Below, piece after piece: positions 1 to 64,000 of a DNA stretch of 64,000 bases. The position numbers and the translations under genes were made by a program. Origin of the DNA: Drechmeria coniospora (taxonomy: Eukaryota; Ascomycota; Sordariomycetes; Hypocreales; Ophiocordycipitaceae). The DNA lies in the NCBI RefSeq assembly GCF_001625195.1, contig NC_054390.1, positions 3,310,027-3,374,026 on the forward strand. The letters run 5' to 3'. Under the pieces are notes generated by a model. It ran no database searches and was not told the origin of the DNA. It was given only the letters and a program-made list of their open reading frames with translations. Numbering within the stretch: position 1 is the first letter of the stretch; each line of letters starts with the position of its first letter.

Positions 1-382
1 TGTATTGCGTGGAAATTATAGTACATACCTAGTAGTCTGTAGCACCTTTACAGTAGACCCTTTCCTTGCTGGAACTGGAAGCGAGCCTAACTGAAGCAAC
101 GTTTTCGTACCTACAAAGTACGGAGGATTAGTGCTGTTGTTAGTTCCGTACGGAGAGAGTACTACAGTCACTTGACAAAAATGACGAGTCAGTTTTGGTA
201 GCACTACTCCTACAAGTTGAATCGACATTTTTGCCACCCCACTGTATTCGTCTGCCTCTGCTCTATTACCACCCATCCATTCCAGCAGTCAACACTGCCG
301 CCATCGTCAGGCGTCCTTTTCCTTTCATCTTGCCAGGGCTTCACGACAACGCCAACGAAATCTCTCCTCGGATGCTGCCTGC
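1..382. other. Region upstream of the PQ-loop gene, no gene seen
   Basis: No coding sequence is supported here. The stretch holds GTAC-type motifs near its left end, copy A of a dispersed ~60-bp repeat, and the presumed promoter and leader of the PQ-loop gene. Confidence 0.6.
183..242 (+). repeat. Dispersed ~60-bp repeat, copy A
   Basis: This stretch aligns with 59577-59636 (minus strand) and, interrupted by a short insert, with 56536-56608 (plus strand). Shared blocks are TTGGTAGC or its TTTGGTGGC variant, the CTACAA core, GAATCGACA and TTTTTGCCACCCC. Most differences are transitions. It lies about 140 bp before the PQ-loop start codon. Its nature is unknown. Confidence 0.6.
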
Positions 383-1481
383 ATGGACTTACCCGTGGCA
401 GCCAACATCCTCGGCATCCTCGGAGCGGTATGGCACGCTGGTCTCTCCGTCCCTGTCCGGCAGCCGTCGGTCGGCTCATTCGTTCCCTTAGGTCTGCTGG
501 TCGGTGCAGGTTCGTTGGCATCGCCACCTTTCACTTCACGACGGAGGGTGCCCTCCCTACTCGCTTGGCCGCTATCTGACTCACGGCCGCGCATGCGTAG
601 TTGATTCCGCAAATCGTCGTCAACTACCGTCGACATCATGCCGTCGGCCTCCAGCCGTCCATGATGATGCTCTGGGCCTGCGCCGGCGTCCCGCTCGGCG
701 TCTACAACATCGTCGAGGAGTTTAATATTGCGCTGCGCATCCAGCCTCAGATACTGACATTCCTGAGCCTCGCCACCTGGATGCAGTGCCGTCACTACCA
801 GAGGGTATCGATCGTCATCGCCCTCAACCCCTCCCGGCGCGCTCGGCTGACAAAGGATAGGGATGGTCCGTCGCACGCTCGCTCTTGGCCGTCGCGCCGA
901 TCGTCCTCGCCATGGGCGCCATACAGGCTTCGCTCATCATGGGTCTTCGCATCCTCAAGACGCGCGCCGTGAACTGGCCCCTGACCTTCATGGCTGTCCT
1001 GTCGGCCCTACTGCTCGCCTTGGGCGTCCTGCGGCATTACTGGGACATCTACCTCCACCGTACCGTCCGCGGCGTATCCTTTGTCTTTGTCGCCATCGAC
1101 GCTGCCGGGGATTTGTTTTCCCTCGTCAGCATCTTCTTCCAGCCGCAGCTCGATGTGCTGGGCATGGCCGTGTACGGGACCGAGCTGGTCCTGTGGCTCG
1201 GCGTCTTTGCCTGCGGCGCCTGGTATTCCCTGCTGCCTTGGCTGAGGGAGACGTGGTTTTCATGGCACCAGCACGTTCAAGATCGTCGCTCAGATGACGA
1301 TTCAGCCCAACCCGGACCAGAAGTCGAAGTAGCGCCCACGGTCATTGCCATGCACGACATGCCCTCAACAACGTCGGTATTTCGGACTGCCTCTGCCTCT
1401 GCCGAGTCTCTACGGCCCAGGATCATCACTAGGCGAGGTGTTAATGGCCAGGACGAGGCGCAAAGGTCAACGGAGGCATGA
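383..1481 (+). CDS. PQ-loop repeat membrane protein (four exons, one 18-nt microexon)
   Basis: The model is 383-427, 492-509, 601-804 and 861-1481, giving 295 residues. All junctions are GT..AG and in phase. Without the microexon, which encodes VCWSVQ, the first PQ motif is broken: residues LGA-VCWSVQ-LIPQ join to give the family's N-terminal helix and Pro24-Gln25. A second PQ (FFQPQLD) lies near residue 200, and hydrophobic segments fit about seven helices. The tail after residue ~230 is polar and probably cytosolic. Proteins of the PQ-loop clan are mostly lysosomal/vacuolar or ER transporters; the substrate here cannot be read from sequence. The ATG at 383 is the only one that yields the family N-terminus. 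Confidence 0.88.
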
Positions 1482-1881
1482 TGATGCAAGGATCGAATCG
1501 AACAGTTCGCTTGACGTCAAGGTATGTATTTCCATGTAGTGAAACGAGTGAGCGTATAGACATGTGGGCCAGCCATTGTCAAGTATCTAGCGAGGCCTGA
1601 GCCTTCCATGTACATCCATGCACACCTTTCCCACGCCGCAAGTGGATGCCCCAAACCCGCTGACTTCCACTTTGCAGAGACATGGATGCTACGAGGAGAG
1701 ATATTCGGTTGGCGTAACCGATTCTCGGTACATTGCCTCTAGCTCTGCCAAACTCTGCTCAGTCGCGAGCGTCATGCGCTGCTCGCCTGTTTGAATTACG
1801 GTCAGTCGGAGACTGTGCGGCGCGCGACTCGTGCTCGGAAAGAGGAAGATCCTACCAGTACGACAGGAACAGACCCTGTAG
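1482..1881. other. Convergent intergenic region
   Basis: The PQ-loop gene (plus) and the small Cys-rich gene (minus) point towards each other, so this stretch must hold both 3' ends. An open frame on the minus strand across 1689-1860 has no start or splice route joining it to the neighbour, so I do not call it. Confidence 0.5.
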
Positions 1882-2049
1882 TCAAACCAAATCCCGGCTG
1901 ACGACGCAGTAGGCGCATCGAATGTGGCCGCAAAAGACGCAGGCGGGCGTCGTATCGTACAGCATGGTACCGCCGGCGCAGTTGTGGCAGATCCACATGT
2001 ACTGGACCCGGCGAGCGGCCGGCTGCTGGGTACGCTGGCTGGGGCACAT
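1882..2049 (-). CDS. Small zinc-ribbon-like Cys-rich protein (55 residues)
   Basis: The intronless frame starts at ATG 2049 and ends at TGA 1882. It has three CxxC pairs, in WICHNC, CVFCGH and CAYC, the last two five residues apart, plus a conserved-looking histidine. This fits a small zinc-binding treble-clef or zinc-ribbon fold of a kind common among short fungal proteins of unknown function. Upstream in the same frame lies only leader-like sequence rich in CA and TC, which supports this start. No signal peptide or membrane segment is seen. A 3' intron that would extend the protein was considered, but no acceptable donor precedes the TGA. Confidence 0.65.
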   Translation of the reverse strand: MCPSQRTQQPAARRVQYMWICHNCAGGTMLYDTTPACVFCGHIRCAYCVVSRDLV

Positions 2050-3469
2050 GGCGAAGCCTTGGGAAGGATTGTTGGTATGGTTGATGATGACCGTCGGGGA
2101 GCTTGAAGCCTCGATGAGGGTTTGAGATAGACAGAAGAGAATATTGCTTCGATGATGATCTCTTCGAAAACGGACAATGGATGGCCTGGAGATGCGGCTC
2201 CTTTTATCGTCAAACGTCAACCGCCATCTCGGCGACGGCGCATCAAGGTTTTGCCCACGGCTATGCCCTTGAAGTGGAAGGAGGCGGCCAGGGGAGCGTG
2301 ACCGAGAGGGTGGCAACTTGAGCACTCGAAAACGCAAGAGGGAGCGACGGAGGGAGCCAGAGCGAGCCAGAGCCATCTCCGGAGCGCGACTGACGGCAGG
2401 CCAATCGAGCTTGGGGCGTCGAAAGGGGGCCGCTTGTTCGGTAAGAACTGCGCACATAAACAGGGGCCCATCTCACCCGAGAAGAGGACGAGGAAGACAA
2501 AAATGCATCTTTGGGGTCACCTGGAGCGCACAACGAGGCAACGGCTGCTTTCCGGCCATCAGTGATGAGCCTAAAACGGGAGCGGGTTTCTCGCCTCGTG
2601 TGTTTCCCAGGTCGGGAACACCGCATGGCGGGGTGATGCTTCTGCTGCTTCTCTTGCCAGCCGCTTCACTTTTCAATCCCATGGTCGGCCATCGCTTCGC
2701 CACAGCCAGCTGCGGCCGGCCGAGCGATGGGGGAACCGCCGTTCGACTCATCCTTTCCACGGCCGACCCTTTTTTTCTTCTCCAACGGGGCTGATGTTTT
2801 GGCACGGAGCCGGGCAACGGGTCACTGTAGCGCACGTGGCCGGAAGGTTAGATGAGACGAATAGGCTGACAGGCCTGCTTGTGATGCGATGGACGAGATT
2901 GGGCACGGAGGGGGGCGGTTCGGGGTCCGGCTTGACGACCACGAGGTTTCGACGCCCTAGCCGTCCGAACGGTCGGGGCGAGCGAGGTGCAGAAGGGGCT
3001 GAGTGCTCGCCTTGCGAGAAAGCAAACTGGCCAGCGAAAAGCGGGGAGAGGGGGGAGGAAGGGCCTTTGTTGCCTTGCGGAGGAAGTCTTAATCGGCTTG
3101 TAACGACGGCGACTGTGCGGTGTGATTTGGAACTCTCCAGCCGCCTGTGTTTGCCCCTACTTGATCCGTGAACGGAGGCGACAATGCTTGGTCGAAGCAA
3201 TTCGTGAGACGGTGATGGCGGCCGCCGTCATTCTTCGGGCTGCCTTGGCTTCCATCTGCACGTCACGCCGAGGTTGGCTGAGGGGTTCAGGAGGAGCAAA
3301 GGGACGGCGCCGAATAGCAGCATCGGTGACCCTTTGGATACCGAGCGGGTGGCTCACCTGGTCTGCAGGCTGCAAGGCAAACATGCTGGGCGAGCGAGCA
3401 GATGATGGCGTCATGTGAAGACCCTTGCATTGCGGGAGAAGTGTTCAGTGTAGGTAGGTGTAGGGGTGA

Positions 3470-3610
3470 GGGTTGTACACTGTACTCTGTGCAGTACATG
3501 TAGTTGTAAGTACTTAAGTATGTGCGTATGCATACTGTACTGTACTTACTGTAAGTACTTACTGTGCGGTGGCAGTACATGTATTGCATGCAAGTACCTG
3601 CAGATGTACC
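3470..3610. repeat. GTAC-motif cluster
   Basis: Dense run of short units such as TACTGTA, TAAGTACTTA and TACATGTA, most built as TA followed by 2-5 bases and another TA. No coding sense on either strand. Confidence 0.7.
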
Positions 3611-3954
3611 AGGAGGTCTATCGGCGACCGGGAGGCATGAGTCCGTCCGAACTGGCCTGTCACGGTCTAGTGGCGAATAAGCGCACATACTAATACCAAT
3701 TGGATCTACGGAGTAATTACACGGAGTCAACATAAGCACGTTTGATCCGTGCTATTCTTGCACATGTGCGACAGGAATAGCTGGATTATTCCTGTTACTT
3801 CCGACGTGAGGCAGACTGTTTGTTCGGTCGAGGCCCGAGAGCCGGCGAACTGATGGCGCGTGCCTAAGCAGGATGCTGGTGCTCCTTGTTCTGGACGGTT
3901 TGTTGCATTCATGGTAATAAACGTATAAATGTAAAATTGATGTGGATTATATAT

Positions 3955-4085
3955 TATTAGTACTCCGTACGCTGTACAGTATTAATACTCCGAACACGCT
4001 ACTGTACGGTACAGTAAGTAAGTAATGCCTACTTACCTGCAACTGCTTACGTGTACTCCGTACTGTATGCGTATTAATAGTAGTT
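3955..4085. repeat. GTAC-motif cluster with several TACTCCGTA copies
   Basis: Contains TACTCCGTAC at 3961 and close variants near 3986 and 4054, with TACGGTACAG and GTAAGTAAGTAAT units between them. It sits about 250 bp before the Pfa5 start. Confidence 0.7.
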
Positions 4086-4328
4086 GTACGCAGTGGCCTG
4101 GTCCCTATAAACGGACTAGTACCGTGCGGGAACACAGTGCGTGTAGCCTCGCTGCTCGCTATTCGGACAGCCGCCTCCACCCCCTCCCCTGTCGCAGCCT
4201 CAACAGTTGACACCACTCTCTCTGCGTGGCGAATTAATTACTGCACCTTCAACTCCAACGGCCAACCCAATCCGACGACAGCCTTCTGCGGCAGCCTCAC
4301 ACGCGCTGACGTCGGTCATGATGCTGCG

Positions 4329-5696
4329 ATGGCGCGCATCACCGACAGCAACCGTGCTGCGACTCGTTGGACCATACGGATCATCCCCGTATTCATCATC
4401 GCCGTCTTTGGCCTCGCCATTTACGCCGTCGTCTACCGATTGCTCGGTATGTCCATCCCCCCCCCCCTGCTGGGCGCCTGGCCCGAGGAGGCCAATCGCT
4501 CATGGAGAGTTTCGACGATGCAGTCCAGTACCTGTACCGGGAAAAGGGTCAATCCGCCATCGTCGCCGCCCTGCTCTTCCTCTTCTTCCTCTTCTTCCTC
4601 CTGACCCTAGCGGCGTACCTGCGGACTCTCTTCACCATCCAACTCGACCCCGGGCTCGTCCCCCTACTCGACGAAGGCGAGCCAAACGAAAAGGGAAAAA
4701 GAAAAGGACAGGGAAAAGGGAGGCGTTGGAGGAGGTCTCGCGACGACGCGGAAGCCGCCTGGGTCCCACCCGATCCGAGCCTCGACAGCCCCGGCCTCGA
4801 GCAATTCTATAGCAAGGATGTCTTCGTCTGCGAGGCCGATGGCCGTCCCAAGTGGTGCTCCGACTGCGCCCAGTGGAAACCCGATCGGGCCCATCACTCG
4901 AGCGAACTCGGCCGCTGCGTCCGCAAGATGGATCACCTGTGCCCCTGGGTCGGCGGCATGGTCTCGGAGACGTGTGAGTAGCGCGCGGCGGCGACGGCGG
5001 ATCGACCAGTCGACTGACCGAGGCCCATGGTTTCCAGCCTTCAACTTCTTCAGCCAGTTCGTCTTCTACACGACCTGCCTCTGCGCCGTCAGCGTGGCCA
5101 CGGCCGCCTACTGTCTCCAGCAGCAGATCGACGACGGCCGCACGACGCCCGACGGCTGGGTCGTCGCCGTCCTCGTCATCGCCGCCTTCTTTGGACTCTT
5201 CACCTTCGCCATGGTCCTCACCTCGGCCCGATACGTCGTCACCAACATGACCAACATTGACGTTCTCCGCCGACGCCACACCTTGCACCTCGCCCTGCGC
5301 ATCCCTCGAGATACACCCCTGACCGACGCGTATGCCACCATCGTCTACCCGCTGCAGCCGACGCCGCAGGCCGCCGACGGCGCCGCCACGGATGGGCTAG
5401 AGCCGTCGTCGAGAGACCGGCAGGCCACCCGCCTGTTCGCCATCGTACCGGCCGAACCGAGAGAGAATCCGTGGGACCTGGGATTCTGGCGCAACTGGAA
5501 ATCCGTCATGGGCAGCAACGTCCTCGAGTGGCTGCTGCCCATGAAGCACTCCCCCTGCTGCGACCACGATGGGATGGAGAGCGACTACGAGCTCGGCCGC
5601 CTGCTTCCAGCCCTGAGGGCGCGATACGCCGTCCCCGATCTTCCTGCTGACGGGCCGCGACCGAGCGAGACGGCGGAGCCCGGATCGGGGCAATAG
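4329..5696 (+). CDS. pfa5: DHHC-family palmitoyltransferase, Pfa5 type (408 residues)
   Basis: Exons are 4329-4446, 4524-4973 and 5038-5696; donors are GTATGT and GTGAGT, and phases match. Two N-terminal helices (about 15-37 and 51-72) precede a cysteine-rich domain (about 142-187), followed by two more helices (about 192-213 and 228-250) and a hydrophilic tail. This is the four-helix layout of protein S-acyltransferases, which palmitoylate proteins on internal membranes. The core reads DHLCPWVGG after KPDRAHH, and the CxxC pair is Cys151/Cys154. Two positions that are Cys in the general family are Ser165 and Leu168. The Leu and the altered DHHC are, as I recall, normal for fungal Pfa5, but the Ser after HH is unusual. 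The nucleophile Cys179 is present. Exon 2 carries a Lys/Arg/Gly-rich insert (about 96-111). Confidence 0.87.
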
Positions 5697-6915
5697 CAAT
5701 AAGCACCTGCCATTGGATTCGGCCGACGTCGTCCCCGCAAGCTGATGCATTGGACTCGCAGCTCCCGGCGGCGAATCATTTCTGGTTTCATGTAGCGCTG
5801 AGCATCTTTCATGCCACTTTGTTCCCAGAATATTCATTCCTTGTTCCTTTTCACCATGGCCTGTCCCCTTTTGTTTTGTTCGCAACATGCATGCGCCGTT
5901 ACGGCAGCCGTAGGCTCCCCTCGAGGAACCATCATTCTTTTCTCGCGCCACCCGGTCCATGACCTGCTAGCCAGGCGCAGTCAATGATTTCCCCTCGTAA
6001 TCGCTGCCTGTTGATCTCGAGTTCAAAGTTCACCGTTGTCGCCCCACGCGATTTGCGTGAAAGAAACAATGAATGCCACGTAATCGCACCATCGCTGCCT
6101 ATTGATCTTGAGTTCAAAGTTCGCTACTGATTCCGACTTCAAAGTTCACTGTTGCCGTCCCACGCAATTGCGTGAAAGAAACCGTAAATACCACGTAGTC
6201 GGATTGGCCGATGCCTGTTGCTCTCGAGTCCAAAGTTCATTGTCGCCGTCTCGCGCGATTGTGCCAAAGAAGCGGTGGATCCGTCCGGACCTTGGCAGCA
6301 ATCCTAAAGTGACGACCCTTGACGGATGAACGAGTCTGCGTCGTATGTCGTATGTCGTATGGACTGCGCCGAGTATCCTCGCGCCTCGCCAGTGTCCATC
6401 GGGGTATCGCGATGCAGGACATGGATCATGTTGGGGGCAGTGAAGAGGGATGAAGAAGGAACGAGGGAAGAGAAGAGAGAGAGCGAGTGAGGGAATGAAA
6501 GCATCGGTCGGGACGCGAGAAGTCGAATCATGGCCGTTGGATGGTTAGGTTGCCGTGATTCAGGTGCCTTGTGCCTGCTGTTGTCGACCTGCGTCACCGC
6601 AGGCAGTAGTAGCAGACTTGCAGTGAATCTGGCAGGATGCAGGCGCCGTGCGCCGAACAAGACGCGAACTCTCCCTTTCCATCGCATTTCTTCCTTGAGC
6701 CATTGAGAAAGGCCGGGAGCTTCCTCGTGCAGCAGACGTCATTTGCTCGTATACATTAAGGCTCGCATGCTGCGTGCTGCGCGACGTGACAGACGAGAAC
6801 GGCAATACAATCTCGGCTCCCTTCGTCCGCTCTCCATACGCTTCGTGCAGAGAGAAGGCCAAGTACTTGTACAGCACAGCGCAGGGTCGGAAGCAAGACT
6901 CGACTCCAACTGCAA
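5697..6915. other. Intergenic region with a degenerate ~90-bp repeat
   Basis: Apart from the imperfect repeat at 6001-6278, I see no gene. The 6300-6900 part has GA-rich tracts (6440-6500) and is presumably leader and promoter of the gene at 6916. Confidence 0.55.
6001..6278. repeat. Three diverged copies of a ~90-bp tandem repeat
   Basis: Copies begin near 6001, 6092 and 6209. Each holds GCCTRTTG..TCTTGAG or TCTCGAG, then TTCAAAGTTCA, then a palindrome-like CACGCAATTGCGTG (perfect at 6160-6173, imperfect at 6045-6059), then AAAGAAA and CCACGTA. Copy 2 has an internal duplication of the TTCAAAGTTC part. Differences are mostly transitions. Confidence 0.75.
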
Positions 6916-7575
6916 ATGCCTTCACCACCCATCACTCTGGTGCTCCGAGGTGCCGGTGATGACGACTGCCAACTGTGGTGGGACTTTTGGGAGGATTACT
7001 GCCGTGCCGAGGTCCACGACGGGTCCATTGCCGACCTTTTCACGGACATCCACCCTTGGCGCGCATTGCCGACGACCGGGGGCCAGACCACGGGGGCCGA
7101 CGGCTGCTTGGCAACGGGCTCCTTGACGGCCGAGGAGGACTCGCTCGACGAGTTCAACGCGCGCTTCCACGCGGCCCAGCAGCGCTTCTGGTTTGCCAAG
7201 CTAAATCTTGTATATCACGTGGCTCATGTGCGACATGACGCAGGCGACGAGGACATTGACGTGCGGCTCCGGCTTGGCGGCAATTTGGACGAGTTTTGCG
7301 CGGCGCTCGACGACGTCGTCAGCTACCCGGGCGGCTTCGAGCGCGCGACCGACGAAATCCCCGAGTCGGTGATGCAGCAGTGGCTCGAGGACACCTGCGG
7401 CGCAACCAGCACCGGCTTCGAAGGCTGGCGAGCGGATGACGAGCAGCAGACTTGGATGTGGTTGCGCAGCTTGCCCTTTCGCTCGAAGCAGGACCGGGAG
7501 GGGCCGCGGGAATCGGACGAGACGACGACGACGCGCGCCGAGGAGGAACAGCAGGACAAGTACGGAGTACAGTAG
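6916..7575 (+). CDS. Hypothetical acidic protein (219 residues)
   Basis: A single open frame with a C-rich third position from about 6990 on supports real coding. The protein is rich in Asp, Glu and Trp, with no signal peptide or membrane helix, and ends in a charged, probably disordered tail (SDETTTTRAEEEQQ). I do not recognise the family. The stretch 7200-7246 is less GC-rich and ends in ATGACGCAG, so an intron or a slightly different model is possible, although the frame stays open across it. The start is the first ATG of the frame; an upstream exon cannot be excluded. Confidence 0.55.
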   Translation: MPSPPITLVLRGAGDDDCQLWWDFWEDYCRAEVHDGSIADLFTDIHPWRALPTTGGQTTGADGCLATGSLTAEEDSLDEFNARFHAAQQRFWFAKLNLVYHVAHVRHDAGDEDIDVRLRLGGNLDEFCAALDDVVSYPGGFERATDEIPESVMQQWLEDTCGATSTGFEGWRADDEQQTWMWLRSLPFRSKQDREGPRESDETTTTRAEEEQQDKYGVQ

Positions 7576-7744
7576 AACCCCCCTTTTTTGTTTAGTTGTA
7601 CATGGATTTGGGCATTGGTACGGAGTTCAGTAGTAGAGAATCGAAGTCGAAGTTTTTTTTTTCGCTCTTGTCTCGTCGGTTGTCGTTGGAAACGTGGCGC
7701 ACGGCACGAGAAGCCGGCTTCAATTCTCGGCAATTCATACGACG

Positions 7745-8060
7745 GGGCTCGAAAGTATACTTCAGTACTTGTACATGTAAGTACATGTACAAGTACAACA
7801 AGTACAAGTACTGTAAGTAAGTTAGTACTTACTTAAGTAGGTACGGAGTAGTGGTGAACAAGTATCTGCATATGGAGTACAGGTAGGTAGGTATATGCAC
7901 TGTACGGTTTACCTGTACATGTACGCTTTACGAGTACTTGTACTTACTTTCGGTGTACATGTACTGGTATGGAGCAAGTACTGCATACTTACTGCACTTG
8001 CAATCCCAAGTACTGCATCCTTGATTCCTTGTACACCTGCCTGCATGCATACTGTACTTA
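7745..8060. repeat. GTAC-motif cluster
   Basis: Runs of GTACTTGTACATGTAAG type, with TACGGAGTA at 7842-7850 and nested inverted repeats (for example AAGTACATGTACAAGTAC around 7780). Confidence 0.75.
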
Positions 8061-8434
8061 AGTATGAGTAGCATCCAGGCATTCCTCGAACACCATGTGT
8101 GCCAGCACGGCAAGTGCTCGAAATGCTTTACATATTCCCCGTAGCATTCCGTGCCTGCTGGTGGCATTATGAAGTACAGGACACTTTACTGGCACAGAGT
8201 ACTGAGTCGGGGTATGAGCAATTCGAGTTGGTGTGCTCAGCCGAGTACCCATGCGTGCCGCTGCTTGCGTACACTCTGGCATGCAGCTCATAGCTCAGTA
8301 CGCACAAGCACACCATCGATGCACACCAAACCGCATGTGCAGTTCTCTAGAAAATATGGCATTTGCTGATGGCACGTTGCTCAGTGCACAACTCGTGCTC
8401 GTAGCCGCGCTCTAACGTGTTACTGCGCCTACTT

Positions 8435-8655
8435 GTACTTGTAAGGGTGCTGGATAGGTCTGCATATACGGAGTACAGTACGGAGTACATGTACTTGTGT
8501 ATCGTACTGTAGGTGTAGAGGTAGTTACGTGTTGGGTGCATGCAAGTACGAGCAAGTACATGTATAGTGAGTGTACTTGCTTGCATGTACGTGGTATGTA
8601 CTGTAAGCAAGTAGTTGTACCTGTACAAGTATACCTGTACAAGTACAAGTAAATA
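8435..8655. repeat. GTAC-motif cluster
   Basis: Includes adjacent TACGGAGTACAGTACGGAGTAC near 8464-8488 and several TACTTGTA and TACCTGTA units. Confidence 0.75.
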
Positions 8656-9029
8656 TTCGAGTAACCAATAGCGGTCCGTTTGTACCGTAGGCAGGTGCGA
8701 GCGGCTGTTCCCGTTTCCTCACCACTTGTCATGATGGCCTGCATCGCACCTGCATCGTTGTGAGGACGACGACACCTTCCCACCAGCCATCGAACGAGCG
8801 AACGATGGGGCCGCATCGGCAGGTCCGAGCGCAAAAACCACGAGGCAGCCACGACTCAGCATCATCGTTCCAGAACATCTGCACTCTCCTGCGGCATCCT
8901 GGGCTCCCCCAAGGAAGGTACCTCTGAGCGGACCAATGGAAAGCTCGAGCGGGACGAGGGAATTTCCTGGCGGGGTCTTCCGAGTTTCCGCCGGCCCGGT
9001 GGAGAAATGGGGACTAGCTTCGGAATATA

Positions 9030-10020
9030 CTTGTAGAAGCTACTTAGTTGTACTCCGTACTTAGTAATTAAGTACTTACTGGACTTGAGTCTTCTTCACT
9101 GACGGTCTGGCAGATGTCACGGCCGTCGGTACTCGGAACACACCCACACATCTCCGTGCGATGGAAAATGTCTTCCCGAGAAGGATTTCTACAAGTACCT
9201 GCATGCTTGTATGCTCGGCTTTGTCGACTATTCGGTGTAGGTGTACTTACTTGTTGACAAGCATGTGCACTTCTACTTACACCTACACGGGTGGCATGGG
9301 CATTTAGATACAATCACCGATGGGTGCAGCAGCACCGTCACGTACCGGCGGCATGTTTATATGCCCATGCAGTGCTCCGTAAGTGCAGCATACTTACAAC
9401 TACTTGCACTTACAACAAAGTACATGCGCATTTACCTCTGCTTTTATTACTACCAAGTACTTGTAATTACTTGCTTAGTTGTAAGCATGCATGTATTTAC
9501 GACTACAGTACAGTACTCCGTACTTACAGTGTAAGTAAAGGTGTACTTGCATGTAAGTACTCCGTACAGAACAAGTACATGTTCTTGTACCAAGTACATG
9601 TGGTTGTAAGTGTCGGCGTACATCGATATTCAATTACGTACGTTATATCCCATGTGCTCGGACTCGTACAAGTACTTACATGTACACCGTCACATCGGGT
9701 CCATGTACTGAGTACAGCTACACGTTTTGTGCACCTTCGACAGAGTACACTTACAGTATAGGTACTTACACATAACCCACTTCCATCAAAGGTACCTGCA
9801 TGTACTTCGTACTTCGTACTCGTACAGGAATAATCGGCGTTCTTGAGAGTATTACAACTACATGTACTCCGTACAGCACTTCCCATATAGAAGCAAGTAC
9901 TTACAGATACTCCGTACATCGTGTACACCTGCATGTACCAGTACACTTACTTGCATGCAAGTAAGTAAGTAGTTGTACACGCACAGTACTGTATGCATGT
10001 GTACTGTACTTACTTGCGTA
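9030..10020. repeat. Longest GTAC-motif cluster (~1 kb)
   Basis: Nearly continuous TA-(2 to 5 bases)-TA units, with TACTCCGTAC near 9053, 9509, 9561, 9866 and 9911. Ends where the receptor gene's leader begins. Confidence 0.75.
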
Positions 10021-10143
10021 CTCTCGTCTCCTCACCCTCGCCCTTGCCGATGTCCTCCTTGGCAGATTCTTCTCCCAGATTTCCGCTCGTCTCATGCCGC
10101 CACCTCCTCCGTGCCCTCCTCTTCTTCCCTCCCAGCCGTCGAC

Positions 10144-10179
10144 ATGTCCAAGCCGGACGGAAGCAGCTCGTCGTCCTGA
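10144..10179 (+). promoter_or_regulatory. Candidate upstream ORF (11 codons) of the receptor gene
   Basis: ATG 10144 has a G at -3 and runs MSKPDGSSSSS to TGA at 10177-10179, leaving only two bases before the main ATG at 10182, in another frame. A serine-rich peptide ending so close to the start could lower or gate translation by re-initiation. This assumes that transcription begins upstream of 10144, which is not shown. Confidence 0.4.
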
Positions 10180-10181
10180 CA

Positions 10182-11684
10182 ATGACCTTGGAAAAACTGA
10201 ATCTCGACAGTCGGTCGCTGAGCCCGTTGCCCTCGAGCCTGCGCGGCGGCCTCATCGCCATCGCCGTCCTCGCTCTCGTCTCCTTCGTCGCCTGTGCGAC
10301 GCTCTTCGTCTATCTCACCACCAAGCTCGTCGCCTGGCGCTACTTCCTCAAGGAGCACCCTTCACCACCCTCCCCCCAAGTGCCCGCCTCACCGCCTCAG
10401 CCGACGACGGAATTCACCCTCGGCATCGACGGCATCTTCAAGGGTCCCCCGCGAGATGGAGACCAGGATGACGCCGCTTCGGACCTCCCGTCGTCGGGTG
10501 CCGTCCTTCGCTCGCAGCCGGTCAGGAAGCCGCCGAACCAGTTCCTCGTCTTGATCTATAACCTCTTCCTCGCCGACATGCACCAGAGCCTGGCATTTCT
10601 GCTCAACGCCATCTGGCTGCGCCGCGACGGCATCCTCGTCGGCACCTCGACTTGCTGGAGCCAGGGCTTCTTCGTCTCGACGGGCAACTTGGCGAGCAGC
10701 ATGTTCATCATGAGCATTGCCATTCACACCTACATGTCCGTCGTCGAGAAGCGCCGTCCGCGCCAGAGATTTCTGTACCTTTCCGTCGTCGCCATCTGGC
10801 TCTTCGTCTACCTCGTGTCCCTTCTACCCGTTGCCCTGACGCGGAATGGTGAGGAACACGGCGGCTTCTACGTCCGCGTGGGCGCCTGGGTATGTCTTGG
10901 TCTTCCCGTCCGACCCGTCCGGGGACCGCAGCTAAGCGTTTGTCAGTGCTCGATGAACAAGGAGTACGAAAATCTCCGTCTCGCCACCCACTACTTGTTC
11001 ATCATCCTCGCGCTCACCATCACCTCGGCCCTCTACGTCACCACCTTCATCTCCCTGCGCCGACCGCGGACCCGGGCCCGCAAGACGGTCGACCCCGACG
11101 GCGAGGCCGTCTTGACGCACAAGACGGCCTTCCTCATCTACCCTGCCATCTACGTCGCCTGTACCATGCCCCTAGCCTTTGGCCGCATCGCTACCATGGC
11201 CGGCCAGAAGCTGCCATTGGGCTTCTTTTACTTTGCAGGTGCCATGATTGCCTTCAATGGCTTTTTTGACTGCTTGCTCTTCGGCTCGACCCGCAACGTG
11301 CTCATCTTCGGCCTCGCCGAGGACCTCGGTTCCGAGGATACGGGCGTCAAAACCTTTGCCTTTCTGCAGACGCCCAAGTCGCGCCAATTCGGCAACCTCG
11401 TCTGGATCGAGGGCGGACGTGCCGCGCCTGCACGGGAGGACCCCGTCGATCGCCCTTGCTTTTGGCATCGTCTGCGAAATGGTAGGCGGCGAACGGAACA
11501 CTGGCCGCGACAGGAGCCGCGAAACACGAGCCGAGCATCGCTGAGGTCCACGGCGATTCACATGGACACGGTCATGAGCGTCGTCGTCGAGGCGGGCGAG
11601 TCTAATCAGCATCAGAGCTACCCGCGCGCGGCCAGTGCGGCCACGTCGTCGCTCAAGAGCGCCGACGAAGTGTACATCAGCTGA
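10182..11684 (+). CDS. Seven-helix receptor-like protein (fungal GPCR, Git3/cAMP-receptor-like)
   Basis: Exons are 10182-10889 and 10947-11684 (481 residues). The 57-bp intron has a GTATGT donor, a CTAAG branch site and an in-phase GTCAG acceptor; retaining it would add 19 foreign residues between GAW and CSMNKEYENL. Seven hydrophobic segments are clear: an N-terminal helix, then ones starting at FLVLIYNLFLADMHQ, CWSQGFFV, FLYLSVVAIW, YENLRLATHY, TAFLIYPAIY and LPLGFFYFAG. A ~70-residue hydrophilic loop lies between helices 1 and 2, and a long cytosolic tail follows helix 7. This topology and the YNLFLAD motif fit fungal GPCR-like proteins of the Git3/Dicty-CAR group; the ligand is unknown. 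The chosen ATG immediately precedes the first helix and follows an 11-codon upstream ORF. Confidence 0.8.
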   Translation: MTLEKLNLDSRSLSPLPSSLRGGLIAIAVLALVSFVACATLFVYLTTKLVAWRYFLKEHPSPPSPQVPASPPQPTTEFTLGIDGIFKGPPRDGDQDDAASDLPSSGAVLRSQPVRKPPNQFLVLIYNLFLADMHQSLAFLLNAIWLRRDGILVGTSTCWSQGFFVSTGNLASSMFIMSIAIHTYMSVVEKRRPRQRFLYLSVVAIWLFVYLVSLLPVALTRNGEEHGGFYVRVGAWVCLGLPVRPVRGPQLSVCQCSMNKEYENLRLATHYLFIILALTITSALYVTTFISLRRPRTRARKTVDPDGEAVLTHKTAFLIYPAIYVACTMPLAFGRIATMAGQKLPLGFFYFAGAMIAFNGFFDCLLFGSTRNVLIFGLAEDLGSEDTGVKTFAFLQTPKSRQFGNLVWIEGGRAAPAREDPVDRPCFWHRLRNGRRRTEHWPRQEPRNTSRASLRSTAIHMDTVMSVVVEAGESNQHQSYPRAASAATSSLKSADEVYIS

Positions 11685-12190
11685 AAAGCCAGCCATGAAG
11701 GAGGTTCATGTTCAAGTCGATGAAATGCAAGGCGCGTTTAGGCCGTGCCGGCCGTTGCGTCCTCACCATCTGCCACGGCCAAAGCGCGAAACACGAACCG
11801 GGCCAGTCCAGAAGGATTCCCCGTCGCTCGACCTACGACTGCGGATTGGGGCCGTCGATGATGGTCACTATGCATCCGAAGAATTGCGAAGTGGATTGGT
11901 CAGTCTTGCAGGCAGGCAACCGGATATGCCTGTCGGCGCCTTAGCTCGAAGCTGACCGAATATGTGCATTATACTTTGCAGAGAAGAACTCCCGACACGT
12001 TTGCAGGCTCCGCTCCTTGTCAAGTTGAAGACCTTCTGGCCCAGAATCCTCCTCCTTTACCCTGTCTTGAACCGGCACCGAAGTCATCGTTTCATCTCGA
12101 CTTGCACTTCTTGTTACATTTTCCTTCACTTGGACGCCGACATTTCCACATCGTTGTTGTCGGAAGTCAGGACTTGTCCTGTACGGCACC
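11685..12190. other. Intergenic, no gene seen
   Basis: Holds the 3' end of the receptor gene and the promoter and leader of the small gene at 12191. No repeat or RNA signal noticed. Confidence 0.5.
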
Positions 12191-12532
12191 ATGAATTGCT
12201 CCCCAAACTCCGCCAATCCCAGCACGGGCGACGAGAGTCTCAAGGAAACAATCGACGACTTGACACGCATCTTCGACGTGCGGTACTCGGATAAAACCAA
12301 GCTGATAAGTGTTGGCAACGCCATTGTCACCATTCTGAGCAAGACAAGCTTCGCCAATATTACGACCGCCACCATCAAGGCCTTGATGTTCCTCCTTGCC
12401 ACGTGGAGCCGCGCCGTGCGCCGAGTATTCGACGATGCGCTCCTGCCCATAACCGAGGATGCTGAACTTTTTGTCCTTAAAGACTGCTTTGAGGATGCGT
12501 GCCGTTTGTGGTATGACATTGAATGGCAGTAG
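12191..12532 (+). CDS. Hypothetical small helical protein (113 residues)
   Basis: An intronless frame from ATG 12191 to TAG 12532 has clear C-ending codon preference, unlike the surrounding DNA. The sequence is mostly amphipathic helix by eye, with a central hydrophobic stretch (about 45-72) and an acidic C-terminus. No signal peptide. The family is not recognised. A long open frame on the other strand is its mirror image and has poor codon use. Confidence 0.6.
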   Translation: MNCSPNSANPSTGDESLKETIDDLTRIFDVRYSDKTKLISVGNAIVTILSKTSFANITTATIKALMFLLATWSRAVRRVFDDALLPITEDAELFVLKDCFEDACRLWYDIEWQ

Positions 12533-13511
12533 CGACTGGAACCCTGTCGTCGCACGCCAAGACAGGGCCGATCTCAGGCGAGATGCGTCTTCATTTGTCT
12601 ACCACCGTGTGTTGGCACAGGAACATGGAAGCTGCCTGCCCGGGACGAAAGTAACGAATTGAATGACTGAAAATGAACATTGCTGGAACGATATACCCTA
12701 CGCCGTCCAAACCGCGCACCCGGACTTGAAAACTGGGGGAATAGGTACGAAATTTAGATTGGGTTTTCTGTTGCACCGAGTTAGGTTTGGGGGGTCTTGG
12801 AAAAGAGCAATAGACAATAGAAGTTTGGAAATGCAACCTTTGGCAATGTTTCCGTCACCTTGGTGCTATGTTGATTTTCCATTACATGGCATTATGAGAT
12901 GTCTCATAGCCGCACATGTTCAACTTCAGAAATGCTTTTGCACATGTGCGTACCTGTAGGAGCCAATGTACAAGGTAGATAGGTATGTCGACCGTAAGTG
13001 CTAGGCTGGAAACGGCCCTTTCTGGCCTTCCTTTTCTCGGTGTCGTGCACGTATAGCCTCTCTCGGTTGCATCCAGGCGGCAAGTCGCCATACCCAATTT
13101 CCAACATCAACTAGCTATTTACATTCTGCTGCCAGACCCCAGAGATGGTCCCGTGAGCGCGGAATGTACTAAAATGATAAAACTACCTGTGCCGATTATT
13201 ATATGCAAGGAACATGCTTCATAATGTTTTCAGTGGCGCGGCTCATGTTCCAGCAGGGCTAAGGTCGCAATATCTGTATACCCTGCCCCCTTCGAGTTCC
13301 AGGGGTATCCTTCCTCGGATAGGAAATACCCCATCGAGGCATGAAACAAGACAGCATCACCTGACAAACATGCATCAATGGTTTGATCCAACTTCAGCTT
13401 GACCGAAGATCTATTTTAGATAATGAAATTGGAGTGGCAAGGAAAAGGGCAACGGGCGCCACCAGGGCGAGTGCCAGTTTCCCCTTGCCACTACTCTACT
13501 TGCACGTCAGT
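12533..13511. other. Intergenic, no gene seen
   Basis: About 980 bp of mid-GC sequence with frequent stops on all strands. Nothing repetitive or RNA-like was noticed. It includes the 3' ends of both flanking genes. Confidence 0.5.
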
Positions 13512-14138
13512 CTAGACGACTCCGGGAGCATCAAAGGAGCTCGTCACTCGTGGCTGCTCTTCTTTCGTCTGCCCCGCCTTGTTGTTGGTGGCTTTGTTGG
13601 CATTGCCCCGTCCCTGGGTTTTTCCTTGTGTTTTCCCCTGAGTCTTTCCCTGGGCCTTGGTCTGTCCCTGCGTCCTGGCCTTTCCCTGCGTCCTGGCCTT
13701 TCCCTGCGTCCTGGCCTTTCCCTGCGTCCTGGCCTTTCCCTGCGTCCTGGCCTTTCCCTGCGTCCTGGCCTTTCCCTGCGTCCTGGCCTTTCCCTGCGTC
13801 CTGGCCTTTCCCTGCGTCCTGGCCTTTCCCTGAGCCTTGGTCGCTCCTTGAGACCTTGCTTGTGTCGCTTTTTTCCCTCGCTGTTTTGCCGCGCCGTTTG
13901 TAGCCCCCTGTGTCTTCGCGCCGCCTCGCGCCTCCAGAGCGCCTACCTGAGCGCCCCCATTGCTGACAACGACGTATCTTTTGTCTAGAAAACCAACGCT
14001 GTCGACATTTCCAACCTCTGTCGCCGACGCCGCTGTGCCCTCCAAATCACGAAGATCCGAGTCTGAGTCAACGACGGCCTGCGGCACGGCGAGGGCGCCA
14101 GAAATGAGGGCAGAGATGATGGCGGATGTGATCTTCAT
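13512..14138 (-). CDS. Secreted repeat protein with nine GKARTQ repeats (208 residues)
   Basis: Intronless gene, ATG 14138 to stop 13512. Residues 1-21 are a clear signal peptide (hydrophobic core [11 protein letters not shown], cleavage near VPQA). An acidic pro-like part follows (about 22-52), then a Lys-Arg site (53-54) typical of Kex2 cleavage. After a short linker (YVVVSNGG...) the rest is basic and rich in Gly, Lys, Arg, Gln and Thr: nine perfect GKARTQ units (about 104-157), then degenerate GKTQ units. There are no cysteines. A Kex2-processed, repeat-bearing secreted protein is the best description; wall, adhesive, nucleic-acid-binding or antimicrobial roles are all open. The repeat units contain no KR pairs, unlike RiPP precursors of the ustiloxin type. 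Confidence 0.8.
13669..13830 (-). repeat. 18-bp coding minisatellite, nine perfect copies
   Basis: Nine head-to-tail copies of an 18-bp unit (plus strand TGCGTCCTGGCCTTTCCC), each encoding GKARTQ on the minus strand. All nine are identical at DNA level, which points to recent expansion or homogenisation. Degenerate units flank both sides. Confidence 0.95.
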
Positions 14139-14261
14139 TGTAATTTTCTGTCTTTTTTTCGTTACTGATTGTTTATGGTGGTGTGTATGTATGAAACGTG
14201 AAGCGTGAAGCCCAATGAACGATGAGTGATGAGTGGTGAGGATGAGTGATGTCTTGGCCAG

Positions 14262-14269
14262 ATTTTATC
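14262..14269 (-). promoter_or_regulatory. TATA-like box for the secreted repeat protein
   Basis: GATAAAAT on the minus strand, about 125 bp before ATG 14138. A purine-rich, A-rich leader directly precedes the ATG. Weak evidence, based on position and sequence only. Confidence 0.35.
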
Positions 14270-15522
14270 CCGAGATCAGTGAAAAGCGGTGGCCTTTTGT
14301 ATTCAATCTGATCCCCATCAGGAACTTTCTAAAATGATGAGTCAAGATAAAACACTAGTATGGAAAGAGTTTGGATTTCTGTTGACTCGATAGCATCCTC
14401 TGCGACGCGGGAAGCGTCAGCATTCTTCCATTGTTTGAGCCCCTCGGGCACTTTCTCAGACTGGTGATGGAGAAGCAAATGCCCACCATTCCATGCAATA
14501 TCGGCTGATACAGACAAATATACAAGCAGTCCCTAGCGTATTCACACCGAAATTCCTCCTGTCGACATAGGGAGTTAAATGCGCATTAGGTGCTGTCCGT
14601 TGGAACTTGGCAAGCAAGTCAGAGTGCAATGCAAGGCTCTGCAGACTTGGTCGCAATTGCACCCAAACTATTATCTTTGGCATCAAATGATGAGAAGCAG
14701 CTATGACGGCTGTATTCCACGGCACTGATGAGCTGGACGATCACAACCCATTCGGCCCTGCAGTCATCACGCAGTTCTGCATTACGGTGAGCGAATCAGA
14801 CAGGTCATGAAACATGCTCCTGGAACAAAAGTTATCTCAAGTATTGAGATTTTGTTTTGGGTTGGTCAGCACTTCGAGTCTATAGCGGACGGCCCTCTCT
14901 TTTGACTTTATTTTGGGACGAAGGATGGATAGCTTGAATCTAGAATTTCTCCGACTGGTCGCCGATCTTCATTGATTTTTGGCCATCTGCATGGTAGCCT
15001 ATATCGGACATCTAACGGGATGTGACTCTCCTCAGGAGGTAGGATTCAGGGCTTGAAAACACATGCGGATAATTCCCTATTGGGGAAGAGCAGAATGATA
15101 CACCCACAAAACATGGGCGAATGTCTTCAAATCTTTCGTAAGAAGCTCATGGGAGCATCATTGCAAAATATGAAGCCCCTGAAGGCACACGGAGTGATTT
15201 CAGCTGCCTGCAAAGACTTTTATTTTAAAAATAAAAAAACATCTTTTGTGAGCTGAGTGGTTACTTGAAGCAGACAGGTCATTCCTTCATCCGCAGAGTC
15301 ACCATGATGCTGGCGTGAAGCGTATTTGCCATTTGAATCTTTGTTGGCAATCTCTCTGTCTTAAATGGTCAGATCAAGCGATCCGGCAAACGGTTGGAGA
15401 AGCAGCTTGGTCATTACAGTCGACAATTTAAGGAGGTGAGCCCGAACTGGAGATTCCTCGGATGTGAGCAGAACACTGGTAGGTTCTGCGAATTTCGCTC
15501 ATCATCGATGATGTAAATTTTC

Positions 15523-15546
15523 AAAAAAAAAAAAAAAAAAAAAAAA
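15523..15546. repeat. A24 homopolymer tract
   Basis: Twenty-four consecutive A on the plus strand, ten bases past the stop of the F-box gene; read in that gene's direction it is a T tract in the 3' region. Confidence 0.9.
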
Positions 15547-15555
15547 CCCCAGGAA

Positions 15556-16528
15556 CTATCGACAAAGCAGCTCAAAGCAGCCATCGCCTTTCGGGATCCA
15601 TTTCCGGGCGGCCGATGTCGGGTAGTTCAATTTCTTGTACTCCACTGCAATCTGCTCGCAGACAGACCACACTCGTCGACGGTTGGCAAGGGTTAGACAT
15701 TGATTAATCCCGTCAAACGAATACTCTGTTTGGGTCTGTAGCTTCTTTATTGTTTGAATCAGGTCGAGGCGGTGATGTTCTCCCCGACTCAAAACGTCAT
15801 CCATCTCCCAGAGCCATGGCATGGTTTCGGTGAGGACCCTGGTCCAAACTGTCTTGGACGGCAAAGTCTCGAACATAATCTTGGATGCTTGTCTAAGAGC
15901 TGAAATGTCTAAAAGCGGGAGCTGTGCCATCAACTGTTGTCGTATCTCGATGGGGAGCTCGTTAAAGGGGTCGGAAAGGGAGTCGCACCCCTCGCAGCAT
16001 GGTAAGGCGGCCGGCGCTTGCTGGACTAGGAACGGAGACATGTCGATGCTTTCGGCTGGATTCTTTACAAGCAACTGTAGAAAGGCTGTAAGCACTAAAT
16101 TATTTAGGACCCTGTTGGTGTGTAATACCTCTGTACCGGGTACAGATATCCAATCTCGATTATCGCGCGGCGGTGGGTCACCGTAGTCGATGTCTAGCAT
16201 CCAAGTCTCAAACTCATTGGATAGACGAACAAATGCAGAGTATATTAATTCATTGTCGATGGTGCCCTTGATTGCACGCGATAGAAGTCCGTAGCAGGCC
16301 TCGTGGAAGGGAAACACGGTGACGCCTCCCATGACGCATGGATACCTGTGTACATCAGTCAATGACGACACAAAACTGCAGCGACTTGAGAGAGAAATAA
16401 TACGTTATGATATCCTGTTCGAGTTCCTGGACGTGTGGTGGAATCTCTGCCAAGGGTCAACGCGTTATCCAATCACAGGGGTTGAAGCGTAACACACCGC
16501 TTCGGTCAGCCACGAGTATCACAGATCC
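15556..16528 (-). CDS. Fungal F-box-like protein (5' end unresolved)
   Basis: Three exons fit in phase: 16528-16498, 16446-16404 and 16345-15556, with 51- and 58-bp introns. The joined N-terminal part reads ...VADRSEIPPHVQELEQDIITYPCVMGG, followed by VFPFHEACYGLLSRA, a pattern I associate with a fungal F-box family. Centrally, DPFNELPIEIRQQLM..LPLLDISALRQAS matches an F-box helix set, the Skp1-binding part of SCF ubiquitin ligases; target recognition would lie in the C-terminal half. No start codon was found in the first exon, so at least one more 5' exon is likely upstream of 16528. The stop is at 15556-15558. Confidence 0.62.
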
Positions 16529-18231
16529 CTATAGAAGTTAGCCTGACGACCTAACTGTCAAATTCGTGACGGACACACATAATCCCCCCCTAAAAATCTG
16601 CCTGTCAGATACGACCTGAGACGTCATTAGATTTGATTCGAAAGTGTCTGGAATGCCAGGCTGCAGACTTGCAAACACCCGATGCTTCTGGCCACAGCCC
16701 CAAGGCGTTGTTTTCCGATAACCATTGGAGGTCAGGCTCGGAGATTTTGGCTCTGTCGTAGAAATACCTCTCGTCGAGCTCAGACTCTGTGTAACAGAGT
16801 CAGGTTTGCCTCGGCATGACTGAACTTTGTGACACTTGAACTACGTGCCTTCCAGTGACGGGGTTCGCGCCAACTCGATGAGATTCGGGGAGAATACGAC
16901 GCCGCAAATGGCGCAGGATGTTTTCCAATCACCCATTGTGGGAATTTGAAGTCGTTAGAATCAAGCCTAGTGAGGCAGCCGGATACCGTCAGCTCTGTGA
17001 TTACTTTTTACCGGCAGGGATGGTGGGCACGGGGAAACAGCAGCATTTATACGTGTTCGTCCTAAAATGCGCTGTCCGGAATAAGTATGTTATGTACGGA
17101 TTACTCCGTACTCTGGATTCCGTAATACGTACAAGCATGTACAGTATCTTCCGAATTCTATTAATAATTTGCGTGTAATGCCACATGATGACATGTGGGG
17201 ATGCGGTGGCTGTTGGGCCGAGGATCTCGCAGGGCAGGGTAAGCTTTCAGGTCCCAATCCGAGCAGATTCATGTAAACAAATAAAAAAGTGCAGACAAAC
17301 ACCTGCGAGAAATACCTATCATCTTTCCTGCAAGTTGTCCGGACCGCGTAATGCTGCGACTTCATTCAGAGCGAGGTGGATGCAACTCGGCGATTTCTTG
17401 TATGTTCTTGGGACTCGATCCAGGAAGCATCTGCCCGTAGGCGGTGTATTATAGAAGTCATGCTCAAGATAAATTGTCATTTTTGCTTCCAGCTTAGTTG
17501 TTCCTGGCCGAAATTGGCCGCCGGTCGCCTACATGTTGAAGTTACTCACTGTGTCTCGGGAACAGTCCTTCCCGTGTCATGATAGGTTTCGTCGAAACTA
17601 GGCTGGAAGATTTGTGTGTGATGAAGAACATCAGGGCAATGAAAACCGAAGCCGCGTCGTTCCATGTCCCTGTACGTTGCTTGCCCAAACACAACAACAG
17701 CGACAGAACTCGTCTCGAACTGCAGCCTCATTTATGGTCTGTCTGTGGCATCTCGATCGAATAATCAGAAGCTATGTCCCGTGTACATTGCGCGAGAATT
17801 GATATTTGGACGGGGTGGCCACAGTGTTTCATGTCGAGGAACAAAGGATTCGGTGAATATTAGAGGTTATGCGGGTGACCGCGGAGACGAGGGGTTTGTA
17901 TAGTCGACGATCACAGTCGGTACACAGACCTATTTTGGTGAAGGAAATTAGTGAACAGTTCAGTGAAGGGGGCAAATAAAGGGGATTTGCGTGATCAGGG
18001 CCCAATTATATCGTCACTACACTGGCTCGGTGATTGACGGTCCTGTTCAAAGCAGGTAGATGAATGACGGAAGGACGACTTGGGCCGACTATAAAAGGAC
18101 CAGGCCCGACCAAGGGTTCAGGAAAGACAGAAAGCTGTATCAGCAACTCCTGAACCATTCACAGGGCCACTCACGACAAGCTACACGGTCTCCCCTCAAT
18201 TCGGCCACCGTTGGTCCAACAGAGAATCGAA
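16529..18231. other. 1.7-kb intergenic region
   Basis: Contains the missing 5' part and promoter of the F-box gene, GTAC motifs near 17090-17145 (including TACTCCGTAC), and the promoter and leader of the coiled-coil gene. No other gene is supported. Confidence 0.45.
18090..18097 (+). promoter_or_regulatory. TATA box of the small coiled-coil gene
   Basis: TATAAAAG lies 135 bp upstream of ATG 18232, followed by an A- and C-rich leader, a typical spacing for a fungal core promoter. Confidence 0.5.
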
Positions 18232-18558
18232 ATGGATCTTCAGAATAAACTCGAAGCGGCCATAACGCGTAAAAACAAATACCTTCAAGAAATGTTGGAT
18301 TTCGAAAAAAATCTGGTAGAAATTAACGAGCAGCTCGACTGGCATGAAGATATGAAGGCCCAACTGGAGGCCGACCCGAGCTCGGAAGAAAAGGATCGTT
18401 CGCGTGAGTTGTTGCGCAGACACCTTAAACTCACCATCGATCTCTTGTTTGTTCGAACGGACAGGATGCTATCGTTGGACAAGAAACTGGTCGAGGCGGA
18501 AACGGAACAGAGGATGCTGGAGGAGAAGATCCGAGAGCAGGATAGTGCCAGTTCGTAG
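18232..18558 (+). CDS. Small coiled-coil protein (108 residues)
   Basis: The frame runs from ATG 18232 to TAG 18558. Almost the whole protein is a predicted helix rich in Glu, Lys, Leu and Arg with heptad-like spacing, in two parts (about 1-45 and 62-104) separated by a polar turn (ADPSSEEKDRS), which suggests a helical hairpin or dimer. No signal peptide or cysteine. The family is not recognised. A TATA box at a suitable distance supports it as a transcribed gene. Confidence 0.6.
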   Translation: MDLQNKLEAAITRKNKYLQEMLDFEKNLVEINEQLDWHEDMKAQLEADPSSEEKDRSRELLRRHLKLTIDLLFVRTDRMLSLDKKLVEAETEQRMLEEKIREQDSASS

Positions 18559-19383
18559 GCTCACCGTCAGTTGCAGCACAAGTTGACAGCACTAGAATAG
18601 CTGGACAGACATCGTGAAGAGATGGAACATCTTTAGCTTAACTGAGTGCAGAAAATGGAACATCATTAGCCAAAGCAAAGACAGAAGCTGATTGATGGAA
18701 GCTCGCAACAGTCGCCAGCCAACACACGTGCAGGGAGGTTGGACAGTTTGATGTTCGGCTAGAGATGGCGAGAAATGTGAAAGAAGGTGCAAGGGTGCAG
18801 CAAAAGAGAGTACGTGTCCTCATCTACTTATCGTAGTTGCAACAACGTCGATGGAAAAGGTTCGTCATCGCTGCCGTGTCTGATATTGAATCGTCCGTCG
18901 CTAGGCGGAAGGTACGATATCCAACCCGGCTCCTTCTCTCCCAACTGTCCTAGCCCTGGGCTATAAAACCCTCCAGAATGAAACGAATCTTCCCATCTCA
19001 ACTATCCTCTCCTCTACTCATCAATCACGAATCCCTGAAGCTCGTCGATGAGCCCCCAACCTGGTACACACCTTTGCCTCAACACCTCACCACCTGTGCC
19101 AGACACGCTGCAGAGCTGCTGCGTACCTTGCAGGACGATTAGACCAGAGCAACTTGAACTCCCACTACCCAAGGTGGGAATTTTGCCCAAGGTAGGTGTT
19201 TAATGTTCAATACTGGCATCGGCATCATCAGCATGAGCTTCAGCATCGAATAACACTTTCAGCTGCAGCCTCGAAAACAAGATCGTCATCACCCACCACT
19301 GTCGCGCGAAACCGTCATCGGCGGGACAGTCAGTACTCCTTCTCAGCCGCACCGCACGTTTTCCGCACTGCCTGCTGCCGTGC
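18559..19383. other. Region between two orphan genes; probable 5' leader with an intron
   Basis: A TATAAAA at 18962-18968 and a CT/CA-rich stretch after it look like a promoter and leader. A good intron (GTAGGT donor at 19192, TTTCAG acceptor ending 19262) lies between it and the ATG at 19384. Whether the sequence around this intron is coding is unclear: an ATG at 19047 reads through the junction in phase but ends near 19471. Confidence 0.4.
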
Positions 19384-19983
19384 ATGGTTATCAACATGGC
19401 CTACATCGGTCCAGGGTATTCATCCGCTGTCCAGTCGTGCTCGATGAATCTCGACAGTCACGGACGGACTTTTGAACGTGGAAGGTCGAGGTTTGGATAC
19501 AATGGCCATGATGTACCTCGACCCAATGTTGACAGGCGAGATTCACCTCAATCCCGACACCAGCCTTTACCATGGTCGACACCGTCACGCAGATACGTGA
19601 GCCTCCCATCTGGTCTTACACTACAGAAAGGCGCGCTCGAGAGCATAATGAACCGTGGCGAGAGTGAAACGGTAGTAAACCGCCCAGACGCACACCGAGA
19701 CGGCCGGGTGAAGCTCAAGACGGACAATAAGCAGAGCGGCGTGAATGATTCTGCCAAACCATCACCCGTGCCGAAGGCCTCTTGGAGTACCAGTGCGGCC
19801 TGCGGGGTGATCACCGAAGATCGAAAAGGCGAAAATTGCCGCGACCGCGACTCCGCAAGAGTTGCGAAGTTTCAGACCGCAAAGCAATCACCAGTTCCCT
19901 CGTTGCCCCCGAAGAAAGGAACGGGCCAGAGTCGCCGGAAGGCTTTGAAGGACAGGTTCTCCTGGAGGATTTTTGGCCGCTGA
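19384..19983 (+). CDS. Hypothetical basic, disordered protein (199 residues)
   Basis: One open frame from ATG 19384 (a second ATG at 19396) to TGA 19983. The product is rich in Ser, Arg, Pro, Lys and Gly, lacks hydrophobic stretches and ends in a basic segment (RRKALKDRFSWRIFGR). It looks intrinsically disordered; no family is recognised. Codon bias is weak. A spliced leader at 19192-19262 may belong to it, in which case coding could start further upstream: this frame is open back to the acceptor. Confidence 0.4.
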   Translation: MVINMAYIGPGYSSAVQSCSMNLDSHGRTFERGRSRFGYNGHDVPRPNVDRRDSPQSRHQPLPWSTPSRRYVSLPSGLTLQKGALESIMNRGESETVVNRPDAHRDGRVKLKTDNKQSGVNDSAKPSPVPKASWSTSAACGVITEDRKGENCRDRDSARVAKFQTAKQSPVPSLPPKKGTGQSRRKALKDRFSWRIFGR

Positions 19984-20994
19984 AGTTCACTGGACAGGGT
20001 TTCTCAACCTATATGACTTGACTCTGTTACATCGCTTTCTCATCCTTGAAACTGTATCGCATCGCTTTATTGATTTCTCGCTGCATTATGCCATTCGTTT
20101 CCTACTCTTTACCTTTTCAATACATGCTGGCAAATGCGCAGAAAGGGGGAGTCAGAGTGTCGTCTGTAAATCGTTAATGAGGAGTACTACCTATTAATTA
20201 GAATGGACTTTGGTGACAATGATGGCGACATGTGAGCGTCACTGCAGCCGACGACACATGCCATCCGGAACTTCCTACCTACGCATGATGGGCACTGGAT
20301 GCAATAGAACGGGCATGGCCTCTGCAATTGTCATGGTACTATATTGCCTACAAGATGCAAGGGCTGGCTACCCAAGGCTGGGGAAGCAGTATTCTGCAAC
20401 GCATCTGCCTTTCTGCGTGTGCAGAGACGTAGCCTGAGGTGGATGAGCTGGGCCCGTGTCTGGCAAGACCGAAATCGCCACGGAGCCGACACCACTCGGC
20501 TTGGCCAAAAGTGATTGTGAAGCGGATGCCTTGTCGGCGATGAGTGACTTGTTGGCAATGCGCAATGCGAACGCTGTTCAAATGCGGATAATAGTTGGGT
20601 GAGAGCATCATTTGTGACAGAAAATCCCACGACCTAAACATCCGTTACCTATGTAGTCCGCTTGCCACTAATAGTCGTAGCGTCGATTCAGAATCGTCCA
20701 AGGTGAAGCTGCCCTCACACCTTCGCTCACAGAAGAACTATTTACACAACATGCCAAAAAAATATGCACTGAAAAGCCGTTAATTGATCTAGATTCGTTG
20801 ATGAAAAAATCGTGGCTGCTGAACACATTCGACACGGGCATCGCCAATTGCATTCGGTCAGCTCATCGCATGGCTGGTAAACAAACTCACCCTCATACAT
20901 AAGGCTTTTCCATATCCTGTCCGGCCCGATGAGTGAGAAAAAGGGTGTTGTAGCATTAAAACAGCGAGTTGGAATTCTGCTGGCCGACGAGGTG
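19984..20994. other. Intergenic, no gene seen
   Basis: About 1 kb between a plus- and a minus-strand gene (convergent), holding their 3' ends. No repeat cluster and no conserved frame noticed. Confidence 0.5.
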
Positions 20995-23253
20995 CTATAC
21001 GCTTAGGGCGACGGCGTCCTTGCATCCTGCCACCGTGCGGTTGCGTCCAGGTCGGCCATCGGACGCCGCTCTCGACATCCGCCGCGTTCTAAGCCGAGAT
21101 GAGTGGTCGGGGCCGGTGCTGGTCCTCTTCGTCGCTGCTGCATCTGCCGTTGTGGCCGTCGTGTTGTCGTGCCACCAGTGGTGCAAGACGTCGCACTGCC
21201 ACCGCGAGAGGTTCGGAATACGGCAGGACAGGGTCGAGACAAAGGTCGAATGCAACAGCTGTGCGTGCAGAGGCGACAGTCTTAGTTGGTGGAGCAGCCA
21301 CCGGTTGACAAAGTCCCCTCTGTCTCCAGCCGAATCCATCTGCGGCTGCATCAAGCTGTCAATGGAGCACTCCTTGGCCGCGAGACGCTGCTTCGCCAGC
21401 TTCCGCGGGTCGTCGTTTGGCAGCAGACTGGCCGCTCGGAGGGCTTGCTTCGGCGTCTGCGGCGTCGGCTCGAGAAGGTGATCCGGCTGCGAGAGGAGTT
21501 TCGGGAACGTGCTGTGGGCGAGCGTCTTATGGTTGGCAAGTATGTACGGCACGTCATCCAGCTGCACGTCGTCGAACTTGATGCTTGGGTCCAATGCGTA
21601 CACCATGCCGATTGACATGTGCTCTCGCATGATCTTCTTGTCTTCGCAAAGTCTTTTGAGTCTGTCGACTCGCTGTCCGAGCTTCACAACATCAGCCTTC
21701 ATCCGTGCTTCTTCCGTCGGAAACTCGTCCAAGAACTCATCCGTGTCGTTGGTCGCCCCCTTTCCCAGCTTCGTCTGTACATCGGCTTCGTATTCGTACT
21801 GCTTCTTAAGGAGCAACAGGTCTTCGTACTCCTCCTTGGCGTTCTGCCGGTAGGCAACGGCCCTGGTTAGCTGAAGGTACAGCGGATGCACGTCCTCCAG
21901 CGCCCTGTCGGCCGAGATCCCCGTGAGCTCGAAGGGCATTTCGGAGGGCAAGTTATCCTTTGCAGATTCGGACGCGTTACTGCCCGAAGGGGAAACGCGC
22001 TCGGAATTCGTCCGTCCCGCGGCGAGCAGGCTAAAAAATGTTGTCTCGAGGGCACTCAGCTCCCTTTCTTCCACGTCCATCAAGAGCTCGAGCGTCTCGT
22101 ACTCTTCTTCTTGAGAGTGATACTCGTCTCTGAGGTCCTGCATATCCGCCACGTGACTGTTCAACTCCTGGACCGAGATCTGAAAATATCCCGCACTCCT
22201 AGCGAGTACTGGTCGAAATACATTCATGAATTCATTGTCGGCCTTGTCTTTTCGGTACCGCAATTGTCTCAACTCTTGCCGTTTCTGGGCCATCTGAGTC
22301 TTGATTCTGCCCACCTTGCTTCTCCTTTCCTTCAGCCTCGTCCACAACAGTTGTACCTCGGCGTAGGAGGATGCTCCCGAGAAGGAAGAGTTATCACCTG
22401 CCGAGCCAGCATCCACGGAAGGCGGGAACGGGTGCGTCGCCATGCGTCGGGTCTCGCGGATACTCTGCAAATTCTCATACTGCGACACCCATGCCGTGAT
22501 GCGATTCGTTGCCACAGATCTGCTTCGCAGAATCGAGGCGTGGCTTGAGGCTGGAGCTGGGAATTGAGGTGGAAACTGTCGCGAGATTCTATAGAGCAGG
22601 CCGTCGGATTCAGAGGAAGATTCCGAGCTCCAAGTCGTCGTTCGCATAATGATGTTCGGCGAGTCGGTAGAGGAGACCAATTGTGGACCGTCACTGCATT
22701 GATTTGCTTGATGCCGGCCTCTGGCATTGCCATCCTTCCATTGGCATTGCCGACGTGGGCTGTGAACGGATGAACGCGACGGAAACCGCAACGGCAGTGG
22801 CAGCCGTCTGGATGCACATCCCTTTTCACTGCTTCTCTGGCCCTGGGTATGAACCAGGTGCGTAGGTGGCAGAGGTAGAGGTTGGGGTGGAGGTGGAGGG
22901 TTGACATCGTATCCGAAGCAAACGGCACGCCCGTCCTCTGCCATGACAGAAGGAGGCGGTGGAGGGAACCTAGCTGGCCACGGATTCGGCTCGGACGTTT
23001 GCTTCACTGCAATATCTAGCACCTTGCGCTCCTGGGGCGGCACGGCATCGTCTGAAAATTCCCCACCGTCTGGGTCAAGCACCGGGCTCGAAGAGTGTAT
23101 CGAAGGGGATGAAGGCCAAGGCATCGACGCTGCGCGGCCACCACCAGGGACGCTGTCGACGGGTGTCAAGATAAAAGGCTGAATCCGAGCAGACTCTAGA
23201 TTCAAAGTCTCCGCTCGGCTAGATGTCTGTATGGGGCTATTGCCAAGGTTCAT
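20995..23253 (-). CDS. Large coiled-coil protein of unknown function (752 residues)
   Basis: Open without interruption from ATG 23253 to TAG 20995. The N-terminal ~270 residues are Pro/Ser-rich and disordered, with PPPPP tracts. Long helices with heptad character follow (about 320-450 and 490-590: RLKERRSKVGRIKTQMAQ, EEYETLELLMDVEERELSAL, KQYEYEADVQTKLGKG). Near residues 675-725 a compact Trp/Leu-rich block (RWLLHQLRLSP...WQCDVLHHWW) looks like a conserved terminal domain, and the tail is basic. I recall similar uncharacterised proteins in Sordariomycetes but cannot name a function. The segment around residues 135-200 might contain an unremoved intron, as it is odd in composition but open. 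Confidence 0.72.
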   Translation of the reverse strand: MNLGNSPIQTSSRAETLNLESARIQPFILTPVDSVPGGGRAASMPWPSSPSIHSSSPVLDPDGGEFSDDAVPPQERKVLDIAVKQTSEPNPWPARFPPPPPSVMAEDGRAVCFGYDVNPPPPPQPLPLPPTHLVHTQGQRSSEKGCASRRLPLPLRFPSRSSVHSPRRQCQWKDGNARGRHQANQCSDGPQLVSSTDSPNIIMRTTTWSSESSSESDGLLYRISRQFPPQFPAPASSHASILRSRSVATNRITAWVSQYENLQSIRETRRMATHPFPPSVDAGSAGDNSSFSGASSYAEVQLLWTRLKERRSKVGRIKTQMAQKRQELRQLRYRKDKADNEFMNVFRPVLARSAGYFQISVQELNSHVADMQDLRDEYHSQEEEYETLELLMDVEERELSALETTFFSLLAAGRTNSERVSPSGSNASESAKDNLPSEMPFELTGISADRALEDVHPLYLQLTRAVAYRQNAKEEYEDLLLLKKQYEYEADVQTKLGKGATNDTDEFLDEFPTEEARMKADVVKLGQRVDRLKRLCEDKKIMREHMSIGMVYALDPSIKFDDVQLDDVPYILANHKTLAHSTFPKLLSQPDHLLEPTPQTPKQALRAASLLPNDDPRKLAKQRLAAKECSIDSLMQPQMDSAGDRGDFVNRWLLHQLRLSPLHAQLLHSTFVSTLSCRIPNLSRWQCDVLHHWWHDNTTATTADAAATKRTSTGPDHSSRLRTRRMSRAASDGRPGRNRTVAGCKDAVALSV

Positions 23254-26164
23254 CTTGTCGCATTGGCGCGAACAGGAGGCTGTCAAGATTCTGTTGGAGA
23301 GACTATGATGGTACGGGATAGATTGATTTTGATATCGATATCGACGGCGAATGGGACATTGACGGTCGACACCATGCCTACACAGTAATCAACCGTGGTT
23401 TCCACAGAGGGCGAAATAAGCGGCAACAAGGAGCGCTGGTGCAGTTGGTGTCGCTCCTCATTGTGGCTTTGAATGGTGAGCGTATGCGTCAGAAATCGGC
23501 AACGAAAAATCTTGCACCAAAGGAATCCAATTCAACAAAAGGTGTCAAACCGAATGTCAGGTCGGCCGAGGCGGGGCATGAAAAAATGCAGGCCTGTGCT
23601 GCATCTGCTGTTCCTGCGCTATTCTTGGCTGCTCTTTGTTGTTGTTATCTGGTTGCTGTTTGCTCTGCTGATTTGCTAGTGATTTCATGCCTGCCTGCTT
23701 CGTCCCTCTTTTGCTTGCGTCTGTGCTTGGGGGATCTTTCGAGAGTGCAGAGCACCTGTTCATCGATGCCAAAAGTTGGCAATCTCGGGTATTCCGCTGA
23801 ATCCGCATTCATGGCACCATTGTACTGGTATATGCACCTACTCTCACTCCCTCTCTCCACCTGTATCCCGAGGCGATTCGATCCACTTGTTGTTTCCAGC
23901 CTCGCTTCACGACGTGTCTGTGACAGCGAGAGAAGCAACACGACGATGGCATGGCCGAGTGGCCGAGCGGCCGAGTTTCGAGCTCGTGATGTCGTGTGCT
24001 GAGAAGGTGTGACTGCTGCAGCTAGCGGCAGCCTCGATGTTTCAACCCGAACTCGACAGGTATCTTCCCACGGGGCTAACGGGCACCCTGGGGTACGTAA
24101 GCAAGCGGTTGAGAGTTTGTCGACGATGCCAGTGAGACCGGTCATCATCCGGGAGTACCTGCTCCATTGCAAGGTGCAAGTTGCGCATCATCCTCAGACG
24201 AGCTTCGTGCAGAAGCGAGCTCTTGGCCAATGCCCATCACTGACCATCTGACCATCGGCCACCGGCTGCCGTGGATCGGTGACGCCCCTGCTCAAGACAG
24301 CAGGTCTTCATCGGGAGCTTGTGGAACCTTTCACCCACCGCCCGCTAAAATTGGGGATCTTTCGCCAGGGGTTGGTTCCGCCAACGCCTGAATCTGCGTG
24401 CGGACTCTGTACGGATGGAGTACGGAGCACAGGTGGATTTGTTGTTGTATGGTGCATGTACGGATACGTCCTGCTGCAGAATCACGCACAGGAAACCTCC
24501 CGTACGGGGACAGGTCGAGCTCACGCGCTAGTACCTAATATATGTGCTGTGCCTGTAATTATTCCTTGTACTGAACTGTGCACGCCTGCAAGCATGTCCT
24601 GAAATCGCCTGGACAGACCTCTTTCCCACGATTGTGCTCCTCAAGCTTTCACCAATCAGAGCCCATCCTAGGTCAGCGCACCTCCTTGTCAGCACCGTAG
24701 GTGTAGACCTACTCGGTGCAGCCATCAACGGAAGGTGCTCTGTAGTTATGCCTTGTCACTCAATCTGCGCCCTTGGCACCACCGTCACCAACATGACTCC
24801 GTCGGAGACAATGTTCCCCTCCACTTCCTCTCGAGACACGACGTGCCAAACGGAGTGTCACACAATCCTTCGGAGTCTGAACACGAACTCGCAGCCACCG
24901 TCCATCCAACCAAGGACCAGGTATCAACCGCCGTTTAGGGGCCGTGCATTGGCTCGGTAGGGCAGACTCGCCAACGACGCCCAAGACGGCTCCTGGTCCT
25001 GATCCCGGTCCCCCTCCTCTGCCCACTTCGGCGCTCGACGCAGAATGACGGGTGATCTGGATGCAGAGCTGATGCTCCTCTTTGTCTCTTAGCGTAAGCA
25101 TCACGTTTCGTCGGCTGCTGCCTTTGAATGGGGGCTGATGCTGTTGACGTTGTACGACGTGGCCATCGCAGGGGTTGCTATCCTGGACGAAAGCAATGCC
25201 ACGAATGACGAAGATGCCTCGCCTGGACCCTCTCGCTTTCTTGATTTTGTTGATCAGTCTATCGTGCTACGCTAACAGCCATCAAAGTCAGGACAGATTG
25301 CGTTGCAGGAGCAGGAAAAAGCCCCCCCCCCCCCCTGTCTTGGAAACATTGACGCTCAGCAGGGAGGGGAGGGGGGGATGATGACTGACGCTGGCCGTTG
25401 GTGACTCCAAGTACCAGTACTCCGTCCTCGTGTCTGGCTTTTCAGCTCTGGAGTGGTGGTCGGTCGTCTCGGGCGATAGCATCCATCCATATTCATCCAT
25501 GTCCATGCTCGACGGCCATGCACGCGTCCGCTACCAACCCACCCATTCGTCCGCCCGTCCCTCCATCGATTCATTCATCTAGCCAGCCCGTTGCAGATGC
25601 TGCCTGCTTGCTCACGCTCTAGTCTTGTGCAGTTCTGCGCTATCATTCACGTTGCATACAGCCCAACGCCGTGGCAGGCGAAAGCAGAGCAAGAAAGATG
25701 TGGGACGAGCATGCACCAAGACTCACACACACATCCGCACACGCAACCGGGCCGGTCCTTGCCTGTCCACTAATATCTCGTATACCGGGATACTGTGCAA
25801 GTACACCTACGGAAAGTACATGCGCTCACACTGACGCTCGCTACTCGCAGTGTTGCTGCGTGTCATCTAGGAGAGGAATCAGCGCACCATGCCTCTCCTC
25901 CTTTGCCCTCGATCCATCGGCTGCATGTACTGCATAATTTCTCGCGCTTCGTACGCGACACTTTTTTTCAATCTGCCCTTTTCCCACTTTTCCACACATA
26001 TCAATCATTCCCGTTGTTTCCTATCCGCCTCGCGGAGCTTCGGCTGCGCTTCGGCTGCCGCACAGATTCACGGTCCTCTCGATCGCAGCGAGCTCAGCCT
26101 CCTCCCAGCCTCCGGTGTGTAGTTTTGGAAGATCGGGCCCCGGCAGCCCACACAAGATGCCGTT
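23254..26164. other. 2.9-kb intergenic region
   Basis: Divergent promoters of the coiled-coil and DUF6590 genes lie at its ends. In between I see no protein family. It has a C tract near 25320-25335, CATC-rich low-complexity sequence at 25480-25580 and isolated GTAC motifs near 24415 and 25800. Confidence 0.5.
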
Positions 26165-28010
26165 ATGCACAAGCACAAGGAAAAGTCGAAATCCGAAGCA
26201 GCGTGGAGCGCCTGGTCGGAATGGGTTTGGGATGGCACCCGCAGCTCCTACTACAGAGTCCGCCAGGATGCAAATGGTAGGGCTCTTTCGCAACTTGTTT
26301 CTTGTATGTTCAACGGGGAGGAATGCAATCTGAAGTCTAACAGGCGCCAGGTAATCTCGACTACGAATGGAACATGCCGCAGACGACTCCTCGCGATGTG
26401 GAACAGCTCACCGATGACTTTCGAAAACTCTCTCCGGGCTATTTGTCCTACGACACGCAAGGGAGTACGTTCACTCCTGCCCAGGTCGAGGCAGGCACAT
26501 TTTGTGCAACTGACCCCGTTCACTTTGCCTCGGATGGTTGTCCATGATTGCTCACAGTCGTCTGGCCCTGTAGCTGGAGAATACACAGTATCGAGCGGAT
26601 CCAAGGACAGGAGAGCAGGCAAGTCAAAGTTCAAAGGAAAGCATCGCACCCATGACGACTCGGTCGGCGACGACGTCGCAACATGCCATCCCTACGACGA
26701 ACTTGCGTCTTACTCGCAGCAACCGTACGCATACGACGCCCAGCAGTGTGAGCCCGCCCTCTGTGGACTGTCCATGCGGCTGCCTTTACTGACAGCTGTC
26801 CCATAGATAGCTATTTCCAGCCACCCGAGGAGTACTACTCTCAACTTTCCCAAGGTACAGTGCTATACACAATGACTTCCCGACTAGGTTCTCACACACG
26901 CTCTAGGCTCCAGAGCTGTGGATTCGTACGCCCACGACAGCCCGGCATACTACGGTAAGCAATTCATCACGTACCTCCGCGGTCGCCATCAGCAGCAAGC
27001 TGGAAGCGCCATTCCTCCATCTTCTAACCCCATTCAGTCCCGAGCGAGGTGCACAGTAACGAAGAGGATGAAGAGGAGCGAATGCGAGAAACAATGGCAG
27101 CCAGGGTCGTTGGTCTGTACGACGTCCATGATGGCTCCGGAGAGTCATCCACGTCCGCTCACGGTTGGTGCCTACTCTCCGGGATGACACCATGGCAGCA
27201 CTTGTGCTAAGATGCGGTTTCAGTGAAGCACTATGACGACTATGAGGGTCCACCGACACCAAAGGCGCATCTTTCAGCCGAGGGGGAGTTTTACGAGGTG
27301 CTGGACCCGCGTACGTCGATGCTCATGCCGTCGCGACGAGCAGTGTCTGATACCGAACAGGATACCGATTGGAACACTCCAGCAGATTCCAGCCGGGCGA
27401 GGTTGTACATGCAGGCCAATAACTTTGCAGAGGCATGTTGGCCCGCTAACGTAGCCGACGCAGATCTTCAAGGTCCACTGGTCCGAACCGCAGGGATCCG
27501 GCAACGAGCATGCGCCCAGCGTATCCGACAAGCAAGAGATCCAGAACAGGTTTGGCACGAAATTCTTCGTCGGCTTCCGACGCTTCGTCGTTGTCGCCAA
27601 CGATCACGGCCACAGCACCTGCGTGTGAGTACGGCGACGGCGCAGTGGTGGTGAACGGAGAGCGACGGGCTGATCGACCTAGGCCTGTTCTCACCTACGG
27701 CGGCAAGGGATGCAAGAAGAAAGGCGTCAAGCCGGCGAAGCACGGCATCATCCACGAGCGCGGCCACAAGGCGAGGCTCCTGGACGGAGAACCAAAACTG
27801 GGTTTCCCGCCCGTCAGGGTCGAGATAACGGAGGAGGGAGAGGCGCTGACGAAAGATTCGCGAGTGAACTACTCGAAACTCGTCACAGTCGAGCACAACG
27901 TCAAGGTCTTTTTCATCGGAGCCGTCATCCAGAGCGACTTTGAGAACGTGCAGGCGGCTGTAAACCGCTGTTGGATGGAGAAGAGCCACTATAAGAGACG
28001 GTCGAGGTGA
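26165..28010 (+). CDS. DUF6590 domain protein, ten exons (424 residues)
   Basis: Exons: 26165-26276, 26351-26484, 26558-26747, 26807-26854, 26907-26954, 27038-27163, 27224-27310, 27361-27401, 27464-27624 and 27683-28010. Every junction is in phase; most donors are regular, but GTCGAG after exon 2 and GTTGTA after exon 8 are weak, the latter offset by a perfect CTAAC branch site. The first ~240 residues are acidic, Tyr/Ser-rich and disordered (SYFQPPEEYYSQLSQ and similar). The C-terminal part (about 249-415) carries the domain: LDPRYRLEHSSRFQPGE joins IFKVHWSEPQGSG, then FRRFVVVANDHGHSTCV, LTYGGKGCKKKGVKP, KHGIIHE and VNYSKLVTVEHNVKVFFIG. The family is abundant in filamentous fungi and its function is unknown. 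No signal peptide. Confidence 0.85.
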
Positions 28011-28526
28011 GGGGCGAATGGTGACGGCCAAACACTTGTTTCGTGATCTCGCCAACCACGTTTTTGTTTACCAAATCTCACTGATGCATGCACGATGCCC
28101 ACATTTGGCGGCATCATGATGATACGACTAATTATACGTTTGGCAGGGGAACGACTGGATGAGCGAGCTGGGTGGGAAACTTGAGATTCAGGGCAAATTT
28201 GCACGCCAAGTTTCTTTCCGTACAGTACATAACTTCGGATGCTTGGCATAGTCCTGGCAACGATGCCACAGACTGAGAAATTTGGGCAAAGTTGTTTGCC
28301 AATATCTCTTGCATGACATGTGGTGATGTCAGAGCACGGCGATGAGGTGCTGCAGAAATTAAGGAGCGCAGATGCGTCTGTGGAGAGCGGAGTATTATTA
28401 CTGTATTACTTTTAGACGTACGAGTACGGAGTATTCCATGTAATATTACCTACTCTCGGTCTACAAGTAATTTCAGCGTTAATACTCCGTACCGCATGTA
28501 GGTGCACATGTATACTCCGTACTCAG
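28011..28526. other. Intergenic region ending in a GTAC-motif cluster
   Basis: 3' region of the DUF6590 gene, then GTAC motifs from about 28390 to the transposon boundary, including TACTCCGTAC copies near 28483 and 28514. The transposon sits inside this cluster, which resumes on its other side. Confidence 0.6.
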
Positions 28527-28528
28527 TA

Positions 28529-28559
28529 CGGAGGCAGTCTTCAAAAATTGTATCCCGAC
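28529..28559 (+). repeat. Left terminal inverted repeat of the mariner element
   Basis: 31 bp starting CGGAGGCAGTC, identical to the reverse complement of 30029-30059. Preceded by TA. Confidence 0.95.
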
Positions 28560-28714
28560 AGGGGGCAGGGGTTAGGGGGGGGGGGGGGTTACATGACTAT
28601 TGTTTATTGATAACAAAATCGGCCGGGAAACCATACACGCGTTTATAGTAGTAACCTTCCCTCAACAATTCATACGTATCAATCAATTAAGATATCTCTT
28701 TTCAATAGCCCAAA

Positions 28715-29992
28715 ATGGCTCCAAATACAGATATTGCAACTAGGGCCTTAGTTATTGGCTTTAAGTGTACTAGCAAGACCTCTGCTGAGACTGCTGCCTC
28801 TATTGGTATCTCGGTACGACAAGTTAACCGTATCTTTGCAAGGGCTATTGAGCATGGATTTGATCCAAATCAACGGCCATTGGTTATAAGGGATAACTTC
28901 CTTTGTAATGCCCCGCAATTAGGGCGCCCGTTAAAGCAGACTAATAAAGCTATAGAGAAGGTTGTTACTAAGGTTCGAAGGGATCGATACGGCCGCAAAA
29001 AATTATATACTGATATTACCGGCGAACTTAGTATCGAGGGCTTACCAATGTCTGCTTCTACAGTTGGGCGAATCCTCAAAAAGGCTGGCTTTCGCAAGAC
29101 TAAGCCAACTAGGAAGCCTGGACTAACGAAGAAGATAAGATTAGATCGACTATACTGGTGCCTTAAGTATCGTAACTGGAGTCTTAATGATTGGAAGAAG
29201 GTAATTTAGTCTAACGAGACCTCTGTTATTTTACTATACCGACGTAGTAGCTATTGTATTTAGAGAAAATCCAACGAGCGTTTTGTTCGAAGCTGTATCC
29301 GCAAAAGGTGGAAAGGAGCCTTTAAGTTTATGTTTTAGGGCTGCTTTTCATATAATCGCAAAGGCCCTTGCTACTGCTGGAGCCCAGAGACTATACAAGA
29401 AAGAAAGGCTGCTGATTAAGCTATTGCTAAATGGAACGAGGAGCTAGAAGCAGTTGCAAAAGAGAAATGGGAGCTTGAAAATAGAATGCGCCGATTAAAC
29501 CTACGATAATTACCTAGAGCCAAGCCTAAGTATAAGTTTACTAAGAAGACCGGCAAGCTCTCTCGCCGAAAGGGCAAAGGTATTAACTGGTAGCAGTATT
29601 AGCAGAAGATCCTAATTCCGAAGCTATTCCTATTTGCAAAGGAAGAACCTAGATCAATCGTTCAAGAAGATAAGGCTCTAGCGCATAGCCACTTTGTACA
29701 GCAATATCTCTTCGATCTTTATAAGGTCCAGCGGCTACTTTGGTGCGGTAATTCTCTTAATCTTAATGCAATTGAGCCAGCCTGGCCCTGGATAAAAAGA
29801 CAAACAATAAGAAAAGGTGCTCCAAAGAGCTGAAAAGAAGCTATTATAGCTTGGAATACTGCTTGGGAAGAACTACCGCAAGAGGCAATCCAGGCCTGGA
29901 TTGAACGAATTCTATGGTATATTTAGCAGATTATTTAACTTAAAGGTGGAAATAAGTATAAAGAAGGAAGGGAGCCGGCCCTAGTAAATTAG
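28715..29992 (+). pseudogene. Tc1/mariner transposase, inactivated by in-frame stops
   Basis: ATG 28715 opens an intact N-terminal part (164 codons) with two helix-turn-helix DNA-binding units (SIGISVRQVNRIF and MSASTVGRILKKAGF). The frame then meets stops at 29207, 29261, 29336, 29417, 29507, 29591, 29600, 29831, 29924 and 29936, with no frameshift; the TAG at 29990 may be the original end. Several TAGs occur where the family has Trp, so TGG became TAG by G-to-A change. Two of the three catalytic acidic positions are Asn (SNET and SLNLNAIE), also G-to-A changes; the middle Asp is kept. This pattern is what RIP does to repeated DNA in ascomycetes. Confidence 0.9.
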
Positions 29993-30028
29993 GTAGTAGC
30001 ATTCTATAAAGGGTTTAGTGCATTTTTG

Positions 30029-30059
30029 GTCGGGATACAATTTTTGAAGACTGCCTCCG
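30029..30059 (-). repeat. Right terminal inverted repeat of the mariner element
   Basis: 31 bp ending GACTGCCTCCG, followed by TA; a perfect inverted match to the left end. Confidence 0.95.
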
Positions 30060-30560
30060 TACATTAATACTGTAATCCGTACCTAGTACTGTACTCCGTA
30101 GGTACTTACTAAGTACATGTACTGTAATTAATAGTTGTAAGTAGTTGTACTCCGTACTTACTGTACGGAGTACAGGTACGTCGGTGGGGCTTGGTCCACT
30201 CGGGTATCTGGCTCGCCAGGCCCCCGCTCTTTACCCACTTCGCGTTAGCCCACAACGGCTTTAGTGATACCTGTACATGTACTTTGATGCTCCGCAGGTT
30301 AACCTCAGTGCAAGTACTTTAATAATACTTGGGCACAGTACAACTACAAGTTACGGAGTACTAAGAACAAGTACTGCATTAGTTGGGTGTGGGGTAAAAT
30401 AGAACAGTACTCCATACAAGTGCACCTACAGTAAATGTACGGAGTATGGAGGACAGTACATGCTTACTACTTGCTAACTTGCACTTGATGTAGTACATGT
30501 ACATACATAGGTAGGTACATTTACAAGCATTAATTACATGTACGCCGTACAGAACCGGTA
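30060..30560. repeat. GTAC-motif cluster right of the transposon
   Basis: Runs of TACTCCGTA, TACGGAGTA, TACTTGTA and similar units with a short ordinary stretch at 30185-30260. It continues the cluster interrupted by the transposon. Confidence 0.75.
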
Positions 30561-31247
30561 TGGTACGGGAATAATAACTGCTGATCGAAGCCGCTGAGGA
30601 CCGAACTACTTAAGTATGCGCTCTAATCGATAAGCACACTGATCAAATGGCGAGTAAAACCAACGGCAGGTACGCCTACACCTACACCATGTCGGCAATT
30701 TTCGTTCCTTCATCGCTTCATTTGTGCTACGATACCATTACAATGGAGGCTCCCGAGAAGGCTCCATCCCTCTCCGCCTCGGCGGCATCACCACCGATGA
30801 TCCAATGAACCCGACTGACCCGGGAGGCACATTCGAACGACAGGCGGTTCGCGCTAGGGGCGGGCCGTTCATGCGGAGTTCTCCAACACTACGGAGTATA
30901 TTCCGCTTGGATCCATGATTGGTACATGCATGCACAATCACTTCAAGCCAAGTCAATATCCGGGCTTCTATGACCATTCGCTCATGTCGGGAACGATGTT
31001 GCAGGGCAAGGCATCTCCTACGATTGCCCCTTTGCCAGGACCCGAACGCCCTCGGCTCGTTCATTGTACGAGGTCATTGTCGTGACGGACGCGGCGTGGA
31101 CACGACACAGTCAACAAACGTCACGAGGCGGAAGATGATGCACCAACTCGGCAAGATTCTTGTTGCTGGTGGATACAGACTCTCCTTGACAGACTATGCG
31201 TTGCGTCTACCCGTGAATCCGTCGCCGGTACCTTGCTTTTGACAAAT
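30561..31247. other. Intergenic, no gene seen
   Basis: Contains the 3' region of the peptide gene on its right side. Open frames here are short and show no codon preference. Confidence 0.5.
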
Positions 31248-31564
31248 CTAGCGGCGGCGGCATCGGCAAACGTACTGGCCGCTGCCCGGGCCCCATCGCC
31301 ACTCGCAGCCCAAATCTCTGCGGTGGTTGCACTCGCGGGGTCCGTTCCACGCGCAATCCCTTGGGCGGCATCGCTTTGGAGGATGTTAGTCAAGGGTATC
31401 TCCTACAAGTCCTTTCGGAGCAGACTTACACCCCACTGGTTCACCTCGGGCATGTCGGCGGCGGAGACGTCTCCTTCGACGGCCTTGGCCTCCTCGGGGA
31501 CGGCAGCAGCCATGATGGGGGCAGCCAGTGTGCCGAAGAGCAGGAGGTTCGCGAGAAACTTCAT
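31248..31564 (-). CDS. Small secreted Arg/Trp/Cys-rich peptide precursor (86 residues)
   Basis: Two exons, 31564-31430 and 31373-31248, are separated by a 56-bp intron with a perfect GTAAGT donor, a CTAAC branch site and an AAAG acceptor, in phase. Exon 1 encodes a strong signal peptide (MKFLANLLLFGTLAAPIMA) and an acidic segment of about 24 residues ending NQWG. Exon 2 encodes 41 residues with six cysteines spaced C-x4-C-x7-C-x7-C-x12-C-x-C, 11 Arg, no Lys and three Trp, ending CRCRRR; its net charge is about +7. An anionic pro-part before a cationic, disulfide-rich mature part is typical of antimicrobial or effector peptides. The spacing lacks the CxxxC of CS-alpha-beta defensins, so the family is unassigned. 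Other frames of exon 2 are open but have no cysteine pattern. Confidence 0.82.
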
Positions 31565-31660
31565 TTTGGACTGCTTGCAAGTAGCTGACGATTTGTTTTA
31601 GGTGTCGTGTTGATTCTTGATGCCGGGATAGCAGTCGAAAAGGTGCGACGGACGGCAGGT

Positions 31661-31667
31661 TTAAATA
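31661..31667 (-). promoter_or_regulatory. TATA-like box of the secreted peptide gene
   Basis: TATTTAA on the minus strand about 97 bp before ATG 31564, followed by a leader rich in CA and AAC (AATCAACACGAC), as in strongly transcribed fungal genes. Confidence 0.45.
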
Positions 31668-33630
31668 GTTTTGATGCTGAGTCAAACGCAGGTAAGCCGG
31701 CCAGCCTCCAGACGAGCACAGTCGAATATCGAGCGCATACCGTCCGCCCGTGTGCATCTGCAGGGACAGCGACACCATAATGCATTCACACTAGAATATG
31801 AATCGTCGACTAGACTTGGCCTCGGCGCATCGGGCCATCTCAGTGCCGCTTCCCCGTTGCGGACGATTCCCGTCTCCAGCGCCTCGGCGGCTGCTGCATC
31901 CATACATGAACAGTGCAATTCGTGTAATATTACAACCTGCTCGACTATATGGAACGAAATAACAGCAAGGCTTGGGTAGGCCATTGGCCTTTTTGCTTGA
32001 TGCAACGCTACCTCTCCTAGCCCAAATGGGAAGCTCAGCAACGAGTGACGGGCCGTGCAGTTTCATGAGGACGGGACGCAAGTTCTGCTAAGCCGCTATC
32101 GAACGGATCCCCTCTCGCCGCGATCGCAGTTGGCGACGGATCATGACATAATGCGATGCTCATCTTCGTCGCACAGCCAATCGCGGGTTTCGGGGCCTTG
32201 GCTGTCGAGTACGAACATGCAACTCATTTCAGATGTAATGATTCTACGCTTTGCTCCAAACCAAGGTGGAATAAATGCCTCGCTGCAGCCATTTCAATTT
32301 CAATAATTCCCCTCTTCTACAGGCTAGGTGGTGCAGTAGCTCCCATGCTACCATGGCTGCTTACTGGACTTACTGGTCACGAAAAATATCGCCAATATGG
32401 GTCTGAGTAGCGACCCTGCTGAGGAATTCCAAAGCGGCTTATGCAAATTCACGATGCAGGGTTCCCCCATTCAAACGGACGCGGCATAGTGACGAATACT
32501 CCCGTCCGCGTGCTATACATTGTCACCAGTACGCCAATCGTTGGGAGGACGAACTCTCCATGATGCCCCCATCGGTCTTGAACAAGGATGGGCGGAAGCC
32601 TCGTCAGGATACATACGAGGCGATGACATCAGTCCTTCTCAATCTTCTCGACTGCAATCTCAACATATTCATACCGATGCATGTCCATGCAGAGGCACAG
32701 CAGAGTGACGTATAATTCCCCTTCATGGAGAACTGAATGCACCAAAGAAAGCATCATGTAAATCCAAGGTTCTTGCATCGCTAGGTTTCATGGCAAGGGA
32801 CTGACTGCAATGCCGTGTGCCACCCGGAGCATTTGCAATTTTCCGAATAGTCCAAGGCTCAGGACGTGGCCCTCCGCACCCACGTCTTACACCTGCGTCT
32901 TACATCGACTAGGGTCTCGACTCTATAATAACACAGATATAGGTGTCATCGGGAGTTGTTTGAGCTATTAACTAAAGAACAGGCTTACAGTACGCACGTC
33001 TAGGAGGCTTCTACTCCCTACAGTCACTACTACGACCAGAAATATATACATGTACCTCTTCACAGCAATGCAGCTGCACCTACGCGCGTACGAACGAAGA
33101 CGCTTGGTGCATGTAATCCCTCGTTGGTGCGGAATGCAATACCAGTACGTCTAGCTAGGTCCAAGTGTCTCCAGCGAGTTTATCCGATGCAGCCTCTCCA
33201 GTGGTGACTACGTTCAATGCTGTACGGCTTTCATGCAAGTACAACATTGACGCGCACTTGGGACGAAATTGGGACAGGTGCTTGAGCCGAGCGACATTCT
33301 GTGATTTCGTCCAAGTATCTACAGCGCCGACAACAGCGGTCGACTCGTCCTCATGTGCAGAAAGTGTTTTTGCCGAGGTCAAATGAATGCGGGTGCTCTA
33401 GTGATACTCTTCAGCGTCTTGCGCAGGCCCAGTGATGCGTGTCCGGCATGGAAGGCATCCTTCGTCCACGGTCTGGTGTCGTTTGTCAAACCTTGCTTCG
33501 CTTGGCAACAACGTCGCGCCCAACTCCAACGTACAGATACGTGCCATGGATTGGGCCAGCTGCATCCTTTGAATTAGCAACGTTACCGCGCCACGCTACT
33601 GCATGCCATTTTCTCCCATTCATAACCCGA

Positions 33631-33666
33631 AGACGCTTGCAAAGTGCAAGACGCTTGCAAAGTGCA
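33631..33666. repeat. 18-bp exact tandem duplication
   Basis: Two identical copies of AGACGCTTGCAAAGTGCA, head to tail. Confidence 0.95.
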
Positions 33667-33811
33667 TCGTGGCACAATCATCCATGGCGAGGTGCTTGGG
33701 AGGCAGAGCACACCAGCTGACTTGCAGTGGTTTGGAGCAGATGCGGCCCTCGGCGGTTGAAGGAAGAATTCGGGCGTTCAACGGCCATCGGCTCCAAGCG
33801 GTCTCTCTCTC

Positions 33812-34284
33812 TCATGCGATGCCTGCGGGGAGCCGCTCGAGAGTCAGCTTAACAATGGCTCTGAGCACGTCCATCTCTTCCTCGACGGTGCCACCCATGC
33901 CGGCGTCGGCCACTATCATGGAATTGGTGACGTAGACGGGAAGCTGCGACTTGCGAGCAATCATCTTGGCCAGCCGCGTGGCGAACTCGATGGTTGGCTC
34001 ATGAGAGAAGAGGGTGGTTGACAGCGGCTGCTGCGGATTGAAGCGCTGCGTTTGGCAATTCCATTAGCGTCGCCGCGACCACCTTTGACTTCATGGGCAC
34101 GCACGTCGGGCAGAGCGTAGACAAACGAGCCCATGGGTTTTGGTCCTGCGAGCTGGTCCAGCGACGCCGTCGTGAGGCAGAGGACGATGGCCTTGGCCTG
34201 CGTCGACAAGCGCAGGTAGACGCGCGTGTCCAAGGATTGCGGAAGAGGGATCGAGAGCTGAGCGATGCTGCCATGAACCGCCAT
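33812..34284 (-). CDS. POC4: Proteasome assembly chaperone 4 homologue (137 residues)
   Basis: Two exons, 34284-34105 and 34045-33812; the 59-bp intron has a GTGCGT donor, CTAAT branch site and GCAG acceptor, phase 0. The product begins with a beta-rich half (LSIPLPQSLDTRVYLRLST, then IVLCLTTASL, PMGSFVYALPD), then DRFNPQQPLSTTLFSHE, EFATRLAKMIARKSQLPVYV, NSMIVADAGMGGTVEEEMDV and a C-terminal helix. This order of motifs is that of PAC4/Poc4, which pairs with a partner chaperone to assemble the alpha ring of the 20S proteasome in the cytosol and nucleus. The length fits the family. It is divergent from the methyltransferase gene. Confidence 0.83.
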
Positions 34285-34636
34285 GATGCTTCAGGACGGG
34301 TCTCCGATAGCTTGCTTGCTGTTACCACCTGCGTTTGGAAGGCATCGGCAGAAGGACGATCAAATCTGCCGAGGGTTGGGCCATTTCGTTGGTCACGTCA
34401 CATGATTGGCCCGCGGACCTGGCCTGTGGCCCGCATCGTCCTGCTGTCCCGAATCCTCCATGATGAGGACGGATGGATGAACGACGGCTGGACCATTTAC
34501 ATCCTGATACCGAAGCTTCATTCCTGCATGTATTTCAAAGCGAGCCCCATGACGACGCGGTAGAGACGGCAAGGCAGTAGGCGACACCTGCGATCTCGTC
34601 ACGCTCACGCCTCGCCAGGCGATAGAATTTTTCATC
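34285..34636. promoter_or_regulatory. Shared divergent promoter region of POC4 and the carnosine methyltransferase gene
   Basis: Only 352 bp separates the two start codons, so both promoters must lie here unless leaders overlap the neighbouring gene. No TATA box is evident. No specific binding site was identified. Confidence 0.45.
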
Positions 34637-36070
34637 ATGGGCCATCGAGAGGCGATGCAGCCGTCCGAGGCAGACGACGACATCGCCTGGGCTGGTCTCG
34701 AAGACGGCGTCGAGGACCCCGAGGAAATCAGAGTCATTTTCTGTGCCCTCGACTCTTTCGCGTGAGTTCGTAAGGCATCCGTGCAAGACGGCCCGGCTCG
34801 CTGGTGGCCGGTCTCGTCTCGCCAACCGCCGCTCACCGCCCATCATGACATCACATCGTCGTGGTGCACTGGCCATCTTGTCTCCTCATCGTCTCACTCT
34901 CATCTCGCTGACGACGAGACACGCAGTCAATATCCCAAGGTTGCCCACTTCAACGTCACCCACCTCCGCCGTCGGTCCTTCTACGCTCTGCCCGAGGCCC
35001 ACTGGAAGCTGCTGGCGGAGCCCCCTTTCAACTTTCTCGACACGCTGGAGAAGGTGGACGCGGCGATCGATGCCAACGCCGAGCTCGCTCGAAACATTAT
35101 GCGTGTCGGCCTGCGTTCCTTTGGGTCCATGGCCGCCGGACCGGATGAGCCTCCGACCGAGATGCCGCCGGCCTGGGCCGGTGTCGCCAAGCATTCCGAC
35201 GTGGACAAGGCCCGGAGCACCATCCGACAGTTTTACCGTGACTGGACGGCCGAAGGTGCGACGGAGCGCGAGGCCTGCTACGGGCCCGTCATGCGTGCCG
35301 TGGACGAGGAGAGGGCGCGCCTGGCCGGCTCCCGACCGCTCAGCGTGCTCGTTCCGGGTGCCGGCCTCGGCAGGCTCGTCTTTGAGCTGTGCAGGAAGGG
35401 ATTCGTGGCCGAGGGAAACGAAATATCCTACCATCAACTCCTCGCCTCGTCGTACATCCTCAACGAATGCGACGCCGCGGGAAAGCACACCGTCTACCCC
35501 TGGGTCCACGCCTTCTCCAACCACCAGACTCGAGAGAACCACCTGCGCGGGTACAGAGTGCCGGACGTCCATCCGGCGACGGTCATGGCCGCCGGGGCCG
35601 CCGGCGGGAGCATGTCCATGTGCGCGGCTGACTTTCTCTGCCTCTACGACGATGAGTCCCATCGCGACTCGTACGACGCCGTCGCGAGCGTCTTCTTCCT
35701 CGACACGGCCCCGAACCTGATACGCTACCTCGAGGTCATATACAATTGCCTGCGGCCCGGCGGCGTCCTCGTCAACGTCGGCCCGCTTCTGTGGCACTTT
35801 GAGGATCAGGCGCCGGGCAACCGCGGGCACGACGACGACGGCGACGGCGAGCACGACTCCCGCAACTCGTCGGGCATCGCCGATCCAGGGAGCTTCGAGC
35901 TGTCCAACGACGAGGTCTTGGCCCTGCTGACGAGGCTCGGCTTCGACGTCGAGCGGGCCGAGACGGGCCACGAGGCGCCCTACATCCAGGACAGGGAGAG
36001 CATGCTGCAGACGGTGTACAGGGCGAGCGCCTGGGTGGCGCGGAAGCCACCGAGGACGGCACGGACCTAA
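34637..36070 (+). CDS. Carnosine N-methyltransferase family protein (422 residues)
   Basis: Exons 34637-34761 and 34927-36070; the donor GTGAGT and acceptor CGCAG join codons to read ALDSF-A-QYPKVAHFNVTHLRRRSFYALP, the conserved start of this family. An SAM-binding motif VPGAGLGRL (184-192) is followed by GNEISYHQL, typical of the N2227/CARNMT1 (yeast YNL092W) methyltransferases, which methylate the imidazole of carnosine-like dipeptides. The conserved FFLDTAPN...YLEVIYNCLRPGG and GPLLWHFED segments are present. An acidic insert (about 332-350: HDDDGDGEHD) precedes the last conserved part. The real substrate in a fungus is uncertain. Its 3' end meets the SDR gene tail to tail, with 109 bp between stop codons. 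Confidence 0.88.
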
Positions 36071-36179
36071 CGGCGAGGCAGCGGGAGGGGTACGAAGGCG
36101 ACGAAATGCACGCCGAATGGGAAACGAGACGCAGCCGGAATGCGCGCATGGATTGTATTTCATGTACCTTGGCGGGCCG

Positions 36180-37135
36180 CTACAGCTTGGCCTCGGCGCC
36201 GGCGCCGCGCATCAGCTCGCCGCGGGACCAGACGGCACCGCCGTCGACGGCGATGGCCTCGCCGTTGACGTGCGACCCGGCACGGCTTGCGAGGTAGACG
36301 ACGACGCCGGCAATGTCCTCGGGCCGGCCCAGGCGGCCCATGGGATTTCCCTCGGCCATCTTCTCGGCGCCGCCGGCCATCTCGAGAAGGCCGTTGGACA
36401 TTTTGCTGGGGAAAAAGCCGGGGCAGATGGAGTTGACAGTGATGCCGCGGGGTCCGAGCTCGACGGCAAGGTTGCGGCCGAGGTGGATGACGGCCGCCTT
36501 GCTGGCCGAGTAGCCGTAGGTACCCTGCGGACCGAGCGTGCCGATGCCGAGGCCGGCGACGCTGGCCGTAATGATGACCCTACTCGGCTCGCCCCCCTGG
36601 CCGGAGGGCCTCTCGAGAAGCGGCGTGAACTCGCGGATGGTGTTGAAGACGGCCTTGACGTTGAGGTCCATGACCTTGGCAAAGGCCTGGTCCGGGTGCT
36701 TGTCAAACTCGGCGCCCCAGGTGGCTCCGGCGTTGGCGAGGAGGATGTCGACGGTGTCGGTGTGCTTCTTGACGCCCGCGACGAGCTCCCAGACGCCCTG
36801 CTGGGTCGACGAGTCAGCCGGCACCGCGACGGCGCGCGCCCCGGGGGCCAGGTTCGGCAGCGCGTTGAGGGCCCGGCAGGCGGCGTCGCAGGCCGATGCC
36901 TTGCGGGACGAGATGAAGACGGTCGCGGCGCCCGCCTGGAGGAAGCTGCCGTCGACGTCAGCACGACGGTCCGACGCTGCTGGGGGAAATGCAGGCAGCC
37001 CCTGAACGAGAGGAAGCCGGAGACGCACGCCGAGGCCGCGTGCAGACCGAGGCCACGGGAGCCGCCGGTGACGACGGCCACCTTGCCCTTGAGCGAGAAG
37101 AGCGAGGGGAAGTCGGAGAGCTGAGCGTCGGTCAT
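36180..37135 (-). CDS. Short-chain dehydrogenase/reductase (290 residues)
   Basis: Exons 37135-37029 and 36945-36180 with an 83-bp intron (GTGCGT donor, CTGAC branch site), phase 2. Classical SDR fold: cofactor motif TGGSRGLG (23-30), NAG (107-109), Ser164 and Tyr181-x3-Lys185 (YSASK), all catalytic residues in place. The Arg50 after the second strand (SSRK) suggests NADPH preference. The closest group I recall is fungal SDRs of the RhlG/3-oxoacyl-ACP reductase type, and the PGFFPSKM and VDGGAVW segments agree. Substrate unknown. No targeting signal is seen. Keeping the intron would also leave an open frame, but it would break the second strand. Confidence 0.87.
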
Positions 37136-38672
37136 GGCGTCTGCTGCTGGACGGACGGGCCGGAACTCGAGAGAGGGTCGGAGTGAAGGGGATGAAGCGG
37201 CGATGGGTTGGCAGGAGAAGCAGGTCGCGCAAATGGGGCCGGCACGGAATCCTATGGGCGATCGATGCCGCCACCCGGCTATGGGGCTATGGGTCTGAGG
37301 GCCACAGGATCGTCAAAGGGGTTGCTTTTCTTGCTGTCTTGGTAGATGTTTTCGGCTGTTGGCGTGGGTTGTTGCAGAAACACACCCCGACGATCGGGCC
37401 ATGAAGCCGAGGCTCAGCATGGCGACTACCTGTATGAAAGTACTCGGTACCACTACGCAGCAATAAGTACATGCACATGTTGGCCTACCTAGTATTCCGT
37501 GCATTTAGTACGGAGTACTTACCTAGGTAAGGTAGTAGGAACGTACAGTACGGAAGTACTTGTACAGCACTCAGGTGGTAAGTACTGCGTACTTACATGG
37601 ACTTGTACACCTAAGTAGGTGTTCATACTCCGTACATAATAGCAAGTAAACGTGCTTACCGTACGTGGCAAGTACCAAGATACTTGCGCGCTACTTGTGC
37701 TTGAAGTATATATTCGTCTTTGCCCATAGGTTCGGCAGTTGGTGCCAATCTCTCAAGTAGTAACTTGTACATGCACTGTACTCCGTACTGTAGGCGTAAG
37801 TGATGCATTATAAAGTCGGTTCGGAGTACGGAGTACTTGATCCGTACGTCCGTCAGCTATTATAATATTAATACTGCAACGAGGTACGGATTACGGAGTA
37901 CTTACTTCATACTGTGCAGGTGAGCAAGTCCTTGTACTGTACGTACCTACATGCACTTTGCACGGCGATAATTACCCCGCTACGGTCTGCTTGTTGATTT
38001 ATTCATCAGGGCCATTGCCAGGTCCGTGTTGAACGAGTGGAAGAAAAGTGAGTATTCGGCAGTGCATCATGATTGCCGCCTGTGCCGATGGCGACGAGCG
38101 CAAGTTCGAGCGCTCCGTCGCCGCTGATGCCGAGCAATTCCGAAAGAGCTGCTGCATGTAATAAGTACTGTACTGTAAGTACTTGGTCTGTACGCACACG
38201 GTTGGCACCTCCAATAACCGCCGCCCCCTCTCTCCGTCCCGAGTCCTTATCCTGTCCGGGTTATCGTTATCGCACCCCGCGCTACCAGTTTTCTTGCGGG
38301 CCACGAGCGATGCGCCCCGCCCGGACAGGACTGGACGGACTTGGGTTGGTTGGCGGCCCACCAGGCCAAAAGGCTGCATCACGAACGACTCTTCCACCAT
38401 CCGACGTCTATCAAATGCCAGCTGACCGTCGCTTCCGGTCGATTCCGCCCCCCCGTCATCATCGATAGCTGCACCAGCACCAGCATCATATAGCGTGAGT
38501 CTTGAGAGCAGCGGCACGCACCGGCCGCCCCGGCCGGGGGTCGAGCCTCGCTGACGGTGGCCAGACGCAATATTCGACAGGCCAGAGCCATCAAACAGAC
38601 CCAGCTCTGCTGGCCTCCCGCCCTCCTCACCTCCGAGCTCGCTTCCGTTGCGACAGACGCGCTCCTGCGGCC
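37136..38672. other. Intergenic region with GTAC-motif cluster
   Basis: Divergent promoters of the SDR and KAP104 genes lie at the ends. 37440-37960 is a GTAC cluster. The KAP104 leader is about 38460-38672. Confidence 0.55.
37440..37960. repeat. GTAC-motif cluster
   Basis: Contains TACGGAGTA near 37509, 37825 and 37893, TACTCCGTAC near 37628 and 37782, and many TACTTGTA-like units. Confidence 0.75.
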
Positions 38673-41600
38673 ATGGCTTGGCAGCCTGCCCCCGAATCGC
38701 TGCGGCAGCTCGCTTCCTGCCTCAAGGACTCCCTCAGCGGCTTCGACAAGTCGGCCCAGAAGCAAGCCGAACTGGTGGGCGCCACGGCATCCGCTCCGCC
38801 GCCGACGCCAGAGCTGACGTCTTCGTAGATGCTCCAGCAAGCCAAGAGCTCGCCCGACATCAACAACTATCTCGCCTACCTCTTCTCCAGCGCCCATCCG
38901 CCCGAGGGTCTGCCGTGCAGCCAGCAGGACTATCACCTCGTGCGCTCCTCGGCCGGCATCATGCTGAAGAACAACGTTCGGAACGAGTGGAAGTCGATTC
39001 CTGAGGCGAGCCTGCAGCTCGTCAAGCTCGCCGTCCCCCTCGGCCTGCAGGATGCCAACGCCCAGATCCGCAGCTTCGCCGGCAACGTCGCCACCGAGGT
39101 CATCAAGCGAGGCGGCATCTTGGGATGGCCCGAGCTGCTCCCCCAGCTGATTGACATGATCGGCAACGCGAGCGGCCAGTCGTCCAACGAGGCGCAGGAG
39201 GGCGCCATGGCGGCCATGGCCAAGATTTGCGAGGACAACACGAGGATGATGATGCGCGAGGTCAACGGGCAGCGGCCCCTCAACTTCCTCTTCCCCAAGT
39301 TCATCGCCGCCACCAAGAGTCCGCTCGCCAAGGTGCGCGTCGGGGCGCTCACGGCCATCAACATCTTCACCCTGCACGAGTCCCAGGCCATGGTCGCCTC
39401 CATCGACGACCTCCTCCAGCACCTCTTCGTCCTCTCGGCCGACGAGAACCTCGACGTCCGCCGGCAGGTCTGCCGCGCCTTTGTCAACCTCGTCGAGACG
39501 AGGCCCGACAAGCTCGAGCCCCACATCGGCGGCCTCGTCGACTACATCATCACGCAGCAGAAGAGCGACGACGAGGACCTCGCCTGCGAGGCGGCCGAGT
39601 TCTGGCTCGCCATCGGCGAGCACCACAACCTCTGGCAGGCCCTGCAGCCCTACCTCGGCAAGATCATCCCCGTCCTGCTCGAGTGCATGGTCTACAGCAG
39701 CGACGAGATCGCCCTCCTCGGCGACGCCTCGGACGACGAGGAGGAGGAGGACCGGCAGGAGGACATCAAGCCCGCCTTTGCCAAGAAGAACCTGACTCGG
39801 GCGGCCAACGGCGAGGGGTCGTCGGCGGCGACGCCGCCGGCGCCGGCGGCGGACGGCGCCAACAAGAACGACGCCGCCGGCGGCTACGGCAAGCTCAACG
39901 AGATGGACGACGATGTCGAGGAGGGCGAGATCGACGACGATTTCGAGGACGGCGACGACATGAACCCCGACGAGAGGTGGACGGTTCGCAAGTGCTCCGC
40001 CGCCGCCCTCGACGTCTTCGCCCGCGACTTCCGAGGCGCCGTCTTCGAGGCCATCTTCCCCTACCTGTCCCAGAACCTCAAGCACACGGAATGGCCGTAC
40101 CGGGAGGCGGCCGTGCTCGCCCTCGGCGCCGTCGCCGAGGGCTGCATGACGGTCGTCGTCCCCCACCTCCACGAGCTCGTCCCCTACCTCATCTCCCTCC
40201 TCGAGGACGACGAGGCCGTCGTGAGGCAGATCACCTGCTGGACCCTCGGCCGCTACTCGTCGTGGGCCGCCACGCTTCCCGACCAGGCGCAGAAGGAGCG
40301 GTACTTTGTGCCCATGATGGACGGCGTCCTGCAGAAGATGCTCGACAGGAACAAGAAGGTGCAGGCGGCCGGCGCGTCGGCCTTTGCCAACATCGAGGAG
40401 AAGGCCGGCCGGCACCTGGAGCCCTACTGCGGACCCATCATCCAGCAGTTCGTCCGCTGCTTCGAAAGGTACAAGGACCGCAACATGTACATCCTCTACG
40501 ACTGCGTCCAGACGCTCGCCGAGCGCGTCGGCCCCCTGCTCGCCACGCCCGAGCTCGCCAACCAGCTGATGCCGGCGCTTATACGGCGGTACAACACCAT
40601 CGCCGACGAGTCGCGCGAGGTCTTCCCCCTGCTCGAGTGCCTGTCCTACGTCGCCCTCGCCCTCGGCCACGCCTTCACGCCGTACGCGGCCCCCATCTTC
40701 ATCCGGTGCGTCAGCATCATCCACAACAACCTCGAGCAGGCCATGGCGGCTGCCGCCGGCAACGCCGCCGTCGACCAGCCCGACAAGGATTTCCTCATCA
40801 CGAGCCTCGACCTCATGAGCGCCATCGTCCAGGCTCTCGGCGACGAGAAGGCGACCGAGCTCGTCAAGAGCTCGCCCCACCCCTTCTTCGAGCTGCTCAG
40901 CTTCTGCATGGAGGATCCGACCGACGAGGTTCGGCAGTCGGCCTACGCGCTCCTCGGCGACTCGGCCAAGTACGTCTTCCCGCAGCTGCAGCCGCACCTG
41001 CCGGCCATGGTGCCCATCCTCCTGCGCCAGCTCGACATGGACAGCATCCTCGACGAGGAGATGGACAACGGCTTCGGCGTCGTCAACAACGCCTGCTGGT
41101 CGGCCGGCGAGATCGCCATGCAGCACGGCAAGGCCATGGCGCCCTGGGTGGCCGAGCTGCTCCAGCGCTTCGTCGAGATCATGAGCAACGGCCGCGTGCC
41201 CAAGGGGCTCAGCGAGAACGCCGCCACGGCTCTCGGCCGCCTCGGCCTGCACAGCGCCGAGCTGCTCGCCCCGGCCCTGCCCACCTTTGCCGAGGATTTC
41301 CTCGTCGCCATGCAGGAGATTGACCCGTCCGAGGAGAAGGCGACGGCCTTTAAGGGCTTCTCCATCATCGTCAGCCAGAACCCGCACGGCATGGAGCGGG
41401 TCCTGCTGGACTACTTTGTCGCCATCGCGCAGTACAAGGACCTGAACCTCCGCAGCCCCATCAAGCAAGAGCTGCACCAGGTCTTTCAAGCCGTACGTCC
41501 AAACGACCACCCCATCCGCCTTGTCGACGAGAGACTGGCACGCACGCTGACCGGCTGACAAACTAACTAACTCGCTCGCTCGCCAGGTGCTCGACGTTTA

Positions 41601-41688
41601 CAAGCAAATGATGCCCCAGTTCGGCGAGTTCATCGGCCGGATGCAGCCGCAGGACCAGCAGCTCATCAAGGCCAACTACGCCATCTGA
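38673..41688 (+). CDS. KAP104: Transportin (karyopherin beta-2), nuclear import receptor (955 residues)
   Basis: Exons 38673-38774, 38829-41492 and 41587-41688, all phase 0. The N-terminus MAWQPAPESLRQLASCLKDS and NNYLAYLFSSA match the Kap104/transportin family, and HEAT-type helix pairs continue to the C-terminus. The acidic H8 loop is present in two parts (SDDEEEEDRQED and EMDDDVEEGEIDDDFEDGDD), separated by an Ala/Pro/Gly-rich linker that is probably lineage-specific. In the family this loop couples Ran-GTP binding to release of PY-NLS cargo such as hnRNP proteins. The last exon (VLDVYKQMMPQF...NYAI) completes the terminal HEAT repeat. Very strong C-ending codon bias suggests high expression and creates long open frames on the other strand. 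Confidence 0.95.
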
Positions 41689-44194
41689 AGAGTCGCCTCA
41701 CCGCCGCGCGAACCCATCGGATGCCGGCGCGGCGACGTGGAGCGTCAGTTTCGAGCAGCCCGACCGTGTCGTTCACCGCTCCGCAACGCGCGGTGATGCG
41801 AGTGCAGGCGAGACTGCCGTCGAACCGGCCGAGGCGCGAGAGCGTGGACTGGTGCGAGATTTGCGGCACGCCGAGGGGAACCTACGAGACTTGATGCGGG
41901 GCGAATGAAATAAGGGCCGCAGAGGGGGGGGGGGGGCTCGAGGGAGGACGACGATGAATATACCAGGAATGGCGGTATGGAGCAGTTGGGTGTCGGCGGA
42001 CAGCCACGTGACCCACGCGGCGAGTCAGTGGACGGTGGGCGAGGCCGAAGAGGGGGCAGGAGATCCTGCATGACATGAGCGCTGACGCGGCAGTACCGGT
42101 TGTAGACAGTATTACTTGTAGATGTTACCCCAAGAAGCAAGTTGCCTGGCTTCGAACGCCTCGCACGATGCCCTTGTCATCCCGCACGCATAGAACCTCG
42201 AGCCAGTTCCTCACCTGGTGGAAAGTTGGGTTTGCCGCATCTGTGTATGAGGGTCCAGGGTAGGTGACCTGCTTAAGGTGTGCTTGCAGGTAATATATTA
42301 TGTTACTTGGATTGTGGTTCGTTGTCTCGTGCTAGTGCTTACTGGTGAGTACGTACTGTACGGTAACCGCCCTTGTTTGGGGTACCAAGTAATAATATTA
42401 CGGCCTTTTGGTGCATTGGCAAGTATAGTAATAACACTGGCGCCAGTGCTTCATTTAGATACAAGTACGACTCATAGTTAATACTTAAGTACAGTACAGT
42501 ACTCCGTACTACTTACGTATTCATCGAGAGCCAGTTCCAAAGGCACTGCATAGAATCATTAGTCATGCACGGAGGACTGGGCTCCTGTAATCTACAGTAC
42601 TGGCAGATTATGCTCACATAATCATGATACTACTAGGTCCGGAGTACTCCGTACTGTACTTACTTACAGTACATCACTCACCTGCACTATACGTAGTACA
42701 AGTACTCCGTACTCACATGTTCTTGGAATAGGAGTAGTGTAATTACTCCGTACTCCGTACTCACTCCGTACTTGTAGTGTATTCCGTACTTGTACAGTAC
42801 TGTACTGTAGGTAATTGTACACCTACATAACAGCTACCACACCACATACTAGTAATTACTGTACCTCTTCTTGTAGACACGACACCCTGACTGGTGCATC
42901 CGATACGTGCCTCAAGTACTTCGTAATGACCAGCGAGAGACTGCTAGGCACGGAGCGTCCATCCATGCATCTTTCGAGGCAGGAGGTCACTGCGAGCACA
43001 GTTCCGACGCGGCCTCGATACCTCGGCAATGTACATGTACCCCGACACCTGCAGTGCAAGTAAGTACTGCGCAAGTAGCTGTACATGTGCGTCGGCACAG
43101 GCTGCCACTCTCCGTGCCGGGAACAAAGTGCCATGTAGCGTTGAGAAGGCGCCTTTGCCGACCACGAGAAATGCGTGGACCCGTTCAGTACACGCACTCT
43201 CTGCGGCGCGACACATGCGGTGGGAGGGGCCGAGAACGCTCAGGTATGCCTACGGTGCAGGCAGCGGGTGAAGCATGGCCGCTTGCCTCAGGTGGAGGGC
43301 ATCAAGGGCATCATGGCCATCATGGCGTCACTCTGCCCGCAGCTGCCGGGGGTGACGGGGCGGTTGGGGTTTGGGGGGTTTGGGGGGGCTGGATGCCAAC
43401 GGTACTTCCATCGCCCCGCCAGCGTGTTACGGCCTCGCGAGCGGCGCAGGCACAGGCTCTAACGCGGGCCGGGGTCGAGCCAGGTACCGCGCAGCGCCCG
43501 CTACTGCCGCCATCAGGTCACAGGTTGGGTGCCTGGTCTGGTCGCTTGGGTCGGTCCCAGTGGTCCGCGCTCGCCCTCGTTGGTGGCAGCAACCGGGACG
43601 AGTACGTACCGACCGACTCCTGCCCTCACATCCGCTTCCACTCCTCCAGCATTCCATCCTCGTCCGCCATCCCCGATCCATCGTCCTCCTCTTCCCGACA
43701 TCGGATATTGTTTGTTTCCGCCGTGCTGCCCTTTGCATCGACTCGAGCCATCTCGTCCGCGCTCTCTCGTCCCCCCCGCCGCTCCTCCTCGCCCCTGCTT
43801 CTGCGACCTCGCGACCGGGCCACCAACAGGCAACTCGAGGCGACGTCCACCTCACCGACGCCATCGCCCCGACAGCGTCCGACCCGGCGAAGCCATCATC
43901 CGTCGGGCCCCCCTGTCCCCGTCCATCCACTGGCAGCCGGCACCGTCTCTGGCTCACCGCCGAAGCCGCCCCGGCAGGCCCTTCCTCGCAGGCGACACGA
44001 GGCCTCGGCGCTGCCGAATGATCCATCGTCTGCCGGACCAAGACCCCGTCATTGCGCGAGGGCGGCCATCGACGACGCTCCGTGGCCACCGTCGCGGCGG
44101 TGACGCCTGTCCGTCTCACGACCGGCACCTCGGGCGCCGCTGCGACATTGATAGCGGCTGACCGTCGTCCCACGGACCGGACGGCGTGCGGTCC
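41689..44194. other. 2.5-kb intergenic region
   Basis: 3' end of KAP104, a G13 tract at 41924-41936, a GTAC cluster at 42290-42860, then GC-rich sequence with long open frames on both strands (42900-44190) that show no family or consistent codon bias. The last part is CT-rich and is probably a long leader of the Ssh4-like gene. Confidence 0.5.
42290..42860. repeat. GTAC-motif cluster
   Basis: TACTCCGTAC copies near 42501, 42647, 42702 and 42747-42769, with TACAGTA, TACTTGTA and AATATTA units between them. Confidence 0.75.
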
Positions 44195-46059
44195 ATGACC
44201 ATGACGGCCCCGTCGTCGGCCTTTACGGGCATCATCATCGGGCTCGTGTCGTCGTTTGGCTCCATCATCCTCATCGCCCTCGTCGTCTTTGTTTTCTGGG
44301 CGTCGGGATGTGCAGGCTCGGGCCGCATCCTGCTCGACCGCCTCGGTCGGCCGGGCGAGTACGACGACGAGCAGGCCTTTCTGAGGGAGGAGGCCGAGGC
44401 GCTCGAGACGATGGACGACATGGCACGGACCGAGTACCTGCGAGCCAAAGGTAAGTCGATCCGCCGCACCGCGGCCTCTGCTGCCCTCGGTGGCGGCCGC
44501 TAAGGGAAGACTTGATAGCCTTCATCACGGCCAACCCGCCGGAATCGCTCGAGACGGACATTTCGCTGTCGCAGTACCTCGCCATCCAGGAAAAGGGCGT
44601 GTCGGCGTGGGAGTTTGAACCGGAGCTTGAAATCGCCAACTGCTTCGTCGAGGCGCGAACCGAGATTGAATTCTACGATTCCGAATGCACCGTCCTCAGC
44701 AACCTCCCCGTCCCGAAGCAGAACGACGTCTATTACTGGGAGGCCAAAATATACGACAAGCCAGAAGGCACACTGCTCGCCATCGGCATGACGACGAAGC
44801 CGTACCCGCTCTTTCGCTTACCCGGTAGGCATTTCCCTCTGTGATGACGTTCCCTCGTGATACCTTTTCTTTTTTTTTCATTCTTTTATTCATTCATTCT
44901 TTCATTCATTTGTTCATTCATTCATCATTCTCTTTTTGGCACGCCAATCTAACGCTGGGCAGGCTACCACAAGTACTCGGTTGCGTATCACTCAAACGGC
45001 TCACGACACTACAATCAACCTTTCAGTCAGACACCCTACGGACCGGAGCTGGTCCAAGGCGATGTCATCGGCGTCGGCTACCGGCCTCGCACCGGCGCCA
45101 TCTTCTTCACGCGCAACGGAAAGAGGCTGGACGAGGTAGTGCACGGCCTGAAGTCGCAAAACTTCTTCCCCGCCGTCGGGGCCAACGGACCGGCCGTCGT
45201 GCACGTCAACCTCGGCCAGTCGGGATTCGTCTTCATCGAGGCCAACGTGAAGAAATGGGGCCTCGCGCCGGTGACGGGCAGCCTCGCGCCCCCGCCCCCG
45301 TACGGCTCCGAGCAGGGTAGCATCTTGCTCGAGACGGGCATCAAGGACGGCATCACGACCGGCCAGGGACACCATCACCATGCGGCGGCGGTCGGATCGC
45401 CCTACCGACTCCACGGCAGCAGCTATCACGGCCAGCACGGACGGTCGCGCAGCGGCAACTTCCGAATCCTCCATCCGACGAGCCCGGGCCCCATCCGAAG
45501 CCCGACGGACATTTCGCTCGCCCAGCTGGTGCCCAACGAGGAGGAGAACGGCGAGGCGAGCGGCAGCGGTGCGGCGGCGGGCCAGTCCCGAGGCGAGCAG
45601 CACGGCGAGGGAAACCCGTTGCACCTGCACCTCGAGGATGCGACGAACCCGCCGCCCGAGTACGCGAGCCCGACTCTCTCGTCGGGCCGACGGTTCAGCG
45701 TCGACCATGCAGAGCACGCGCCGCTTCTGGGCGCGAATCACAGCCGCGGTGGATCAGCGTCGACGGTGATTCCGCTTCCGCGGGAGCACGGCCAAGACGG
45801 TCAAGGCGGACTCGGCCACGATGACGGCCATGGCCACGGTCACGGTCACGACCACGGTCACGACCACGGACACGACCACGGACACGACCACGGTCACGGC
45901 CACAACCACGGTCACGGCCACAACCACGGTCACGGTCACGGTCACCCTCCTGTGCCGACGTACCACGACGCCCTCCGGGATGGCGCGGGGCAGCAGAGAC
46001 GGGACAGCTCCCGATCGTCATCGATGGGCAGCGGCAGCAGCGACGACGACGCCGACTGA
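44195..46059 (+). CDS. ssh4: Ssh4/Ear1-type SPRY membrane protein, Rsp5 adaptor (552 residues)
   Basis: Exons 44195-44450, 44519-44824 and 44963-46059 with regular donors (GTAAGT, GTAGGC) and matching phases. One N-terminal helix (IIIGLVSSFGSIILIALVVF) is followed by AFITANPPESLETDISLSQ and VSAWEFEPELEIANCFVEAR, then a SPRY domain (about 147-275) with YYWEAKIYDK, IGMTTKPYP and FFTRNGKRLDE. PPxY-type motifs follow (PPPPY 297-301, PPPEY further on), the signal by which Ssh4/Ear1 recruit the Rsp5 ubiquitin ligase to sort membrane proteins at endosomes and the vacuole. The tail holds a long Gly-His-Asp-His tract (about 475-520), not part of the family core as I know it. The start is the first of two close ATGs. 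Confidence 0.9.
44870..44935. repeat. TTCA-type microsatellite inside an intron
   Basis: Imperfect TTCA/TTTCA repeats in the second intron of the Ssh4-like gene. Confidence 0.8.
45826..45945 (+). repeat. His-rich coding repeat (CAYGGNCAC type)
   Basis: Six-base periodic units GGTCAC/GACCAC encode alternating Gly/Asp/Asn and His (HGHDHGHDHGHD), about 40 residues at the C-terminal tail of the Ssh4-like protein. Confidence 0.9.
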
Positions 46060-49000
46060 GGCTCGGAAGCACGCGCGAACTGACAAGGGCGCCGCGGCGA
46101 GAACACGATGCCGCTGCCATCCCCGGACCCAGACGGGGGAGGTTGGCGACGCCGGCATGCCATCTCAGGCGGCCGGAAGCGAAGCAAAATGAGCGTTGAG
46201 ATTCGGCGGAGCGGTGGGAGGCGTCGTTTGATTTTTAATGACCGGCACGCGCAACGCATGCGTCGTATGCCCCAGCGGAGGCGCGGCGTTTTGTATAGCA
46301 GCAGGATGAGCAGGTCTATTCCCCCCCTGGTTGAGACAAACGACCTACATATACGACGATGACGGCCCTCGCGACATGGACGACCATGGCCTCGTTTGCG
46401 CCCTTTGCTGCATTCTTTCCTTGCCGCGAGCGATGGTTGGTCGGCATGCCGGGAGCAGGAAGGACGTGGTGCTGCTGGACGAGGACGAGCTCATGCTGCA
46501 GGCTCGTTCTGCGGGCTCGCGCCGCAGGCGCACTCCGCATAGCAGTTTCGTTGCACAATTACAGAGTATTTGTCGAGGTGCACGCATGACGAGATGTCGG
46601 ATTCTCCGTAGTCGGCGGCGTGGTGAGATTGGATGGATGCGCAAGTACGGAGTGCTGTAAGTGAGTAAGTGAGTATAACTAACCATGGTGTGGGACGGTG
46701 GGTACGGTGATGCCCCCCCCCGGCTTCGCTTATGGTGTCACCTCGATGGAACCCACTTGGCGTTCCCCATACTCTGTCCGCTCGGAAGTACCGTCAAGTA
46801 CCTGCGAGTACGTACTGTGCCCGCTTGTACAAGGATGTACTTGCAAGCCAGTGCTCGTGTAGGTATTCTGTTTCATACGCTCGTATCAGTACGAACTTGT
46901 ACAAATACAGCACCTGCTCGGACGAATACCCTGACACACAGTGCGTAGCACGGAGAAATACGTCCGAGCCCCCGCGAGGTCTCTGCGCAGCACAGTATAC
47001 GCGCCGTGCACAGACGAATTATTCGTACAGTACGACGCACATAGCATCGGCCAGGCCAGTCCCCACTGTCCAGTTCAGGCTAGCGCATCGCCTGGTGAGC
47101 GTCGAGTAAGACATACCGCTTTGGGCACGTGGATTCGTTACGAGTCTTCGCAAAGAGTTTCCCACGCTTTCCAGACTTTCCATTTCCCTTTCCCGTATTC
47201 AAAGAATACCTGCCCATCCATCGTGAACCAAAAGCCGTGAGTCCTTGGACAGCGGTTATACAGTAGCCGTCCAGAAGACAAGTGTTGACAAGCCTAGGGA
47301 TCGGAGAGGAGAATCCACAATTATGCGCCCGGTAGAGGACATCTTGGCACTCTCCTTTCCGCTTCTCATCCCTCCGTTGTCCGCTTCCGTGTCCCTTCTC
47401 TTGCCTTTTTCAAACGAATGGGAACAGAACTCAAGCCCAATTCGTCACCGTCTTCCCCTCACGCGGCAAGGTGTCGAGCCGGTTGGCCAAGATGGGGAAG
47501 AGAAAACAGCCACGGTGTCAGGTCAATGCCGTCGTTGTCGGCATGCCATCCGCCCTCGTTTCATTTGACCACAAACCTTGCCAAGCCGGTTCTAGCCGCG
47601 TACGGATTCTCAGTACCCAAGCAAGTGTTGTTGTGTACTGTGTGGTGGTTAGTAGTGCGAACGGCGAGCACAACTAGTTGCATGTAAGGACTCGCACGAG
47701 TTCATGCGTAGCCACACCTCCCTTCCCACAGGTACAAGTAAGTAAGTAAGTTTAAGTATGGCTATACGAGCATCCATACTTATACCGACACACGTATAAA
47801 ACATGCATATGTGCGCGATGCATGTCGCCATCGTACGGTTTTCCCCTTTCCACGTCCTTTCTGCATCCGTACACCCCTGCATCGCGATAACGCCCGAGCC
47901 GTGCTTCGCCCCTTCCACCCGGAGGGGTGCGGAGCGGTCGGGAGTTAACTGGGGTGGACGTGGAGGATGGCGACCGGGTACCCATAAAAGCTCCGAGATG
48001 CGGTTCATGCGACTGGGAAGAACGCACACATGACTTGCCGCAGGTGTACTGCACAGGTCTCCGTTGCCAGGTAGTCGTGGACAGGCAAGTGTACGTGCAG
48101 GGACGGCTGCATGAGTTCCACATGCGTTCTTCGCGGGCCGGAGGACGTCGGTCCTCTCGGCGAGAAACAGTCGCTGGCACCCGTTTGCACGCGTTTGAAT
48201 CGTGCGTCGCGCCGCAGGGGAGCTTGTCTCATGGCTTTCAAGGCACTACGGTCGATGAGGTGTGCGAATATCAGGCCCGCAACGCCAGCCGGCATCGGTG
48301 GCAACCTTGGTCGTCCCCGACGACAACCTTTGCCTTTCGCCCCTTCAGCTAGCCAGAGGTAATAATAATAATACATGCAATGAACACATCCGCAGCAATG
48401 CCGTGACCCACGCACACTAACTTCATCGTAGCCTCCAGCCCACAGCCTCGCTCCCCCATTCCCCGCTTTGCTGGACGCCGTCGGCCAGCTCTCGTCTCGC
48501 GCGGCAGTCGTTGCGTGGGTGCGGCTTCGTTCCGCAAGATGACCTCCAGCTGCGTCCAAGCAGTTGCGTTGAAGTGGCCAGGGAGTTCGCAGGGGACGGA
48601 GAAGGGGAGGGGACCGAAGGAGTGGGTTGGCTCCATGACAAGCTCTGCAAAGAAATCCTTGCCTTGGCTTGCCAACCTCCTACCTGGTTGTACATGCACG
48701 TTGACACGTACTCACAGCAGTTCTTGTGGGCCTTGTGCCTACGAATCGGTCTTGCCGCGATGGCACCCCGGATGGCACTACGTGCCAGTACGCCCGACTC
48801 CCGAGAGCCTTGCGGATACTTTATTGGAGGACAAGGGGCGTAAGGAGGTAACCGGGAACAAGGGGCAAGGGAGAGTATGGAAAGGCCAGACCAGCCCGTC
48901 GAGTCATTCCCGATGGTGGCCTATACCATGTTCACTGTATAGATGGCGTACTGTACTCGTATGAGCACGTGCCCTGGCATATACCCAGGCATCCGGGAAC

Positions 49001-52000
49001 CGCGATACGGGTCGGGGGATGTGGAGGAGGGAACGATGGTGGCAACGAGCAGGGAGCAGGGGGAACAGGGGGGCGGGAAGCAGGAGGAGTCACGACGGCC
49101 GCTCCGATGGGGACGACAGCCCTCGATGGAAGGCATCCTATCCTCATGTAAGTAAGTACTTGCGAGGTATTAGGTGGGTTCGTCCTAATCATGTCTAAGC
49201 GTGCGTGCATAGGTCGACTCCTTCTTGACACTGCCACGCTCAGGGGTATGCTGTGGCTGGCCACGTCACGGCAAGACGCACTGCGTATGATGAGGCTGTC
49301 CTTGTGCCGATTAGCCTTGCGATTGAAATTCCCGTGCGAACCGGACGCGTTCGCGGCTCAAGGACGTATGTAGGACGCATGCAAGTACGCATGGTGGCAG
49401 GGCCCAGGCGCCCTTTGATGTTTTGCATCAGCCCTGATGGTTGTCGAGACCCCCGATCAGGGCCGAATCAGACACACGTCTGGACGCCAAGTACGCAATG
49501 TACGGCGGCCAATCTCTGAGAGAGGAAGAGCACAAGTATGAGAAAGGCAAGCGTCGTCGGCAGCCAAGTATGCGTCTCGCCAGAAGGAAAACCATTCGGG
49601 CCTCGACCGGATGTGCCCTATTCCGCACATGCAGATGGGACGCCGGGAAATGAAGCTCTCGGGCAACGCGTCGTTCCCCGCCATCTTCCCCCAACCCTTG
49701 TCCTGTGCATACGAGCTCCCCTCTACAATGACACGATCCTCCAGGAGGACCAGTGATAACCTTCTCAGGGGGTCCGGGTTGATCATCGGGAAAATTTGCC
49801 ATTCACCGCCTCCTATCCTGCATTGATAACCTTGTAGCAGCGGCAGGCTTGGAGAGCTTCGTGATTGGAATACGAACAAGATCGGTATGTCCCGGAAATT
49901 TATGGTCAAAGATGTACCGAAGCTCAGGGACGGCAAGGAACCTGGCTCTATGCCGGGGGGGGGGGGGTTTCACGGCAGCTCAACCCCAGCTCCCGGTCCA
50001 GGTGCCAATGGCCTCCTCCCATTCCAGCATGAAAGCTATCACATCATGGCACGCCGCACGACCGCAGCCGTGACCGTGACCGTCGTGTCTGTCTGGGGCA
50101 GAACCTAGCCGCTTGTGCCTGATTAGGTGCTTCCAGTTCCGTGATACCCGCACACACATACTTACGCCTGCCCACACACTTGTCTCGAAAGCGACAAGTC
50201 GGCGGCGGCACGGATGATGCATCAGGTTCAAGAATGAACTGCTCCCCTAGAAGTGCGGGACCCGACGGCGAGAACCTACATGTCCATGAGGCCAATGAAA
50301 CGGAACCATGCCTACCTTTCCCGCTGGAGTCACCCGACGCCTCCCCATCTGACGCTCCATTCGAATCAGGAGACGTGCAGGCACACCCACCGTAGAAGGC
50401 CATCAACGCAAGCAGGGGGGAAGTGGAGGAGGAGCCCGAGAGATGGGTCGCGGATATCGCTCACTTTGTGTTCCGTAGGCGCAGAGTTGACCATGACGGT
50501 TGCCCGATGCACCATACCAGCCGCGGCCTCCATACCAGCTATGCTGCTGCCGCTCTCCTATTCTGCTGAAGTTGTGCCGGTACGCATGCGTATGCCTGTG
50601 CCACGGCTCCTGTGCTGGAGCCGAATGAAGATCAAGCAAGCATCATGGGCGGGTTGCGCCTTGCAGGCCTTCATCGACCACCTAGGGTCCCCCCAACGCG
50701 GCGACCCTCGTGGCCCCATCCTGGGGGAGCCCACTTTGCGACGTCGATATTCGAGACGACTGGCCTCCGTTGCCATTCAGCCTTCTGCCACGGAATACTC
50801 CGTACAAGGCAACATTCATACGACCAAGCGCAGAGAGGAAGCCGCTAGTCATGCTGTTTGTCGCGGCGCGAAAGGGGGAAGGGGGGGGGGGGAAGAGAGG
50901 GGAAGCGGAATGGGGCAAGCTATGCTAGCCGAACAGCGTGGAACCGTAACCCGTACAAGTTAGATTAAGCACAATGGAGCATTGTATCGGGTTGCGGCAC
51001 ATGACTGCACGACTTGGTATGAATGCTCGACGCAAGGGCAAGCATGCTTTACACTGGAGAGAACCTCGAACGATCAAGTTCACGGTCCCCCGCAAGAACA
51101 TGGCGGCATGAAGCGCTCGAAACTCAGGATAGAAAGCCATGGCATGGTTGAAATTCCACGTAGGAAACTCCACGTACATGGATGCAGTCTCGACCGATGT
51201 GGCCAGGGTCTCGGACGAAGTTGAACTCGACGCCGGCCTGTCACAGGCTCGACACTGAAATGTTTTTGATAATGAAAGTTGGAATCATGCTTGACTGTCG
51301 ATTTATTGCCTCGAGACATGGCGCATGGCGTTATAAGAGGCAGCTCCGAACGTACAATGTCCACGTGCCCAGACTGTAATGGGAGAAAGTACTTGGATGA
51401 GACAATGGCAAGCTGTCGCGTGCCGGTCGTGCGATTTCAGTGACTCAGGCAATGGGAATTGCCGGACGATCCCGTCTGGCCCTCCAAGATGGACTGACGG
51501 TTCGTCAGAATCCAAAAAAAATCAACGGCGGTCCGAAGGGTGATGGAAGGGCATCCGGAACAGGCAGGTGCCTAGGCATTGAGCTCGATTGCGTTGGGTC
51601 TTTTTCTCCCTGCCAGCGGCTGCTCTGGTGGAAGGCCATGGTATTCAGGTCTTCCCAAAGCCGGCCGACGAATGCTAGAAATCGTTTGCCGTGGGCCTGG
51701 TCCGAGACGAGGCAGGACATGAGCAAGGAGCACGGCCACGATTCCCATGGCATCGTACCATCCGAGTTCTCGCCATGGCCTTGGTTGTGCCACGGACGGA
51801 CGACTGCTTTGCAAACCACTTGTGCCAGACATTTGCACGAAATCGGCACCAGCTTGCCTTTCGTACCGGCACCTACGTGACCGGCCGTGTCAGCGACGTG
51901 GCCGGGGAGTAGGCGCCGTCGAGCTCTGGGGACGATTATTTTGGGTGGGCCACCCACCAATGCACACAAAGCACCCGCCGCATATCCATCCGGCTGTACA

Positions 52001-53415
52001 CTCTTCTCCGCATGGTAGCCCCTGTTCTTGACGACAATTCCAGCAGAGCCGGCTTCATCACCAGTCATTGGAGGGTAGGCCGTATAAGTGGACTGTGGTG
52101 ATGCTCGGCACAGAGTCAGGCCTATCACGGACGCCGCGTATTGATATTATTGCCAGGAGTAAATCGGAGGCAATACTCTCCTCCAGCATGCCAGGGTATG
52201 CGGTTCGAGACGCTGACTCGCTCCGCATAGCCAAGCCACGAGACCGGTCGATGGTCAGGACCTACTTGCTTACAGCACCTGCTCACGAAGCCTTTGCGTC
52301 CTTGCTGGGTCGTTGACGAGAATCGTGGAAAACGTCGTTCCGGACCACGGACCCGGGAGCGAGGGTTTCCGGCGCAGACATGGCATGCGAAGGCCTAGAC
52401 CAAGGTTCGCGGTCCATTCGAACGCCATGATTTTGGAGGACGAACAATGCGGTCGAGCAGGTTGCATCTTTCAGAGGCTAGGCACAAAGGGAAGCCATGA
52501 GGCTGATGCAAGGTTTGCGTTACTCGAGGCCGCTGCCGAAACGCAAGCCGGTATTTATAGTCTCGAATACGAGACGATTGCCGCAGCGCAGAGCAGGAGA
52601 CGACGCATCACAATGCATCTGCACGCAGCGTACGGAATGCATGGAAGGATAGATGCCGGAGTACGATGAAGATGACACCCAAGTGCCAAGACGTCTGCTG
52701 GCGAGGCGCGCACACCGAGCTCGGCCGACTCGGATTGGGAGGCTCGCTAGGTGCTGGTCGATGGCTCGCCCGAGTAGGTTGATTTTAGTGTCGTTTCGAT
52801 CCTCGGAACCAGCCTCTGACGCATGCTGGCGGTAGTCGTGGTGACGTTTTGCCGCGGCGTCGAACTGGCCACGTAGGTGTAGTGTAGTCAATGACGGGTG
52901 CAGGGCGAGCAAGTAAGGTTACGCTCCGAGGACGAGTTGAAATTCTCCACCCCACGACACCGCTCTGGCGCGCAACTTGTGGGATGAAAAGTATAAAGAA
53001 GCTATAAATAGAAGACCTACCGAGCCCAGGTGAGAGGCGGACGGACGATCCGAGCCACCGGTACACCACCTCGGAGCAGGCTGATGTGGGAGGGAGCCAG
53101 ATGAGGAAAGGGTCAGGACGTGTTCCATCGACGGTTCGAGGCTACCGACGGATCATTAGGAGCAGGCGGACGGACGGAAGAAGAGACGAGCTCGGCGGGC
53201 TTTGCCCCTCCAGCTCGGCGGCCATCGTCACGACGGCCAGATGGGGAAAAGAGGACGAAGATTGAGGGGACAACTCGGGTGCCCATGCACAGCGACGGAG
53301 GTGGAAATGACGGCAAGAAACGGGTGGATTGTTGAAAGTTTGACGGACGCAAGCATGCCGGCGTGCACCGGCAAGAATCCGCTCGACAAGGGGTTGGCGA
53401 TTTTGCGACGGCAGG
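46060..53415. other. Gene-poor region, left half
   Basis: I recognise no protein family, tRNA or rRNA. Open frames rarely exceed 150 codons and overlap on several strands without codon preference. It holds scattered GTAC motifs (46640-46950, 47740), G tracts (49955-49967, 50880-50892) and an AAT run at 48360-48374. Small or spliced orphan genes could be missed. Confidence 0.5.
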
Positions 53416-53425
53416 GCTCCATGAT

Positions 53426-53475
53426 GGTGTGGGAGTTGTGGGAGTTGTGGGAGTTGTGGGGGGGTTGTGGGAGTC
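53426..53475. repeat. 9-bp tandem repeat
   Basis: About five units of GGAGTTGTG, the last ones degenerate. Confidence 0.85.
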
Positions 53476-53599
53476 GTCGGGGTGACTTGTCACTTTTGTC
53501 ACCTGACACGGGCAACGGTAACTGAAGTAAGTATGGAGAAGTCAGAAGTAAAGTGCCTAGTAGGTGGAATCGGTACATGCAAGTGCAGTACTTTTGGCG

Positions 53600-54130
53600 C
53601 AGAGGACGAGGTATAGCCGTGTACTCCGTACCCGTACAGTATGGAGTACAACTAGTTGTAAGTATGTAAAGTAAAATAGGTGTACATGCATGGACGTACT
53701 CTGTGCTCCGTACTGGACTCTGCACTGTACTCTGCACTGTACACGTACTTCCTTTCAGTACGGAGTGCTCCGCGCAAGTACGGACTTGCTGCACATGCAC
53801 TTGCACACAGTATTAATACAGCACTCACTTGCACAACCACGCATGCAAGCGATGTGGACATGGGCGTACGGAGGAGGCCCACGTACCTGCAGGTGGTAGG
53901 TACTGTACCCGTGGTGCAAGTATACCCGTGGTGCAAGTATACCCGTGCTGCAAGTATACCCGTGCTGTACTCAAGTATACCTATGCTGCAAGTATACCCG
54001 TGCTTTACGGAGTACTCAAATATACCTATGCTGTAAGTATACCCGTACTGTACTTGCACCCACCTGATTAACTGTACTCGCAGTACGGAGTACTCCGTAC
54101 TCCTAAATGCACAACTACGGAGTACAAGTA
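53600..54130. repeat. GTAC-motif cluster with embedded 17-bp array
   Basis: TACTCCGTAC copies near 53618 and 54088, TACGGAGTA near 53759, 54006, 54082 and 54116. The central part (53911-54044) is a regular array, listed separately. Confidence 0.75.
53911..54044. repeat. 17-bp tandem array with a duplicated 38-bp higher-order unit
   Basis: Unit GTGCTGCAAGTATACCC, about seven copies. Copies 53962-53999 and 54000-54044 form a pair of higher-order units (38 and 45 bp). The second has 7 extra bases, CGGAG plus TA, placed exactly after the TA that corresponds to 53968-53969. Confidence 0.9.
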
Positions 54131-54389
54131 CGGCGCACACGTAATCGCAACAGCGATTCGATTCCACCATTTCGCTGCTAGTGTCCGAGCTTCAGGCGAA
54201 GGAATCAAACATCTGTCGTCATTACGGAACGTTGGACGGATGGCCACGGCGACGAAAAATGAAGCGCAGAGATGAGGACAGGCCAGGCGGGGAGATGCCG
54301 TGCGGGACAGCAGGGCCGGTGAGGGTGATGGTGGACAAAGTTTTGGTCGACGGATGGCTCGCGCAGGCGGCGAGTGAGAATGGGGCGCC

Positions 54390-54408
54390 GGGGGGGGGGG
54401 GGGGGGGG
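54390..54408. repeat. G19 homopolymer tract
   Basis: Nineteen consecutive G on the plus strand, the longest such tract in the window. Confidence 0.9.
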
Positions 54409-54594
54409 TGGAAGACGGATCGGTGGCTGGCCCTCCCTCAGGGCAGGCGACGAGAGCATGAACTGATTGCCATGCGAAAGGGATACGACGGCTGTTTGTG
54501 GCACGACGGCGGCGGGCAGGTGTACCACTCGGCGTGCAAGTAATACGTGTACAACTACGGAGCACGGAGAACCTAGATACCTATCTTGCAATGA

Positions 54595-54790
54595 CGCTGC
54601 ACTGTCAGCACTCTACACTGTGTACGACTACGGTGCACCGCAAGTGCTCTACTCTGCACTGCAAGTACTCTACTCTCCACCGAAAGTACAGTACTCTGCT
54701 CTGCATTGCAAGCATTCTGCTCTGCACGCACTGCGAGCACTCTACTCTGCACCGCAAGCACTCTACTATGCACTGCTGCTTTCGTACGTG
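54595..54790. repeat. Degenerate ~20-bp tandem repeat
   Basis: About nine imperfect units of CTCTACTCTGCACYGCAAG type; some carry inserted GTACAGTA or ACGCACTGCG pieces. Confidence 0.8.
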
Positions 54791-56290
54791 CACCGTCGAT
54801 ACGGCAGGCGTGGCGTATGAGTTTCTGTCGCCGTACCTGTGCCGCGGCGCCCACAGGCATTGCAGTACCAACCTCCTTGCAAGTACCTGGACCGACTGGG
54901 TCTGGGTGCGAAACAGGTACATGGCCGGCCGGCATCGATGCAGACAGCACTGAGAATTATCAAGCAATCACTGCGCACCATATTAGCGACGCCCTACCTG
55001 CCCATGCACGCACCAGGCCAAGCCCACCCACGCCCACCTACTGTACAGCAGCCAGGTACTAAAGTACATGCACCAGGTACTGTAGGTGCCGCATGGCGTG
55101 CGGACGGTAACTTGGCCTGGCCTGAATGCGAGGATGAGCGACCGGCCGTTGATGCAGCGCGCAGGCGATGCCGACAAGGTTCGGCGTCGACGGCCTGGCC
55201 GATTGGGCGTCGACCATGTGGCGGACATGCCGTCATGATGACACGCATCCGTCGATGCGTGGACGACGGCTCTACCTGGCCGACGGTGACGCTGCACGAT
55301 ACGGCAAAAGGTTGCGGGCTCGATCAAGCGGAGCAGGTGCGTTCACGCACGACGCCTGGCAGCACTCGGCATCCGGTTAGGCTGGGCGAGCGTGCACCGT
55401 TGCGCGCGGGCAAAGGCTGGAGGAGCCAGATGCGATGGGCCCTACGGCGAGAGAGCGGACGACCCCACAGGCTGGTGGCATCGGCGCCGTGGTTTGTTGC
55501 CAGCTTCGACGCTCGAGGGCCTGCATACGGCTGCCGGCAATGCGCCACTGGTGCTGCGTACGTCAGAGGCACATGTGCGCGGTGTTTCCGTGCTGACGAT
55601 TGCTACGCGTGCCATGCCGTGCATCGTGCAAGACTGTACCGGACACGTATTTGCTGCAGAAGCGCACGAACTTGTGCGTGTGTGCGTGTGTGTGTGTGTG
55701 TATGACGTAATATACCGTACTGGGTACACGGCACGCCAGCAGATGTTGGCGCACTGTACTCCGTACAGTAAGTATTGTACGTAGGCGTGCACCGTCGGGC
55801 CCCTACAAGTGCTTGTACGGCTAGGTGCAGATCAAGTAATAATACGGGGTGCAGTATGCAAGTGGGTTGGCAAGTACTTGCACTGTGCAACGTAAGTAGG
55901 TGCAAGCCGATCACTCGCAAGGACTTACAGTACTTGAGTACTTACTTGCCCGCCCAAGTACCTCCTCAAGTATTATTACAGTACATGTACTGTACAGCGC
56001 ATGCGCCAAGTACGCAAGCAATCCGTAGGTCGCTTGGCGTCTCGAACGGCGGTGAGGGGGCGCCAGACGGTCAGCCGTTGTGCTATTCTTAGACGGGCCC
56101 ACCCGAGCAAAGTTTCTGGTGGTACCAGCGGCGCCCGCGGAAGCACCTCGGCACGTCGGCTCAATGAGCGGTCCTCTGCCCCCCCGAGCGCCACCGGCGT
56201 GGCGGTCGAAATCTACGATTCATCCGCCCGCCACGGCAGGCCATTCGCTGTAACCTTGGGCGCGCGCCGAGAACATGACCAGGTTCCTAC

Positions 56291-56445
56291 ACGTCAAGCA
56301 CCGCACGTCAGGCACCGCACGTCAAGCACCGCACGTCAAGCACCGCACGTCAAGCACCGCAACGTCAAGCACCGCAACGTCAAGCACCGCAACGTCAAGC
56401 ACCGCACGTCGAGCACAAGCACCGCACATCAAGCACCGCACGTCG
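56291..56445. repeat. 14-bp minisatellite
   Basis: About eleven units of ACGTCAAGCACCGC, some with one extra A, ending in degenerate units. Confidence 0.9.
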
Positions 56446-56535
56446 GCCACGCCGACCGTCACAGCCACCACGTAGGTACCGAGTACAGTACTGTGCAGTA
56501 CATAACATTAGTTGCACATACATGCCGATAAAGGC

Positions 56536-56608
56536 GACGGTTCAATCTTGGTAGCGCCGCTAATCACTACGGAGCACAGATTGAATCGACACCTTTGCGA
56601 CCCCACCA
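56536..56608 (+). repeat. Dispersed ~60-bp repeat, copy C (interrupted)
   Basis: Same blocks as copy A (GGTTCAATCTTGGTAGCG, then ATTGAATCGACA and CCTTTGCGACCCCAC) but with ~13 extra bases in the middle, which include CTACGGAG. Confidence 0.55.
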
Positions 56609-57229
56609 AACTACCTACAGTACTTGCCAGCACACCTGCAAGCGCTCGCCGCCCATCAGCAGGACCGCCTCCCCACTCGACAGCAGCACGCACATGCGTG
56701 GCGGTGGAAGCTCCAAGGAGGAAGGGTGCAAGTCGTCTGCGCAGCGCCGTGCCGCGACGGCGTCCCGTACGGTACGCGGCACCTCGCCAGGCGCATCGCA
56801 GGCTCGCACGCTCCGTAGCGCAGAGCACCCGAGAGCGGTGCGGACGGTGGTGTGCGCGCGCAGGCACAGATGCGGCACGCACTCGGCTTGGTGCCCCCGC
56901 GCATCCTCGTCGGCCTGCCCTTTCTTGGCCGCAGATCCACCGGGCGGAAACGGCGAGGCCAGGGTTGGAAGCCAAGGCACAGTACACTTACTTGCTTAAT
57001 CATTAGTTGCACGGAGTGGTTGTAATTTATCATTACAGCGCGGAGCACTTGCACGAGGCTCGACGAGGTGCGCGCATGGCCCGACGGGCCTGGGTCCGTC
57101 TCCTCGTCCGACCGTTCCGACGCAGGCGAGCGGAGAGGGCCGGACGGAAACGGGAATGGGCACGGGAATGGGCATGGGCGTGGGAATGCATGCGCCCGAG
57201 ATGATGCTCGAGCAGACCCGCCGTGTGTG

Positions 57230-57285
57230 AGCGAGGACCGCGGAGACAACGGAGGACCGCGGAGACAATGGAGGACCGCAAGCGA
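57230..57285. repeat. 18-bp tandem repeat, about 2.5 copies
   Basis: Units of GGACCGCGGAGACAACGGA type, the last one partial. Confidence 0.8.
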
Positions 57286-57553
57286 CACGTAGGTAAAGTA
57301 AGCACAAGTGCAGACGGTAATACTGTAGGTGCTGTGCAACGCGCAGCATTGCCAGCGCATGGAAGACTTGCCGCGACGGGCGACGAGCAGCACTGTTTGC
57401 ACCAACAGTACGAGGACTTTGCACCGGTGCTGAGGCGAGCAAGTACTGTACGGTACTCGTTGGCGTGCTGGACCACGGAAAAGGTACGTACACCCACAAC
57501 AAGCCTGCAAGTGCCTGCACGTCTAGTACCTAGTAGCTACTAGGTTCGTACCT

Positions 57554-57601
57554 ACACCTTCCAGCACACCTTCCAGCACACCTTCCAGCACACCTTCCAG
57601 C
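57554..57601. repeat. 12-bp tandem repeat, four copies
   Basis: Four identical copies of ACACCTTCCAGC, followed by a partial unit. Confidence 0.95.
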
Positions 57602-59576
57602 ACACCTGCACCCTACTGCAAGCACGCATCGACACCGAAAGCGTCCCATTCGAGCCCACCGGGCCCAAGGCAAGCTTGCTTGGCGGCCGGGGGCTCGGGC
57701 TGGGCCCAACCCTACCCACGCCAGGGGAACACCACGACGCTGCGGGCGCAACCTGACGCCCCGTCGGATTTCGGCTGCCGGGCGACGCCTCTTCTCCGTC
57801 CACTCGACGTGACATGCGTGGACGATGGAATGCCCGTCGTGCCCGTCGACGGTTTTGAACGAGTGCCTGCCTGGAAGGGCGGAGAGGGCGGCGTCGGCCT
57901 CGGTCGCCGCGCAGGGGCACCTGCGGTACGTGCTCGAAGCAGGTGAACGATGGGCCTGCTTGGCGTGGGCGTAGGCCTACCAGGGCGAGCCAGTAATTGC
58001 AGCGCAACCCAACCCGTAAGCGGAATGACCATGCCAGCATTGGTGGCGGTTGTGGTCGATCAACACACTTGCAGGGAGTACGTACTGCAAGTGCTGTACT
58101 TGAGTACTGTGCAGTCAGTAAGTGCTGCAAGTACTCGCCGGACCGTACGGACAAGTATTACTTACTCTGCGCATCCACCTGCACAGCGCATTTGTGGACA
58201 AGCACGGAATACTCCGTCGCCGCCCCCACCCAAGGGAAGAAGGCGATCGTACTGGCAGCGCTGGCGACCCCGCCGAGAGGCAAGGGACCAGAATGGGACG
58301 GCGGCGATCTGCTGCCTCCACATGGTGCGACCATGAAACGTTGTATTTTTTTCCCTGCACAGCCGCACCGCGGGGCGCGCTCGACAATCGGACCCTCTCC
58401 CGTTGCCCTCGGACAGCATGCGCTCCGTGGGTGTGCGGCCTTGGCAATACGTACATGTAAGTACTTGCGGCAGGATCTTGAAAGTAAGCAGGTGCTGTAC
58501 TGTAGGTACAGTATGAAGCACTCCGCATACTGCAAGTACTTACTTGCCTGTAATTCGGTACTTGCAGCACCGCACAGCGCATGTATGACCATGCTGTACT
58601 AGCTTGCTTGCACAAGTGCACCCACCTACTGGTATGTGCGGGTTTGGGTTACACCCGAGGTAAGTACATGTTTGCACGCGAGCACTTGAGTCTACGGTAA
58701 TATTACAATACACATCGTACTTGTAAGCAGGCGCTTGTGCTGTTCGTAGGCGTAGTCGGCAATGCAATGCGGCACGAGGAGAGCCAACGACGTCATTCGC
58801 GCCGGCCTGCCGTGCTCGTGCCTGGACCCGGTTCGGCGGCACGCACACCCGACACCAGACACGCAGCGAGCGCAGGCCCAACCACGGCCAGCACCCACGC
58901 CCACTGCACACACAGGTGCCTGCGCCCGCCACGTCGAGCCCTAAGCGAGAGCACGGTTGGTGCTGACCGGCGTGCCTTGTTGCACGGCTAACCCCGATCA
59001 AGCAACGGATTGCTGCCGCGAGCAGCCCGCACCCGTCACCCTGCTTGGCCTCGCGTGGCCTTGTCCGTCCTGCTCCCGCCTCCCGCTAGCACCGGACGAC
59101 GTCGCCGACAATGCGCCCTCGTACGAGACGAGCTCAGGCGCATGAGCGAGAGCACCCGACCGGCATGACTTTCGGTGCGCGCGTGCGCCGTGCACCTAGG
59201 GCCGATGCGAGCACGCCTGCCGCCCGCCGCCCGCCGCCCGCCGCCAACCGCACGACGCTCGTCCTCGCAGGCGCCGTCCCCGAGGGAGGCAGCATCCACG
59301 GGTGAGTGCACGCGTCGCCGGCCAAGCGAGGCGCGAACCCGACGCCAAACTCCCCGCCCGGCTCGATGGGCCAAGGCCGACGAGGGAGGGAGACGTCCTC
59401 GAATGGCTCCGACGGAGCGTGCTGGGATGCCGGCGGCGGCCGCTGGTTAGACCGGACGGGCATCCTCGCGGCGAGGCCCACGCAAGCACGAGAGAAGGGA
59501 ACCGCGGCGCCCGGTGCGTGCACAAGCACTGCGTGCGCTGCGTGCACCGTCACAGAGAGCACCCTCTGGCCGTGGA

Positions 59577-59636
59577 GAGGGGTGGCAAAAATGCCGACTC
59601 ACTTTGTAGGGGTAGCGCCACCAAAGCTGAACCGTC
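59577..59636 (-). repeat. Dispersed ~60-bp repeat, copy B
   Basis: On the minus strand it reads GACGGTTCAGCTTTGGTGGC, the CCTACAA core, GTGAGTCGGCA and TTTTTGCCACCCCT, matching copy A almost base for base with mainly transition differences. Confidence 0.6.
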
Positions 59637-62600
59637 CCTTTTGTCCGGCGACCGCATCGGCGAGGTGCCCAGCCAGCCGGTATCCACAGCGGCCCTGTCG
59701 ACGAAGTGGCAGCTGGAGGGCCGAGAATGTTGGCTAACCCATCTAGGTAGTTCCGCCAACTCTCTGCACTCTGGTAGGCCCTTGCAGCGGGCGCCCAGCG
59801 CTCGCCCACCCCACCACGGCCGCCGCACTACAAAGGTACTGTAAGTACTTACTTGCGGTACTTGCACGCCGCGGTAATACTGCAAGCTCGTTGGCACTGG
59901 CCCCTACTGTAGGTACCGCACGGTCCTGCACGGCATCAAGTGTACTAGGTAGTATTACTTGGGTGCTGGCTGGACGGTACTGGCCATGGCGTTGGCTGTA
60001 CTGTGCAATGTTACTTTGGCGCCGTAATCACCGTGCTGTCCCTTGCCGTCGTCTCCGACGCACTCGGCAATGTCCATCCGCACGGCCAAGTCGGCGCCGG
60101 AACGACACCCTGCCGTCCTCTGCCGGCCGGTCAAGATCTAAGTAGGCCGGCACCGACCTCGCGGCAGCTGGTAGGGCTGCATCCTCGCCTTCGAGAACAA
60201 GCACCTGCCGCGACTCCACGCACCCTTGCCCCCGGCACGCGGCGATACGAGCGCCTGGTCTCTCCTCGTCCGCTACCTAGGTGCGCAGTCGCCGCCATCC
60301 ATGCCCCGGGCGATGGGCCAACCCAGTCCTTTCTCGGGTCTGCTCGACGAACCTCATCCACGACGAAAAGGGCAGCCGGGGCGGGGAGGTCGCAGGGGGA
60401 ACGGCGAGCCGCCAATGGATGGGGGCACGAGGTGGTGTCCCCGGCGACGATGCCGTCCGTTGTTTCCTTTGTCGCCATGCCGCAACGGCGACGCCGACAC
60501 CGTCACGTGCGGTCATGCGTGCGTTGGCGAGCCGGGAGGTGGCATAACGTCGCGAGGGCTGTGGCGCGTCCACGACGCCTTTGCTGTCGGACGGGGGCGG
60601 CGTTTCGACACGACTCCTTGGCTCGGGGGCAATGGGCTCGACGAATCGCGGTGGGGATTCGATGGCGAATGGCCAGCCGGGGGACGAACGAATCGACAAG
60701 CGTCGACCGATTCGCTCGTCCACTACTCGCATTGCAGCAAGTACGGGGTACTTGGGTGTGGTTGTACAGCGAGATGGATGTACAGCAAGTACGGAGTACA
60801 TGTCGCAGGCCTTACTGTACTTTGGCTTGCTGGTGACGCCTGGAGCCGCCCCGCCCACACCCGATCGAGCTGCGAGTCGCATCACGGTATTACCGAGCGG
60901 GTACTGCTCGAGCGCTCCCACACACACGTTAGCGTCGCCGGCCAAATAATACTCGCCATTCATCATCGCTCCGCAAGTACTTGCTGTTTACAGTGCTCAC
61001 GGGCGACGGGCGAATGCAGCGTATGACGTGCGCGCCAACAAAGTATTTGCCTTTTGCCGTGGCTGACGGCTGTGGCGGTACCGTCCGCCCTCGCCACGCC
61101 GGTCCTCCCACCAGCGATGAGAGATGGCCGCGGTGGGGAAAAGGGCAAGAGATGTTGCTCTTGGTCCGAACCGTTGGCGTGGGCGTACGGTGTAGGGAGT
61201 GCGCCTGCTCGCGTCGTCGTTCGCACGCCTCCTTGCTTGCAAGGTCTTGGTGTTCGGCCAATGGCTCTAGCGACCGCCGCCGCCGCCGAGCACGGGAAGG
61301 AAGGAACACCACAAGGAAGGAACGCGGCAAGGATGGAACACGGCTGGATAAGAAAGGTTCCTTTTGGGAGGGAATTCATGCATCGGCGTCCCTCCTTCCT
61401 GCTAGCTGCCTCGGAACCCGGTGGCGAGTCGCACGGTGAGCCCCGTTCTTCCCTGCACCGTCGTCGCGGTAGCGGTACGCCAGCGCGAGCTCCATCGTCG
61501 CCGGGAGGCCATGACGTGCCTACCGTGCGAGGCTGCGCGTCGTGCCTCGAGCCGGGAGCCATGACGACAACTTCCCGCCGCCCTGCCCGCGGCACGCGTC
61601 CAGTCGCGACGGGCGGTCCTCCATGGCGACGTCTCGCCGCCGCACGGCGCTCGGTGCAGCTGCTCTCTAGCCTGCGACGCCAACCACGGCGCACCGGATG
61701 GTGCGAATCATGCCGCGCCGTCACGCAAGCCGCACCGTCATGGCGTGCCACGATGCCGCCGTGCCACGATGCCGCCGTTCCACAATGCCCCCGCCTCCCG
61801 CCGCGCAGCCGTGAATGGCCGTCGCCGCCGTCGAGCTCGACCGAGGCCGAAAGGGCAAAGCGCGTCCCTTGGTCGACGTCGTCGCTAGCCTCTCGGCGCC
61901 CTTTGCTGCACCCGCTGCTGGGCTTGTGGGCTGCGGCCTCTGCTTTCGTTTGCCAACCCGCGGAGCCCGATCAGGGCCGACGCCGCGCCAACTGCCATTC
62001 CCTGCCCGCGCGAATCCATGCCCTCGCCCCTAGCTGCGCTTCCGCCCTCGTCGACGCTCCGACGAAGCCCCGACGAGACCTTGCTCGACCGACCGACCAA
62101 GGGATGCGGCCTAGCCTGATTGGTCATCGCCTGCGGCCTTCCAGCGGCGCCGCCATTTCTCCAATGGACCTTTTCGCGACGCACGCGGCCTGCTGCCCCC
62201 CGACAAGCCTACGGTAGCCGTGCTCCTCCCGCCGCGCAGCTGCCCCCCCCCGGCGAGCGCTGACGGCACCACCGCGACGCTGTGCTGTGCTCGTCTCGCC
62301 CTGTTCGGCGGCGGCAGGCAGCAGGTGCGCACTCGCCTGTGAAATTTGATTTCTGATTCAGCAGGGTCTGCCCGACGGACTAGCGACTTCCTTTCTTCCC
62401 TCCACCCACCCGATCGATCCATCCATGGTCGGTACATTGCTTGCTGCCGTCCGTCGTGCTGCGTGGCCGGCACATGAAGGATGATAGACCTGCACCCACC
62501 TACCAGCGCCGTCGGCGGTGCGCCTTCGGTGGTGCGCCGTGCGTGTAATTAGGCCTACTTTGGTGCATCGTGTACGCCAAGTAGGTGTGCTTCGCTTTGG

Positions 62601-64000
62601 CGACGACCGAGTGCGGACGGAGCGGGCTGGTGCCGTGGCATGGCGACCAGACGAGGCTCGCGCCCCTTCCCTTCCCTCTGGCTCTGGCGACGGCCACCAG
62701 CCACAAGTCGGTGGGAAATAGGCTCGTCGGGCGGCGATTGGTTTGCTATTTTTACAGCGTGCGCCAAGCACGTCGGCCTGTGCTCCGTACCGCAAGTGTC
62801 CTGGTGCACCGACAGTACAGCCATTACTTACTGCGACCAAGTACTGCTAGGTACGGAGGGTACACTGCATTGCTGTGCATGCAAGTGCGTAGGTACTTCA
62901 GTAATGCTAGTACCGTGCCGAGCACGCCCACGACTGCGAGCACCGTAACTTGCAAGGAACCCCGTACAGTGCGTCGACGTCTGCTGGGACCGCCTGTTGG
63001 TCTGCGGCCGGCCAGGTGCATGCAAGTACGTACCCCCATCTGCGGTGCAGGCACTCGTGCGTGTGCTCTGTGTGCATGTTCGAGTACAGTGTTATTCATC
63101 AAGCACGCTGTCCTTGCCGAGGTGCCAGCCCTGCCCGCCTCGTGACGCATGGGTCAGGGCCGTTGGAGACGGTGGGGATGTGGAGGGGATGCGCTGGTCT
63201 CGGGCGCCGACTCGGCCACTCGTGGCGGGGGTTGCGCTGCCTGCCAACGAGTGGTCGTCGTCGTCGTCGCGCAAGTACTGTACTTGCTTGCTGTACTCCG
63301 TACTGTACTTGCTTGCTGTACTCCGTACTCCGTACTTGCCCACGACTTGACTGGCCTTGCGCCGTGCTGCGGACGCCGCTGCATGACGGACTGCCCAGCT
63401 GTCTCGTACCGTCCCCGGCCTGTCCGTGGACAGCATGGAGCACGTGTGCGCCTAGTCGCGGGTAGCTTGAATGATTCAGGAAACGAACCATCGCCAGAGG
63501 ACCTTGACAGTTCGACAGGCCTGCATGAGCGGTGCCCTCGCCTGCTGCCATGCTTTGCGTGCCGGTTGCGTGGTCGTGCATTGCGTCGTTGCAGGTCAGG
63601 TGGTTTCACGAGGTGCGGAACCTCTCATGCCTACGGGTACTCCGTCCGCACCGGCCCATCAAACGCCGTACGAGGTGCGCCGTTTGTCGTCCACTGCGCC
63701 GTGCTGGCTGACCGTGTGCTCCTGTTCATGTGCGGTGCTGTGCTAGGCGTGCGCCATCGTCGGCGCGGCCGCCTCTGTCCGTCCCCTGCTCGGCACTCTG
63801 CACTGTGCGTCGTGCCACCGCAAGTTTGGCCAAGGCGCCCGCCAGAACCGCCGGACCGATCTGTCCGAGGCGCTTGGCGAGAGCCCAAAGCAGCCCTGCA
63901 CGGCGCACTTGCATGCTCGCGTAGGTACCTAGGTACTGTGAGTAGGCACCCGGTGGTGTCTAGGTACCCGCCTGTGCACATGGCTAGGTGTCGAGGTCCA

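What the first reader, a model, noticed from the sequence alone, without database searches (positions are those of the whole stretch)
31248..31564. Hidden two-exon gene for an Arg/Trp-rich six-cysteine secreted peptide
Seen: signal peptide, acidic pro-segment and, across a textbook intron, a 41-residue basic part with six cysteines (C-x4-C-x7-C-x7-C-x12-C-x-C), 11 Arg, no Lys and a CRCRRR end. Each exon alone is too short to be noticed as an ORF, and longer open frames overlap it. The charge layout resembles host-defence or antagonistic peptide precursors, but the cysteine spacing does not match CS-alpha-beta defensins, so it may be an undescribed family.
Basis: partly seen in the sequence, partly recalled or inferred. 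Interest (0 to 1): 0.75.

Follow-up and report, generated by a model that had tools for sequence, protein, structure and literature searches.

The report
Orphan six-cysteine secreted fungal peptide gene
A nematode-killing fungus carries a small, real-looking two-part gene for a secreted, positively charged, six-cysteine peptide with no sure relatives; one public gene set already reads it this way and another reads it in a different, probably wrong, frame.

Summary
On the minus strand, exon 1 (31564-31430), a 56-nt intron and exon 2 (31373-31248) give an 86-residue preprotein: signal-like start, acidic stretch, then 41 residues with C-x4-C-x7-C-x7-C-x12-C-x-C, 11 Arg and no Lys. The window is Drechmeria coniospora, a nematode endoparasite. 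The gene is not hidden: strain Swe2's gene set holds the same protein (RJ55_04543, one residue different). The window's own assembly annotates the locus as DCS_04056, with another intron and frame. No homologue was found beyond the two gene sets, by searches that miss distant relatives. The only sequence lead is the antifungal protein NFAP2 (PDB 8rp9, E 0.12-0.53): a shared N-x-P-x2-C-x-H-x5-C-x-[WFY]-x2-G-P motif, but other cysteines, gamma-core and introns differ, so it is not filed there. Best reading: a species-specific secreted cationic disulfide peptide, probably antimicrobial or antagonistic; expression and target untested.

The parts
31430..31564 (-). Exon 1: 45 codons, signal-peptide-like start (about residues 1-19) and acidic, cysteine-free segment (about residues 20-45)
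   Evidence: synonymous codon score +0.223; same in RJ55_04543 except F10L
31374..31429 (-). Intron of 56 nt, phase 0: GTAAGT donor, CTAAC branch site (branch A at 31386), AAG acceptor, the first AG after the branch site
   Evidence: RJ55_04543 implies the same splice
31248..31373 (-). Exon 2: 41 codons + TAG, basic domain C-x4-C-x7-C-x7-C-x12-C-x-C ending CRCRRR
   Evidence: identical in RJ55_04543
31661..31667 (-). TATA-like box TATTTAA about 97 nt upstream of the ATG
   Evidence: pattern only
31403..31444 (-). Rival intron implied by DCS_04056: 42 nt, donor GTGAAC, acceptor TTGTAG, no CTRAY inside
   Evidence: deduced from P0002 against the window
31121..31402 (-). Rival second exon (frame B) implied by DCS_04056; codon use looks non-coding

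Best explanation
A genuine two-exon gene of Drechmeria coniospora encodes a secreted, species-specific, cysteine-rich cationic peptide. Shown by sequence: the spliced frame, its coding-like codon choice, the anatomy, and the same protein in a second strain's gene set. Inferred: the signal peptide sends it out of the cell; the acidic segment balances the basic domain until it is removed or folds back; three disulfides hold a compact core with a C-terminal beta-hairpin (CEWRW...YVCRC, Cys23 facing Cys38 in exon 2 numbering); and the Arg/Trp-rich surface binds negatively charged membranes or polymers, so that it acts as an antimicrobial (antifungal or antibacterial) antagonist while the fungus holds a nematode carcass, or against the nematode itself.
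For: Anatomy and chance test. Same protein annotated in strain Swe2. Exon 2 frame A synonymous codon score +0.169, at the 57th percentile of 4000 drawn in-frame coding segments; fraction of off-frame draws reaching it: +1 1.8%, +2 0.7%, antisense 5.2%, 0.1%, 10.8%. Frame B scores -0.081 over the same stretch and -0.177 beyond frame A's stop. AlphaFold2 on the 41 residues alone gives mean pLDDT 75.5 with strands 23-27 and 34-38; the 86-residue run gives a hairpin in the same register. The one PDB match among 177,635 sequences at E up to 10 is a fungal six-Cys antifungal protein, and 0 of 20,000 free shuffles and 1 of 20,000 Cys-fixed shuffles reach the peptide's score against that family's profile.
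Against: No transcript or peptide data seen. Amino-acid use is unusual: full codon log-odds of exon 2 only +0.006 per codon against +0.192 (sd 0.145) for coding segments, and antisense frame 2 of the stretch has a synonymous score of +0.138, close to frame A's. The acceptor AAG is uncommon (recalled); two small checks in this genome found only CAG or TAG (5 introns of a survey; 4 introns read by eye in L007). The window's own public gene set uses another frame, and its paper describes an RNA-guided pipeline (PMC4792172, section 21). No dibasic site precedes the first cysteine. No assay or target known.
Confidence: 0.5

Rival explanations
1. The peptide is a nematode-directed effector (host manipulation or blocking of worm antimicrobial peptides), not an antimicrobial.
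For: D. coniospora is a near-obligate nematode endoparasite; 124 of its 257 small secreted protein families are species-specific and 210 SSPs are expressed during growth with prey (PMC4792172 section 13). No relatives found here.
Against: No infection expression seen for this gene: the 17 genes of Table 8 of PMC4859500 include no 86-aa protein, though the table is a selection and its gene numbers could not be matched to RJ55_04543. The strongly cationic Arg/Trp domain fits membrane-active antimicrobials at least as well (inference).
Confidence: 0.3
2. The locus is coding but DCS_04056 is right: exon 2 is read in frame B and the cysteine domain is never made.
Against: Frame B codon use is non-coding-like (-0.081, 4th percentile of coding draws; tail -0.177), its intron is 42 nt with donor GTGAAC and no CTRAY site, and no protein other than DCS_04056 itself was found to share frame B.
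Confidence: 0.07
3. The second exon derives from the NFAP2-type antifungal protein family with its cysteines rewired.
For: Ungapped alignment of residues 8-33 with NFAP2 8-33; motif N-x-P-x2-C-x-[HY]-x5-C-x-[WFY]-x2-G-P in 16 of 16 aligned NFAP2-family proteins and in the query; shuffle test.
Against: E 0.12-0.53 in a search of the PDB; the family profile does not raise the score (14.6 against 17.1 bits for NFAP2 alone); hhalign probability 41%; CxCx3C, gamma-core, second intron and intron phase not shared.
Confidence: 0.15
4. No protein is made: a chance open frame in a stretch beside a transposon.
For: Orphan; a Tc1/mariner-type element ends 1.2 kb away.
Against: Signal-like exon, intron and six-Cys exon are jointly rare, codon choice is coding-like in both exons, and two gene sets call a gene with the same start.
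Confidence: 0.05

Closest known systems
RJ55_04543, hypothetical protein, D. coniospora strain Swe2 (P0001)
   Same: Same length, same splice implied, exon 2 identical
   Different: Residue 10 is Leu, Phe in the window
DCS_04056, hypothetical protein, D. coniospora (P0002), on a contig of the same length as the window's
   Same: Same start and first 40 residues
   Different: Other intron and other frame of exon 2; 133 aa, this cysteine domain absent
NFAP2-type antifungal proteins (PDB 8rp9; 21 proteins fetched)
   Same: Secreted, basic, six Cys (NFAP2 as described in PMC10273333); N-x-P-x2-C-x-H-x5-C-x-[WFY]-x2-G-P core; an intron shortly before the Cys-rich core
   Different: Framework C-x-C-x3-C-x7-C not met; GXC gamma-core not met; intron phase 0 and further upstream rather than phase 1 in the codon after IATSP; no second intron
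CS-alpha-beta defensins
   Same: Six Cys, basic, final C-x-C (family features recalled)
   Different: No C-x3-C; pattern test negative

Membership tests
Fungal small secreted proteins (criteria of PMC4792172: 50-300 aa, signal peptide, no membrane target) | 50-300 residues | tested here: met
   86 aa
Fungal small secreted proteins (criteria of PMC4792172: 50-300 aa, signal peptide, no membrane target) | Signal peptide by SignalP, no TM by TMHMM | tested here: inconclusive
   Only a hydrophobic-core rule was run; SignalP and TMHMM not available
NFAP2-type antifungal proteins | Cys framework C-x-C-x3-C-x7-C at the N-terminal side | tested here: not met
   only C-x7-C shared
NFAP2-type antifungal proteins | Significant sequence similarity | tested here: inconclusive
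   E 0.53 and 0.12; shuffles 0 and 1 of 20,000; hhalign probability 41%
NFAP2-type antifungal proteins | Intron 1 after the first base of the codon following IATSP (phase 1) and intron 2 after ISG, as I deduced from the unspliced ORFs P0018, P0022 and P0023 | tested here: not met
   Ours phase 0, seven codons before the aligned Ala, no second intron
NFAP2-type antifungal proteins | Disulfides 1-5, 2-3, 4-6 (abbcac) | not testable with these tools
   Pattern from PMC10273333 passages; model coordinates not available, though the hairpin register would suit a 4-6 bond
CS-alpha-beta defensins | C-x3-C plus C-x-C | tested here: not met
Gamma-core antimicrobial peptides (formula recalled) | G-x-C with a Cys 3-9 residues away, or C-x3-9-C-x-G | tested here: not met
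   Both patterns negative; a third order, C-x3-9-G-x-C, was not run, but no G-x-C is present by eye

The most novel reading that the evidence does not exclude
A lineage-specific peptide with its own six-cysteine framework, either born in D. coniospora or descended from an NFAP2-type antifungal protein by moving two of its cysteines, used by a nematode endoparasite as a weapon against microbes or its host.
Probability: 0.2. Interest if true: 0.6.

Novelty: new member of a known kind. Interest (0 to 1): 0.36.

Why it matters
It settles, as far as sequence can, a conflict between two public gene sets of a model nematode pathogen: the window's own assembly seems to carry the wrong frame at this locus. 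If expressed, the peptide is a compact, testable candidate for fungal antagonism or infection in the C. elegans system. Otherwise it is one of many species-specific small secreted proteins of fungi.

Full report
What is there. On the minus strand, 31564-31430 and 31373-31248 join across a 56-nt intron (31429-31374) into an 86-codon frame. The start is signal-peptide-like, followed by a cysteine-free acidic stretch; exon 2 encodes 41 residues with six cysteines spaced 4-7-7-12-1, 11 Arg, no Lys and three Trp, ending CRCRRR. The donor is GTAAGT, the branch site CTAAC, and the acceptor is the first AG after it, an AAG. A TATTTAA box lies about 97 nt upstream of the ATG. The signal peptide was judged only by a hydrophobic-core rule; SignalP was not available.

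Where it comes from. The protein is 99% identical over its length to RJ55_04543 of Drechmeria coniospora. DCS tags belong to the Zhang et al. assembly LAYC00000000 (PMC4792172, section 21); RJ55 tags belong to strain Swe2 (PMC7500977, passages).

Two annotations conflict. DCS_04056 shares the first 40 residues, then leaves exon 1 fifteen bases earlier (intron from 31444) and enters at 31402 in another frame, ending at 31121. Its intron would be 42 nt, with donor GTGAAC and no CTRAY inside. A codon model trained without supervision on 53 open frames (20,763 codons) from 20 loci of 10 kb and the window less 30001-33000 scores synonymous choice in exon 2 at +0.169 per codon in frame A, -0.081 in frame B and -0.099 in frame C; beyond frame A's stop frame B falls to -0.177. 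Coding segments average +0.144 (sd 0.124). Off-frame draws reach frame A's value in 1.8%, 0.7%, 5.2%, 0.1% and 10.8% of cases for +1, +2 and the three antisense frames; antisense frame 2 of exon 2 itself scores +0.138, so antisense is excluded less sharply. Against the gene, the full score including amino-acid usage is only +0.006 in frame A (coding mean +0.192) and +0.001 in frame B. A noisier first model also put frame A above B and C on synonymous choice, but B above A on the full score.

Chance. A rule-based scan of 264 kb, both strands, found 7 signal-exon/intron/short-exon models, 2 with four or more cysteines and one with six, this one; ten dinucleotide shuffles averaged 1.2 models and none with four cysteines.

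Relatives. The protein search found 2 proteins at E up to 1 among 3 candidates, both from D. coniospora; a search with the DCS model found the same two among 186 candidates. The method needs shared five-residue words, so distant relatives would be missed. Pfam gave nothing above its cut-off. In the own genome exon 2 has no other match better than E 0.78. No relative was confirmed in the bacterial and archaeal contigs.

The NFAP2 lead. The single PDB match is NFAP2, an antifungal protein (8rp9), at E 0.53 with the precursor and 0.12 with the 41 residues. I fetched 21 family members and aligned 16, leaving out five partial or unspliced models (P0015, P0017, P0018, P0022, P0023). The peptide scores 14.6 bits against the mature-region profile, a value reached by 0 of 20,000 free shuffles and 1 of 20,000 shuffles with cysteines fixed; against NFAP2 alone it scores 17.1 bits, reached by 0 of 20,000 in both. 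hhalign gives 41% probability. All 16 and the query share N-x-P-x2-C-x-[HY]-x5-C-x-[WFY]-x2-G-P; of the five left out, which were not in that count, P0015 and P0017 lack part of it by eye. Two of NFAP2's first three cysteines are Trp and Gly here, the GXC gamma-core is absent, and the introns differ. Three unspliced ORFs (P0018, P0022, P0023) show, by my reading, NFAP2's first intron after the first base of the codon following IATSP (Tyr, or Phe in P0018; phase 1) and a second after ISG, whereas here the intron is phase 0, seven codons before the aligned Ala, and no second one exists. NFAP2 homologues are reported in Fusarium, Claviceps and Acremonium among others (PMC5025423, passages), so descent is possible, but I do not file the peptide there.

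Structure. AlphaFold2 without relatives gives mean pLDDT 75.5 for the 41 residues, with strands 23-27 and 34-38, and 59.7 for the 86-residue form, with strands 65-73 and 78-85: the same hairpin register, placing the fourth and sixth cysteines opposite each other (my inference from the strand limits; no coordinates were seen). Foldseek found no credible match.

Function. Secretion, six cysteines and a cationic Arg/Trp surface point to an extracellular disulfide peptide that binds anionic membranes or polymers. I put an antimicrobial or antagonistic role first and a nematode-directed role second; neither is tested. The species has 312 SSPs in 257 families, 124 of them species-specific (PMC4792172, section 13), so an orphan of this kind is expected. 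No 86-aa gene is among the 17 of the infection table of PMC4859500 (section 20), which is a selection; supplementary tables could not be read. Neither locus tag occurs in the held paper library.

Neighbourhood. To the left lies a Tc1/mariner-type element with perfect 34-nt terminal repeats, 28526-30062; to the right are carnosine N-methyltransferase and importin/HEAT frames. I scanned 28 of the 77 open frames of 170 aa or more listed against Pfam; 5 of the 28 had a match at E up to 0.001 (7TM receptor, carnosine N-methyltransferase, HEAT/importin, SPRY, and DHHC below its cut-off). None of these suggests a peptide biosynthesis cluster, but no gene finder was run and multi-exon genes would be missed.

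Noticed in passing
window 28526-30062 (+): Tc1/mariner-type element with 34-nt terminal inverted repeats that match perfectly; its first coding piece has an HTH_Tnp_Tc3_2 match, two later pieces had none, and the coding region is split over frames. The genome search scored only one further short piece (82% over about 118 bases).
   Followed up: partly
L007 (G000:C1:12046335 onward): A gene that reads by eye as five exons for a secreted protein with repeats of a C-x5-C-x2-C-x9-C unit (x4 in the last); its signal peptide is 54% identical over 26 residues to that of the finding.
   Followed up: partly
window 30040-30560: Intergenic stretch dense in short TACGGAGTAC / GTACATGTAC-like palindromic repeats.
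   Followed up: no
window 9969-11684 (+): 571-aa open frame with a rhodopsin-type 7TM match (and a weaker Git3 match below cut-off), a likely fungal G-protein-coupled receptor.
   Followed up: no
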